Source of the DNA: an uncultured Desulfobulbaceae bacterium | GTDB taxonomy: Bacteria > Desulfobacterota > Desulfobulbia > Desulfobulbales > Desulfocapsaceae | NCBI GenBank assembly: GCA_937132035.1 | Contig: CAKZOA010000227.1 | Location: 1-42,947, forward strand | Direction of reading: 5' to 3' | DNA: 42,947 nucleotides | Shown: positions 1-42,947 of the stretch, piece by piece | How the letters are laid out: the number at the start of each line of letters is the position of its first letter | Position numbering within the stretch: position 1 is the stretch's first letter | Translations under genes and position numbers: made by a program | Notes under the pieces: generated by a model | What the model was told of the DNA's origin: nothing | The model's database searches: none | The model's input: only the letters and a program-made list of their open reading frames with translations

Positions 1-1
1 T

Positions 2-412
2 CTTCTTGCTGGTCTACCGGCAATCTGCCTGGCAAGCCGTGATTCCATTGCCTTTGTCGATTCCGTCAGGGGTGAGGCCACCATAGAAAGCGCTGGCCGG
101 AGTATTCCGGCGGTGGCCAACATGAAGATGTTCACAGGCGATTTGGTCAGGACCGGATCGAAGGGAAGCGTCGGGCTCATTTTTGATGATGATAGTGTCG
201 TTGCAATCGGTCCGGAGAGTGAACTGCAGGTGGAAGAGTTTCTTTTCCATCCGGCTGAAGACGAGCTTTCTTTTGTGGCAAGAATGTTCAAAGGAACTTT
301 TTCTTTCATTACAGGCCAGATAGCCAAGCTTGCTCCGGAGAAGGTACGTCTTGAAACACCGGAAGCCACACTGGGTGTAAGGGGGACGAAATTTGCCGTA
401 GAGATTAAGTGA
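2..412 (+). CDS. FecR-domain protein, 5' end outside window
   Basis: The reading frame is open from base 2, so the gene starts upstream and only about 136 C-terminal residues are visible. The first visible residues are hydrophobic and end in a possible signal-peptidase site (AICLASRDS), suggesting export. The rest matches the FecR fold: a DSVRGEATIE strand, then MFTGDLVRTGSKGSVGLIFDD, and the closing signature ETPEATLGVRGTKFAV. FecR-type domains outside iron transport are usually periplasmic modules with roles in envelope sensing or polymer binding. An OmpA lipoprotein follows after 30 bases and a CHASE2 kinase after that, so a shared operon is likely. The family call is firm; the ligand is unknown. 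Confidence 0.8.
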   Translation, partial: LLAGLPAICLASRDSIAFVDSVRGEATIESAGRSIPAVANMKMFTGDLVRTGSKGSVGLIFDDDSVVAIGPESELQVEEFLFHPAEDELSFVARMFKGTFSFITGQIAKLAPEKVRLETPEATLGVRGTKFAVEIK

Positions 413-442
413 TTTTCAGGGGAAAAACCTGTCGGAGGATGC

Positions 443-1060
443 ATGATAAAGAACGGGAAAGTGTTGTATTTTCTCGGAACCCTAGTGGTCGCAGCGTCTC
501 TGTGTCTCAGCGGTTGTAGCCGTAAGACCACCGTGGTATTGCTGCCAGAGGATGATGGCGGTGCAGGGGCGATGACGGTGAGCACCGATGCCGGCACCGT
601 GGAAATTGTTCGCGCCGGAGAAGCAACCGTGGTCAGCAGTAGAACTTCGCGGCCAAGTCCGCCCGAGGAGCTCTCCTCCGAGGAAATTGAGTCGGTTTTC
701 GGTGAGGTTCTAAAAAATTTGCCGATGAAACCCGTCCATTTTATCCTCTATTTTGAATTTGGCACGACGAAACTTACCGCCGATTCAACTGCCCGCCTCG
801 TCGAGGTTCTTGCCGCCATCGAGCGTCGGAGTTCAGAGTCCATAAGCGTGGTGGGCCATACCGATACCGTTGGAGACACGAGCCACAACCGCAGACTGGC
901 CAAGGGAAGAGCCGAAGCCGTCAGCCGGTTGCTTGTCGACAAAGGGGTACACCGAGACTACATCCGCTCTACCTCTCACGGCGAATCGAACCCTCTGGTG
1001 GAAACAGGAGACAATGTCAGGGAACTGAGGAACAGGAGGGTGGAGGTTGTAGTGAGGTAA
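443..1060 (+). CDS. OmpA-family peptidoglycan-binding lipoprotein
   Basis: A 205-residue protein with a lipoprotein signal (hydrophobic stretch ending in the lipobox LSGC, Cys about 25) and a C-terminal OmpA domain from about residue 98. The domain shows the family landmarks: FEFGTTKL, the peptidoglycan-contacting segment VVGHTDTVGD, NRRLAKGRAEAV and a terminal NRRVEVVV. It should be an outer-membrane lipoprotein bound to the cell wall. The start is supported by GGAGG at 434-438, five bases before the ATG. A low-complexity acidic and Ser/Pro linker separates lipid anchor and OmpA domain. Its place between a FecR-domain protein and a CHASE2 kinase suggests a part in wall or envelope sensing. 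Confidence 0.88.
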   Translation: MIKNGKVLYFLGTLVVAASLCLSGCSRKTTVVLLPEDDGGAGAMTVSTDAGTVEIVRAGEATVVSSRTSRPSPPEELSSEEIESVFGEVLKNLPMKPVHFILYFEFGTTKLTADSTARLVEVLAAIERRSSESISVVGHTDTVGDTSHNRRLAKGRAEAVSRLLVDKGVHRDYIRSTSHGESNPLVETGDNVRELRNRRVEVVVR

Positions 1061-1120
1061 TTACAGGAGCCGTCCTCCTCGAAACTCGGCTCTTGGACCA
1101 CTTCATTACAGTTCTATATT

Positions 1121-4057
1121 GTGAAGATGCGACCATCTTTTTATCCGGCCCTGTCAAACCTGCGCAAACGAGTGGGACTGGGAATTCTGCTTATGATCGG
1201 CTGTTCCCTGGTGACGGCGACTCTGGCGGTTCTCTATGCCCTGTATCCGAATGCCCTCCTTGTTTTCGACCATAGGGTCATGGACCTTATCCTCAAATGC
1301 TCACCGGCTGAAGCCAAACACTCCAGGGTAACAGTTGTCGAAATAGACGATGCCAGTCTTGAGGCCTACGGTCAGTGGCCCTGGCCGCGGCACAGACTTG
1401 CTGAGGTGCTGGAAAAAATAGGCTCCGCCGGGCCGGCGGTGGTGGGGGTCAATATCCTTTTCCCGGAAAGGGATCGGACCTCGCCCGTTCTTTGGCAGCA
1501 GGCACTCGAAGATGAACACGGTTATACCGTCGACATTTCATCGATTCCACCGGAGTTCAAGAATCATGATTTGCGTCTTGCCGAGGTGCTTTCCTCCGGT
1601 CCCCACGTTCTGGGCTACGAATTTGTCTTCAAAGGACGGGGGCCGCGCACAACGTGTGACATCGAAGCGGTAACGATACTCAACCGTTTACGGCAGGACG
1701 AGCGCCACCATCACCTCCAACTCTATCAGCCTAGCGATGTTCTTTGTAATTACGAAGTGTTGGGGCAAAGTGCGGCCAGATCCGGATTTCTCAATGGCGC
1801 CGCCGACCGCGATGGTATTCTGCGTCGCCTGCCGCTCTTGATGGAATGGCAGCAACAAGCCTATCCTTCTTTTGCCCTTGCTGTGGTTATGGAATATCTC
1901 CAGCATGATAAACTGGTCCAGTATAGGAGCATTTTCAATACGCCGGTTTTTTCGCTTCTGGAGCGGCGGTTCAAAGTGGATATGGGAGGGCGCTATATTC
2001 TCAGGCCCCTCAAACTCGATGGAGATATCACCGTTTCAGCCATTGATGTACTTCGCGGCAAGGTGGAGATTGCAGACTTTAAAGACAGAATCGTCCTTGT
2101 GGGCATTGGTGCTTCCGGTATCGGCCAGACTTTCCATACCGTTTTTTCCAACGGGGCCTCCCTGCTGGAAATTCACAAGTATTCGATAGAAACCCTTCTC
2201 TCGGAGACAATGACCGTCCGCCAGGCCTATTTTCGCAATGTGGAGATAGCACTCAGTCTGCTGCTGATGCTGTTGGTGGTGATCGTCATTGTCGTCCTGC
2301 CGCCGTTGTGGTCGACCCTGTTGACAGGTACCGTGGCCGCCGCCATTGCTACACTTGCGATAAGCGTCTATAGTGTCTACGGCTATCTTTTCTCTCCTCT
2401 GCTGCCGATGGTGGTGCTGGCGGTCAACTGTGTGGTCGGTCTTTTGCTGCGCTTTCACTATTTCCAACTGGAAGCCAGAAAAGAAACTGCGGAGGCCTTG
2501 AGCCAGCTACAGTCTAGCCGGCACTCGCTGCAGGCGATACTGCGCACCATACCGGATATTGTCTTCCGGCTCGACCGGGAGGCCCGTATCATCTATATAA
2601 GTCAGGCTGTGACGGTCTACGGTCAAAAACCCAAGGAACTGCTCGGCAGATCAATTTTTGAGCTGGTGGTCCCCGAGGACCAGGGACGGGTCCGCTACAG
2701 GATAAACGAAAGAAGGACCGAAGACCGGTCAACCCGGGATATGGAACTTACTCTGCGCTTTCCTGCCAGGGGGGCTGATTACAAAGGGGAGAAACGCTAT
2801 TTCGGTTTGTCGAGCCAGGGTATTTATAAAGACAACGTTGTTTCCACTGAGACCTTTTTGGGTACTCAGGGCATACTCAAAGACATTACCGAGAAAAAAC
2901 AGCTTGAGAGAGAACTGCTGCAGGCGCAGAAAATGGAAGTGGTCGGAAATCTTGCTGCCGGAATAGCGCATGACCTCAACAACATACTAAGCGGATTAGT
3001 GAGTTATCCTGACTTGCTGATGCGGGAGGTAGGCCGAGAAAGTCCGCTCTATGATAAGATTGCCATCATTCAGAAGTCGGGTAAAAGGGCCGCCGCCATC
3101 GTCCACGATCTTCTGACCCTGGCCAGGCGCAATGTCGATAAAAGCGAGGTGTGCAATCTCAACGACATTGTCAAAGACTATCTGGAATCCGTTGAATTCC
3201 AGAAGATACAAACGGATTATGCCACTATCGCCGTTGAAGTGAGGCTGGCAGAGGATCTGCTTAATATCAAGGGGTCTGCCGTTCATCTCTCCAAGGTCGT
3301 TATGAACATTCTCCAGAACAGCTTCGAGTCCATGGACTCCGATGGAAAAATTATCCTGCAAACAGCCAATGTCTTCTTGGACACCCCTCTTCAGGGGTAT
3401 GAAACCGTAGGCGAGGGGGAATACGTGTGCCTTGCCATCAACGATGAGGGTACGGGGATATCGAAGGAGGATCTGGCCAGGGTCTTCGAACCCTTCTATT
3501 CCAAAAAATCTCTCGGGCGCAGCGGCACCGGCCTGGGCATGTCGGTGATATGGGCAACTATCAAGGACCATGACGGCTATATAGACCTCGAAAGCAGGGA
3601 AGGGGTCGGTACAACCTTGAGGGTTTATCTGCCGTCGACCCGCGAAGGGCTCGGTCATCAGCATCTTGAGGCGGTCTCGGTCCGTGGCGGTGATGAGACT
3701 GTCCTGGTGGTCGATGATATTGCCGAGCAGCGTGATATTGCCAGGTCCATGCTCGGCTCCGTTGGCTATAACGTGGTTACTGTTTCCAGCGGAGAAAAGG
3801 CGGCAGCATATGTACGGGACAATCCCGTCGATTTGTTGGTTCTGGATATGATAATGCCGGGGGGCTGGGACGGACTGCAGACCTTTCGCCGTTGCCGGGA
3901 ACTCGACGCCAACCTGAAAGCCATTATCACCAGCGGCTACTCCGAATCGGAACGGGTCTACGAAATACAGAGCATGGGCGGCGGCGAATATGTGCAGAAG
4001 CCTTTCTCCATGGATGAACTGTTGAGGGCCGTCAGGGATGAACTTGACCGGCGTTGA
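1121..4057 (+). CDS. CHASE2-domain hybrid sensor histidine kinase
   Basis: A 978-residue membrane kinase. Order: one N-terminal transmembrane helix (about 20-42), an extracytoplasmic CHASE2 sensor (about 45-350, with VTVVEIDDASLEAYGQWPWP), three closely spaced transmembrane helices (about 365-450), a PAS domain (about 475-600), a HisKA domain with phospho-acceptor His617 in GIAHDLNN, a HATPase domain with NDEGTGIS and GTGLGMS, and a receiver with Asp909 in LLVLDMIMP and the conserved Lys in YVQKPF. The start is a GTG at 1121 or the ATG two codons later; no good Shine-Dalgarno sequence is seen. A FecR-domain and an OmpA protein precede it, which suggests that CHASE2 reads an envelope signal. 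Its partner regulator is not adjacent. Confidence 0.9.
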   Translation: MKMRPSFYPALSNLRKRVGLGILLMIGCSLVTATLAVLYALYPNALLVFDHRVMDLILKCSPAEAKHSRVTVVEIDDASLEAYGQWPWPRHRLAEVLEKIGSAGPAVVGVNILFPERDRTSPVLWQQALEDEHGYTVDISSIPPEFKNHDLRLAEVLSSGPHVLGYEFVFKGRGPRTTCDIEAVTILNRLRQDERHHHLQLYQPSDVLCNYEVLGQSAARSGFLNGAADRDGILRRLPLLMEWQQQAYPSFALAVVMEYLQHDKLVQYRSIFNTPVFSLLERRFKVDMGGRYILRPLKLDGDITVSAIDVLRGKVEIADFKDRIVLVGIGASGIGQTFHTVFSNGASLLEIHKYSIETLLSETMTVRQAYFRNVEIALSLLLMLLVVIVIVVLPPLWSTLLTGTVAAAIATLAISVYSVYGYLFSPLLPMVVLAVNCVVGLLLRFHYFQLEARKETAEALSQLQSSRHSLQAILRTIPDIVFRLDREARIIYISQAVTVYGQKPKELLGRSIFELVVPEDQGRVRYRINERRTEDRSTRDMELTLRFPARGADYKGEKRYFGLSSQGIYKDNVVSTETFLGTQGILKDITEKKQLERELLQAQKMEVVGNLAAGIAHDLNNILSGLVSYPDLLMREVGRESPLYDKIAIIQKSGKRAAAIVHDLLTLARRNVDKSEVCNLNDIVKDYLESVEFQKIQTDYATIAVEVRLAEDLLNIKGSAVHLSKVVMNILQNSFESMDSDGKIILQTANVFLDTPLQGYETVGEGEYVCLAINDEGTGISKEDLARVFEPFYSKKSLGRSGTGLGMSVIWATIKDHDGYIDLESREGVGTTLRVYLPSTREGLGHQHLEAVSVRGGDETVLVVDDIAEQRDIARSMLGSVGYNVVTVSSGEKAAAYVRDNPVDLLVLDMIMPGGWDGLQTFRRCRELDANLKAIITSGYSESERVYEIQSMGGGEYVQKPFSMDELLRAVRDELDRR

Positions 4058-4065
4058 CCGACACA

Positions 4066-4517
4066 AGGAATGTCGGCTTTATAGCCGAGTGCCAAAACTG
4101 AGAAAGGGCCTTGTTTTTTAACCTTCCCGCCGTTTTCCAAGGCTTTCTTGATTTTGCGGGCCAAGGTGTTTTTGGAAAAGGGTTTCTGCAGAAAATGGAT
4201 GTTCTGGTGAAGGACACCTTTTGGGGCGATGACGTTGGTGTATAGCCTGACATTTAAAGACATTTCAGTTGCGGCAGGATGGGCTGCAGCGCCTCTGTCA
4301 GTACCCTGCCTTTTATTTCCGGTATGACCACATCCGTCAGCAGCAGGTCGAAATATCCCCGCCCTTTTGCCCAGCGTTGCGTTTCAGTGCCCCCCCCCAG
4401 GGGGAGCGGCAACCGCGTAGTCCGGTTTTGTCAACATGGTTATGACCGTTTTCCTGATATCTTTGCCAACTTCGATCAGGCGTATGCCTTCGACACCTGA
4501 CGGTCTGTGGCTCCTTG
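4066..4517 (-). pseudogene. Decayed response-regulator receiver domain
   Basis: Reading the minus strand in pieces recovers one receiver domain broken by two frameshifts and a stop. From the 5' side there is GVEGIRLIEVGKDIRKTV, then a frame change at the C-run 4391-4399, then FDLLLTDVVIPEIKGRVLTE with the phospho-acceptor Asp region, then a stop after LPQLKCL, then MSGYTP. A further shift gives NVIAPKGVLHQNIHFLQKPF with the conserved Lys, ending KIKKALEN. The order matches the receiver at the end of the hybrid kinase at 25147-28296 (MSGYTANVIAHHGVLDEG, FIQKPF). It is probably the tail of a lost hybrid kinase of that type. No kinase domain remains upstream of it on this strand. Confidence 0.75.
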
Positions 4518-4627
4518 TGGCAAATGTTTCTTCTTGTAGATTACACCCGGGAAATATGTATTATATTTTTGCCTATGAGCAGGCTTGCTTTCTCCAAGAT
4601 CCCCCGAGCATTGGAGTGAAAAGGAAT

Positions 4628-6190
4628 ATGGTGGAAAACTGCAACAGGAGTTCAATAGCTATAGATGATGCTGGATTATTGATCTCCATTTTGCCTTTGA
4701 ATCTGCAGACACGTCTGGTTGGAATGGATGTCAACAGGCTCATTGAGGTGGTGATGGACTTAGGGCGACAGCCCGAAGCTCGATTTGACAACGGTGTCGT
4801 TGCCCTCGACAGCCACCCGGTCAGCAACGATGATCTTACCCATATTGTCGGGCTGATCGGCGAGTTTACCGAGGACAACCGTGCCGGCATCGAACGGACG
4901 CTGCACCGCATATCGGCCATCCGCAACCGTAAAGGCGAAATTATCGGATTAACCATTCGCCTGGGCCGGGCGGTTTACGGCACCATCGAGATATTACGGG
5001 ATCTCATTGAGTCAGGGAAAAACATTCTTTTCGTCGGCCATCCGGGAGTAGGCAAGACGACCAAATTGAGGGAAGTGGCCAGGGTGCTTGCCGATGATCT
5101 CGAGAAACGGGTCATTGTCATCGATACCTCCAATGAGATAGCCGGGGACGGTGACATTCCGCACGCGGGGATAGGCGCGGCCCGGAGGATGCAGGTGCCC
5201 AGGCCGGGAAATCAGCACGCGGTGATGATCGAGGCCGTCGAAAACCATATGCCGGAGGTGATCATCGTCGACGAGATTGGTACGGAGGCGGAAGCAGCTG
5301 CCGCCAGGACCATCGCCGAGCGGGGTGTCCAGCTCATCGGCACGGCCCACGGCAATACACTGGAAAACCTCATCATGAACCCATTGCTGGCCGACCTGGT
5401 CGGCGGGGTGCAGGTGGTCACCCTCGGAGATGAAGAGGCTCGCCGACGGCGTACCTCAAAGACGGTCAGTGAGCGAAAGGCACCGCCGACCTTTGATATT
5501 CTCATCGAGATGACCAGCAGGGACGAAGTCAATATCCATAAAGATACGACCAGTGCCGTTGATACCTTGCTGCGCGGCTTTCTTCCCGATTACGAAAGGC
5601 GAAGACTGGGGGTGGACGGTCAGGTAAAGGTAAAGCAGCAATCGTCTCCGGTTGCGGAGAATGAGTCAGGCGAGCCGGCTCGGCGAAATAAGGGGGCCGT
5701 GGCGGAGGTTCCTGCCCTGACGCCCGGGCCGCTGGCAATTTACCTGCATGGGGTCCAGAAGGATCTTGTGGAGCGGGTCAACCGGGAGTTACGGCTACAG
5801 GTGCGTTTTGTCGCCAAAGCCGAGAGGGCCGACGTTGTCATCGCCCTTCGGTCCCGGGGCAGCGATCCTGATCTGAAGCTGATATCACGACATAGCGGGG
5901 CGCAGGTACATCTTATTAAACGCAATACCACGGCCGAAATTCGCCGCCTCCTGCGAAAGCTCTTCAATATTGTGGCAGGAGTCGGGGACAAGGAACTGCG
6001 ACAGGCGCTGGTGGAGACCAAAACCGCCATAAACCGGGTGGATGAGAAAGGCGTTGAGGTGGCTCTGTCTCCGCGTAAATCGGCACTGCGCGAGATTCAG
6101 CATCGTATGATAACCGATCGCGGTCTGCATTCGACCAGTGTTGGCTGTGAACCGAAACGGCACCTGGTGGTCTATCCAGCCGGACAATGA
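4628..6190 (+). CDS. SpoIIIAA/Ycf45-like AAA ATPase with R3H-like C-terminus
   Basis: About 520 residues from the chosen ATG, which follows AAAGG closely; a GTG at 4616 in the same frame is an alternative, and the frame stays open to 4436 without family similarity. The N-terminal half is the SpoIIIAA-type P-loop ATPase: Walker A GHPGVGKTTKLRE near residue 137, DTSNEIAGDGDIPH, Walker B EVIIVDEIGT, and GTAHGNTLENL. A variable linker is followed by a C-terminal region ending ITDRGLHSTSVGCEPKRHL, which resembles an R3H single-stranded nucleic-acid-binding module as in cyanobacterial and plastid Ycf45 proteins. The family's cellular role is poorly known; the SpoIIIAA name comes from sporulating bacteria and does not imply sporulation here. 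Confidence 0.82.
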   Translation: MVENCNRSSIAIDDAGLLISILPLNLQTRLVGMDVNRLIEVVMDLGRQPEARFDNGVVALDSHPVSNDDLTHIVGLIGEFTEDNRAGIERTLHRISAIRNRKGEIIGLTIRLGRAVYGTIEILRDLIESGKNILFVGHPGVGKTTKLREVARVLADDLEKRVIVIDTSNEIAGDGDIPHAGIGAARRMQVPRPGNQHAVMIEAVENHMPEVIIVDEIGTEAEAAAARTIAERGVQLIGTAHGNTLENLIMNPLLADLVGGVQVVTLGDEEARRRRTSKTVSERKAPPTFDILIEMTSRDEVNIHKDTTSAVDTLLRGFLPDYERRRLGVDGQVKVKQQSSPVAENESGEPARRNKGAVAEVPALTPGPLAIYLHGVQKDLVERVNRELRLQVRFVAKAERADVVIALRSRGSDPDLKLISRHSGAQVHLIKRNTTAEIRRLLRKLFNIVAGVGDKELRQALVETKTAINRVDEKGVEVALSPRKSALREIQHRMITDRGLHSTSVGCEPKRHLVVYPAGQ

Positions 6191-6247
6191 CCCGGGCCGC
6201 TTCTTTCACACCATGCAGTTTTGTAGGCCTGGCCGGGAAGGCGCCGT

Positions 6248-7201
6248 TCAATACCGGAGTCTGTGATAGAGGGAATCGCGGAGAAAGGTCTGAGAGCGCA
6301 ACATCGCCTGGCGGCAAAAAAGCATGCTTATATGGCCGTGTCGGAAACGCTGAAGACACGGATGACCCCAGGCCGCAGCCAGTTCATCGATATGCCGGAG
6401 GGGAATGAACTGGTCATGGAGACCGGCGGCGAGGAATATCCTGGCGGGCTCTGGCAGGGGACGATGCCAGGCGAGGTTGACACGGGTAAAGGCAAGGTCG
6501 CTGTCCTTGAGACTGTGACGCAGCGGCGCGCAGAAGTCGAGCTCTTCAATGGCTCGGTCGATTCGGCAGAGAGGAGCCATCAGTACCGCCGCTGACAATT
6601 GTTGATCGTGACAGGCGACCAGTCCCGCAATCCATGCTCCCAGGGAAATGCCCCAGATGCCCAACGGGCCGGAGCCCTCCTGGCGCAGCCAGCCAAGCAG
6701 AGCCCGTGTGTCGGCGATGGCCTGCCGGCCTGATTCGGCCACGGCTGCCAGATCGGCGGAGAGAAAGTCGCTGCCGATTCCGGAGCCTGCCCGCCGTTCG
6801 CCGTGGCAGGGCAGCTCGAACATCAGGGTATTGATGCCAGCATTCCGGAATCTGCGCGCGAGGTAGGGAAACAGCAGGCGGTAACACATTTCGCCGTTCC
6901 AACCGTGCAGCAAAATGACGGTAGGCCGGTTGGAGAGTCCGTTGCCGGCGGCGTAGAATCGACCGTATATACGACGGCATGAGGGTGATACGCCGGCGTG
7001 GGGCGAGTCGCAGGTAAAGTGGCTGCTGTCCATGAATTGCATATTGGCCACGGGTGGAGTGTCATCGCCGAAATAATCATCTTCTGACAGAATGGAGTGC
7101 GCTTCCTGCACTCTGCCATTGCTGTCCGTGATACCGCGCAGGTGTCTGCGGGCCATGCGAATGACAATTCTGTCCAGGAGTCTGGCGGCGGCGGGCAACA
7201 C
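6248..7201 (-). CDS. Alpha/beta hydrolase
   Basis: A 317-residue hydrolase with all parts of the catalytic machinery visible: the oxyanion-loop motif VILLHGWNG at about residues 95-103, nucleophile Ser186 in GIWGISLGAW, acid Asp263 in AAGLHDQFIP, and a histidine in FRHGHISML (288 or 290). No signal peptide is evident. The start is a GTG that directly follows the TAG of the upstream hydrolase gene, with GGAAGAG about seven bases before it, so the pair is translationally close and co-transcribed. It is not a close relative of the neighbouring hydrolase. The substrate cannot be deduced; an esterase, lipase or acyl-peptide activity is possible. Confidence 0.8.
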   Translation of the reverse strand: MLPAAARLLDRIVIRMARRHLRGITDSNGRVQEAHSILSEDDYFGDDTPPVANMQFMDSSHFTCDSPHAGVSPSCRRIYGRFYAAGNGLSNRPTVILLHGWNGEMCYRLLFPYLARRFRNAGINTLMFELPCHGERRAGSGIGSDFLSADLAAVAESGRQAIADTRALLGWLRQEGSGPLGIWGISLGAWIAGLVACHDQQLSAAVLMAPLCRIDRAIEELDFCAPLRHSLKDSDLAFTRVNLAWHRPLPEPARIFLAAGLHDQFIPLRHIDELAAAWGHPCLQRFRHGHISMLFCRQAMLRSQTFLRDSLYHRLRY

Positions 7202-8038
7202 CTAATCTCTTCCCGAGGCGGATCTGGGATGTAACAGGAACCCAGCCATTTCCTGCCACCAGGGAGCCGATGGCGCAAATTTAAGGGTATTGTGCCCCTG
7301 TCCCTCCTGAATCCACATGCGCTTGAATCCATCATACCCCTCGTAGAGTTTGTAGCTCAGCGAGTTGGGGATAATTTCATCATTGCCGGCGATGAGAAAG
7401 GCCACTGGACCCTGGTAATGGCGCAGGGCCGAGCGGTTGTCGTAACGCTCGCGCAGCAACAGGTCGATTGGGAAGATGGGATAGTGTTTTTTGCCGACAT
7501 CTACCAGGCTGGTAAAGGGGGTGATTAACAGGAGGCCATCGATCCTTTCGGAAAAACGTTCGGCGAGATGGGTGGCCACTCCGGTGCCGATGGACTCTCC
7601 CACCACGAACAGCTTCTCGTAATCGTCGAAAAGGCTTGATATCGCTGCTGCCGCCGTTGTCTGAAAAGTGCTTTGCGAAGGCTGACCGGGCCTGGCACCA
7701 TAGCCGGGATATTCAAAAAGATATACGCTCCAGGCGTGTTCTTCCTCCAGGGCCTCGAAGCCGTCGGCGATATAGGTGCGATGCAGAGCGTAGCCGGCAT
7801 TGCCGTGGAAAACCACCACCGCCCTGGAACCGTCTCCGGCAGCTGCCGTCTTCCAGCCCACGGAAGTGCCGTCTTCGCCGCGCCACCTTACCATGCCCTT
7901 CTTTCTCGCCTCATTATCAAGTTGTTCTTCAGTGGCCTTGCTCGGATAGTAGACAACCTGGCGCTGACATCCAACCAGAGCCAGGCATAACAGGATGTAT
8001 ATCAGCAAAAGGATGGCGAGGGCTTTGAGCAGTATCAT
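7202..8038 (-). CDS. Alpha/beta hydrolase, Bem46/ABHD13-like, probably membrane-anchored
   Basis: About 278 residues from the ATG at 8038; a longer frame exists upstream with a TTG start but would put 24 charged residues before the hydrophobic N-terminus. Residues 1-24 form a hydrophobic segment ending in LALVGC, which could be a lipobox or a simple anchor. The hydrolase domain follows with VVVFHGNAG, LFEYPGYG, nucleophile Ser149 in VVGESIGTG, Asp220 in IAGNDEIIP and His249 in GQGHN. This arrangement matches the Bem46/ABHD13 group of serine hydrolases. It sits between a response-regulator gene and a second hydrolase on the same strand. The substrate is unknown. Confidence 0.8.
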   Translation of the reverse strand: MILLKALAILLLIYILLCLALVGCQRQVVYYPSKATEEQLDNEARKKGMVRWRGEDGTSVGWKTAAAGDGSRAVVVFHGNAGYALHRTYIADGFEALEEEHAWSVYLFEYPGYGARPGQPSQSTFQTTAAAAISSLFDDYEKLFVVGESIGTGVATHLAERFSERIDGLLLITPFTSLVDVGKKHYPIFPIDLLLRERYDNRSALRHYQGPVAFLIAGNDEIIPNSLSYKLYEGYDGFKRMWIQEGQGHNTLKFAPSAPWWQEMAGFLLHPRSASGRD

Positions 8039-8174
8039 GCTGTTTTTGAGTGTTTTCTTGGGTTCCGCCAGGCCTTTTGGCTGCAGGCATTTCTTTTCAA
8101 ACGATGGCAAATGTCGGTGGTATGTGCCATGACGTATTTGCCACGGTCACAGGGCGATAGGAAATGCCCCGATG

Positions 8175-8549
8175 TTAAGCGCCAACGGCCTTTTTGATGG
8201 CCCGAAGGACTTCTTCGATATTGTCAAGCTTGGAAACAACGGCGACCGGCTCAATGTCTTTCACCTCACGGGAGAGTTTTTCCGTATCGTAGCCGGTGAA
8301 GATGACGATGGGGATGCCGTAGAAATCACGTATTTGTCTGGCAGCCTCCAATCCGTTGAGGTTGCCGGAGAGGGCAATGTCCATGAGTATTACATCGGGG
8401 CGTTCTCGACCGGCGACCTCAACCGCTTCTTCACCGTTGATAATCACCTCGCCGACCGTGTAGCCGAAGGACTCCAGTTTTCGGGCCAGCATGACGCCGA
8501 CCAGGATCTCATCTTCGACGACCAGCACCTTTGGTTTTCTTGAGGTCAT
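8175..8549 (-). CDS. Single-domain response regulator (CheY-like)
   Basis: A 124-residue protein that is only a receiver domain. It has the acidic pocket VVEDE near residue 12, phospho-acceptor Asp57 in PDVILMDIAL, a Thr in VIFTGYD and the conserved Lys in VVSKLDN. The ATG overlaps the TGA of the upstream kinase gene by four bases (ATGA), so the two are translationally coupled and very likely a cognate pair. There is no DNA-binding or enzymatic output domain. It may relay phosphate to another protein or act by protein contact. The MDIALSGNLNGLEAA stretch is typical of regulators paired with HisKA_2/HWE-type kinases. Confidence 0.92.
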   Translation of the reverse strand: MTSRKPKVLVVEDEILVGVMLARKLESFGYTVGEVIINGEEAVEVAGRERPDVILMDIALSGNLNGLEAARQIRDFYGIPIVIFTGYDTEKLSREVKDIEPVAVVSKLDNIEEVLRAIKKAVGA

Positions 8550-11128
8550 AAGCGTTTGTGCAGTATGGGGTCGAGAAAACGGATGTGGTATGTCGTACCC
8601 CTGTCGCGTTCTACCTCGATTTCGCCTTTGAGCTGCATCTTTACCAGACCGGCGATGATAATGCCAGTGCCAAAGGAGGAGGTCGCCAGGATATCGATGT
8701 CTTCCGGCAGGCCGATGCCGTTATCGGCAATGATCAGGTGAAGATGATTGTTGTCAGAGCGTTTGGCGGTAACGGTGATTGTGCCACTGCGACCCTTTGG
8801 GAAGGCGTGTTTGATGGCATTGGTGATGATTTCGTTGGCTACAAGACCTATGGGCACGGCATGATCGATATCGATGGATATCGGCTCGGCCCGCAGGTCG
8901 AGGTCTATTGTGCTGTCGATCACCATGGAAGAGAGCAGCGACCTGGCGATATCATTGAGGTAGGAGCCCATGTCTATGCGATTGAGATTCTGGGCGGTGT
9001 AGAGCTTTTCATGGACAAGCGCCATTGAGCGGATACGGTTTTCCATTTCCTGGAAAATGGTACGCTGCTGCTCTCCATCGAGCTCCATTCGTTGCAGCTC
9101 GAGCATGGAGATGATGATGAGCATGTTGTTTTTAGTGCGATGGTGGATTTCCCGCAGGAGCACTTCTTTTTCCTGGAGCGATTTCTGCAGCTCCTCACCC
9201 TGTTCTTGCAGTTTCAGCTCTTTTTGGCGCAAACCGGTGACGTCGGTAATCGTACCGACCACTACCTTCTTGTCTTTCCAGGTGGTGGCCTTCGACCAGA
9301 CTTCACCAAAAAAGCGTGTACCGTCGGGACGGAGGCACTCGAGGACATACGGCGGAATGTTGACGCCCTGCTGCCGCAGCTTGATATTTGCCTCGACTTT
9401 GCCACGTTCCTCGGGGATGACCAGTTCGAGCGGATTTTTCCCGATGAGTGTCATTTTTGAGGTGTGAAATAATTTCTCGGCAAATGAGGAGTTGACGTAG
9501 CTGAGTTTGAAGTCCTCGACAATATATACGCCCGCCAGGGAGGATTCGATGGTGTCGCGGTACTTCTGTCTACTCAAGTGAAGAGCCTCGGAGACAATCT
9601 GCCTGCGTTCTATCTCGTCTTCCAGTCTGGTGACGGTTTTCTCGAGTTCCCGCTTTTGAAGCAATACTTCCTCGCTTCGCTTTGCCACTTCTTCTTCCAG
9701 ATAGCCGAAGTACGTCTGCTGCTGTTTTTGGGCGGCGCGCAGCTCTATCACCATGGAGTTGAAGGATGCCGCGAGAGTACCCGGTTCATCGTTGGTTGTC
9801 ACAGGACAGTGGACGTCTAAATTGCCGGCCGTCACCTGTTGAGTTGCAAGAGAAAGTCTCCGCAGCGGAGTAATCAGGTGTTTAATCAGCAGAAATATGA
9901 TGACAATGGAAATGCCGATGGTGGCAAGGGAAAAGACGACGCTGCGGATGGCCAGTTTCCCTATTGTCTGGTCGAGTTCGTCACGACCTGCCGTCACCGT
10001 TTCCAGCATGTCGCTTTGCCGAGCGACAACGCCGAAGATCCACTGATGTTTTGGCATTCTGCTGGTGACCACATAGTAGTTCTCGCCTTCCAGCGTTACT
10101 ATCCGTTGCTGCTCCTTCTCTTCGAGCAGAGACGTTGTAAGGTTTCTGACCTTCCCGGATTGTGATTGGCCGAGTAAAAGAGTCAGTCGATCGCTGGAAT
10201 ACCGATATTTCGAAGGGAAATGCTCGATGCCGAAAAGTGCGAAATACTTTTCGGGGAAAGCGATTACCCTGCCGTCACTATCCAGCAGGAAGGAAAACAA
10301 CAGCCATTTTTCATCTCCATCATTGTCGGGGGTGAGTATGTCGTCAACGACGTCTGTCAGGGGAATATCGATGCCGGTTATTCCACGAAATTGGCCGGTA
10401 TCATCATAGATCGGCGCACTGGCGGTGAGCATGAACCCGTCAACGACATCGTCTTTGTAGACGTTTGTCCAGCGCACATTTTCAGTGCGTTCTTCGCTGG
10501 CGGTAAAGATTGTCATCGGTTCGCCGTCGCGGAGGTCGAAAACCGACGATGGCGGAATTTCGGAGGCTGCCTTTTTGTAGTGTTCTCTTTCGGTGCAGTA
10601 CAGTCCGATACCGGAAGTGGTAATTGAGTGACTGGCAAGGACTTCGGGGTTTTCCGTGAGCACCCTCCTAAACAGCGGTGTCATATGGGTCAAAGCCCGC
10701 AGTTCTTCGCGGACTGGCTGGGAAATCTGTGAGTCTCCCCAATAAACTGTGGTCACCGGTGCTTTGAGATCATTGATATAATTGCCGGTAAGAGACGAGC
10801 GAAAAAGATCGTTGTGATAGAGGGGAGTGCCGGCATAGAGGTTGAGATCGTTGTAGATGGCCGTTGCCTGACTTCCCAGCATGGCGGCCGAGGCGGCAAT
10901 CCGGTCGAAATGATTTTGATAATGACTGGCCTTCTCCCGGGCAATTATCTGAAGTGAAGACAGTGTCTGGTGGGTGATATGGTCGCTGTGAATTTCAAGA
11001 GCCCTGTCGCCGTAGTCGCTGAGAGTGTGCAGAGATGACCAGGTAATGGGCACCACCGCCAGGATAACGACGGCAGTGAGCATGAGAAATAGTTTAGCTC
11101 CAAGATTTTCTTTAAGTATTTTTGTCAT
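8546..11128 (-). CDS. dCache-HAMP-PAS sensor kinase of the HisKA_2 type
   Basis: About 860 residues from the ATG at 11128; a second in-frame ATG ten codons upstream at 11158 is possible. Order: transmembrane helix (about 12-34), a large periplasmic sensor (about 40-355) containing GITGIDIPLTDV and typical of dCache domains, a second transmembrane helix, HAMP (LITPLRRLSLATQQVTAGNL), a coiled coil (about 455-510), PAS with EVWSKATTWK, then HisKA_2 with EIHHRTKNN (phospho-acceptor His663 immediately before Arg), and HATPase with VANEIITNAIKHAF and IADNGIGLPE. Cache domains usually bind small metabolites such as amino or carboxylic acids. It is coupled to the receiver gene that follows. Confidence 0.9.
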   Translation of the reverse strand: MTKILKENLGAKLFLMLTAVVILAVVPITWSSLHTLSDYGDRALEIHSDHITHQTLSSLQIIAREKASHYQNHFDRIAASAAMLGSQATAIYNDLNLYAGTPLYHNDLFRSSLTGNYINDLKAPVTTVYWGDSQISQPVREELRALTHMTPLFRRVLTENPEVLASHSITTSGIGLYCTEREHYKKAASEIPPSSVFDLRDGEPMTIFTASEERTENVRWTNVYKDDVVDGFMLTASAPIYDDTGQFRGITGIDIPLTDVVDDILTPDNDGDEKWLLFSFLLDSDGRVIAFPEKYFALFGIEHFPSKYRYSSDRLTLLLGQSQSGKVRNLTTSLLEEKEQQRIVTLEGENYYVVTSRMPKHQWIFGVVARQSDMLETVTAGRDELDQTIGKLAIRSVVFSLATIGISIVIIFLLIKHLITPLRRLSLATQQVTAGNLDVHCPVTTNDEPGTLAASFNSMVIELRAAQKQQQTYFGYLEEEVAKRSEEVLLQKRELEKTVTRLEDEIERRQIVSEALHLSRQKYRDTIESSLAGVYIVEDFKLSYVNSSFAEKLFHTSKMTLIGKNPLELVIPEERGKVEANIKLRQQGVNIPPYVLECLRPDGTRFFGEVWSKATTWKDKKVVVGTITDVTGLRQKELKLQEQGEELQKSLQEKEVLLREIHHRTKNNMLIIISMLELQRMELDGEQQRTIFQEMENRIRSMALVHEKLYTAQNLNRIDMGSYLNDIARSLLSSMVIDSTIDLDLRAEPISIDIDHAVPIGLVANEIITNAIKHAFPKGRSGTITVTAKRSDNNHLHLIIADNGIGLPEDIDILATSSFGTGIIIAGLVKMQLKGEIEVERDRGTTYHIRFLDPILHKRL

Positions 11129-11158
11129 GCAATCGGTGGTGCCTAAAGCGAACGGCAT

Positions 11159-11276
11159 CGGCGTAAGGCGCGTGCGGGGAAAAGATCCCCGGCAAGAACA
11201 ACCGCAGTCATTCTCTCTGGAGAGGCTTTCCGAAATTCTATGTCGTCATCTTCCAACTCATGGCAAGCCTACCTTC
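11159..11276. other. Upstream region of the HisKA_2 kinase operon
   Basis: About 120 bases upstream of the kinase gene. A short inverted repeat (GGGGA, then AAAGA, then TCCCC) is present at about 11176-11191. I see no convincing promoter pair, riboswitch or coding region. Confidence 0.3.
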
Positions 11277-11567
11277 TTATTGGCCATTTTTCCAGCCCAT
11301 TTTGCTGCCGACTGCATACTTCCAAAGTGAAGCGACGAAACAGAGCCGGTCCATATCGTAAAAAGAGGAGAAAAGCTCTATTATCCTATACAACCCGGCA
11401 GGTAATATAGTGTACAAGTATCTGATCCCCTCTGTGAAGAAAGTGTTATAGAACAGATTAACAACGCCATCTATCCTTTTGTACCGCTCTGGATCGACAT
11501 CCACCTTCTCTCCCTCAAGCATGGCCCAGGCACTGCAACCACCATAGGCAGAACGGTATTTTGGATC
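11277..11567 (-). pseudogene. YHS-domain-like fragment
   Basis: The minus-strand frame reads DPKYRSAYGGCSAWAMLEG and then VDVDPERYKRIDGVVNLFYN. This follows the tail of YHS-domain proteins, where a PEKY...YGG.CAWAM..G segment is followed by DPE...K..DG..YLNYN. The normal N-terminal half is missing: the frame meets a stop 14 codons upstream, at 11607-11609. The end after NTFFTEG does not look like the family, which suggests a frameshift. The recognisable part is about 44 codons long (11436-11567). YHS proteins are small periplasmic or metal-related proteins of uncertain role. This copy is very unlikely to be functional. Confidence 0.5.
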
Positions 11568-11843
11568 TTCCGTCTCAAGCGTACTTTGCTTCTTTTTTAC
11601 GTTGAATTATGCAGCTGCATGTGGCGGGTACAATTTCTCCCGGGATTTACCATCTACCGTAACTCTGGACTTGATTCGTCGTATTGGTATCTGATCCGGC
11701 ATCCAGGCAAACGGGTCTGGCACCCTCTCCTATACTTACCCTGGATTGCTGCCTTCGCCGCAATGGTAAACGGTAATATTCAGCCACCTACACGAGCAAC
11801 CTCCTTGGCCAGCAGCCCTTTCTGTCTTCCGTCATCTTGAGGC
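11568..11843. other. Gene-free stretch with decayed coding traces
   Basis: No intact gene. On the minus strand a short open frame ending at 11607 reads VPDPFAWMPDQIPIRRIK and then DGKSREKLYPPH. It looks like old coding sequence, but I cannot name the family. The plus-strand frame across the same bases (11586-11840) has no recognisable features and no ribosome-binding site. Confidence 0.35.
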
Positions 11844-12310
11844 TTAAGTAGGCTCATTTTGGAAGAATCCAAATTTCTTTGTCGCTTTGCAGCGTAGCCC
11901 CATCTCCTCCATAATGCGTGCGACACGAAGCCGGCTCACTTTCGAGAATACATCTTCATCGCGCAGGTCCCCAGCAACCAGCGGACTACCGACCATCACC
12001 TTATGAGCGCTGAAGATAGATAGAGCTTTTTTAGGATACCTCATTCTATCTCAATGCCTTTGATCTTCTTTTCCAGTTCTCTGATCCTTTTTTCTTGATC
12101 CGTCAGGCCCTCACGACCATTTCCCGAAAAGGCAAGTTCCTCTTTGGCTCTCAGTTCGCTTCGCCATGTATAAAGCAGGTTTTTAGAGATGCCATGGTCA
12201 CCCGCAACGTCTTTCACCGATCGCCCTGGTTCTTCAGGTAGTCGAACAGCATTGCGTTTGAAATCAGGACCGTATTTTCTTCTCTGAACACTCATATCTT
12301 TCTCCTGCAA
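11844..12310 (-). mobile_element. Remnant of an IS3-family insertion sequence
   Basis: The remnant holds an orfA followed by a truncated orfB on the minus strand. OrfA (12041-12310) has the helix-turn-helix of IS3-type transposases (YGPDFKRNAVRL, SVKDVAGDHGISKNLLYTW) and a leucine-zipper-like end (KRIRELEKKIKG). It ends in a TGA where the family usually has an Arg codon (ER.ILKK), just before a slippery CTAAAAAAG. OrfB resumes in the -1 frame as KKALSIFS, then jumps to AHKVMVGSPLVAGDLRDE and VARIMEEMGLRCKATKKF, so roughly 60 codons are missing between these. The rest of orfB, with the catalytic DDE residues, is gone. No convincing terminal inverted repeats were found. The element cannot move by itself. 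Confidence 0.8.
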
Positions 12311-12316
12311 ATTTCT

Positions 12317-12508
12317 TTAGCCAGCTTGAGTGAGTTTCCACTCTTTTATAACAGGATTGGTCCTCTTTGGGTCCGCAAAGTATTCTTCCGTTTTGCTATG
12401 GTAGAAGCAACCACCAGTAGCAATTATTGAGAAGTCGACTGGAGCGGGTGCTGTGATTATTGTTTCCCCATTGGTTCCAATTGAGAGTGGATTTGTAGTA
12501 CCGCCCCC
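12317..12508 (-). pseudogene. Unidentified C-terminal coding fragment
   Basis: A 63-codon minus-strand frame with no start codon, bounded upstream by a stop at 12509-12511. It reads GGGTTNPLSIGTNGETIIT, then VDFSIIATGGCFYHSKTEEY, and ends IKEWKLTQAG. The composition looks like real protein, but I do not recognise the family. It lies between the IS3 remnant and the start of the 12.5-20.5 kb cassette. It is probably the tail of a gene cut by the insertion or by a later deletion. Confidence 0.3.
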
Positions 12509-12550
12509 CTAAAAGATTACTTCCTTAATCTCAGCTCGGAGGACCATGGT

Positions 12551-13669
12551 ATGAAAAGTGAAAACGTTTCTAAAACTGGACCAGACTTCCTGCAGTACAA
12601 TCTAAAAGATAAACGTCGCATTGCACCAGCCGTTGTAGGTGATCCAAACCTCGGCCCCTTCAAAATGCTGCCCGGCACTTGGGCAAATATTCGGGTTTCT
12701 GATCGTCGAAACGACCCCGAGGGCCCTAACCGCTTTTTTGGCCAAGGGGGCAGCCCGCTGAATGGCCGTGGCTGGAATATCATCGCGTTACCCTTTATGC
12801 GGGATGAAGACGGACCACCTTATCGGGTTTTAATGAACCAATATAACGAAGTTTTGCATTTTGACACCGTTGATGACAAAGTTCCAAACCGCGGAATCAA
12901 TTTTGGCAGCGGCGAAAATACCGACCAGTCTGTAGCCGCCCTCGATTATACCCAGCAAATCAGACAGATAAAAGCCGATGACGACGCCGGAAGCGGCAAG
13001 GCTCTCGATGATGAACTCCCAATACACCATGAGCCGGGTTTTTTCCTGCACATGAAAGAACAGACCGTGCAGGACTTTACCATAGCGCGTCTGGCGACTA
13101 TCCCACACGGCAATGCGGCCAATGCAGTTGGCAAATTTACTGAGTTTGACGGACCGCCAACGATTCCAGAGCTCAGCGCCTTGCCCGAAGGTGCCTCAAC
13201 CTTCGATATTGTAGATGCCGTGAAATCGGACTTCCCCATTGAGGCCGAACGAGACTATCTCGCCCCGTATCGGCACTATATAGACAACCCGTTCTTAGGC
13301 CAGGAAAGCGCACCGTTTCCCGGCTTTCACCCTTTGAACGTTAATAACCTTATCAAGCTCGGAGTAGATGGTGAGGCCTCCAAGATACAACGAACAACAG
13401 AGCTCGTTTTAGACACCGACGTGATGGAGGGTGGAATCAGCAATATTCCGTTTATCGAGCGCCAGGCTGACGCGGCACTTATGCGCAGCACCTTCTGGAT
13501 CATGGAATTGGACGAAGAAGGTCCTTTTGGTGAACAGCGTCTGCAACTTGCCTATTCGCAGTTTATTTTTCTTGATTTCTTCCAGCGACGTGACGGTCGC
13601 GACGGCCTGATACGCTGGCCACACGTTTCTATCAATTTGATGGAGAAGATAGCTCCGCCATCAAACTAA
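12551..13669 (+). CDS. FABP/nitrobindin-like beta-barrel protein (possible heme or lipid binder)
   Basis: A 372-residue protein without a signal peptide; GGAGG at 12538-12542 supports the ATG at 12551. Several spaced motifs resemble the small lipocalin/FABP-like barrels of the nitrobindin (THAP4 C-terminal) group: LGPFKMLPGTWAN at the start of the barrel, GRGWNIIALPF, YNEVLHFDTV...VPNRG, IHHEPGFFLHM and IARLATIPHGNA. It is about twice the usual length of such barrels; the second half (about 215-372) is unrecognised. Members bind heme or hydrophobic ligands. As first gene of a cassette with an oxidoreductase-esterase fusion it could carry a hydrophobic substrate. The fold call comes from motif memory and needs a structure search. 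Confidence 0.5.
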   Translation: MKSENVSKTGPDFLQYNLKDKRRIAPAVVGDPNLGPFKMLPGTWANIRVSDRRNDPEGPNRFFGQGGSPLNGRGWNIIALPFMRDEDGPPYRVLMNQYNEVLHFDTVDDKVPNRGINFGSGENTDQSVAALDYTQQIRQIKADDDAGSGKALDDELPIHHEPGFFLHMKEQTVQDFTIARLATIPHGNAANAVGKFTEFDGPPTIPELSALPEGASTFDIVDAVKSDFPIEAERDYLAPYRHYIDNPFLGQESAPFPGFHPLNVNNLIKLGVDGEASKIQRTTELVLDTDVMEGGISNIPFIERQADAALMRSTFWIMELDEEGPFGEQRLQLAYSQFIFLDFFQRRDGRDGLIRWPHVSINLMEKIAPPSN

Positions 13670-13689
13670 TGCAGGTGGCTGGCGGCAAT

Positions 13690-13719
13690 CCTCTCTGCGC
13701 ATGAAATTGCACAGAGAGG
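13690..13719 (+). terminator. Hairpin between first and second cassette genes
   Basis: CCTCTCTG (13690-13697) pairs perfectly with CAGAGAGG (13712-13719) around a 14-base loop that can add two more GC pairs. A T-rich stretch (TTGATCATTTTTG) follows. It lies 18 bases after the first gene's stop and could act as a terminator, an attenuator or an mRNA-processing site. Confidence 0.5.
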
Positions 13720-13803
13720 TTGATCATTTTTGAAGCTTCCAAACCAAGGGCTGATCTACGCTCTTTTGTGACAGAGTGTACAAATTTCGCGAGGAGGTAT
13801 GCC

Positions 13804-15408
13804 ATGAGCAGTATTCGTTCACCATTTCTCGGTCCCATTGTCGGTCACACAACCTCTACCTCATGCCGTCTTTGGGTACAGGCCGGCGATCCAAACGATC
13901 AGGGAATAACACTCTCCGAAAACAGGCGAACAATCGGTATCATCACCATTCTTGACAGACAGAAGCAGCCTGTCTACTCAGCGGGAAACACAGCCTATTT
14001 CCGGCTGCACCGGGAATTTGATCGTACGGGAACCTACAACATCGGCATTGACCCGACCACTGGTGGCGGACCGCCATTCGAACTGAAACCAAATACAAAA
14101 TACACCGTGCGATTGGGTACCCTTACACTTGATGATGCATATCCTAATGAAACGAACGTTTCGGATGAAGAGCTTCTCAAACGGCTTCCCCCGGCAACAG
14201 TATGGGTTGATGACCTCATCAATCTTCCGGAAAAGATGAGTGAGGCAAGTTTCAGAACCTTTCCTGGAAACGGCAATGGACTCAGTTTTATGTTCGGCTC
14301 CTGTCATTATCCCGGTCTCTTCTGGAAGAAAAAGCTCTCCGGCCGGATTTTCAAGTCCATGATCGATCAGATTTCCAAAACCCGATTCGGGCGGAAACCA
14401 CAGTTGAGCCTCATGGTGGGAGACCAGGTCTATGCGGACATGCTGAACCGACATGTGCCGGTGGGGCTTGCCGATACCTTTGCGGAATTTCAGTCGAGGT
14501 ACCATGAAGCCTTTAGCACGCCTAACCTTCGCACGTTGATGAATCAGCTGCCGACGTACATGATTCTTGATGACCATGAAATCGAGGACAACTGGACCCA
14601 GGACCGAATCAGCAGCAGCAGAAGCAAGCGGGTACTGTTTAATCTGGCGATGGGCGCCTATATGAGCTATCAGTGGAGTCATGGTCCCCGTAATTATGAG
14701 GGCCGGGTCTTTTACTCCTTTTCCGTTGGCGACTATCCCTTTTTTGTTCTTGATCAGCGAACACAGCGGTTCAAAGATGATGACGCAGGACTTGAGGACA
14801 ACCATCTCCTTGGACGGCCCTCGCAAGATCCGAAGAATGAGCCCGGGCAACTCGAATATCTGCTCGACTGGCTGCGCAGATTGAAAAATGATCCACGTCC
14901 CAAATTTATCGTCTCTCCCTGTGTGTTCGTGCCCAATCCGGTGGTGACGGCACGGGGCGACAAGCAGAAAGAGAAAAGCGATTCCTGGCCTGCCTTTCCG
15001 GCGACCAGGCGACGGATTCTTTCAACAATCCTCGAGCATAACATTCAGAATGTGGTCTTCCTCTCGGGTGATATTCACTGCTCAAATGTTGCTGAAATCA
15101 GGTTTGACGGCAATTCAGAAGCCAGGAAAATTAAAGCTTTCTCCATCGTCAGTTCAGCCTTTTACTGGCCGTTTTGGTTTGCTGATGGTGAACCAAGCAA
15201 CTATGTGCATGATTCCCATCAGGAGAATGACACCTTCATTGTTGATAAAGAAAAAGGATTAACCATGGACTATCAGGCGACCAATTTTACTCAAAAAGAC
15301 AACTTTTGCCGGGTAGATGTCGACTGGGAGAATCGCAAGGTCATCGAAGTGAAGGCGATCGGCTACGATGGCGACGAACTCACCAAATCAACGCTGCAGC
15401 TTGCCTGA
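13804..15408 (+). CDS. PhoD-like metallophosphoesterase
   Basis: A 534-residue protein beginning at an ATG with a strong GAGGAGG six bases upstream (13791-13797); the frame extends 28 codons further upstream but that part is not supported. The PhoD metal-site motifs are all present: FMFGSCHYPG, LMVGDQVYADM, YMILDDHEIEDNW and VFLSGDIHCSNV. An N-terminal beta domain (GPIVGHTTSTSCRLWVQAG) matches the usual PhoD accessory domain. No Tat or Sec signal peptide is visible, unlike secreted alkaline phosphatase D, so it probably works in the cytoplasm. PhoD-family enzymes hydrolyse phosphomonoesters or phosphodiesters. Its substrate within this cassette is unknown. Confidence 0.87.
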   Translation: MSSIRSPFLGPIVGHTTSTSCRLWVQAGDPNDQGITLSENRRTIGIITILDRQKQPVYSAGNTAYFRLHREFDRTGTYNIGIDPTTGGGPPFELKPNTKYTVRLGTLTLDDAYPNETNVSDEELLKRLPPATVWVDDLINLPEKMSEASFRTFPGNGNGLSFMFGSCHYPGLFWKKKLSGRIFKSMIDQISKTRFGRKPQLSLMVGDQVYADMLNRHVPVGLADTFAEFQSRYHEAFSTPNLRTLMNQLPTYMILDDHEIEDNWTQDRISSSRSKRVLFNLAMGAYMSYQWSHGPRNYEGRVFYSFSVGDYPFFVLDQRTQRFKDDDAGLEDNHLLGRPSQDPKNEPGQLEYLLDWLRRLKNDPRPKFIVSPCVFVPNPVVTARGDKQKEKSDSWPAFPATRRRILSTILEHNIQNVVFLSGDIHCSNVAEIRFDGNSEARKIKAFSIVSSAFYWPFWFADGEPSNYVHDSHQENDTFIVDKEKGLTMDYQATNFTQKDNFCRVDVDWENRKVIEVKAIGYDGDELTKSTLQLA

Positions 15409-15452
15409 TTTGAGCGCTGACATACCCCTGGTCTTTTATCTGGAGGTCTGGC

Positions 15453-18400
15453 ATGAAAAGAATATCTTCTCCCATTGCGGAAATGAAACAGCACTATACC
15501 GCTGTTGTCGTCGGCTCGGGTTATGGGGGCTCAATTGCCGCCTCAAGGCTTGCTCGAGCCGGACAAAAGATTTGTGTACTGGAAAGAGGCAGGGAGATTC
15601 TTCCCGGTGAATATCCGGATGATGAACTCTCGGCTGCAGGTGATTTTCAAGTCGACCTCCCCAGGAAACTGCTGGGCAACCCGGCAGGACTGTACGATTT
15701 CAGGGTCAACGAAGATATCAATGTATTTCTTGGCTGCGGTCTTGGCGGGACATCATTAGTGAACGCCAACGTAGCGCTGGAGCCGGAACCTCGGGTGTTT
15801 GAGGATGCCAGGTGGCCTCAAAAACTGAGGGAAGACGCCGACGGACTCCGAAGGGGTTTCAAAAGAGCTCTACAAAAGCTTGAGGCTGTACCATATCCAG
15901 CAGACAGTCCCGTTCTTACCAAATTTGAGCAGCTGCAGGCCTCGAGCAAAAAGGTGGGGGGGAAGGTGTACCATCCACCTATTGCCGTGACGTTTAAAGA
16001 CGGGCCGAACGCGACCGGGGTCGAGCAGAAAGGCTGCAACCTCTGTGGAGACTGTGTGTCCGGGTGTAACCATGGTTCCAAGAATACGGTTCTCATGAAC
16101 TATCTCCCTGATTCCCGGGAGTATGGTGCCGAGATTTTCACCTGCGTTGAGGTCCTGCGGGTTGAAGCGAGTGTCGGTGAATGGCGTGTGTATTACCGAG
16201 TAATTGATGGAGGAGCAGACAAGTTCTCGGCACCTGAAAGATTCATTACCGCAGATCATGTGATACTGGCTGCGGGAACACTCGGTTCCACTGAGATACT
16301 GCTGCGCTCTGCCGCCAGGGGTCTTTCTCTATCGAACAGACTTGGTCATAATTTTACCGGCAACGGTGATGTGCTGGGTTTTGCCTACAACGCAGACTCT
16401 CCGGTACACGGTATCGGTTTTGGCAGCCGGGAGCCTGAGCAGATGATGCCTGTGGGACCAACGATAAGCGGTATCATTGACCTTCGTAATCAACCGGATC
16501 TGGAGAAGGGAATGGTCATCGAAGAGGGCGCAATCCCCGGAGCTCTGTCTTCCATTATGCCCGCCGCCTTTGCAGCGGCTGCAAGAGCTGCCGGTACGGA
16601 TACCGACGTCGGGGATATTGTCCAGGAGAAGACGCGGGAGGTCGACAGCCTGGTGAACGGTGCCTACCGCGGCGCCATCAACCACACCCAGACTTTTCTG
16701 GTCATGGCCCATGATGACGGTGCGGGACAGCTTGTACTCGAGGACGACAAGGTCAGGGTTCACTGGCCGGAGGTCGGAGAGCAGAGCCTTTTTACCCGTA
16801 TTAACAAAAAACTCAAAGAGGCGACTGCGGCAATTGGCGGCACCTATGTTCCCAATCCGACCTGGAATCCGGTTCTCGGTCACGATCTGATCACCGTTCA
16901 CCCTCTTGGAGGCAGCATTATGGCTGAGAATGGTGCCCATGGGGTGGTCAACCACATCGGTCAGGTTTTCAACAGCAGCGGCGATGACAGTGTACACCCC
17001 GGACTCTATGTCATGGACGGGGCGATAATTCCACGTCCTCTGGGAGTCAATCCGTTGCTTACCATCTCAGCTCTTGCCGAACGCAATGTCGAGCTGTTGG
17101 CTAAGGCGCAGGGCTGGCAGATAGATTGGAGCACTATGCCGCGTCCGCTGCCACCTGAGCATCCGGTGAAGCCGGGACTGCGCTTTACCGAACGCATGAC
17201 GGGGCATGTGCTTATCGGCGAAGTTCTTGATTTTGAACAGGCAGAGAAAAAGGCGCGTAGGACGGGATCCGACTGCTCCTTCATACTGACTGTGACGACT
17301 GATGATCTGATCACGATGCTTAGGGACGAGCCGCACAGTGCAATGCTGTCCGGGACTGTATCGTTGCCGGCGCTCTCGACCGCACCGCTTATGGTTAGTG
17401 ATGGTGACTTTCAACTGCTCAGTGCATCGCCTGATAGGATTCAAACCAAAGAGATGGTATACACCATGACTCTTACTTCAGAAGATGGAAAGAAATATCA
17501 GTTCCATGGGAAGAAGACAATTCATCAAGACCAGGGAGCCGATCTTTACGCGGATACGACCACACTCTTTGTAACCATCTTCTCGGAAGACGGCAGGCAG
17601 CAGCTGGGCAGGGGGATCCTGCGCATCCTTACCGAAGATCTGTTGCGGCAGCTTGGTACTCTGCAGGTAACAGGGGAGACTGATCCGGCACGCAGGCTCC
17701 AATTGGTGGCGGAGTTTGGCCACTTTTTTACCGGCTCTCTTTTTGACATCTACGGCGGGGTGTTTGCCCGGCCGACGCTGTTTAACCCGGATGCACCGGC
17801 TCGAAAGCAGCGTCAGCTTCGACTTTCAGCTCCTGAAATACACGGGATAACCGCACAGGATGGGACAATACTGCGGCTGACCCGTTATCGGGGTGGCAGC
17901 AAAGGCCCTGTATTGCTCAGTCACGGCCTTGGCGTCTCTAGTCGAATTTTCAGCCTCGATTCCATTGACACCAACCTCTGTGAGTTCCTTTTCGCCCACG
18001 GTTATGACCTCTGGCTGCTTGATTATCGCTCAAGCATCGAACTTGATGCGTCGCACAGGCCGCACACTGGTGATGACATCGCCCTGCAGGATTATCCAGC
18101 GGCAGTGGACAAAATTCTACTGGAGACCGGCGTGGATGGTCTGCATGCACTGGTTCACTGCTTTGGTTCGACGACTTTTTTTATGGCTATGCTTGCCGGC
18201 CTTAAAGGGGTTCACTCCGCCATCTGCTCACAGATTGGCCCGCACGTTCTGACACCGCCGGTAACGGCTCTGAAGTCCGGCCTATACCTCCCTGACGCCT
18301 TGCGTTTTCTCGGGGTAAACTCGCTGACGGCCTATGCAGACACCCACGACGACTGGACCGAGAAACTGTTCAACAAACTGGTCGCCTTGCAGCCCCTGGC

Positions 18401-18839
18401 CTATGAGGAACAGTGCAAGAGCCCTGTCTGTCATCGCATAACCTTTTTATATGGTCTGCTTTACGAGCATGATAACCTCAACAGGGCCACCCACGAAACC
18501 CTGCACGAGCTGTTCGGGGTTGCGACAATTGATGCCCTCGATCATCTGGCGACAATGGTGCGAAAGGGCAGGATTGTGAATAGAGACGGCGAAGACGTGT
18601 ACCTGCCGCAGCTCAAGCGGCTGGCATTTCCCATCACCTTCATCCACGGTGCCGAAAACAGCTGTTACCTGCCGGAATCCACCGCGCAGTCCTATGAGGA
18701 GTTGCGTAAAGCCAACGGCAGTGCGCTGTACCAGCGGCACCTACTTGCCAACTACGGTCATATTGACTGTATTTTCGGAGAGCAGGCGAGCAGAGACGTG
18801 TACCCATTGATGCTGAACCATCTTGAACGTTTCAGCTAA
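15453..18839 (+). CDS. GMC oxidoreductase (cholesterol-oxidase-like) fused to alpha/beta hydrolase
   Basis: A very long (1128-residue) two-enzyme protein; GGAGG at 15441-15445 supports the start. Residues about 15-560 form an FAD-dependent GMC/cholesterol-oxidase-like enzyme: dinucleotide motif VVVGSGYGGS, LGGTSLVNANV, a ferredoxin-like Cys195-x2-Cys198-x2-Cys201-x3-Cys205 cluster, catalytic-region His483 in VHPLGGS, and the closing segment YVMDGAIIPRPLGVNPLLT. Residues about 575-785 form a middle domain beginning ERMTGHVLIGE. Residues about 795-1128 form an alpha/beta hydrolase with LLSHGLGVSS and LLDYRSS. Its nucleophile elbow reads LVHCFGS, placing Cys903 where Ser is usual, and YGHIDCIFG carries the likely catalytic His. 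The fusion suggests that oxidation of an alcohol is linked to hydrolysis of an ester or lactone. The substrate is not proven. Confidence 0.85.
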   Translation: MKRISSPIAEMKQHYTAVVVGSGYGGSIAASRLARAGQKICVLERGREILPGEYPDDELSAAGDFQVDLPRKLLGNPAGLYDFRVNEDINVFLGCGLGGTSLVNANVALEPEPRVFEDARWPQKLREDADGLRRGFKRALQKLEAVPYPADSPVLTKFEQLQASSKKVGGKVYHPPIAVTFKDGPNATGVEQKGCNLCGDCVSGCNHGSKNTVLMNYLPDSREYGAEIFTCVEVLRVEASVGEWRVYYRVIDGGADKFSAPERFITADHVILAAGTLGSTEILLRSAARGLSLSNRLGHNFTGNGDVLGFAYNADSPVHGIGFGSREPEQMMPVGPTISGIIDLRNQPDLEKGMVIEEGAIPGALSSIMPAAFAAAARAAGTDTDVGDIVQEKTREVDSLVNGAYRGAINHTQTFLVMAHDDGAGQLVLEDDKVRVHWPEVGEQSLFTRINKKLKEATAAIGGTYVPNPTWNPVLGHDLITVHPLGGSIMAENGAHGVVNHIGQVFNSSGDDSVHPGLYVMDGAIIPRPLGVNPLLTISALAERNVELLAKAQGWQIDWSTMPRPLPPEHPVKPGLRFTERMTGHVLIGEVLDFEQAEKKARRTGSDCSFILTVTTDDLITMLRDEPHSAMLSGTVSLPALSTAPLMVSDGDFQLLSASPDRIQTKEMVYTMTLTSEDGKKYQFHGKKTIHQDQGADLYADTTTLFVTIFSEDGRQQLGRGILRILTEDLLRQLGTLQVTGETDPARRLQLVAEFGHFFTGSLFDIYGGVFARPTLFNPDAPARKQRQLRLSAPEIHGITAQDGTILRLTRYRGGSKGPVLLSHGLGVSSRIFSLDSIDTNLCEFLFAHGYDLWLLDYRSSIELDASHRPHTGDDIALQDYPAAVDKILLETGVDGLHALVHCFGSTTFFMAMLAGLKGVHSAICSQIGPHVLTPPVTALKSGLYLPDALRFLGVNSLTAYADTHDDWTEKLFNKLVALQPLAYEEQCKSPVCHRITFLYGLLYEHDNLNRATHETLHELFGVATIDALDHLATMVRKGRIVNRDGEDVYLPQLKRLAFPITFIHGAENSCYLPESTAQSYEELRKANGSALYQRHLLANYGHIDCIFGEQASRDVYPLMLNHLERFS

Positions 18840-18856
18840 CCTCGCGGAGATACCAC

Positions 18857-20491
18857 ATGAAAACAGGGGCGCAACCTGAGCAGGCGGCTGGACACTCCTC
18901 AGCGGACGGGGGGAAAACAAAACACGGGCGCAGACTGGGAGATCTGATTTTTGGTTTCCTGATATATGGATTCCTTGGGATGCTATTTGTCTGGAACAAC
19001 CAAACGGCCCGTGAGTTCGTGATCAACAACAGGTATATTTTTGCCATTGGCCTGACTATGGCCGTAGCGGCCCTTGTTTTTGCCTGGGTAAAGCAGGATG
19101 TGGTGAATGCCTCTATTAAGAAACAGGTTGCCATCATCTTGTTTATTGTCATGCCCGTTCTGCTGCTTTTGGTTGGAGCGGTAGTGTTTTTCCCCCTGCA
19201 GGTGCAGATCATAATCCTGCGGATAGTCTTCCTTGCCATCGCCTGTCTGCTGCCTGCGGTGATGTACTACCTCTTCATCGCCAGCAGAAAATCGAGTCTG
19301 CTCCAGGAGTTTTTCACTAACCTTGCGCGGCTCGGTTTGTTCGATCACCAGTCATACTTGGGCCCAGACGGTGAGGTGGAGGAATCAGAGCTTGAGCGGC
19401 GTATGCGAGTTCTCTCCTATGTGCAAAAATTTGAGGCGGTTTATGGGCCAATACCAGAAGAAATGACGGAGAATCTGTTGCACATTACCACGAAGAACAA
19501 CGTTAAGGTGGAGCATAAGATGGCCCGCTACACCTCCGACGTAGGAGGTTACTTCTCGCCTGAAACGGCAATTCCGGTGGTGGTGGCTTCGCTGCTCATA
19601 GGACTCGGCTGGCTGCTTACATTGACTCCCTGGGATTTGTCGGCCATCGACACAGCCGCTGGCGAGGACCTTCGGCTTAGCCTGGTACTTCATGTGCAGT
19701 CGGTTCCGGTCCACTTTGCTTTTCTCGGCGCGTATTTCTTCTCCCTCCAGTCTCTGTTTCGCCGTTATGTACAAAAGGACCTGCGGGCTAGCGCCTACAT
19801 AGCAGTTGTTATGCGTATACTGCTTGCGATTCTGGGTACCTGGGTAGTCCTGGAGATTGCCGAGGGGCTGCCGACCCAATGGAACATCTCGACTGCTGAC
19901 GGGGCCGGCCTTGTCGTGGTGAGTTTCGTCGTCGGCGCGTTCCCTCCGGTAGCCTGGCAGGTTATCACTTCGGCCTTTAGAACAATCACCGGCGCCAGAT
20001 ATTTTGTGCCCAGCCTGCGAAGCGTGATGCCGGTGAGCGATCTCGACGGTCTCACTGTCTGGCACCAGGCCAGGCTTGAAGAAGAAGATATTGAAAATGT
20101 CCCCAATATGGCGAGTGTCGATATGGTGGACCTGCTGCTTAACACCAAAATACCCGCGGACCGTGTCGTCGACTGGGTTGATCAGGCAATTCTTTATACC
20201 CAGCTTGGATGCGAGGACAATAAAGTCCGATCCGGAGATGACAGAGGCGATGCCCCTGGTACGCGAGACCTTCTCCGACGTCATGGCATCAGGACCGCTA
20301 GCTCATTGATACTTGCCTACAAACAGGCTCTTGTTCGGGATGATCTCGACTCGTTTCTGAAGATGTTGCCTTCCTCTGCCAGGCCACGGCTCCTGGCCAT
20401 TGTCGATACCCTGGGCAACAACCCCAATCTATCGTTGATACAGCGCTGGAAACAGTGGGTGATAAGTAGTCGCTTTGTAAGGAGTGCTTAA
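18857..20491 (+). CDS. Polytopic membrane protein of unknown family
   Basis: A 544-residue protein starting 17 bases after the fusion enzyme, with GGAG at 18844-18847. About eight transmembrane helices are visible in two blocks of four: roughly 29-48, 55-75, 88-112 and 114-138, then roughly 233-252, 273-295, 308-328 and 341-362. A charged, probably cytoplasmic segment (about 140-230, with GDGEVEESELERRMRVLSY read through the frame as DGEVEESELERRM) separates the blocks. The soluble C-terminus (about 385-544) carries two repeat-like helical motifs (IENVPNMASVDMVDLLL and LLRRHGIRTASSLILAYK) that resemble helix-hairpin-helix-type pairs. I do not recognise the family. As last gene of the cassette it may anchor or supply the enzymes at the membrane. 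Confidence 0.75.
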   Translation: MKTGAQPEQAAGHSSADGGKTKHGRRLGDLIFGFLIYGFLGMLFVWNNQTAREFVINNRYIFAIGLTMAVAALVFAWVKQDVVNASIKKQVAIILFIVMPVLLLLVGAVVFFPLQVQIIILRIVFLAIACLLPAVMYYLFIASRKSSLLQEFFTNLARLGLFDHQSYLGPDGEVEESELERRMRVLSYVQKFEAVYGPIPEEMTENLLHITTKNNVKVEHKMARYTSDVGGYFSPETAIPVVVASLLIGLGWLLTLTPWDLSAIDTAAGEDLRLSLVLHVQSVPVHFAFLGAYFFSLQSLFRRYVQKDLRASAYIAVVMRILLAILGTWVVLEIAEGLPTQWNISTADGAGLVVVSFVVGAFPPVAWQVITSAFRTITGARYFVPSLRSVMPVSDLDGLTVWHQARLEEEDIENVPNMASVDMVDLLLNTKIPADRVVDWVDQAILYTQLGCEDNKVRSGDDRGDAPGTRDLLRRHGIRTASSLILAYKQALVRDDLDSFLKMLPSSARPRLLAIVDTLGNNPNLSLIQRWKQWVISSRFVRSA

Positions 20492-20564
20492 AGAAACGGT
20501 TTCCCGGCCAAACCTGACCGCGCTATCCGGTCGACTACCAGGAAAGCAAGGATTTTCCACGATG

Positions 20565-20895
20565 TCAATTACGAGGCGAATTCTTTTCATCACGTTCATA
20601 CAAAAATTCGTACCGCACACCCTTGAGCAAACTGTAGCACATGAGAAGCATAATAGCCGTAAAGGGCAGCGCCGCAGCGATGGCCATACGCTGAAGCGCC
20701 TCAAGTCCGCCCGAGAAAAGTAGCACTGCCGCCGTGGTTGAAACCGTGCCTCCCCAGACCAGCTCCTTCAGCGGCGATGGCGTTTCCAGCCCGCCAGAGG
20801 TCATAATGGCCAATACGAAAGTAGCCGAGTCGGCAGAAGTGACAAAAAACACCACCAACAGCAACACAGCAACCGTTTCATTGTCCCCCCTGTCC
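20565..20895 (-). pseudogene. C-terminal fragment of a BCCT-family transporter
   Basis: The minus-strand frame reads VFFVTSADSATFVLAIMTSG, then PSPLKELVWGG, SGGLEALQRMAIAAALPF and LLKGVRYEFLYERDE. This is the tail of betaine/carnitine/choline transporters (BetT/OpuD type), including the conserved FFVTSADSAT segment. A complete protein is about 500-650 residues, but here about 110 remain, and an in-frame stop lies about 15 codons before the recognisable part. There is no start codon with a ribosome-binding site. Transport of glycine betaine or choline was the likely ancestral function. It lies directly downstream of a UspA fragment on the same strand. Confidence 0.8.
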
Positions 20896-21005
20896 AGGAA
20901 AGCTTTTCTTTAAATATTCTGGGCCGTATCCTGGAATGATGAACACGCTGCACGGTGCCCGGTGGGGAAGCTGATCGGCAATTGAGCCGGTGAGTTTTTT
21001 CAATA
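20878..21005 (-). pseudogene. UspA-type universal stress protein tail
   Basis: The segment KKLTGSIADQLPHRAPCSVF matches the C-terminal end of UspA domains, where GS(V/I)...H.APC.V follows the nucleotide-binding loop. Sequence upstream of it in the same frame does not look like UspA, so only about 25-30 codons of the domain survive. The frame then runs on into unrelated residues to 20878. UspA genes often neighbour osmolyte or ion transporter genes, which fits the adjacent BCCT fragment. Confidence 0.6.
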
Positions 21006-21102
21006 TATAAGGGTGATTGACTTTGCCCACCTGGCTTAAGGCCCTGAACAGATACGCTTGAAGAGAAGTATGCGATAACCGGTTGGACCTTAAGATGACG
21101 TC

Positions 21103-22467
21103 ATGAAATTTTCCTACACTCACCCGTTGAAACGAAGTAGGTGCATTACACTAAAGATCTGTCGATATGCATCGTTGTTCATTGCAGTTCTGTTTTTTCC
21201 ACTGATGCTTTCGGCGGCATCGTTGCGAATAGAAGGCGAACGCGCCTGGCTTAAAGCTGAGCATGAGCCTATTTTTGCGGTACTGCAGCTCTTTGAACAG
21301 CGTGGGGTGGAAGTGTTCATCGATCCATCGATTCAGCTGCAGCGCATATCCGGTACCTGGAAAAACGTTGAGATCGGCTGGCTAATCGACCAACTGGCAA
21401 GCCCACACAGTCATATGCTTGAATGGAGAGTGGAGAAAAGTCCTCTCGGTGATCTTTTTCAACTCTCCTCCATACGAATTTTTCCGGAAGGCAAGGCATC
21501 TTCAGCCCGTCCCCTATCCTCTTCAGGAAAGGTGCTAGATGTTGTTGAAGGCGAGAGTGGTATAAAATATATCCGTGGAGAGATACTTGTAGGCTTTAAG
21601 CAAGATTCCACTATCAATGATTTAAACACACTACTTCAGAGGCTCAATGGAACCGTGATTGAAGTGATCGATCCACCCGGTTTATATCGCATTAAACTAG
21701 GCGATGACATGCCGGTTGAAGAAGCTATGAGAATTGCACAGGCACATGAGGGCATTATGGCTTCCGAACCCAATCTGGCATTTCCGACCATCGAGAGCAA
21801 CATCCTTCCTTTAAGCGAAATCGGTGAAGGAATAAACCTCAGCCTGGCTCCTGGTGAGACCGCGATTGCCGTACTCGACTCCGGCCTTGATCCTGATTAT
21901 GTAGACTATCCTTTTATTCGAGGCACCTACGATGCAATTGATCCAAACGCGGAAATCAGCGATCCAACGGGACACGGCACCCTGACCGCTCTTATAGCGG
22001 CTGGTGCCGTTACTCCTCTTGGCGCGAATGCTGCCGAAAGCGGAATTCAGGTACTGGCGATTCGTACCTTCGACAAAAACGGCATGACCAGCTCAGACAC
22101 CATCCTGCGAGCCCTCAAATATGCCGCCGACTCCGGCGTAAAAATAATCAGTATGAGCTGGGGATCGGAAATCGCCAGTCAATTTATGGAAACCGCCATG
22201 GAGTCTGCCAGCCAAAACGGTATAACGCTTTATGCAGCCGCAGGCAACGAGCCGACCGGCGAACCTGTGTATCCGGCTGGATATGACTCGGTAATCGCTG
22301 TGGGCGGCTTGAATCCGGACAGAAGCCGTTGGCAGGACAGCAACTACGGGAATTTTGTCGAACGCTATGAACCAGCCCTGGCCAACTTTAACGATCTATC
22401 CTATGCAGGCACATCTATCGCCAGCCCCTATGCTGCTTTCAAGGCTGCTCAGAAAGCGTCGGAATAG
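21103..22467 (+). CDS. Secreted S8 (subtilisin-like) serine protease
   Basis: A 454-residue protein with a Sec signal peptide (hydrophobic CRYASLFIAVLFFPLMLSA). Residues about 38-105 resemble an STN-type periplasmic module (WKNVEIGWLIDQL). Residues about 150-220 look like a fervidolysin-type propeptide (GEILVGFKQD, PPGLYRIKLGDDM). The peptidase domain carries the triad: Asp259 in AVLDSGLD, His291 in GHGTLTALIAAG and Ser438 in AGTSIASPYAAF; AAAGNEP supplies the oxyanion-hole Asn. The domain ends very soon after the Ser helix, shorter than many subtilases. It is likely exported to the periplasm or outside. It starts divergently from the BCCT/UspA debris. Confidence 0.87.
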   Translation: MKFSYTHPLKRSRCITLKICRYASLFIAVLFFPLMLSAASLRIEGERAWLKAEHEPIFAVLQLFEQRGVEVFIDPSIQLQRISGTWKNVEIGWLIDQLASPHSHMLEWRVEKSPLGDLFQLSSIRIFPEGKASSARPLSSSGKVLDVVEGESGIKYIRGEILVGFKQDSTINDLNTLLQRLNGTVIEVIDPPGLYRIKLGDDMPVEEAMRIAQAHEGIMASEPNLAFPTIESNILPLSEIGEGINLSLAPGETAIAVLDSGLDPDYVDYPFIRGTYDAIDPNAEISDPTGHGTLTALIAAGAVTPLGANAAESGIQVLAIRTFDKNGMTSSDTILRALKYAADSGVKIISMSWGSEIASQFMETAMESASQNGITLYAAAGNEPTGEPVYPAGYDSVIAVGGLNPDRSRWQDSNYGNFVERYEPALANFNDLSYAGTSIASPYAAFKAAQKASE

Positions 22468-22554
22468 GAATGGCTTTTTTCTTGCAAGGTTTTTTGGGTA
22501 TATAAGTCACCTCACCGATAGGAGCCTTAACGTGCTGTCATTAAGTATCTTAAT

Positions 22555-23622
22555 TCAGCTCTGATCCTGTTCCGACTCAAGCAACCTCCTTTTTCTTTCT
22601 GTTCCCCATCGGTAACCACCCGTTTTTCCAGTTTTCGACACAACTCTGTGACAGGGAACGGCTACAGCAAGTTTATTTGAAGCGCATGCAGAAGCTACAG
22701 CACGAACCGCTTTCGGCTTACCAATCCGCTCAGCCACTTCGGTATAGCTCATTGATTCTCCCGGTTTGATTTGTCTTAAAACCGTCCAAACCTGTTGTTG
22801 AAAAGCGGTACCTTGAATATCAAGCGGAAGTTGAAAAGTATCTTTCGGTGATTCTATAAAATCGACTACTTCTTCGAGAAGTGTTTTAAATCCACTATCA
22901 GCCTTGCTGATCTGAGCATTTGGAAATCTGGTATGAACGAGTTCCGGAAGAGTATCCGGGTCATCACCGAACTCAATGAGACAGATTCCTCGATCAGTTG
23001 CCGCAACGATTACCCAGCCAAGAAAACACGTGGCAAGTCCGTAGGTTATAGTTACTCCTTCTGCTCCCTTACGATATACGGAGGGCTTCATTGCCAGTTG
23101 ATCTCGTTTCTTATCGTAGGCAGTGCCACTGGAACCATAGCCTGCCCGATATATCGCCTCGGTGACCGATGAGCTAGATTTGAGATTTTTAAAAAAACGG
23201 AGTGCTTGCTGCCTGCTTGCATACTGCTTGGGAGTGACGCCTACGATCTTTTTAAATAGCCGATGAAAATGATAAGGGCTTAAATTTACCTGCGCGGCTA
23301 ATTCGTCGAGTTTGATAGAGCTTTCGTTTTCTTCCATAATCCTGCAGGCATGAATGATCTTCTGTTCAGTTTCTACAACCTTTGACGTTGCCGCTGGTCT
23401 ACATTTTCTGCAGGCTCGATACCCTGCCGATTCGGCGTCGTCGCAGGTTGTGAAATACTCCACATTATCACGATTAGGCAGCTTTGCATTGCAGCTGGGC
23501 CGACAGTAAACACCCGTTGTTATAACTGCATAATAAAATGCACCATCAGCGTCAGCATTGCTCTCTCTCACTGCCTGCCACCTGGCCTTATCCGTAGAGA
23601 ATTTTTCTGATTTCATATTCAA
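22555..23622 (-). CDS. ada: Ada: transcription activator and methylated-DNA methyltransferase
   Basis: A 355-residue Ada with all three parts. Residues about 8-78 form the zinc-bound methylphosphotriester-accepting domain, with Cys40, Cys44, Cys71 and Cys74 (GVYCRPSC, CRKC). Residues about 85-185 form an AraC-type helix-turn-helix pair (SPYHFHRLFKKIVGVTPKQY). Residues about 192-350 form the O6-alkylguanine-DNA alkyltransferase domain, with acceptor Cys324 in AVPCHRVV. Transfer of a methyl group to the N-terminal cysteine normally turns Ada into an activator of the adaptive response. It lies seven bases after the remains of an EamA transporter gene, so the two were probably one transcription unit. 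Confidence 0.95.
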   Translation of the reverse strand: MNMKSEKFSTDKARWQAVRESNADADGAFYYAVITTGVYCRPSCNAKLPNRDNVEYFTTCDDAESAGYRACRKCRPAATSKVVETEQKIIHACRIMEENESSIKLDELAAQVNLSPYHFHRLFKKIVGVTPKQYASRQQALRFFKNLKSSSSVTEAIYRAGYGSSGTAYDKKRDQLAMKPSVYRKGAEGVTITYGLATCFLGWVIVAATDRGICLIEFGDDPDTLPELVHTRFPNAQISKADSGFKTLLEEVVDFIESPKDTFQLPLDIQGTAFQQQVWTVLRQIKPGESMSYTEVAERIGKPKAVRAVASACASNKLAVAVPCHRVVSKTGKTGGYRWGTERKRRLLESEQDQS

Positions 23623-23629
23623 CTCTCAA

Positions 23630-24164
23630 TCAATGATTCCCAGTTGCCTGTCGTTTCTTAGCGCTGCTGAGAATTGCAGGAAACAAACGGCCATCCATGG
23701 TCAACAGGCCAATACTTATCAGTCCCATTCCCACCATATGCTTAAGTTCAAGTTGTTCTCCCAAAATTGCTGTTCCCAGTAAGGTTGCACTGACAGGTAT
23801 GAGCAGTGTTACAAGAAGCAGATTTGTCGCTCCCGCAGTTGATAATATACGGAAGTAAAGAATATAGGCAAACGCAGTTGAGATTACAGCCAAGCCAAGA
23901 ATTGCCAGCCATATCTCGAAGCCGGGTATCCGCAGTGCAAAAGGTTGATCATAGAAAAGGGCCAGAGGGAGAAGAATCAGACTGGATGCTGTAACCTGTC
24001 CGGTCGCCGTAACCACAGGCTTTATGCCTAAGAGTGTAAAACGGCGGCCATAGATACCTGCCAGAGAATACGAAATTGCAGAAAAATGAACCTCCCCATA
24101 CCATTGACAGAATTATTAAAAGCAGCCATTCATGTGAGGTCATTGAATCTATTTTGGCTTTCAT
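23630..24164 (-). pseudogene. EamA (DMT-type) transporter gene with internal deletion
   Basis: The N-terminus is intact from an ATG (MKAKIDSMTSHEWLLLIILS, then MVWGGSFF). The sequence then jumps in a different frame to AISYSLAGIYGRRFTLLGIK and the normal second EamA repeat (VTATGQVTASSLILL, TAFAYILYFRI, ILGEQLELKHMVGMGLI). About 100 residues of the first repeat are missing, and the join changes the reading frame. An intact protein would be near 290-300 residues with ten helices. The family exports metabolites such as amino acids. This copy should be non-functional, although a start inside the second half (ATG near 24016) could make a half-protein. Confidence 0.8.
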
Positions 24165-25146
24165 GTGTTTTCCTCCGCGTTTTATTAACTGGATTAAAAC
24201 ACAGTATAAAGCCCTCCTGACTATGGAACACTCAGGTTCTTGCTATCTTATTCAAATTTATACTTTTTCGTAAATACTTTCTTTCACCCGCCCGTTCCTG
24301 AGTGTCGATGCGGGCCCCATGGCTGGATTTTCTAATTCTTGCCGGCGCTAATAATGGGTTAATGACAAAATGATTGTTTTAGTTTGCTATAATGAGAAGT
24401 AGCTGATGCATTTTCATGTTATTGCATCTTTGCCTGCCGTTTGCCTGGTAGGCAAGTCTTATCGGGAAGGAGACGTGATTTCAGTTAAAAGAGATCGATG
24501 AATGAAGTTTAACGATATACAAATGAACAATTTCTATGCTCCCTGATCGCAATTTTCCTATAGAAAATCAGCCGGTTCTTTATAAGATGGGGTCGGACCA
24601 AGGCATGTTGTTGATTTGACACAATAATATCATCAACATTAGGCTGTATCTTACCTTAAACCCATCTTTTTAAGGTTCAAAATAGACTTTTAAGGGAAAA
24701 TCGCACCAACAAAAACAGATAGAGAAGAAAAGACACACCATAGCTGATCTCGCACCATAATTACTGAGCATCACAAATTTCGTCCTTCCTGGTTGGTGCA
24801 TGATCTCCAGCATTGTTGGCACTGAAGAGCATCGGGAAACATATCATCCTGATCGCGTAACTTCCGTTTTTAGATTGGCCAATCGAAGGTGGAAGTATTC
24901 TACCCACCACCAAATTTGCCTGTCTAGGGGGCGTATCCTCTGAAATTGTCTCTTGATGACCGCGCCAGCATTTTATTCACTTTTCCAGAAGGCATCTCTT
25001 CCGCTTGATAGGTCGGAACATGGGATTCTGGCTTCATTGGTAAAAAGATAGCGAAAGCTGCCTAAAGAAGGTATTTGTAGTGGTTATTGAATTGGATGGA
25101 TTATTTTGGGAAATTTTTTTGTTTTCCCATAAAAAAACAAATACAT
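24165..25146. other. Long gene-free region before the PAS hybrid kinase
   Basis: Nearly 1 kb without a supported gene. It is AT-rich compared with its surroundings. Visible structures are an imperfect inverted repeat TTGCCTGCC/GGTAGGCAA at about 24428-24454, a GGAG followed by a GTG-initiated nine-codon frame (about 24469-24501), and a 12-base perfect palindrome GATTGGCCAATC at 24873-24884, itself enclosed by CTTCC...GGAAG arms. Short minus-strand frames in 24700-24930 give no recognisable family. The 3' part should hold the leader of the kinase gene. Confidence 0.4.
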
Positions 25147-28100
25147 ATGAGCCTTGTCGGGTCGATGAAAATGAAAGTTAAGCCCACCTATGAAGAGTTG
25201 GAAAGACGGGTGCAGGAACTTGAAAAAATTGAATCCGACTACAGGTCTAGAGAAAGCCAGTTACGGCTGCTTTATGATAAAGCACCACTCGGTTATCAAT
25301 CACTGGACAAAAATGGTCATTTCATAGATGTCAACAAAACCTGGCTTGACGCCTTAGGATATGAAAAGGAAGAGGTCATTGGTAAGCCCTTTGCAAATTT
25401 CTTACATCCGGACTGGCGGGATCATTTTAAAGGAAATTTTCCACGGTTTAAGGCAATTGGTGAGATTCTGGGTGTTGAGTTTGAAATGGTCAAGAAAGAC
25501 GGTGACCTGGTTCTGGTTTCTTTCACCGGGAAAATAAGCAAGGATGAAGAAGGTAATTTTCAACAGACCCACTGTATATTTGATGACATTACCGATCGCA
25601 AGCAGGCGGAGAATGAACTGAAAACAAACTATGAACTGCTTCAGATCGCCAGTGAAACAGCCAAATTCGGCGGATGGAGCGTTGATTTGACAAATAATAT
25701 CTGCATGTGGTCGGACGCTGTGGCAGATATTCATGAGGTACCTCACGGTTATGCTCCGCCTGTGCAGGAAGCGGTAAATTTCTATGCTCCAGAATGGCAA
25801 AAAAAGATCAAACAGGTCTTCAGCGCCTGTCTAAAAGAGGGTACTCCCTACGATGAAGAGATGGAGATCATCACCAAGAAAGGAAAACGTCTTTGGGTTA
25901 GAACGACCGGCAAGCCAGTAAAAAATGACAAAAACGAGATTGTCAAAGTGCATGGTTCTTTTCAGGATATCACTGACAAAAAGCATACTGAAAAAGCACT
26001 GAAGCAGAGCGAGGAACGGTTTAATTTAGCCATGGATGCCAGCAGAGATGGTATTTATGAATGGGATTTAGAAACTAGGGAAATTTACTATTCTCCTGGG
26101 TGGAAGCGCATGCTTGGCTATGAACCTGAAGAACTGCCTAATGATTTTTCGGTGTGGGAAAAGCTTTGCAGACCCGAAGATGTGGAAAAATCCTGGCAGA
26201 TATTGAAGGAAGTCTTGGAAGCGAAGCGTAAGCGGTTTGAAGTAGAATTCGAGATGCAACATAAAGAGGGACATTGGGTTCATATCCTGTCCAGGTCTAA
26301 CATCTACAAAGATGCAAACGGTAAACCTGTCAGAGTTGTTGGGACCCATGTGGATATTACTGACAGCAAAAACCAGCGAGAACGTCTCAAACAGAGTGAA
26401 TCACGCTACAAAAAGGCACAGGCACAGGCGAAGGTGGGGAATTGGGAATACGACCTGAAAACCACCGAATTCTGGGGTTCTGATGAAGCAAAAAAAATCT
26501 ACGGTTTTGATCCGGACAAAGACAGTTTCAGCACCGAAGAAGTGGAAAGCTGCGTCATTGAGTGGGAAAGGGTCCATCAAGCGATGGTGGATTTGGTTGA
26601 AAAAGGGAAACCATACAATCTGGAATTTGATATCATAACCAAAGACACTGGCAAAACAAAAACCATTGCTTCAATTGCAGAAATTGAAACTGATGGGTCA
26701 GGACAACCCGTCAAAGTTTCAGGCGTTATCCATGACATTACCGAGCGCAAGCGGACTGAGGAAGAGTTGCGCAAACGGGAGAGTCAATTGCAAAGAATCT
26801 TCGAGATTCTCCCTATTGGCTTGTGGTTTGCAGACAAAGAAGGCACCTTGCTGCAGGGCAATCGCAAGGGGATCGAGATCTGGGGCGCCGAGCCCACGGT
26901 GACTATTTCCGAGTACGGCATTTTCAAAGCCTGGCATCTGCCGTCTCGAAAACCAGTCCTTGCTGACGAGTGGGCGCTGGCAAAAACAATCCGAAGCGGG
27001 GAAACTATTGTTGACGAGTTACTCGAAATCGAGACCTTTGACGGTAAACGAAAGACCATCTTCAATTACACTGCGCCGGTGGTGGATGGTAATGGGCAAG
27101 TGGATGGTGCCATCGTCGTCAATTTGGATATCAGTGAGCGCAAGGTTCTGGAAGACCAACTCCGTCAGGCCCAGAAAATGGAATCTATCGGCCGGCTGGC
27201 CGGCGGCGTCGCTCATGACTTCAACAACATGCTGGGAGTAATTCTCGGCCATACCGAGATGGCTCTTGAGGAGACAGATCCTGCCTCACCACTTTATACC
27301 AACCTGCAGAGCGTTCACCAGGCCGGTGAGCGTTCGGCCGACCTGACACGACAGCTGCTGGCCTTTGCCCGCAAGCAGACCATTGCTCCCAAGGTCATAG
27401 ATATAAACGACACAGTAAAGGGGGTGATCAATATGCTCCGCCGTTTGGTTGGTGAGAATATCGATCTGCTCTGGCACCCCGGAAGGAACATCCAGCCGGT
27501 CAAAATCGACCCCTCGCAGATCGACCAACTCCTCGCCAACCTCTCTGTTAACGCCCGGGACGCCATTGACGGAGTTGGTAAGATCACCATAGAAACAGAA
27601 GCAAAAACTTTTGATGACGACTATTGCCACGACCATCTGGAGGCTCTACCTGGAGAATATGTACTGCTCGAGGTTAGCGACGACGGCTGTGGCATGGATA
27701 AAAAAACACTGAGTCAAGTCTTTGAACCTTTTTTTACTACCAAGGAGCAGGGCCAAGGTACCGGTCTGGGGCTGGCCTCAGTCTTTGGCATGGTCAAGCA
27801 GAACAACGGTTTCATTAATGTATATAGCGAACCGGGTCAAGGAACGACCTTTAAAATATACTTACCGGTATATGTTTCGAAATCAGTCGAAGTGGCGGAA
27901 AAGACGCATGACCTACCCGTCGGACACGGAAACGAGACCATCCTTCTGGTGGAGGACGAGTCAGCTATTTTGAAAATGACCACCACGATGCTGGAAAGGC
28001 TGGGATATACTGTAGTGGCCGCCGCTACCCCCGGCGAAGCTATCCGCCTGGCTCATGAATATCGGGGCCGGATAGATCTGTTGATGACCGATGTGGTGAT

Positions 28101-28296
28101 GCCGGAGATGAATGGCAAAGAGTTAGCCAAAAACCTCCTCTCTTACTTCCCGGATCTCAAGCGTCTGTTTATGTCCGGCTACACCGCGAACGTCATCGCC
28201 CACCACGGCGTGCTGGACGAAGGCGTGCATTTCATCCAAAAACCGTTTTTAAAGAAAGACCTGGGAGAGAAGCTGTGCGAGGCCCTGGAAAGCTGA
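25147..28296 (+). CDS. Multi-PAS hybrid sensor histidine kinase with receiver
   Basis: A soluble kinase of about 1049 residues from the ATG at 25147. ATGs at 25165 and 25171 (MKVKPTYEELERRVQELE) are equally plausible starts, and a TTG at 25087 is unlikely. A short coiled coil is followed by five PAS/PAC units in tandem, seen from the repeated PAC endings (DITDRKQAENEL, DITDKKHTEKAL, DITDSKNQRERL, DITERKRTEEEL, DISERKVLEDQL). Then come HisKA with phospho-acceptor His690 in GGVAHDFNN, HATPase (VSDDGCGMD, GTGLGLA) and a receiver with Asp982 in LLMTDVVMP and Lys in FIQKPF. No transmembrane segment is seen, so it senses an intracellular signal such as redox state, light or a ligand. RsgA follows but is functionally unrelated. 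Confidence 0.9.
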   Translation: MSLVGSMKMKVKPTYEELERRVQELEKIESDYRSRESQLRLLYDKAPLGYQSLDKNGHFIDVNKTWLDALGYEKEEVIGKPFANFLHPDWRDHFKGNFPRFKAIGEILGVEFEMVKKDGDLVLVSFTGKISKDEEGNFQQTHCIFDDITDRKQAENELKTNYELLQIASETAKFGGWSVDLTNNICMWSDAVADIHEVPHGYAPPVQEAVNFYAPEWQKKIKQVFSACLKEGTPYDEEMEIITKKGKRLWVRTTGKPVKNDKNEIVKVHGSFQDITDKKHTEKALKQSEERFNLAMDASRDGIYEWDLETREIYYSPGWKRMLGYEPEELPNDFSVWEKLCRPEDVEKSWQILKEVLEAKRKRFEVEFEMQHKEGHWVHILSRSNIYKDANGKPVRVVGTHVDITDSKNQRERLKQSESRYKKAQAQAKVGNWEYDLKTTEFWGSDEAKKIYGFDPDKDSFSTEEVESCVIEWERVHQAMVDLVEKGKPYNLEFDIITKDTGKTKTIASIAEIETDGSGQPVKVSGVIHDITERKRTEEELRKRESQLQRIFEILPIGLWFADKEGTLLQGNRKGIEIWGAEPTVTISEYGIFKAWHLPSRKPVLADEWALAKTIRSGETIVDELLEIETFDGKRKTIFNYTAPVVDGNGQVDGAIVVNLDISERKVLEDQLRQAQKMESIGRLAGGVAHDFNNMLGVILGHTEMALEETDPASPLYTNLQSVHQAGERSADLTRQLLAFARKQTIAPKVIDINDTVKGVINMLRRLVGENIDLLWHPGRNIQPVKIDPSQIDQLLANLSVNARDAIDGVGKITIETEAKTFDDDYCHDHLEALPGEYVLLEVSDDGCGMDKKTLSQVFEPFFTTKEQGQGTGLGLASVFGMVKQNNGFINVYSEPGQGTTFKIYLPVYVSKSVEVAEKTHDLPVGHGNETILLVEDESAILKMTTTMLERLGYTVVAAATPGEAIRLAHEYRGRIDLLMTDVVMPEMNGKELAKNLLSYFPDLKRLFMSGYTANVIAHHGVLDEGVHFIQKPFLKKDLGEKLCEALES

Positions 28297-28328
28297 AAAG
28301 TTAATTTAATTAAGTTATGAATTGAGCC

Positions 28329-29396
28329 GTGGATAAACTGGAAAATATAGGGTATGGCGACTGGTTTCATAATCAAGTTGATGTTGGCAAAATAGCTGCT
28401 CATGAGGTTGCCCGTGTCGTTGCAGTGCACAAAGACAGCTATGTGATAACAAAGGGCGATGGAGAAGTTTTTGCGGAGTGTTCCGGGAATCTGCTCTATG
28501 CGTCAGGCTCTCCGTTTGATCTGCCAACGACCGGGGATTGGATATATGCAGATTTTTATGACGATGACTCCCACGCAATCATCCATGGAGTGTTACCAAG
28601 AAGAACCTTATTAAAACGAAAAACAGCCGGGAAACTGGTGGATTTTCAGCTCATAGCAGCAAATATAGATTTTGCCTTCATTATGCAATCCGTAGACTAC
28701 AATTTCAATCTCAGAAGATTGGAACGATATCTGGCCATGGTAAATGAAAACCAGATTACTCCGTTAATATTACTGAGCAAGTGCGATCTTGTCTCACCCG
28801 ATGAAGTCGAAGAAATCAAGAAGAATATTATTAGCATTACCCCTCATACTTCAGTACTGGCTTTTAGTAATTTAACCCGGGAAAATATCACAGCGATAAA
28901 AAGCTTTTTATCACCTGGAAAGACATATTGTCTGCTCGGTTCATCAGGAGTAGGTAAAACGACCCTTCTCAACAGCATCATCGGCAGTGAACAATTCGAA
29001 ACCCAAGCTGTCAGTAAAAAACAAAGTAAAGGAAGACACACTACGACGAGCCGGGAACTTGTACAGTTGGATAATGGTGCCTTACTGATAGACACTCCGG
29101 GAATGAGGGAACTCGGAAATATGTCTATTGGTGCTGGTATCGACGAGACATTTTCGGAAATATTAGAACTGGCAGAGCACTGTCAATTTCGGGATTGTTC
29201 TCATACCAATGAAAAGGGATGTGCAATATTGGCAGCAATAAAAGCCGATGAACTGGATGAACACCGGTACAAAAACTATGTAAAAATGAAAACTGAATCA
29301 GCTTTTTATGAAATGTCTTATTCCGAAAAAAGAAAGAAGGATAAGGAATTTGGAAAGATGGTTAAATCAGTCATGAAAAGTAAGAAAAAACGATAG
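28329..29396 (+). CDS. rsgA: Ribosome small-subunit-dependent GTPase A
   Basis: A 355-residue circularly permuted GTPase that helps late maturation of the 30S subunit. N-terminal OB-like domain (RVVAVHKDSYVITKGDGEVF), then the permuted GTPase order: G4-like LLSKCDL, P-loop LLGSSGVGKTTLLN and G3 LIDTPGMREL. The zinc-knuckle region carries CQFRDCSHTNEKGC and is followed by a basic tail. The start is a GTG; the local ribosome-binding sequence is weak. The gene begins 32 bases after the kinase and may be co-transcribed with it. It lies away from the locations usual for rsgA in enterics (with orn or psd), so its position says little about regulation. Confidence 0.93.
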   Translation: MDKLENIGYGDWFHNQVDVGKIAAHEVARVVAVHKDSYVITKGDGEVFAECSGNLLYASGSPFDLPTTGDWIYADFYDDDSHAIIHGVLPRRTLLKRKTAGKLVDFQLIAANIDFAFIMQSVDYNFNLRRLERYLAMVNENQITPLILLSKCDLVSPDEVEEIKKNIISITPHTSVLAFSNLTRENITAIKSFLSPGKTYCLLGSSGVGKTTLLNSIIGSEQFETQAVSKKQSKGRHTTTSRELVQLDNGALLIDTPGMRELGNMSIGAGIDETFSEILELAEHCQFRDCSHTNEKGCAILAAIKADELDEHRYKNYVKMKTESAFYEMSYSEKRKKDKEFGKMVKSVMKSKKKR

Positions 29397-29723
29397 CACC
29401 TAACCAGAGCATATTCCTGTGGTGGCCAGCGCAGTTATGAATATTGCCATCTTGAAGGTTTCAAAATTCAATCTACGCTTTACATTGAAATGTTTCTTGT
29501 ATCCAGTAAGTTATGCTTTCCCTGAAACCTAACAATAATAGAAAATAAAGAGTTTGTTGCGCGGAGTCCATGACAATCTTTAGCAGGCGACTGTCTGATT
29601 AAGTTGAAAATGAAATGAGTTAGACTGAGGGTGGATTTTTACATATAAAGCCTGTTTTTGTCTCTTGCTGGAAACTGAAGTGTAGTATTTTTAGCAATTC
29701 ACTGCATAATCACTGCAAAAAAA
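29397..29723. other. Intergenic region downstream of rsgA
   Basis: About 330 bases with no supported gene, promoter or repeat. It is AT-rich and ends at the terminator of the convergent tRNA gene. Confidence 0.4.
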
Positions 29724-29755
29724 AAGCACTTACAGAGTGATTTCTGTAAGTGCTT
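29724..29755 (-). terminator. Rho-independent terminator of tRNA-Ala
   Basis: A perfect 13-base-pair stem (AAGCACTTACAGA with TCTGTAAGTGCTT) encloses a six-base loop at 29737-29742. On the minus strand it is followed by a run of T residues (A-run at 29717-29725 on the plus strand). It lies nine bases downstream of the tRNA gene and is oriented for it. Confidence 0.85.
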
Positions 29756-29763
29756 CAGTATAT

Positions 29764-29839
29764 TGGTGGAGCTAGTCAGGATCGAACTGACGACCTCTTG
29801 ACTGCCAGTCAAGCGCTCTCCCAGCTGAGCTATAGCCCC
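29764..29839 (-). tRNA. tRNA-Ala (anticodon GGC)
   Basis: A 76-base tRNA on the minus strand, with the CCA end encoded. The acceptor stem pairs GGGGCTA with TAGCTCC (one G-T type pair); the D arm is GCTCAGCTGGGAGAGC. The anticodon stem is CTTGA/TCAAG with loop CTGGCAG, giving anticodon GGC, which reads GCC and GCU alanine codons. The T arm contains GTTCGATCC. It is divergent from mreB and has its own terminator. No duplicate of its 3' end was found in the window, so there is no sign of an element integrated at it. Confidence 0.95.
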
Positions 29840-29928
29840 ACAAGAAAACCCCTGTGGAATTTTGACGTCAATCAATACCAGGGTTTCCCGAGGGTGTCAA
29901 TCAATTTTGATATATTCTTGTCGGGTAA

Positions 29929-31137
<1,209 letters not shown>

Positions 31138-31307
31138 CACCGGAGAGACAGTTCCTGCGCCGCAACGGTATGACGCTGTGCGCAGGCGATCTACGGCTGT
31201 GCCTCTTCCCCGGCTCTGCTGTAGTCGTTCCCTGGTGGCCGTTGCTGCCGCCCGGTGTGTAGCGGGGAATATGCCCTTCATACAGAAAGAGTTCGCTTGT
31301 ACCGGTT

Positions 31308-32186
31308 GTGAGAAAAAAAAGCACACCCAAAAAGGGGCTGGGGAGACTGGCGATGACGAAGGTGGTTCTCCTTCTCATCCTGGTCTGCAGCCTCATTCTT
31401 TTCGCCGCCTCCTTGGGCGGTAGATTCGGACCCTTCCATCAGATAACCCTCGAGACCCTCGGTCCCGTTCAGTCCCTGTTCACCTCTGTTTCCCTGGGAG
31501 TTCAACGAGTCTGGGATGATTATATTGCACTCTGGACCGTCCGTGATGAAAACAGGCGCCTGCGGATTATGCTCGAAGAGTACAACGAAAAGCTCAATGA
31601 ATACACGGAGGCCTATTCCACCTATCTGGGTCTTTACGAAAAACTCAGATTCAAGGAAAAAGATCCTTTTCCGTCAATCACCGCCCGGGTGGTCGGCAAG
31701 GGGCCGTCCTACTGGTTCCAGACCATAATCATCGACCGTGGAGAAAACGACGGCATCGTCGATGGCATGGTTGCCCGCAATGAAAAAGGCGTCGTCGGTC
31801 AGATTATTCAGGTGTCTCCAAACTATTCCAAGGTTCTCCTGGCCAACGCTCCAAGCAGTGCCATCGATGCCATGGTTCAGAAGACCAGAGTTCGGGGCAT
31901 ACTCAAAGGGGCGGGGCAGCGCGGCTATATTCTCCACTACGTTCTCAAGAAGGCCGACGTTGCCGTTGGCGACAGGATAGTCACCGCCGGCATCGGCGGT
32001 GTGTTCCCTTCCGGAATACCGCTTGGCAGGGTTTCGGCCGTTCACAAAAAACAGCGCGGCATGTTCCAGGAGATCGAAGTGGCGCCAGCCGTCGATTTTC
32101 AGCGCCTGGAGATGGTATTTGTCAATCTCACGGAAAAACTATCCTGGGAAGCGGAGATGAAGCGGCTGATGGGGGAGAATCGCTGA
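31308..32186 (+). CDS. mreC: Rod-shape-determining protein MreC
   Basis: A 292-residue MreC with a GTG start, one N-terminal transmembrane helix (about 17-36), a coiled coil (about 70-115) and the periplasmic double beta-barrel region (ARVVGKGPSYWFQTIIIDRG, then VGDRIVTAGIGGVFPSGIP). In the rod complex MreC activates PBP2 and RodA from the periplasmic side. Its stop overlaps the start of mreD by one base (TGATG), so the two are translationally coupled. A gap of about 170 bases separates it from mreB, larger than in many operons; no terminator is evident there. Confidence 0.94.
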   Translation: MRKKSTPKKGLGRLAMTKVVLLLILVCSLILFAASLGGRFGPFHQITLETLGPVQSLFTSVSLGVQRVWDDYIALWTVRDENRRLRIMLEEYNEKLNEYTEAYSTYLGLYEKLRFKEKDPFPSITARVVGKGPSYWFQTIIIDRGENDGIVDGMVARNEKGVVGQIIQVSPNYSKVLLANAPSSAIDAMVQKTRVRGILKGAGQRGYILHYVLKKADVAVGDRIVTAGIGGVFPSGIPLGRVSAVHKKQRGMFQEIEVAPAVDFQRLEMVFVNLTEKLSWEAEMKRLMGENR

Positions 32187-32719
32187 TGCTGCTGATTTTT
32201 TTTCTCATCCTTGGCGTCTTTCTCATCGTCGCCCAGACCACGTTTTTCCAGCTCTTTCCCGACTGGCTGGGCAGACCGGATTTTCTCTATATCCTCGTTG
32301 CTTTTGCTGCCTACAGAATGGGATGGGGTTCCGGCCTGTTGTATGCCTTTCTGCTGGGATGGATGCTTGACGTAGTCTCTGGGATTCATCTGGGTATCTA
32401 CCCGCTGCAGAATATTCTCGTTTTTGCAGCTCTCAAACTGCTTACCGAAAGCAGTCCTCTCAAGGAAGGTACCTACGAAGTGCCGCTGGTGGGGCTGAGC
32501 TATTTTCTTGTGCAGATTGGCTTTTATTTTGTGCACTCGGTAATGATACCCGGAACCCTGCCGGGATGGTCCTGGGACAAGATCTTCCAGGATACCATGA
32601 TATTGCTCCTGGCGACCATCCCCACGTTTGTTCTACTCAATAAATTCTATGAATTTTTCAATACGCGCAGGATTGTCCACAGGGTAATTCGTCGCGGATC
32701 TTCCAATCAGTTTCGCTAG
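32186..32719 (+). CDS. mreD: Rod-shape-determining protein MreD
   Basis: A 177-residue integral membrane protein with about five or six transmembrane helices, as usual for MreD. Recognisable features are FQLFPDWLGRPDFLYILVAF, the conserved helix GLLYAFLLGWMLDVVSG and GIYPLQNIL. MreD is a small membrane partner of MreC in the elongation complex. It is coupled to mreC by a one-base overlap and precedes mrdA by four bases. Confidence 0.92.
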   Translation: MLLIFFLILGVFLIVAQTTFFQLFPDWLGRPDFLYILVAFAAYRMGWGSGLLYAFLLGWMLDVVSGIHLGIYPLQNILVFAALKLLTESSPLKEGTYEVPLVGLSYFLVQIGFYFVHSVMIPGTLPGWSWDKIFQDTMILLLATIPTFVLLNKFYEFFNTRRIVHRVIRRGSSNQFR

Positions 32720-32723
32720 CAGC

Positions 32724-34622
32724 ATGAAAGAAAAACGACACCTTTTTACCGAACTCGATGAAATCAATGAGCATGACGACAGTGCTCTGGATGTCCTGCG
32801 CCCGCGGCTGATACTGGCATCGGCTATTATCCTGCTCTTCACCGCCCTTATCTTCAGCAGGCTCTGGTTTCTGCAGATCGCCAATAGCGACGAGTACCAG
32901 AACAAAGCTTATAACAACCGGGTAAGGGTGGGCAGTCTAGCGGCTCCGCGCGGACATATACTTGACCGCAATGGCATCCCGCTGGTGACCAACAGGCCTT
33001 CGTTCAACGTGCTGCTGGTCAGAGAAAACACCAGAAACGATGAAGAGCTCCTCAAGCGACTGGCGGATGTGCTTGGTCGGGATGTATCGCAGTTGTGGGA
33101 GCGCATCCGAGACGCCTCCAATATTCCTCTGCATATTCCCATCCGCCTGGAGGAGGATATCGACTGGCAAACGCTGGCCTATCTGGAAAATCATAACCAC
33201 GATTTCTCCGGTATCCGTATTGAGGTGACACCGCGTAGAGTCTACCATTTCGGCGACATGGCCGCCCATGTTATCGGCTATCTCGGCGCCATCAGCAAAA
33301 AGGAGCTCGCCAGATACGGCGAGGCTGATTATGACGGCAGCGATCAGATCGGTAAAATGGGGCTCGAGAAACTGCGGGAGAGTGACCTGCGAGGGGAAAA
33401 GGGCACCAATTTCTCCGAGGTCAATGCCCGCGGTTTCGAACAGCAGTTGCTTAAGCGCATCGATCCCCTGCCCGGCATGGAGATCCAGCTGACGCTCGAT
33501 GTCAAGCTGCAGCGCGTGGCCGAAGAGATGATGCATGCAGAAGATAAGGCTGGAGCCGTCGTCGCCCTGGAAGTCAATACCGGCCGAGTGCTGACTTTTG
33601 TGTCGACGCCTACCATTCATCTCGAAGAGTTCATTGGCGGCATATCCCAGAAAAACTGGGACGCCTACCTCAACAATATCAAGAAGCCTCTTATCAATAA
33701 AACGGTGCAGGGACTGTATCCGCCAGGATCGACCTATAAAATGATCACCGCCCTGGCCGGTCTTAGCGCCGGTGTGATCAATCCCGATACCGTCTTTTAT
33801 TGTCCCGGATACTACTCCTTCGGCAACAGGATATACCGTTGCTGGAAACATGCCGGCCATGGTGCCGTTAATCTGAACCGGGCCATTGCTGAATCCTGCG
33901 ACGTCTATTTCTATCAGGTCGGCCAGCAGGTAGGTGTAGACGGCCTTGCCAAATATGCGAGGATGTTCGGACTGGGGCAGGAAACAGGGCTGGAAGTCGA
34001 AAATGAAAAGGAAGGGCTTATACCTACCAGACAATGGAAAAGGGAGCGCTATGACAGCAAGTGGCATGAGGGTGAGACTCTGTCGGTGGCTATTGGCCAG
34101 GGATACAATCTGGTAACACCGTTGCAGATAGCCGTGATGACGGCAATGATCGCCAACGGTGGTAAGAAGTATCAGCCGCAGATGGTGGAGCGGGTAATGC
34201 GTCCCGATGGCACCGTCGTTGAGAAGCTGGAACCCCGGCTGGCTAATGAGGTCGGCGGGGTGCAGCAGTACCTGCCGCTCATCCGACAGGGCATGTATGA
34301 TGTGGTCCAGGGCAAAAAGGGGACGGCCAGGATTGCCAGGATCGAGGGGCTGGAGATTGCCGGCAAGACCGGCACGGCCCAGGTGGTGAAGATCGCCCAA
34401 TACAAAGGTTTGAAGGATGAGGAAATCCCCTATAAATTTCGAGATCACGCCTGGTTCACCTGCTATGCCCCGGCCGACGAACCGGAAATAGCGGTAACGG
34501 TTCTGGTCGAGCACGGTCTCCACGGCAGCTCGGGCGCCTCCCCCATTGCCAAAGCGGTGTTGGAGACCTACTTTGCCGACCGGCTTGCCCAAAAAGCCGC
34601 CGAGGAGGTAAAGCAGCAATGA
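32724..34622 (+). CDS. mrdA: Penicillin-binding protein 2, elongation transpeptidase
   Basis: A 632-residue class B penicillin-binding protein. An N-terminal transmembrane helix (about 30-52) is followed by the pedestal and dimerisation region (AAPRGHILDRNGIPLVTN, HVIGYLG), then the transpeptidase domain: nucleophile Ser336 in PPGSTYK, SCD in the position of the SxN motif, and Lys548 in AGKTGTAQV. It cross-links peptidoglycan during cell elongation together with RodA, whose gene follows. It begins four bases after mreD. A shorter frame starts from the same strand at 33040 in another phase, but it is noise. Spacing and order support a single mre-mrd transcription unit. Confidence 0.95.
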   Translation: MKEKRHLFTELDEINEHDDSALDVLRPRLILASAIILLFTALIFSRLWFLQIANSDEYQNKAYNNRVRVGSLAAPRGHILDRNGIPLVTNRPSFNVLLVRENTRNDEELLKRLADVLGRDVSQLWERIRDASNIPLHIPIRLEEDIDWQTLAYLENHNHDFSGIRIEVTPRRVYHFGDMAAHVIGYLGAISKKELARYGEADYDGSDQIGKMGLEKLRESDLRGEKGTNFSEVNARGFEQQLLKRIDPLPGMEIQLTLDVKLQRVAEEMMHAEDKAGAVVALEVNTGRVLTFVSTPTIHLEEFIGGISQKNWDAYLNNIKKPLINKTVQGLYPPGSTYKMITALAGLSAGVINPDTVFYCPGYYSFGNRIYRCWKHAGHGAVNLNRAIAESCDVYFYQVGQQVGVDGLAKYARMFGLGQETGLEVENEKEGLIPTRQWKRERYDSKWHEGETLSVAIGQGYNLVTPLQIAVMTAMIANGGKKYQPQMVERVMRPDGTVVEKLEPRLANEVGGVQQYLPLIRQGMYDVVQGKKGTARIARIEGLEIAGKTGTAQVVKIAQYKGLKDEEIPYKFRDHAWFTCYAPADEPEIAVTVLVEHGLHGSSGASPIAKAVLETYFADRLAQKAAEEVKQQ

Positions 34623-34718
34623 ATAACTCAGCGGCAATCACAGCGATGCAGCCCCCTCCTGCTCAGACTGCGGTACCTGCCGGCATTGCGGCCAGCATCA
34701 ATGGTAAAGAGAGAAGAT

Positions 34719-35852
34719 ATGTTTCGCATTGACAGACGCCATTTCATTCATTTTGACTGGGTTTTTTTTCTTCTTCTCCTGCTGGTCTGCGGCATGGCTC
34801 TTTTCAACCTCTACAGTGCTTCGTATCCGCCCAAGGAATGGGGAACGCCGCCTTATCTCAAGCAGAGCTATTTCTTTCTTATGGGCTTCGCCGCCATACT
34901 TTTCGTGCTCAGCTTTGACTACAGTGAACTGCATATCTGGAATTATCCGTTTTACATATGTATTCTTTTGATGCTGCTGGCCGCTTTTCTTCTGGGCAAG
35001 TCCGCCGGCGGGGCGCAGCGCTGGATAGATCTTGGCTTCTTTCGCCTGCAGCCATCGGAGCCGGCCAAACTGATGCTGGTGATTTCTCTGGCCAGCTACT
35101 ATTCACGCAAGGAGGTCCTCGACGGCTATTCGCTCAAGCAGCTGCTGCCGCCGATAGTGCTCACCGCCATACCCTTTCTGCTGATTCTGCTGCAGCCGGA
35201 TCTGGGCACGGCCTTGATGCTGGGTATAATCTTTGTTTCCATGACAGTTTTTGTAAAGCTGCGCATGTCGACCTATCTGATTCTGGGCGGTTCGGCGCTG
35301 TTTTCCGTGATCTTCGCCTGGCACAAGCTGCTCAAGCCCTATCAGAAACAGCGGGTCCAGACTTTTCTCAACCCCGAAAACGATCCCATGGGGCATGGCT
35401 ATCAAATCCTTCAATCGAAGATAGCCGTTGGCAGCGGCGGTAAGTTCGGCAAAGGGTATCTGGAGGGAACCCAGGGGCACCTGCATTTTCTTCCCGAGCG
35501 ACATACCGACTTCGCCTTTTCCGTCTGGTGTGAGGAATGGGGCTTTTTCGGCAGCCTCTTCTTTCTTGGCGTCTATTTTTTCATCCTGCTTCTGGGACTG
35601 CGGACCGCGCTCTATGCCAGAGACAGATTCGGCATGCTGCTTGCCTATGGTGTCGTCATGCTGATCTTCTGGCAGGCGGTCATCAACGTTCTCATGATAC
35701 TCGGTTTTCTGCCGGTTGTCGGCATTCCTCTGCCGCTGGTGTCCTATGGTGGCTCGTCGCTGTTGACCACCTTGCTGGCCCTGGGCATTCTTATGAATGT
35801 GCGTATGCGAAGATTCCAGCCTGGTCGCGGCGGGGAGGGGGAGGCTGGTTAG
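34719..35852 (+). CDS. rodA: Peptidoglycan polymerase RodA (SEDS family)
   Basis: About 377 residues from the ATG at 34719 (AGAGAG upstream); an in-frame ATG at 34701 would add six residues. About ten transmembrane helices and the SEDS landmarks are present: GKSAGGAQRWIDLGFFRLQP, then EPAKLMLVI, LQPDLGTALM, LPERHTDFAFSVWCEEWGF, and the C-terminal PLPLVSYGGSSLLTTLLALG. RodA is the glycosyltransferase partner of PBP2 in the rod complex. The gene ends in a four-base convergent overlap with hemH, so no separate terminator lies between the two operons. A gap of about 95 bases after mrdA holds no evident signal. Confidence 0.95.
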   Translation: MFRIDRRHFIHFDWVFFLLLLLVCGMALFNLYSASYPPKEWGTPPYLKQSYFFLMGFAAILFVLSFDYSELHIWNYPFYICILLMLLAAFLLGKSAGGAQRWIDLGFFRLQPSEPAKLMLVISLASYYSRKEVLDGYSLKQLLPPIVLTAIPFLLILLQPDLGTALMLGIIFVSMTVFVKLRMSTYLILGGSALFSVIFAWHKLLKPYQKQRVQTFLNPENDPMGHGYQILQSKIAVGSGGKFGKGYLEGTQGHLHFLPERHTDFAFSVWCEEWGFFGSLFFLGVYFFILLLGLRTALYARDRFGMLLAYGVVMLIFWQAVINVLMILGFLPVVGIPLPLVSYGGSSLLTTLLALGILMNVRMRRFQPGRGGEGEAG

Positions 35853-36814
35853 GAGTTGGCTATTACCAGATCCCTGAGGGAGCGGATGAAGAGGGGTTTG
35901 GTGTTGAGCGATGGACAGGGCCGGCAGGTCAGTCCTTTTTTGCGGGCCATGTCGCGGTAGAGCATGTTTATCTCATAGAGTGTTTCGACGTGATCGGAGA
36001 CGAAGCTTATCGGCACCATGAGGATGTTCTTGTATCCCTCGGCGGCGAGTGTGTCGATCATTTCCGGGGTGGAGGGAGAGAGCCATTCAACGGGGCCGCT
36101 TCTGCTCTGGAAACAGAGTCTGCCGCGGTACCCTGTTATCTCTTCTATTTTGGCGATGCTGATCTGCAGCTGCTCAAGGTAGGGGTCACCCTCCTCGATA
36201 AATGAGGTGGGCAGGCTGTGAGCGCTGTAGACAATGGCTACCTCTCCTGCGGACGTTGAACCGAAGCCGGCCAGACCCTCCTGGATGTTTTCTGCAAAGC
36301 TTTGGATATAGCGCCGGTTATCCGGCCAGCCGTGAACTTCAGAAATAGCGGTATCTATCTTCAACCTTCCAGCACAGCGCTTAAGGTCACCAAGCGATGA
36401 GCCCGAGGTGGCACAGGAAAAATGGGGATAGAGCGGCAGAGCGATGATTCTACCGACTTTCTCTTGAGACAGTCTCTGCAGAGCATCGCTTGCCGTGGGT
36501 CGCCAGTAGCGCATGGCGGTGACCACAGAGTAATCGCCTTCACCGTCCAGCATCTGCTGGAGGGCGTTTGCCTGTTCGTTGGTGATGCGGATAAGTGGGG
36601 AGCCGCCGCCTATCTTTTCGTAGGTTTTACGGCTTTTGGGCGCACGTTTTCGGGCGATATACCAGGCCAGCGGCTTCTGCATGAAAGGGGGGCCAAGCCG
36701 GATGATATCCCGATCGGAAAAGAGATTGTAGAGAAAAGGTGCGACGTCTTCGAGTTTCTCGGGACCGCCCATGTTAAGAAGTACTACCCCAATTTTTTCC
36801 GCCATGAGACTCAT
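35849..36814 (-). CDS. hemH: Ferrochelatase
   Basis: A 321-residue protein matching the ferrochelatase family: VVLLNMGGPEKLEDVAPFLY at the N-terminus, ALPLYPHFSCATSGSS, the catalytic His in VYSAHSLP and the acidic metal-site residue in SFVSDHVETLYEI. It inserts ferrous iron into protoporphyrin IX or coproporphyrin III; the sequence alone does not decide which. No iron-sulfur cluster tail is seen. The start could be the first Met or the second, three codons later (MAEKIGV). The 3' end overlaps rodA by four bases. If the host is a sulfate reducer, this is of note because many of those make heme from siroheme instead. Confidence 0.93.
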   Translation of the reverse strand: MSLMAEKIGVVLLNMGGPEKLEDVAPFLYNLFSDRDIIRLGPPFMQKPLAWYIARKRAPKSRKTYEKIGGGSPLIRITNEQANALQQMLDGEGDYSVVTAMRYWRPTASDALQRLSQEKVGRIIALPLYPHFSCATSGSSLGDLKRCAGRLKIDTAISEVHGWPDNRRYIQSFAENIQEGLAGFGSTSAGEVAIVYSAHSLPTSFIEEGDPYLEQLQISIAKIEEITGYRGRLCFQSRSGPVEWLSPSTPEMIDTLAAEGYKNILMVPISFVSDHVETLYEINMLYRDMARKKGLTCRPCPSLNTKPLFIRSLRDLVIANS

Positions 36815-36913
36815 CCTCTGTCACTCATCTTTTCCTGGAACGGCTCAATACTTTACACCAAATGGATCTTTGATGCAAAAGCTACTTGTCAGCCTGTTGC
36901 AGGTAAGACCTAA

Positions 36914-37111
36914 ATGGCCCAAAAAGAAAGGGCTGAGCTTGATTCTTGGACTCCAGGAAATATACTTATAAGAAGGGCGGAACTTATTCTTAAACAGGCA
37001 TTAGGAATAGTGCTGACTGTACTGACTGCTCTTTACGGTTTCATAAGTTTCCGTCTGGGAAATGTGCCATGGAGGCACACAGGCAGTGATGTTGGAGCAT
37101 ACATCACTTAA
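36914..37111 (+). CDS. Possible small single-span membrane protein
   Basis: A 65-residue frame with one hydrophobic helix (ALGIVLTVLTALYGFISF). The ribosome-binding site is weak (AGGTAAG at some distance). It lies alone between hemH and the HPF-like gene, 20 bases before the latter's start codon. No family is recognised. It could be a genuine small membrane protein or chance; the rest of 36815-36913 holds the hemH promoter region and nothing I can name. Confidence 0.3.
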   Translation: MAQKERAELDSWTPGNILIRRAELILKQALGIVLTVLTALYGFISFRLGNVPWRHTGSDVGAYIT

Positions 37112-37131
37112 GCATTAATTGGAGGGACTCT

Positions 37132-37665
37132 ATGGAACTACAGGTCGAAGCCCGAAATATCGAATTGCGTAAAGGTTGGCAGGAAAGGATCGAAGAAGAG
37201 AAAGAAAAGCTGATTCGAAACTTTGCTTCCTATCTTTTGCACCTTCGAGTAGTTATAGAAGCGACTACTCATCATAAAGAAGGAGGGTTTGAGATCAAAT
37301 TGGTTGCATCGGTACCGAACGATACACTCGTTGTCTCACGTAAGGGGGCTGCAGTCAGGCCTTTGCTGGTTGAAGCATTTGATGTGCTGTCGCTGCAGTT
37401 AAAGGAAACCATCCGCAAAAAACGAAAGACCGAGACATCTCCCGAGTCGCTGCTGGATGGCAACAGCTTTGGTACTATCCGCAAGCTTTCCCCGCATGAG
37501 TCTTACGGTTTCATATCCACTCCCGATATGCGGGATGTCTATTTTCACGAGAACGCTCTGAAAAATATAAATATGGAAGATCTCTCCGAAGGCGATGGCG
37601 TTCTGTATGGTGAAACTTTGGGAGACAAGGGCCCCCAGGCTTCATGGGTACGTCTCGCTAAATAA
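37132..37665 (+). CDS. HPF/RaiA-like ribosome hibernation domain fused to cold-shock domain
   Basis: A 177-residue protein; GGAGGG just upstream supports the ATG. Residues about 1-100 resemble the ribosome-binding domain of HPF/RaiA (VEARNIELRKGWQERIEEE, LRVVIEATTHHKEGG, EIKLVASVPNDTLVVSRKG). Residues about 112-177 form a cold-shock domain with RNP-like strands SYGFIS and VYFHENAL and the opening FGTIRKLSP. Such two-domain proteins are annotated as HPF/cold-shock proteins in several proteobacteria. The expected role is binding of ribosomes or rRNA under stress or slow growth. It lacks the long C-terminal dimerisation domain of long HPF. It is followed by a strong hairpin shared with the convergent M20 peptidase gene. 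Confidence 0.85.
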   Translation: MELQVEARNIELRKGWQERIEEEKEKLIRNFASYLLHLRVVIEATTHHKEGGFEIKLVASVPNDTLVVSRKGAAVRPLLVEAFDVLSLQLKETIRKKRKTETSPESLLDGNSFGTIRKLSPHESYGFISTPDMRDVYFHENALKNINMEDLSEGDGVLYGETLGDKGPQASWVRLAK

Positions 37666-37688
37666 CTCCTGCACAACGTTACGCTACT

Positions 37689-37727
37689 CCAGAACCCCTT
37701 CGGACACTGTTTCCGAGGGGGTTCTGG
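37689..37727. terminator. Bidirectional hairpin between convergent genes
   Basis: A 16-base-pair stem (37689-37704 with 37712-37727, CCAGAACCCC... pairing with ...GGGGTTCTGG, one wobble) surrounds a seven-base loop. It sits 24 bases after the HPF-like gene and 15 bases from the stop of the peptidase gene. The following T content is poor on both strands, so it may end transcription weakly or protect 3' ends. Confidence 0.7.
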
Positions 37728-37741
37728 CGTTTGATCCCGTA

Positions 37742-38944
37742 TCAGTCCCCTTGGGTGTTTGCGAAATGCGGCAGCAGGCCGTGCCTTTGCTTCTCCCAGA
37801 TATCGATAACGGTGAGCGTTGCCAGTTTGCAGCGCTGTACGAGAGAGGCTTTGATCATATATTCGTCGGCGCTGTGGTCAAGGCCGCCTATCGGTCCGAG
37901 GCCGTCGAGTACCGGAATGCCGCATTCCGAAAGAGTATTGGCGTCGGAGACGCCGCTGCGCAGTTCGGACCGCAGCGGCAGGCCGAGGAAATCGGCCTGT
38001 TGCTTGAACAATCGGTAAAGGGCCCTGTTCTGTTCGGTCTGCTTCATAGGGACTCTGTTATGCGTGGCAGATATCGTACTGGTGGTCCCCTTAACAGTGG
38101 ATCGAGAGGCAATCTCCTCAACACGTTTTCTGCAGATCTCACCATCCTCGCTGGTCACGTAGCGTGTATCTATTTCGGCCGTGGCCCGCTCGGCAACGAC
38201 ATTGGCTGCACTACCTCCGGCCACCAGGCCAACATTGACAACGATTTCCTTGTCGGGGTCGTTGAGTTCTTCGAGATGAATGGTTTTGTGGGCGAGTTCG
38301 AGCACGGCGCTGGTTTTGCCCAGTTCCTGGGTGAAGGCGGCATGACCTGATTTGCCGTATATGTCGAGATGGTAACCGGATTTGCCTTTGCGCCCGGTGA
38401 CCACCTCGCCTTCGGTGCCACCGCATTCAAACACCAGTCCGCAGAGGCCTTTTCTGCCGTAGCTGCGTATCAGTTCAGCGGAGTGACGGGAGCCGGTTTC
38501 TTCGTCGGAATTGCAGATAAGGACGATGGGGATTTTCTCCAGCAGACGCTGGCTGTTGAGTGCCTTGAGCAGAAAAACGGCAGTCACCAGCCCACCTTTC
38601 ATATCACAGACGCCTGGTCCGTAGGCATGCGTTTCATCTTCCCGGTAAAAGTTGAAACTGCTCTCCAGGGGGAAGACGGTATCCATGTGGCCTACCAGTA
38701 CAAGCGGCCGCTGTGCTCGGGTAGTGACGGCAGCCGAATGAAAAATCAGGTTGTCGCCGCAAACCTGCGACTGATGAACGGTGCATTGCAGCGGGCAGTC
38801 GGCAAGCACTTGACGAAGCAGTAGGCCAACCTGGTTGACACCCTCTTTGTAGAGGGTATGGCTTGGCTGCAGGACGAGCTTTTCCAGAAGCTGAAACTGC
38901 TGTCGTTCATTGTCGTCAAGATAGTGCAGGATCTGTTGCTGCAT
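37742..38944 (-). CDS. M20-family metallopeptidase (CPG2/DapE/ArgE-like)
   Basis: A 400-residue zinc-dependent amidohydrolase. Metal ligands and catalytic residues are visible: LVGHMDTVFP, GPGVCDMKGG, NSDEETGS (general base Glu and ligand Glu), LVFECGG and DHSADEY. A lid/dimerisation domain lies between (KSGYHLDIYGKSGHAAF). M20 enzymes remove terminal amino acids or acyl groups from peptides and acylated amino acids. The gene starts three bases after the KamA-like gene and is the last of a three-gene operon with an ATP-grasp enzyme. In that context it may cut the amide formed by the ligase, or deprotect an intermediate. No signal peptide is present. Confidence 0.9.
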   Translation of the reverse strand: MQQQILHYLDDNERQQFQLLEKLVLQPSHTLYKEGVNQVGLLLRQVLADCPLQCTVHQSQVCGDNLIFHSAAVTTRAQRPLVLVGHMDTVFPLESSFNFYREDETHAYGPGVCDMKGGLVTAVFLLKALNSQRLLEKIPIVLICNSDEETGSRHSAELIRSYGRKGLCGLVFECGGTEGEVVTGRKGKSGYHLDIYGKSGHAAFTQELGKTSAVLELAHKTIHLEELNDPDKEIVVNVGLVAGGSAANVVAERATAEIDTRYVTSEDGEICRKRVEEIASRSTVKGTTSTISATHNRVPMKQTEQNRALYRLFKQQADFLGLPLRSELRSGVSDANTLSECGIPVLDGLGPIGGLDHSADEYMIKASLVQRCKLATLTVIDIWEKQRHGLLPHFANTQGD

Positions 38945-38947
38945 GAA

Positions 38948-40543
38948 TCAGCTCTGGTACGTAGCAAAGGCGAAGGAGTCCGTCTTGTAAGTGTCCGGGT
39001 CGGCATCGGGGTAGGAAACCTCCGTATCGCTCCACGGTTTACGGAGGATGTACTCATTGTCCTCGAATGAGATGACGTTGGAGCGATGCAACGGAATTTT
39101 TCCGCCGGCTGTGGCGATGTAGCGTGGGATGGCGTCGCCTGAAATATTCCCGTACATCGACTCGACAATGTCCCTGCCTACCTCCAGCGGTACCCGAAAA
39201 TGTTTGAACTGCGGATTCCGGTAGCTGCAGTTGAAGATATAGTATGGGCGAACGTAGGCTTCATGTATGGTTTCGCAGAGTTTCCACATTTTTACCCGGC
39301 TGTCGTTGATGCCCTTGAGCAGTACTGCCTGGTTCAAAATGGTGAAAGAACGTTTGCTCAGACGCCGGTAGGCATCGCGCGAGAGGGGGGTGATTTCCTG
39401 GGCGGTGTTTATTTGGGTGACTACGCGGATAGGTTTTCTGTCGTTTGATTCTTCTATTATATCGAGGAGTTCGTCGTCGATTCGCATGGGCGCCGTCACC
39501 GGTATGCGGGTGCCCAGACGTTTGACTTTGACGTGGTCGATGTCGTCGAGTTGTGCCAGCAGCCATTTGAGTATGGAGTTGGGCAAGACGAAGGCGTCGC
39601 CGCCGGTGACCAGGATATCCCGTATGTTCTCGTTGTTCCGTATGTATTCAAGTGCCTCACCGTAGGCCTCCCAGGAGTAGGTTTTGTCCTTCCTGCCGAT
39701 ATGGGCTATGCGCAGACAGTGGGTGCAGTACATGGCGCACATATTGGTGGCCTTGATGGTGACCACTCTCGGATAGAACTGGTCGATGAGCCGGGCCGGA
39801 GAGTGATCTGCTGCCACCGGTGGAATCTCGATGCCGGCGTTGTCGACCATTTCACCGGTGGGGACGGATTGCAGCATTACAGGGTCATTGATGTTTCCCG
39901 GCATGATGAGGGAGCTGTAGTAGGGGGTGAGCCGCATGCGGAAATTTTTGGTCACCCGTCCTATGGAAGCTACGGCCTCGGCCGGCAGGTCGATGAGCTC
40001 GGCCAGTTCTTCGGCGGTGTTGATACAGTTGCGGATCTGGCCCTTGTAGCTTCCCCACTCGTTGGTGCTCATATTCAGCTTTGTGCGAATTCGTTCGCCG
40101 TTTTCCTGAATCTGCGGCCAGAGCTCGATGCCGCTCGGTGCCTCTGTATCCTTACGGGCAAGATATTCCTCAACCCGGGCGTTGGACTTGCCGGCTATTG
40201 GCAGCGCCTGGGTGAGACGGCCGCCGAGTGAGACCATGTGCTCGTCGATCTGCTGGTGTTTCAAGGCCAGGTTGCACAGATCCATCTTTGTCAGTCCGAA
40301 GTCCCGGATGCTGTTGCCGGCAAGGCGCTGTTTGAGGAGTTCCTGGAAAAGGCTGATGATGGGACCGGTCAGATTCTTCTTACAGGCCTTCTCAACCAGC
40401 TGGGAAAGTTCCTTCTTTACTGCCCCCGTGGGTACCTGGCCCTTCTCCCTGGGAGGATCTCCGGTAAGCTTGCCGATGAGTTCGAGGGTGTACTGGTCCA
40501 ATGCGTTGTGACAGTCCTGATCGCTGCGTATGTGCGGTTCCAT
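38948..40543 (-). CDS. KamA-like radical SAM aminomutase
   Basis: A 531-residue radical SAM enzyme of the lysine 2,3-aminomutase group. The cluster motif is Cys269-x3-Cys273-x2-Cys276 (CAMYCTHC). It is followed by LVTGGDAFVL, LGTRIPVTAPMRI, NQAVLLKGIND, and Lys482 in ATAGGKIPL, aligned with the PLP-binding lysine of LAM. The N-terminal 200 residues are helical and longer than in short EpmB-type members. By memory alignment, the Asp in the CDLS segment and the Asp before the GGGGK motif, which hold the side-chain amine of lysine in LAM, are replaced here (FNCSYRN and YIATAGG). Another amino acid is therefore the likely substrate. It lies eight bases after the ATP-grasp gene and three bases before the M20 gene. 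Confidence 0.88.
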   Translation of the reverse strand: MEPHIRSDQDCHNALDQYTLELIGKLTGDPPREKGQVPTGAVKKELSQLVEKACKKNLTGPIISLFQELLKQRLAGNSIRDFGLTKMDLCNLALKHQQIDEHMVSLGGRLTQALPIAGKSNARVEEYLARKDTEAPSGIELWPQIQENGERIRTKLNMSTNEWGSYKGQIRNCINTAEELAELIDLPAEAVASIGRVTKNFRMRLTPYYSSLIMPGNINDPVMLQSVPTGEMVDNAGIEIPPVAADHSPARLIDQFYPRVVTIKATNMCAMYCTHCLRIAHIGRKDKTYSWEAYGEALEYIRNNENIRDILVTGGDAFVLPNSILKWLLAQLDDIDHVKVKRLGTRIPVTAPMRIDDELLDIIEESNDRKPIRVVTQINTAQEITPLSRDAYRRLSKRSFTILNQAVLLKGINDSRVKMWKLCETIHEAYVRPYYIFNCSYRNPQFKHFRVPLEVGRDIVESMYGNISGDAIPRYIATAGGKIPLHRSNVISFEDNEYILRKPWSDTEVSYPDADPDTYKTDSFAFATYQS

Positions 40544-40551
40544 GATGATAA

Positions 40552-42006
40552 TTAGGCCTCTTCAATGGTTTGTTGTATGAATCCTACTCCTTGACACAAT
40601 CCTTCGTTGACTTCCTCTCTGTTGGTGGCTACGGAAACGACTCTGGCGAGAAACGTTCCGGGCATGACATAGAAGTTGGTGCCCACGTGTTCGAGGATGG
40701 CAAAATCTTTGAGCAGTTCACCATTGGCAACTTTTCTAAAAGTTTCACGCTCGTAGATGTTCTGGGGAATGTAGCCCGTTGTTCTCTTCTGGGTATCTAT
40801 CTTGTAATTGTACGTTCCCCAGTGAAGATTGCGGTGGTTGGAGGACAGCTCTCTGGTGTTTTTGGGGAAGCGGTCTTCGGTGACGGCAAAGTATTCCAGT
40901 TCCATGAGAGAGGGACTGCCTTCCGGCAGCGACTGTTCGAGGGTCAGACAGAACTCCAGCGTCGTGCCTTGCTTGCGGGCATTGATTTCCAGAAAGACGA
41001 CGTTGCCGTCGTGGTCGATGAGATAGTCACAGCCGAAGATACCGCGATAGCCATGATGGCCAAGAATTTTGCCCACCCTGACGGTGTAGTCTCTCAGAAT
41101 CTGCTGGCTTGCGGCGTCGAGTTCCGTCGGATAGAGCGAGCCGACGAAACGGTTGCCGCCGACGATAACCTGATCTGCTATGCCGGCGATATAGACATCG
41201 TTTTCGTTGGCGACCACGGCCAGAACGGTAGGATCATAGGTGTGAGGTATGTAACGCGACAGCAGATAGAGACTGTCTTCGTCGGTGAATATCGAGGTCA
41301 CCTCCTCCTGGTTTCGAGTCACGGCTGAATTTGAACCGGCGGCGGAATAGGGGGTGCTGATGAAGATACCTTCACCCCATTGCCGGCGCAGACCGGCAGT
41401 GGTCTGCAGAAGAGATTCAAGCCCGTCGCAGATATGGTGTTCGGCCATGGGGACAATACCATTGAGTGTCTGGTACTGGAAAATCTTGGAATTGAATCTT
41501 TTGGCGATGGTTTTATCGGGTCCGAGAATGGTAACGCCTTCGATTTCATCGAGGGTCAGCTCCTCTATGGATTCATAGAGACTTATATAGAGCTGGTTCT
41601 GCTTTTTGAGGATGGTGTCGATCAATGCGCGGATGGTTTTGCTGGCGGAAACCGCGGAGATGAAATGATCATATTTTATGCGACAGCTTTTGCGAAAGGC
41701 GCCGAGGTTGAGCCTGCCCAGTTCTTCGTCGACTGCTCCCAGCCTGGCCTCGGGATTGATGACGAAGATGTTGGCGTAGTTGTACTGAATGCAGATATCA
41801 GGTATTACGGCAATAAACCGGACCTCTTTGTTGTAGACTCGCCGGTTGAGCGTTTCCTGAAGGAAGGTGTTGAGGCCATAGGCCTTGAGATCGCCTATGT
41901 AGAGGAAATAATAATAATCGGGATTGTAGGTAAAGTTCGAGAAGAGGATTTCATCGTCATAGTCCATGGTCTGCCGCTCGTGTAAGGTGGGAGCTGAGGT
42001 GGGCAT
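40552..42006 (-). CDS. ATP-grasp enzyme, probable amide ligase
   Basis: About 484 residues from the ATG at 42006; an ATG at 41967 is possible. The frame is open to 42342, but that part contains a strong terminator and is better read as leader. The C-terminal half carries ATP-grasp features: VIVGGNRFVGSLYPTEL, HHGYRGIFGCDYLIDHDGNV and the metal-binding VVFLEINARKQGTTL. The N-terminus has an unusual run NPDYYYFLYIGDL. ATP-grasp enzymes activate a carboxylate as acyl phosphate and join it to an amine, thiol or nitrogen. I do not recognise the subfamily. It is first in an operon with a KamA-like aminomutase and an M20 peptidase. Confidence 0.8.
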   Translation of the reverse strand: MPTSAPTLHERQTMDYDDEILFSNFTYNPDYYYFLYIGDLKAYGLNTFLQETLNRRVYNKEVRFIAVIPDICIQYNYANIFVINPEARLGAVDEELGRLNLGAFRKSCRIKYDHFISAVSASKTIRALIDTILKKQNQLYISLYESIEELTLDEIEGVTILGPDKTIAKRFNSKIFQYQTLNGIVPMAEHHICDGLESLLQTTAGLRRQWGEGIFISTPYSAAGSNSAVTRNQEEVTSIFTDEDSLYLLSRYIPHTYDPTVLAVVANENDVYIAGIADQVIVGGNRFVGSLYPTELDAASQQILRDYTVRVGKILGHHGYRGIFGCDYLIDHDGNVVFLEINARKQGTTLEFCLTLEQSLPEGSPSLMELEYFAVTEDRFPKNTRELSSNHRNLHWGTYNYKIDTQKRTTGYIPQNIYERETFRKVANGELLKDFAILEHVGTNFYVMPGTFLARVVSVATNREEVNEGLCQGVGFIQQTIEEA

Positions 42007-42061
42007 GTCTTTACCGCCGTCACTCAATGAGTGTCGCCCTGCCAGTGTAAGGAAAAAAAAA

Positions 42062-42092
42062 CGGCCAGTCTTCGCTGTAAGAGAAGTGGCCG
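42062..42092 (-). terminator. Strong terminator in the leader of the ATP-grasp operon
   Basis: CGGCCA (42062-42067) pairs with TGGCCG (42087-42092), with an inner CTTC/GAAG helix. On the minus strand the stem is followed by nine or so T residues (A-run 42053-42061). It lies between the predicted promoter near 42350 and the ATG at 42006, so readthrough is needed for the operon to be expressed from that promoter. Confidence 0.75.
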
Positions 42093-42323
42093 CTGTCTGT
42101 AATTGTTTTGGGATATTGTTCGTGGAAGACAAACCCGGCGCAGAGTGCTGGGGGCGAGGCTGCCGGAAAAACGGTTGGATATGAGAAATCCATACAGCAG
42201 GAAATAGGCACAGCAATTTTCCTTCATCTGTCTGAGCGATTGAAACGCTGCCCTTAATACCTTCATGCCTGAGGAACCGCTGCCAGGTAAGGAAAATATC
42301 CAACTCAGGGCTATTTTTCCCAT

Positions 42324-42352
42324 TCAATACCTCCGGCACCACCCTTTGTCAA
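42324..42352 (-). promoter_or_regulatory. Predicted sigma-70-type promoter of the ATP-grasp operon
   Basis: On the minus strand TTGACA (plus 42347-42352) and TATTGA (plus 42324-42329) are separated by exactly 17 bases. The -35 box is a perfect match and the -10 box is partial. The transcript would have a leader of about 310 bases that includes the terminator at 42062-42092. Confidence 0.5.
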
Positions 42353-42947
42353 GCAAGAAGCACAAGCAGCTTGAAAAAGTATCTCCGGAAAAAACTGAGA
42401 GGCGCTAAGGTAAAGAGTTGACTATCGATTCGCTATACCCATGCCATAGCAAGTGCGCCTGCTCTAGCCTAGTCTGGGCTACTCTAGTAACTGGTCTGCG
42501 GCAGCGGCTGTATTGGGAGCGGTTTCGGGAAGGCCCCAAGTCAGCAATCAGAAAATGAAGCAGATCGCTCTCCACGTCGATGTGGTGTTGAGGATATGAT
42601 CAAAAATGTACTGGGGGTGACGACTGGCTGGTCATGCTAAATAAACAGGATATAATGATAAGTCTGTATCTTTGAGCATTTGAGCAAAGAGTATGGCTGA
42701 GGTTTGCGGCGGAGTGAAGGGTGGTTGAGATGAGAGACTGAAGGTGTCAAAATACTTGACATATGGAGCTATTTTTGCGACCCTTTAAAGACATTTGAAG
42801 GAATTCAGTCGTTTTCTCTGGGGAAAATCTCTATGATGTTAACAGGCTGCCTTCATTAACGGGCCTGTGGAGCCTGTTTTATAGAAGTTTTTCCAAACCG
42901 TCAGTCTTCCATCCAGGAAGCAACGTCCAACACGAACCCAAGGAGAG
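42353..42947. other. Gene-free right end of the window
   Basis: About 600 bases without a recognisable gene. A possible hairpin pairs AACAGGCT (42841-42848) with AGCCTGTT (42871-42878), followed by TTTAT; it is oriented as a terminator for plus-strand transcription. A TTGACA occurs near 42757 with no good -10 box. Nothing else could be supported. Confidence 0.35.

Follow-up and report, generated by a model that had tools for sequence, protein, structure and literature searches.

Introduction

Do a predicted heme-binding barrel protein, a metallophosphoesterase, a flavoenzyme joined to a lipase-like domain and a membrane protein work together, and if so, on which substrate? The question is raised by a stretch of 42,947 nucleotides from an uncultured Desulfobulbaceae bacterium, the whole of which is called the window here, and in which four long open reading frames (ORFs), all on the + strand, occupy positions 12551-20491 (Table 1). 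A sequence-only reading had taken them for a four-gene cassette processing a membrane lipid or a sterol- or hopanoid-like alcohol. The ORFs are confirmed as real, and the layout described in that reading is as it stated, with a common strand, GGAGG-like sites 5' of the ORF starts and short intergenic gaps of 134 (taking the start at 13804), 44 and 17 nt. Promoter-like and terminator-like signals (7 and 8) show no excess over shuffled sequence (7.6 and 10.2). A search of the four window proteins against the anti-phage families of PADLOC-DB matched none, and identity as a defence system was rejected.

Table 1. Coordinates of the features in and next to the four-gene region of the window
Feature	Position	Strand	Evidence
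Transposase OrfA-type remnant (HTH_Tnp_1)	12044..12295	-	PF01527, E 6e-18; stops in region below
FMP-family barrel protein, predicted heme-binding, 372 aa	12551..13669	+	NF040572 match
PhoD-like metallophosphoesterase, 534 aa	13804..15408	+	PF09423
Fusion of GMC flavoenzyme, beta-domain and hydrolase, 1128 aa	15453..18839	+	Pfam, AlphaFold2, Foldseek/VIA
GMC / cholesterol-oxidase-like FAD domain, residues 1-555	15453..17117	+	PF00732, PF05199, fold
Inter-domain region, eight-stranded antiparallel beta-domain (about 575-740)	17118..17804	+	Model pLDDT 87.4
Acid-lipase-fold hydrolase, residues 784-1128	17802..18839	+	Abhydrolase_1, fold
Polytopic membrane protein, 544 aa, near orphan	18857..20491	+	Hydropathy segments

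The genes flanking the fusion in the window

The barrel protein, described earlier as a lipocalin-like carrier of hydrophobic ligands, is better placed elsewhere. It reaches 257.3 bits against the NCBIfam model NF040572 (heme_bind_FMP), above the curated cut-off of 150, and sequence profiles of lipocalin families in Pfam and NCBIfam return nothing at E values up to 1; judged by its sequence, it appears to be a member of the FMP family and no recognisable lipocalin. It has no sequence match in the PDB, and a weak match to THAP4_heme-bd was seen (E 0.2). Three histidines (H159, H186 and H358), invariant in the 8 aligned FMP members, are candidates only for heme ligands, and the window protein differs from most of these members in being longer and carrying inserted segments. 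Of 41 genomes, 11 contain an FMP match at E up to 0.001 and 6 have one above the cut-off, the genome of the window being counted both times; in 11 FMP-bearing loci taken from other records, no neighbouring fusion or PhoD gene was found.

The phosphoesterase belongs to the PhoD family, as had been proposed: it matches PF09423 at E 1.6e-29 (103.5 bits; Pfam cut-off 27), and its alignment with alkaline phosphatase D (PDB 2yeq) spans the DDHE and GDIH/GDVH metal-site motifs. It differs from PhoD phosphoesterases in that its hydropathy profile has no export-signal-like or hydrophobic N-terminus, and it scores 54 bits against a cut-off of 1000 for NF058638. The longer ORF runs from a TTG at 13720 (13720-15408, 562 aa); the ATG at 13804, which follows AGGAGG, appears to be the better start.

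Hydropathy segments agree with the earlier description of the last gene product as a polytopic membrane protein. It falls into no Pfam or NCBIfam family, finds only itself in 97 genomes, has no homologue in a search of plasmids and, across 395 genomes of the phylum, has one weak match besides itself (L110). A distant relative (26% over 166 aa) adjoins an FMP gene in Chromobacterium amazonense.

Conservation and probable mobility of the neighborhood

The four ORFs are genuine, yet there is no conserved four-gene cassette: among 91 fusion loci, scanned with tblastn and with phmmer for barrel and membrane relatives, the barrel and membrane genes stand beside the fusion in the window only, and synteny of all four was rejected. 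The part of the proposed co-occurrence that stands is the pair of phosphoesterase and fusion. The phosphoesterase, whose role had seemed unclear, proves to be the best conserved of the partners and not the odd one out. With profiles that derive from genes near fusions, a same-strand metallophosphoesterase was found within 3 kb of the fusion in 61 of 88 loci, which represent 23 of 47 groups, and further out in the same flanks in 4/88 loci. Three of the 91 loci (L017, L019, L020) were dropped from these counts with fusion scores below threshold; the groups were defined by hand on the basis of record titles, with a single group for each named genus and every MAG counted separately, and the PhoD profile was built without the tri-domain protein of Ensifer. 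As background, Pfam Metallophos gives 240 matches in 20 genomes (about 132 Mb). Since 24 of the 47 groups lack such a neighbor within 3 kb, the pair is common, not obligate.

The pairing is found in more than one phylum, with phosphoesterases of different families filling the second place: PhoD in the window, and a divergent PhoD or one of several calcineurin-like families elsewhere; in Sorangium a PF04185 phosphoesterase precedes the fusion. Gene order varies as well, PhoD lying before the fusion in the window and after it in L018, and in Ensifer (L017) PhoD is itself fused to a distant GMC-hydrolase protein.

The module of the window was probably acquired horizontally, because no full-length match is seen in 27 further genomes from its genus, family and order and the transposase remnant lies upstream of the four genes. 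A flanking Ada-like gene is seen in three relatives (G001, G009, G012) and a histidine kinase in four (G002, G003, G009, G010), and no clean empty site could be made out in the stretches taken from them. Viral spread was rejected, as none of 36 viral stretches that fit a pattern encodes a relative of the fusion.

Architecture of the fusion protein

The description of this protein as a cholesterol-oxidase-like flavoenzyme fused to an esterase- or lipase-like domain is borne out by Pfam and by an AlphaFold2 model (pLDDT 88.6; protein only, without FAD, lipid or heme). GMC_oxred_N and GMC_oxred_C (PF00732, PF05199) both score above cut-off, which identifies the N-terminal part as a GMC oxidoreductase. 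It resembles the GMC-type cholesterol oxidase of Streptomyces (PDB 1b4v/4u2l), with the FAD fold shared over residues 13-555 and a profile E of 4.5e-41. Putative catalytic residues H483 (in HPLGG) and N533 are present, and they align with the HPLGG His and NP Asn of cholesterol oxidase, which we take to be its catalytic residues; mutant entries for H447 and N485 of that enzyme are consistent with this assignment. The two proteins differ in that identity is about 25% and the fusion has two more domains and an extra CxxCGDCxxGC motif (residues 195-205), which is invariant in 44/44 fusions and whose cysteines are missing from cholesterol oxidase in the alignment. The motif may be a site for an iron-sulphur cluster. 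The curated equivalog for cholesterol oxidase, NF058674, is accordingly far from reached (136 vs 850 bits). On the model, the GMC domain scores Z 36.0 with cholesterol oxidase and Z 37.9 with fructose dehydrogenase, with similar fold scores for choline oxidase and fungal alcohol oxidases.

Across 39 members, no Pfam family matches the middle beta-domain at an E value below 0.014; L089 is left out of the alignment of this domain. Its best structural matches among those listed (Foldseek E 0.041; VIA against the PDB, Z 9.0) include Cap15, hoefavidin and designed barrels, with which it has only an all-beta-barrel arrangement in common, and no kinship with them is claimed.

A cysteine triad on an acid lipase fold

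The C-terminal domain superimposes on lysosomal acid lipase (PDB 6v7n; Z 34.1, 320 residues, 2.5 A; profile E 2.5e-10) and shares the alpha/beta-hydrolase fold and the triad places of gastric lipase (PDB 1hlg; Z 33.2; profile E 3.4e-10). It has the fold of the acid lipases and not their Ser-Asp-His triad: in the alignment with gastric lipase these positions are taken by Cys903, Asn1069 and His1103. It further differs from these lipases in being fused and bacterial, with no export signal seen. The Cys, Asn and His are retained in 43, 44 and 43 of 44 fusions, respectively, the sole exception being L089, in which Cys and His are missing together, and the same triad is found in distant or unfused relatives of the domain.

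In a tree, the Cys-Asn-His proteins form one fully supported clade against the Ser-Asp-His homologues. The tree kept 29 of 40 rows (the window and 39 loci), to which 7 rows from another set were added; 10 rows with unread triad positions were left out, together with L150, whose nucleophile region looked misaligned. Two rows were grouped by hand, L153 with Ser-Asp-His (the profile reads N, the sequence by eye GSND) and L161 with Cys-Asn-His (Cys and Asn, His unread). Fisher figures computed on these groups depend on the hand calls and treat related sequences as independent. The 40-row set holds 12 Cys-Asn-His loci, of which L127, L158 and L160 come from genomes already in the fusion set.

A Cys in the nucleophile elbow is also found in dienelactone hydrolase, PHA synthase and some thioesterases; the third residue of such Cys hydrolases is generally Asp, and the fusion differs from them in having Asn. 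A few groups of Cys-nucleophile alpha/beta hydrolases exist, with triad positions preserved (PMC9825947). These families are absent from the closest sequence matches of the domain and from its listed folds. In a literature made up mostly of papers available without subscription, neither a Cys-His-Asn clade of the acid lipase fold nor the fusion and its pairing with phosphoesterases was found described.

Proposed function and alternative explanations

The reading to which we give a nearly even chance is that of a clade of cysteine-lipases with the acid lipase fold, a papain-like Cys-His-Asn triad and acyl-thioester chemistry, set apart from the Ser-Asp-His relatives by a joint change of nucleophile and third residue. 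In the fusion, this domain, combined with a cholesterol-oxidase-like flavin site and a dedicated phosphoesterase, would serve an undescribed lipid-alcohol pathway spread horizontally across phyla. A tentative model, to which we give somewhat less than an even chance, proposes a lipid-alcohol oxidation module built on the phosphoesterase and the fusion. The phosphoesterase would act on a phosphate ester or a lipid head group to set free an alcohol, which the FAD domain would oxidise, producing H2O2 or passing the electrons on. The Cys domain would form a thio-acyl enzyme and hydrolyse or transfer the acyl group of the same lipid, and a heme protein (the FMP barrel in the window, a RoxA-like di-heme peroxidase in Pseudomonas, Chromobacterium, Acidobacteria and Ignavibacteria) might use or remove the peroxide. 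A heme partner is supported by the NF040572 match of the barrel, by the match of Pseudomonas L038 to the di-heme peroxidase model NF040606 and by RoxA-like genes within 5 kb of the fusion in 42 of 88 loci.

It is unlikely, though worth weighing, that the genes belong instead to an oxylipin pathway, in which a heme (per)oxygenase would make hydroxy-lipids, the GMC domain would oxidise them and the Cys domain would transfer or free the acyl chain. The 42 loci with RoxA-like genes, from 8 of 47 groups, speak for it, and the RoxA-like PA2077/PA2078 of P. aeruginosa are reported to be a fatty-acid dioxygenase and diol synthase (PMC4496055). However, such a gene is missing within 5 kb in 39 of the 47 groups, and the window, in which family profiles give no RoxA-like match, carries the FMP barrel in its place. 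We know of no lipid oxygenation by FMP-family proteins.

Quite unlikely is a chance neighborhood of unrelated genes assembled by mobile DNA, as might be read from the transposase remnant and from barrel and membrane genes unlinked to the fusion in other genomes. The PhoD and fusion genes at least belong together, because the pair recurs in G132 (same phylum; PhoD 64% identical), Methyloprofundus and Nitrosomonas, and the single strand and short gaps of all four genes also speak against chance.

The sterol or hopanoid substrate suggested earlier, on which the lipase-like domain would hydrolyse an ester before the cholesterol-oxidase-like domain of the same chain oxidised the hydroxyl, is very unlikely in its specific form, although lipid alcohols or their esters more broadly remain plausible, cholesterol oxidase and lysosomal acid lipase/cholesteryl ester hydrolase being among the known structures most similar in fold. 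The GMC domain is about as close in fold to fructose dehydrogenase, to choline oxidase and to fungal alcohol oxidases, and this reading leaves the phosphoesterase unexplained. A hopene/squalene cyclase exceeds its family cut-off in 16 of 36 fusion-bearing genomes, but 19 of the 36 have no match, including that of the window (93% complete) and three of Pseudomonas/Chromobacterium; exogenous sterols aside, hopanoids are not favoured as substrate because of these missing matches.

There is likewise very little probability that catalysis has been lost from the C-terminal domain, leaving a lipid-binding relic whose Cys and Asn mark that loss: a Ser-to-Cys exchange generally destroys lipase activity (PMC6642262), but the near-complete retention of the triad in the fusions, its presence in distant and unfused relatives and the joint loss of Cys and His in the one exception argue against decay.

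Implications

An oxidase-lipase fusion beside a phosphoesterase in many bacteria points to an undescribed route of lipid-alcohol processing. For annotation, entries named 'alpha/beta fold hydrolase' or 'GMC oxidoreductase' would gather into a single conserved family of multi-domain proteins that has typical partners. A natural clade that appears to have exchanged Ser and Asp for Cys and Asn without a change of fold can be compared directly with its relatives. The phosphoesterase that so often accompanies the fusion offers a clue to the substrate, and the presence of the module in Pseudomonas species makes it testable.

The gene set and its protein families

Four open reading frames lie on the forward strand, with SD-like sites upstream and short gaps between them, as the sequence-only reading had described; the ATG at 13804 is the most likely start of the PhoD gene. 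Pfam bears out the second product as PhoD-like and the third as a fusion of GMC and alpha/beta-hydrolase domains. The last is indeed a membrane protein, the only one of the four with a hydrophobic stretch near its N-terminus by hydropathy, and it has no family in Pfam or NCBIfam. The first had been taken for a lipocalin-like barrel, but it is not recognisable as a lipocalin and scores above the NCBIfam heme_bind_FMP cut-off instead (257 bits vs 150). The transposase remnant upstream of the set fits an arrival on mobile DNA.

Features of the window and of loci fetched around homologues (L-handles)
Feature	Location	Strand	Remark
Histidine kinase and response regulator pair	8175-11158	-	relatives of both side by side in G002, a genome of the same genus
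Transposase OrfA-type remnant (HTH_Tnp_1)	12044-12295	-	directly upstream of gene set, then stop-ridden OrfB-like sequence
Barrel gene	12551-13669	+	
PhoD gene	13804-15408	+	
Fusion gene	15453-18839	+	1128 aa
Membrane-protein gene	18857-20491	+	
Subtilase, fervidolysin-type prodomain	21103-22467		downstream of gene set
Fusion, then second GMC-like stretch	L012:5504-14299		Leptospira borgpetersenii plasmid lbp2; annotated sphingomyelin phosphodiesterase about 3.5 kb on
Second, shorter hydrolase-free GMC oxidoreductase at or near fusion	L012:9036-10490; L021:15450-17012; L025:4088-5434; L090:8191-9990; L100:8195-9988		
Open frame continuing fusion about 2.4 kb further upstream	L032:2254-4650		deltaproteobacterial contig; no Pfam family; possibly N-terminal extension or chance open frame
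FMP gene divergent from membrane-protein gene	L102:7842-10205		Chromobacterium amazonense
Unfused Cys-Asn-His hydrolase	L125:5944-7017		Rhodococcus pyridinivorans plasmid, type I polyketide cluster with thioester reductase and crotonyl-CoA carboxylase/reductase

Structure of the fusion protein

The AlphaFold2 model of the fusion, built on 40 aligned sequences (mean pLDDT 88.6), agrees with the Pfam domains. Its top Foldseek matches are cholesterol oxidases (E 9.0e-30), and VIA pairs residues 11-554 with the large subunit of fructose dehydrogenase (Z 37.9, 459 residues, 3.0 Å), 13-554 with cholesterol oxidase (Z 36.0, 448 residues, 2.6 Å), and 784-1128 with lysosomal acid lipase (Z 34.1, 320 residues, 2.5 Å) and gastric lipase (Z 33.2, 321 residues, 2.7 Å). 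The catalytic-type residues H483 (HPLGG) and N533 of the GMC domain align with cholesterol oxidase and are invariant in 44 sequences. Equally invariant (44/44) is a CxxCGDCxxGC motif at residues 195-205 of the same domain, which is missing from the aligned cholesterol oxidase and whose spacing recalls iron-sulphur binding motifs. Between the GMC and hydrolase domains lies an eight-stranded beta-domain (pLDDT 87.4 when modelled alone) for which Foldseek and VIA gave no confident relative; its resemblance to a barrel is weak and names no ligand. The protein may be likened to a GMC alcohol oxidase with an esterase attached, and it belongs to the GMC and alpha/beta-hydrolase superfamilies, but it falls outside cholesterol oxidase by the NCBIfam cut-off and outside the serine acid lipases by its triad.

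The Cys-Asn-His triad

Profile alignment with human gastric lipase places Cys903 on the nucleophile Ser (HCxGS vs GHSQG), Asn1069 on the acid Asp (GxxN vs GGKD) and His1103 on the catalytic His (GHID vs NHLD), that enzyme's Ser, Asp and His making up its catalytic triad. In the model, Cys903 occupies the turn from a strand (up to residue 902) into a helix (from 904), an arrangement like that of a nucleophile elbow; Asn1069 lies beyond the penultimate strand of the domain (1061-1066) and His1103 beyond the final one (1093-1098). The three residues form a putative catalytic site. Among 44 aligned fusions Cys is kept in 43, Asn in all 44 and His in 43, a single locus (L089) having lost both Cys and His; the relatives L015, L017, L019 and L091 keep all three, as do two unfused actinobacterial proteins, one of them from a Rhodococcus polyketide cluster.

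A wider survey, covering 545 genomes from two phyla, gave 39 loci, three of them re-finding genomes already in the set. Read by profile, 12 are Cys-Asn-His and 14 Ser-Asp-His; the remainder comprise one Cys-Asn with His unread, one Ser-Asn-His that is probably one residue out of register, one Cys-Asp-His misaligned in the nucleophile region, and ten with unread positions. A 36-row tree places the Cys-Asn-His proteins together on one side of a single branch (support 100/100, 200/200 bootstrap trees). Whichever state is the older, the Cys-Asn pair in the aligned sequences thus sets one side of a deep split apart from the other. Exchange of Ser for Cys usually breaks lipases, according to PMC6642262. 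A few alpha/beta-hydrolase groups are known to use a Cys nucleophile (PMC9825947), and the Cys site as such is therefore not new; no description of a Cys-Asn pair on the acid-lipase fold was found in the literature searched.

Distribution of the fusion

None of the 27 other genomes in the relatives set has the fusion at full length; five matches there span the FAD-binding motif only. Among 395 genomes of the phylum, the window's own included, one other holds it at full length: G132 (59% identity), where PhoD (64%) follows immediately downstream. G148 encodes the two halves as separate, neighbouring frames, and G329 only the GMC part. Scanning genome contigs gave at least 507 confirmed relatives; the 80 loci retained come from Acidobacteria, Ignavibacteria, Caldithrix, Anaerolineae, Cyanobacteria, Myxobacteria, Actinobacteria, Bacteroidota and Proteobacteria, and plasmid-borne relatives add Azospirillum, Leptospira, Rhizobium, Persicobacter, Bernardetia and Variovorax. 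Such patchy occurrence suggests spread by horizontal transfer.

Neighbouring genes

Profiles of recurring neighbours were run over 91 loci (80 contig, 7 plasmid, G132, G148, G329 and the window). Although the sequence-only reading treated the four genes as one cassette, synteny of all four families, sought in these loci, did not extend beyond the window, where alone the barrel and membrane genes adjoin the fusion. The sole barrel-membrane link elsewhere is the C. amazonense pair, whose membrane protein resembles that of the window in a two-sequence comparison (26% identity, 166 aa, E 6e-8); the pairing is absent from the other ten FMP-bearing loci examined, and we regard it as a lead rather than a finding.

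The recurring partner of the fusion is a metallophosphoesterase, on the same strand within 3 kb in 61/88 loci and 23/47 groups (one per named genus, each MAG separate), leaving 24 groups without one. Pseudomonas supplies 34 of these 88 loci, which makes the group count the safer measure. In 4/88 loci a metallophosphoesterase stands farther out in the flanks; this comparison is biased in the same direction, the profiles having been derived from genes close to the fusion, and many contigs end within the flank scanned. The background of Pfam Metallophos is about 1.8 per Mb (240 matches, 20 genomes, about 132 Mb). The partner is PhoD in the window, L018, L028 and L049, a divergent PhoD in L021, L071 and L075, and elsewhere a calcineurin-like protein of three profile groups (Pfam run on representatives), of which cal125 has weak Pfam support only (L026, E 0.0016; L016, none). 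Ensifer (L017) has a distant GMC-hydrolase protein with PhoD fused on at its C-terminus, the upstream gene in Sorangium is a PF04185 phosphoesterase (E 1.1e-53), and in three loci a neighbour matches the metallo-beta-lactamase profile. A RoxA-like di-heme protein is encoded no more than 5 kb away in 42/88 loci (8/47 groups); that of L038 exceeds the NF040606 cut-off.

Possible substrate and mechanism

A membrane lipid or a sterol/hopanoid-like alcohol had been suggested as substrate. Of 36 genomes that bear the fusion, 19, the window's own included, give no hopene/squalene cyclase match, so that hopanoids are no general source of the substrate. According to PMC4496055, the RoxA-like enzymes of P. 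aeruginosa work on fatty acids, which fits a lipid substrate at loci carrying a RoxA-like gene. In the mechanism we propose, the phosphoesterase would release an alcohol that the FAD site would oxidise, the Cys site would handle an acyl group through a thio-acyl intermediate, and the heme partner would use or clear the H2O2.

Follow-up and report, generated by a model that had tools for sequence, protein, structure and literature searches.

Gene content of the locus

The window analyzed in this work is a stretch of 42,947 nucleotides from an uncultured Desulfobulbaceae bacterium (GenBank assembly GCA_937132035.1, contig CAKZOA010000227.1). Its minus strand carries, in order, a putative ATP-grasp amide ligase (positions 40552 to 41967; 471 amino acids), a KamA-family radical SAM/PLP aminomutase (38948 to 40543; 531 amino acids), and a carboxypeptidase G2-like M20 metallohydrolase that appears to be accessory (37742 to 38944; 400 amino acids). 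The gaps are only 8 bases (ATP-grasp/KamA) and 3 bases (KamA/M20). The original prediction had assigned these three families from the letters of the DNA, and profile searches confirmed each of them: PF02655 (ATP-grasp_3; 29.4 bits versus a cut-off of 23.2), PF04055 (Radical_SAM) together with TIGR00238 (KamA family; 248.7 versus 199.2 bits), and PF01546 (Peptidase_M20; 79.5 bits, above its cut-off), with PF07687 likewise above its cut-off in the M20 protein. A plus-strand gene encoding S30AE and cold-shock domains (PF02482 and PF00313; 37132 to 37665) converges on the three genes and lies outside the unit.

The ATP-grasp open reading frame was initially called from 40552 to 42342, with a GTG start at 42342. 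This call is ∼125 residues too long: in an alignment of 43 homologues, the proteins begin at an ATG near 41967, and the GTG at 42342 is therefore probably unused.

Conservation of the module

Scanning genome contigs identified 80 named KamA-family loci (57 to 76% identity), most of them from metagenome assemblies. Where the contig was long enough for the neighbor to be assessed, the ATP-grasp gene lay directly upstream of KamA in 52 of 63 loci, and M20 immediately followed KamA in 51 of 68; the median gap was 9 bases for both gene pairs across the 80 loci. One locus (L075) has a changed gene order, yet all three genes are still together. An arrangement of this kind is far beyond chance. The proposal of a single tightly packed unit thus holds both for the spacing in the window and for adjacency across loci, and the neighborhood check that accompanied it revealed wide co-occurrence of the three families rather than adjacency confined to this genome. 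In L070 (2231 to 6629), the module is accompanied by genes for a glutamine synthetase and another KamA-family protein.

At the orthologue level, KamA and the ATP-grasp gene occur in the identical 9 of 146 genomes of the order, and neither gene is ever found alone (hypergeometric P = 1.5e-14, kinship not considered). Among these nine genomes, the ATP-grasp gene is split over two frames in G088 and partial in G130. Within a sample of the phylum, the ATP-grasp gene is rare (5 of 247 genomes). Three genomes (G049, G137, and G108) possess the ATP-grasp and KamA pair with no such M20 gene anywhere in the genome; the core of the module is therefore the ATP-grasp and KamA pair, while M20 is accessory and dispensable. 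The view of all three genes as one pathway consequently stands for the core pair but not for M20 as an obligatory member. In Desulfofustis-type loci without M20, the S30AE/cold-shock gene directly follows KamA, and the same gene flanks M20 in the window.

No description of this combination of genes was found in the open-access literature, and we regard it as a conserved enzyme module, so far undescribed, that is carried by marine-type sulfate reducers and a small number of other bacteria. Its presence in 9 of 146 genomes provides a clean genetic contrast for comparison. Many of the named hosts belong to what we take to be marine, estuarine, or soda-lake lineages, although not all are saline. 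As these habitats were judged from host names and some hosts are non-saline, the salt habit of the hosts was not counted as support for any function.

A divergent KamA subfamily

The best equivalog match of the window KamA protein is glutamate 2,3-aminomutase (EAM; TIGR04368), at 344.5 bits versus a cut-off of 650. EAM is thus its best-scoring characterized relative, and the two share the radical SAM and PLP core, but the window protein falls 300 bits under the cut-off. The CxxxCxxC cysteines (C269, C273, and C276) and the PLP-type lysine (K482) are invariant in the family, as are S440, R442, R474, and T478 among 43 aligned members. S440 and T478 stand where the lysine 2,3-aminomutase structure 2a5h has D293 and D330, presumably the aspartates that hold the lysine side chain, and R442 and R474 are near in sequence. 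At these two positions, glutamate 2,3-aminomutases have what we take to be a diagnostic Lys and Asn; all 43 aligned members have Ser and Thr instead. The window protein further differs from EAM in extra Arg residues, a 3-residue deletion ahead of the PLP lysine, and a helical N-terminal extension of ∼110 to 150 amino acids before the aminomutase core (AlphaFold model, pLDDT 85.4). The only close structural match to this model is 2a5h.

In a maximum-likelihood tree, the family forms one clade on a stem of 6.24 changes per column, apart from the lysine and glutamate enzymes, and placement of the window protein inside the glutamate 2,3-aminomutase clade received no support. The protein represents a new, long-branched KamA subfamily with a rebuilt side-chain pocket. 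Because the marker Lys is absent, three residues are deleted, and the stem is very long, its substrate may be a derivative of glutamate or another amino acid.

Membership in the KamA superfamily would also be compatible with a standard EpmB, which acts on EF-P, or with a lysine 2,3-aminomutase (AblA) for acetyl-β-lysine. The scores fall well below the respective cut-offs (EpmB, TIGR03821, 183.8 versus 369.3 bits; AblA, TIGR03820, 291.3 versus 525.4 bits), and both lysine-binding aspartates are gone in all family members. No open reading frame for efp or epmA was recognized beside the KamA gene in the window or the locus set, and no acetyltransferase was found next to it. Both identities were rejected on score and active-site residues, and we consider a role of either kind extremely improbable; the standard EF-P enzyme that could have undone the original prediction is not what the gene encodes. 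The prediction had also noted that no acetyltransferase is adjacent, and there is indeed no acetyl-β-lysine operon here: the AblB homologue of the window genome is on another contig (C424), and in G061 AblB lies beside a KamA gene elsewhere. Across genomes, AblB showed no association with the module (P = 0.63). The AblA/AblB operon is comparable in pairing a KamA enzyme with a second enzyme that masks the β-amino acid. The module, on the other hand, has a ligase in place of the acetyltransferase and lacks a lysine-type pocket.

The ATP-grasp ligase and the M20 hydrolase

The 43 ATP-grasp homologues share >50 invariant residues and the motif FxExNARKQGTT. Structure prediction, which had been suggested as a check, yielded a full-length AlphaFold2 model (pLDDT 92.3) in which all three domains of the fold seen in PurK, PurT, and biotin carboxylase are present. 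PylC (Z 24.5, rmsd 4.2, 320 residues aligned) and the amino acid ligase RizA are among its structural matches. The similarity to PylC is a fold match only, many other ATP-grasp enzymes match equally well, and the substrate cannot be read from such folds. Among solved proteins, BesA alone shows significant sequence similarity to the module ligase; it is an L-propargylglycine-L-glutamate ligase (8yi6; E = 1.4e-5 over ∼90 residues). This kinship to a glutamate ligase is weak, and the module ligase is far from membership in the BesA family (NF042917; 32.4 bits versus a cut-off of 750).

Combining a mutase with a ligase recalls PylB and PylC, in which a radical SAM amino acid mutase is followed by an ATP-grasp ligase that joins the product to an amino acid. 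PylB is not known to be a KamA protein, and no PylD or PylS/PylT partner was noticed with the module, which resembles the PylB/PylC logic without being a pyrrolysine pathway. A distant, degenerate ATP-grasp relative with the motif ARKHGAALE was observed in genome G351 (locus L140, 6971 to 8398, minus strand); as no KamA gene was recognized beside it, this locus was dropped as support for the module.

For the M20 protein, the closest solved relatives are structures of carboxypeptidase G2 (6xj5 and 1cg2), at a distant E = 9e-30. The metal ligands H86, D114, E148/E149, E173, and H357 are invariant among 27 members, and N248, R261, and R297 align with N275, R288, and R324 of carboxypeptidase G2, which we take to be the residues contacting the glutamate part of its substrate. 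The protein exceeds no NCBIfam equivalog cut-off. Taken together, the profiles and intact motifs support the predicted logic of a ligase, an aminomutase, and an amide hydrolase.

Links to glutamate

A search with the TIGR04368 model retrieved one true member (L119), which has Lys and Asn at the two side-chain positions. The next matches, L120 (632 bits) and L121 (608 bits), fall just under the cut-off of 650 and have Lys and Thr. The surroundings of these two genes (L131, 7573 to 11707, and L132, 735 to 4659, respectively) contain the same ATP-grasp ligase and the same M20 hydrolase in the same order, such that a near-canonical glutamate 2,3-aminomutase fills the operon position of KamA. In L132, a single 922-codon open frame spans both ATP-grasp and KamA, a fusion that could be an assembly error. 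The ligase is thus paired with two distinct kinds of KamA protein, one of them close to the glutamate enzyme.

Beyond the three genes, the proteins most often encoded nearby are UspA, a TAXI binding protein, and a fused TRAP permease that carries DUF3394 (PF11874). The TAXI protein scores 382.2 bits against TIGR02122 (cut-off, 84.35) and 443 bits against VcGluP, and residues corresponding to VcGluP Y45, S75, Q93, and E125 are conserved in the TAXI proteins of 29 fetched loci, L131 included. VcGluP, from a Vibrio TAXI-TRAP system, has been shown to be glutamate specific, and mutation of Tyr45 and Gln93 caused 213- and 990-fold losses of affinity (PMC11574862). The module partner thus has both the glutamate-binding residues and the DUF3394 claw domain of VcGluPQM (8s4j) with UspA, but it is a neighbor or genome partner outside the three-gene unit. 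Counting the permease also where it is not adjacent (as in the window genome, where it is on contig C25), full-length DUF3394 permeases occur in 7 of 9 module genomes versus 1 of 137 others (P = 1.2e-9, kinship ignored); when partial matches are included, the counts are 9 of 9 versus 11 of 137. Part of the TAXI association reflects common ancestry, and the presence of a glutamate transporter is poorly informative about the product. Considering these sequence comparisons, glutamate or one of its derivatives, and not lysine, is the most likely amino acid.

Loci without the ATP-grasp gene

Ten named loci have KamA, mostly with M20, but no ATP-grasp gene beside KamA. None was found elsewhere in the genomes of these loci, a negative result whose reliability depends on the quality of the assemblies. 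Seven of the ten (L067, L076, L085, L088, L096, L102, and L104) contain a γ-glutamyltranspeptidase (GGT) gene, another hint at glutamyl amides, and five of these seven also have Dpp-type peptide ABC transporter genes. Single loci add an amidohydrolase or a class III aminotransferase. The ATP-grasp-less loci may represent consumers, or a breakdown version for a related compound. On the plus strand of the Spirochaete contig L067 (14080 to 14180), we noted a match to RF02510 (mttB pyrrolysine insertion element) just above the gathering score.

Extended to all loci, this reading would make the module catabolic: a β-amino acid amide would be taken up and broken down, with KamA working from β to α and M20 or GGT acting as hydrolases. 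Besides the ten loci, their GGT and Dpp genes, and the amidohydrolase and aminotransferase, it draws on FCD-type GntR regulators near the unit in 13 loci; such regulators are common in catabolic operons. Against it, the strictest partner in most loci is an ATP-consuming ligase, which makes little sense for breakdown alone, and M20 is missing from three genomes that bear the ligase. We consider a purely catabolic module quite unlikely.

Proposed pathway

We favor, with a probability of roughly 0.55, a glutamate-based small-molecule pathway with a β-glutamate-type product, ATP-dependent amide formation, and hydrolysis by M20. The gene unit, its conservation, the intact catalytic motifs, and the links that tie it to near-canonical glutamate 2,3-aminomutases and a glutamate-type transporter are computed results; from them we infer what the enzymes act on, what they make, which way each step runs, and that the product could serve as a compatible solute. 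Glutamate would come from the cell's own synthesis or from uptake by the partner VcGluPQM-type TAXI-TRAP system. The KamA-like enzyme (4Fe-4S, SAM, and PLP) would move the amino group of glutamate or a derivative from the α to the β carbon. The ATP-grasp enzyme would then activate a carboxylate with ATP and form an amide that links the β-amino acid to an amine, in the most likely case an amino acid; the result would be a β-glutamyl-type dipeptide or amide. Where present, M20 would cut that amide, allowing the compound to be recycled. Glutamate or a derivative is probably the substrate, and coupling to an amine or amino acid seems likely.

The order of steps could also be reversed, with the ATP-grasp enzyme making a γ-glutamyl or other glutamate amide, KamA shifting the amino group at the free glutamyl end of that conjugate, and M20 or GGT cleaving it, so that the β-amino acid would exist only within the conjugate. 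The ATP-grasp gene is first in gene order, the KamA pocket is rebuilt relative to free-glutamate enzymes and preceded by a large extension, and GGT takes the place of the ATP-grasp gene in seven loci. There is also a precedent in BesA, which makes a γ-glutamyl dipeptide as a pathway intermediate. The KamA partner in L131 and L132, however, is close to an enzyme of free glutamate, and we regard this alternative as unlikely.

PylBC- and BesA-like logic serves special amino acids and natural products, to judge from these families, which raises the idea that the product is a secreted signal, an antibiotic, or a cell surface decoration rather than a solute. In the 80 loci, conservation around the unit extends to no other biosynthetic or export genes, and the recurrent partners are the glutamate TRAP transporter and UspA; a secreted or surface product is accordingly improbable.

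Possible osmotic role

Within the favored glutamate pathway, a role of the product as an osmolyte (compatible solute) is plausible but tentative. The fuller proposal, in which saline-sediment anaerobes use a new KamA subfamily and its dedicated ATP-grasp ligase to make a β-glutamate dipeptide or amide as a compatible solute that M20 then turns over, is more doubtful. Known producers of β-glutamate compounds are mainly archaea. Marine methanogens use β-glutamate as a major osmolyte, and so does Nitrosopumilus maritimus, in which it reaches 730 mM inside cells (PMC8269262). Few bacteria are known to contain β-glutamate, and the methanogen route is thought not to involve a glutamate aminomutase (PMC1224877). 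If the proposal is true, the module would provide a bacterial source of β-glutamate compounds, and the conserved mutase and ligase of these sulfate reducers would indicate both a new route and an unsought coupled product. For chemists, the module offers named, expressible enzymes, namely, two KamA subfamilies with one common ligase partner.

In bacteria, a link between eam genes and Na+ riboswitches has been described (PMC9337991). A search of the window region and of 16 loci detected neither Na+ nor c-di-AMP riboswitches. BCCT betaine transporters occur in 3 of 9 module genomes versus 14 of 137 others (P = 0.07), an association too weak to use, in which the window-genome matches are fragments. 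The riboswitch, BCCT, and AblB tests thus give no support for osmotic control. One of the fragments lies in the window itself (20565 to 20876, minus strand), where ∼100 amino acids of a C-terminal BCCT betaine/choline transporter remnant cover positions 396 to 483 of PF02028; the same genome has further BCCT pieces on contigs C228 and C335.
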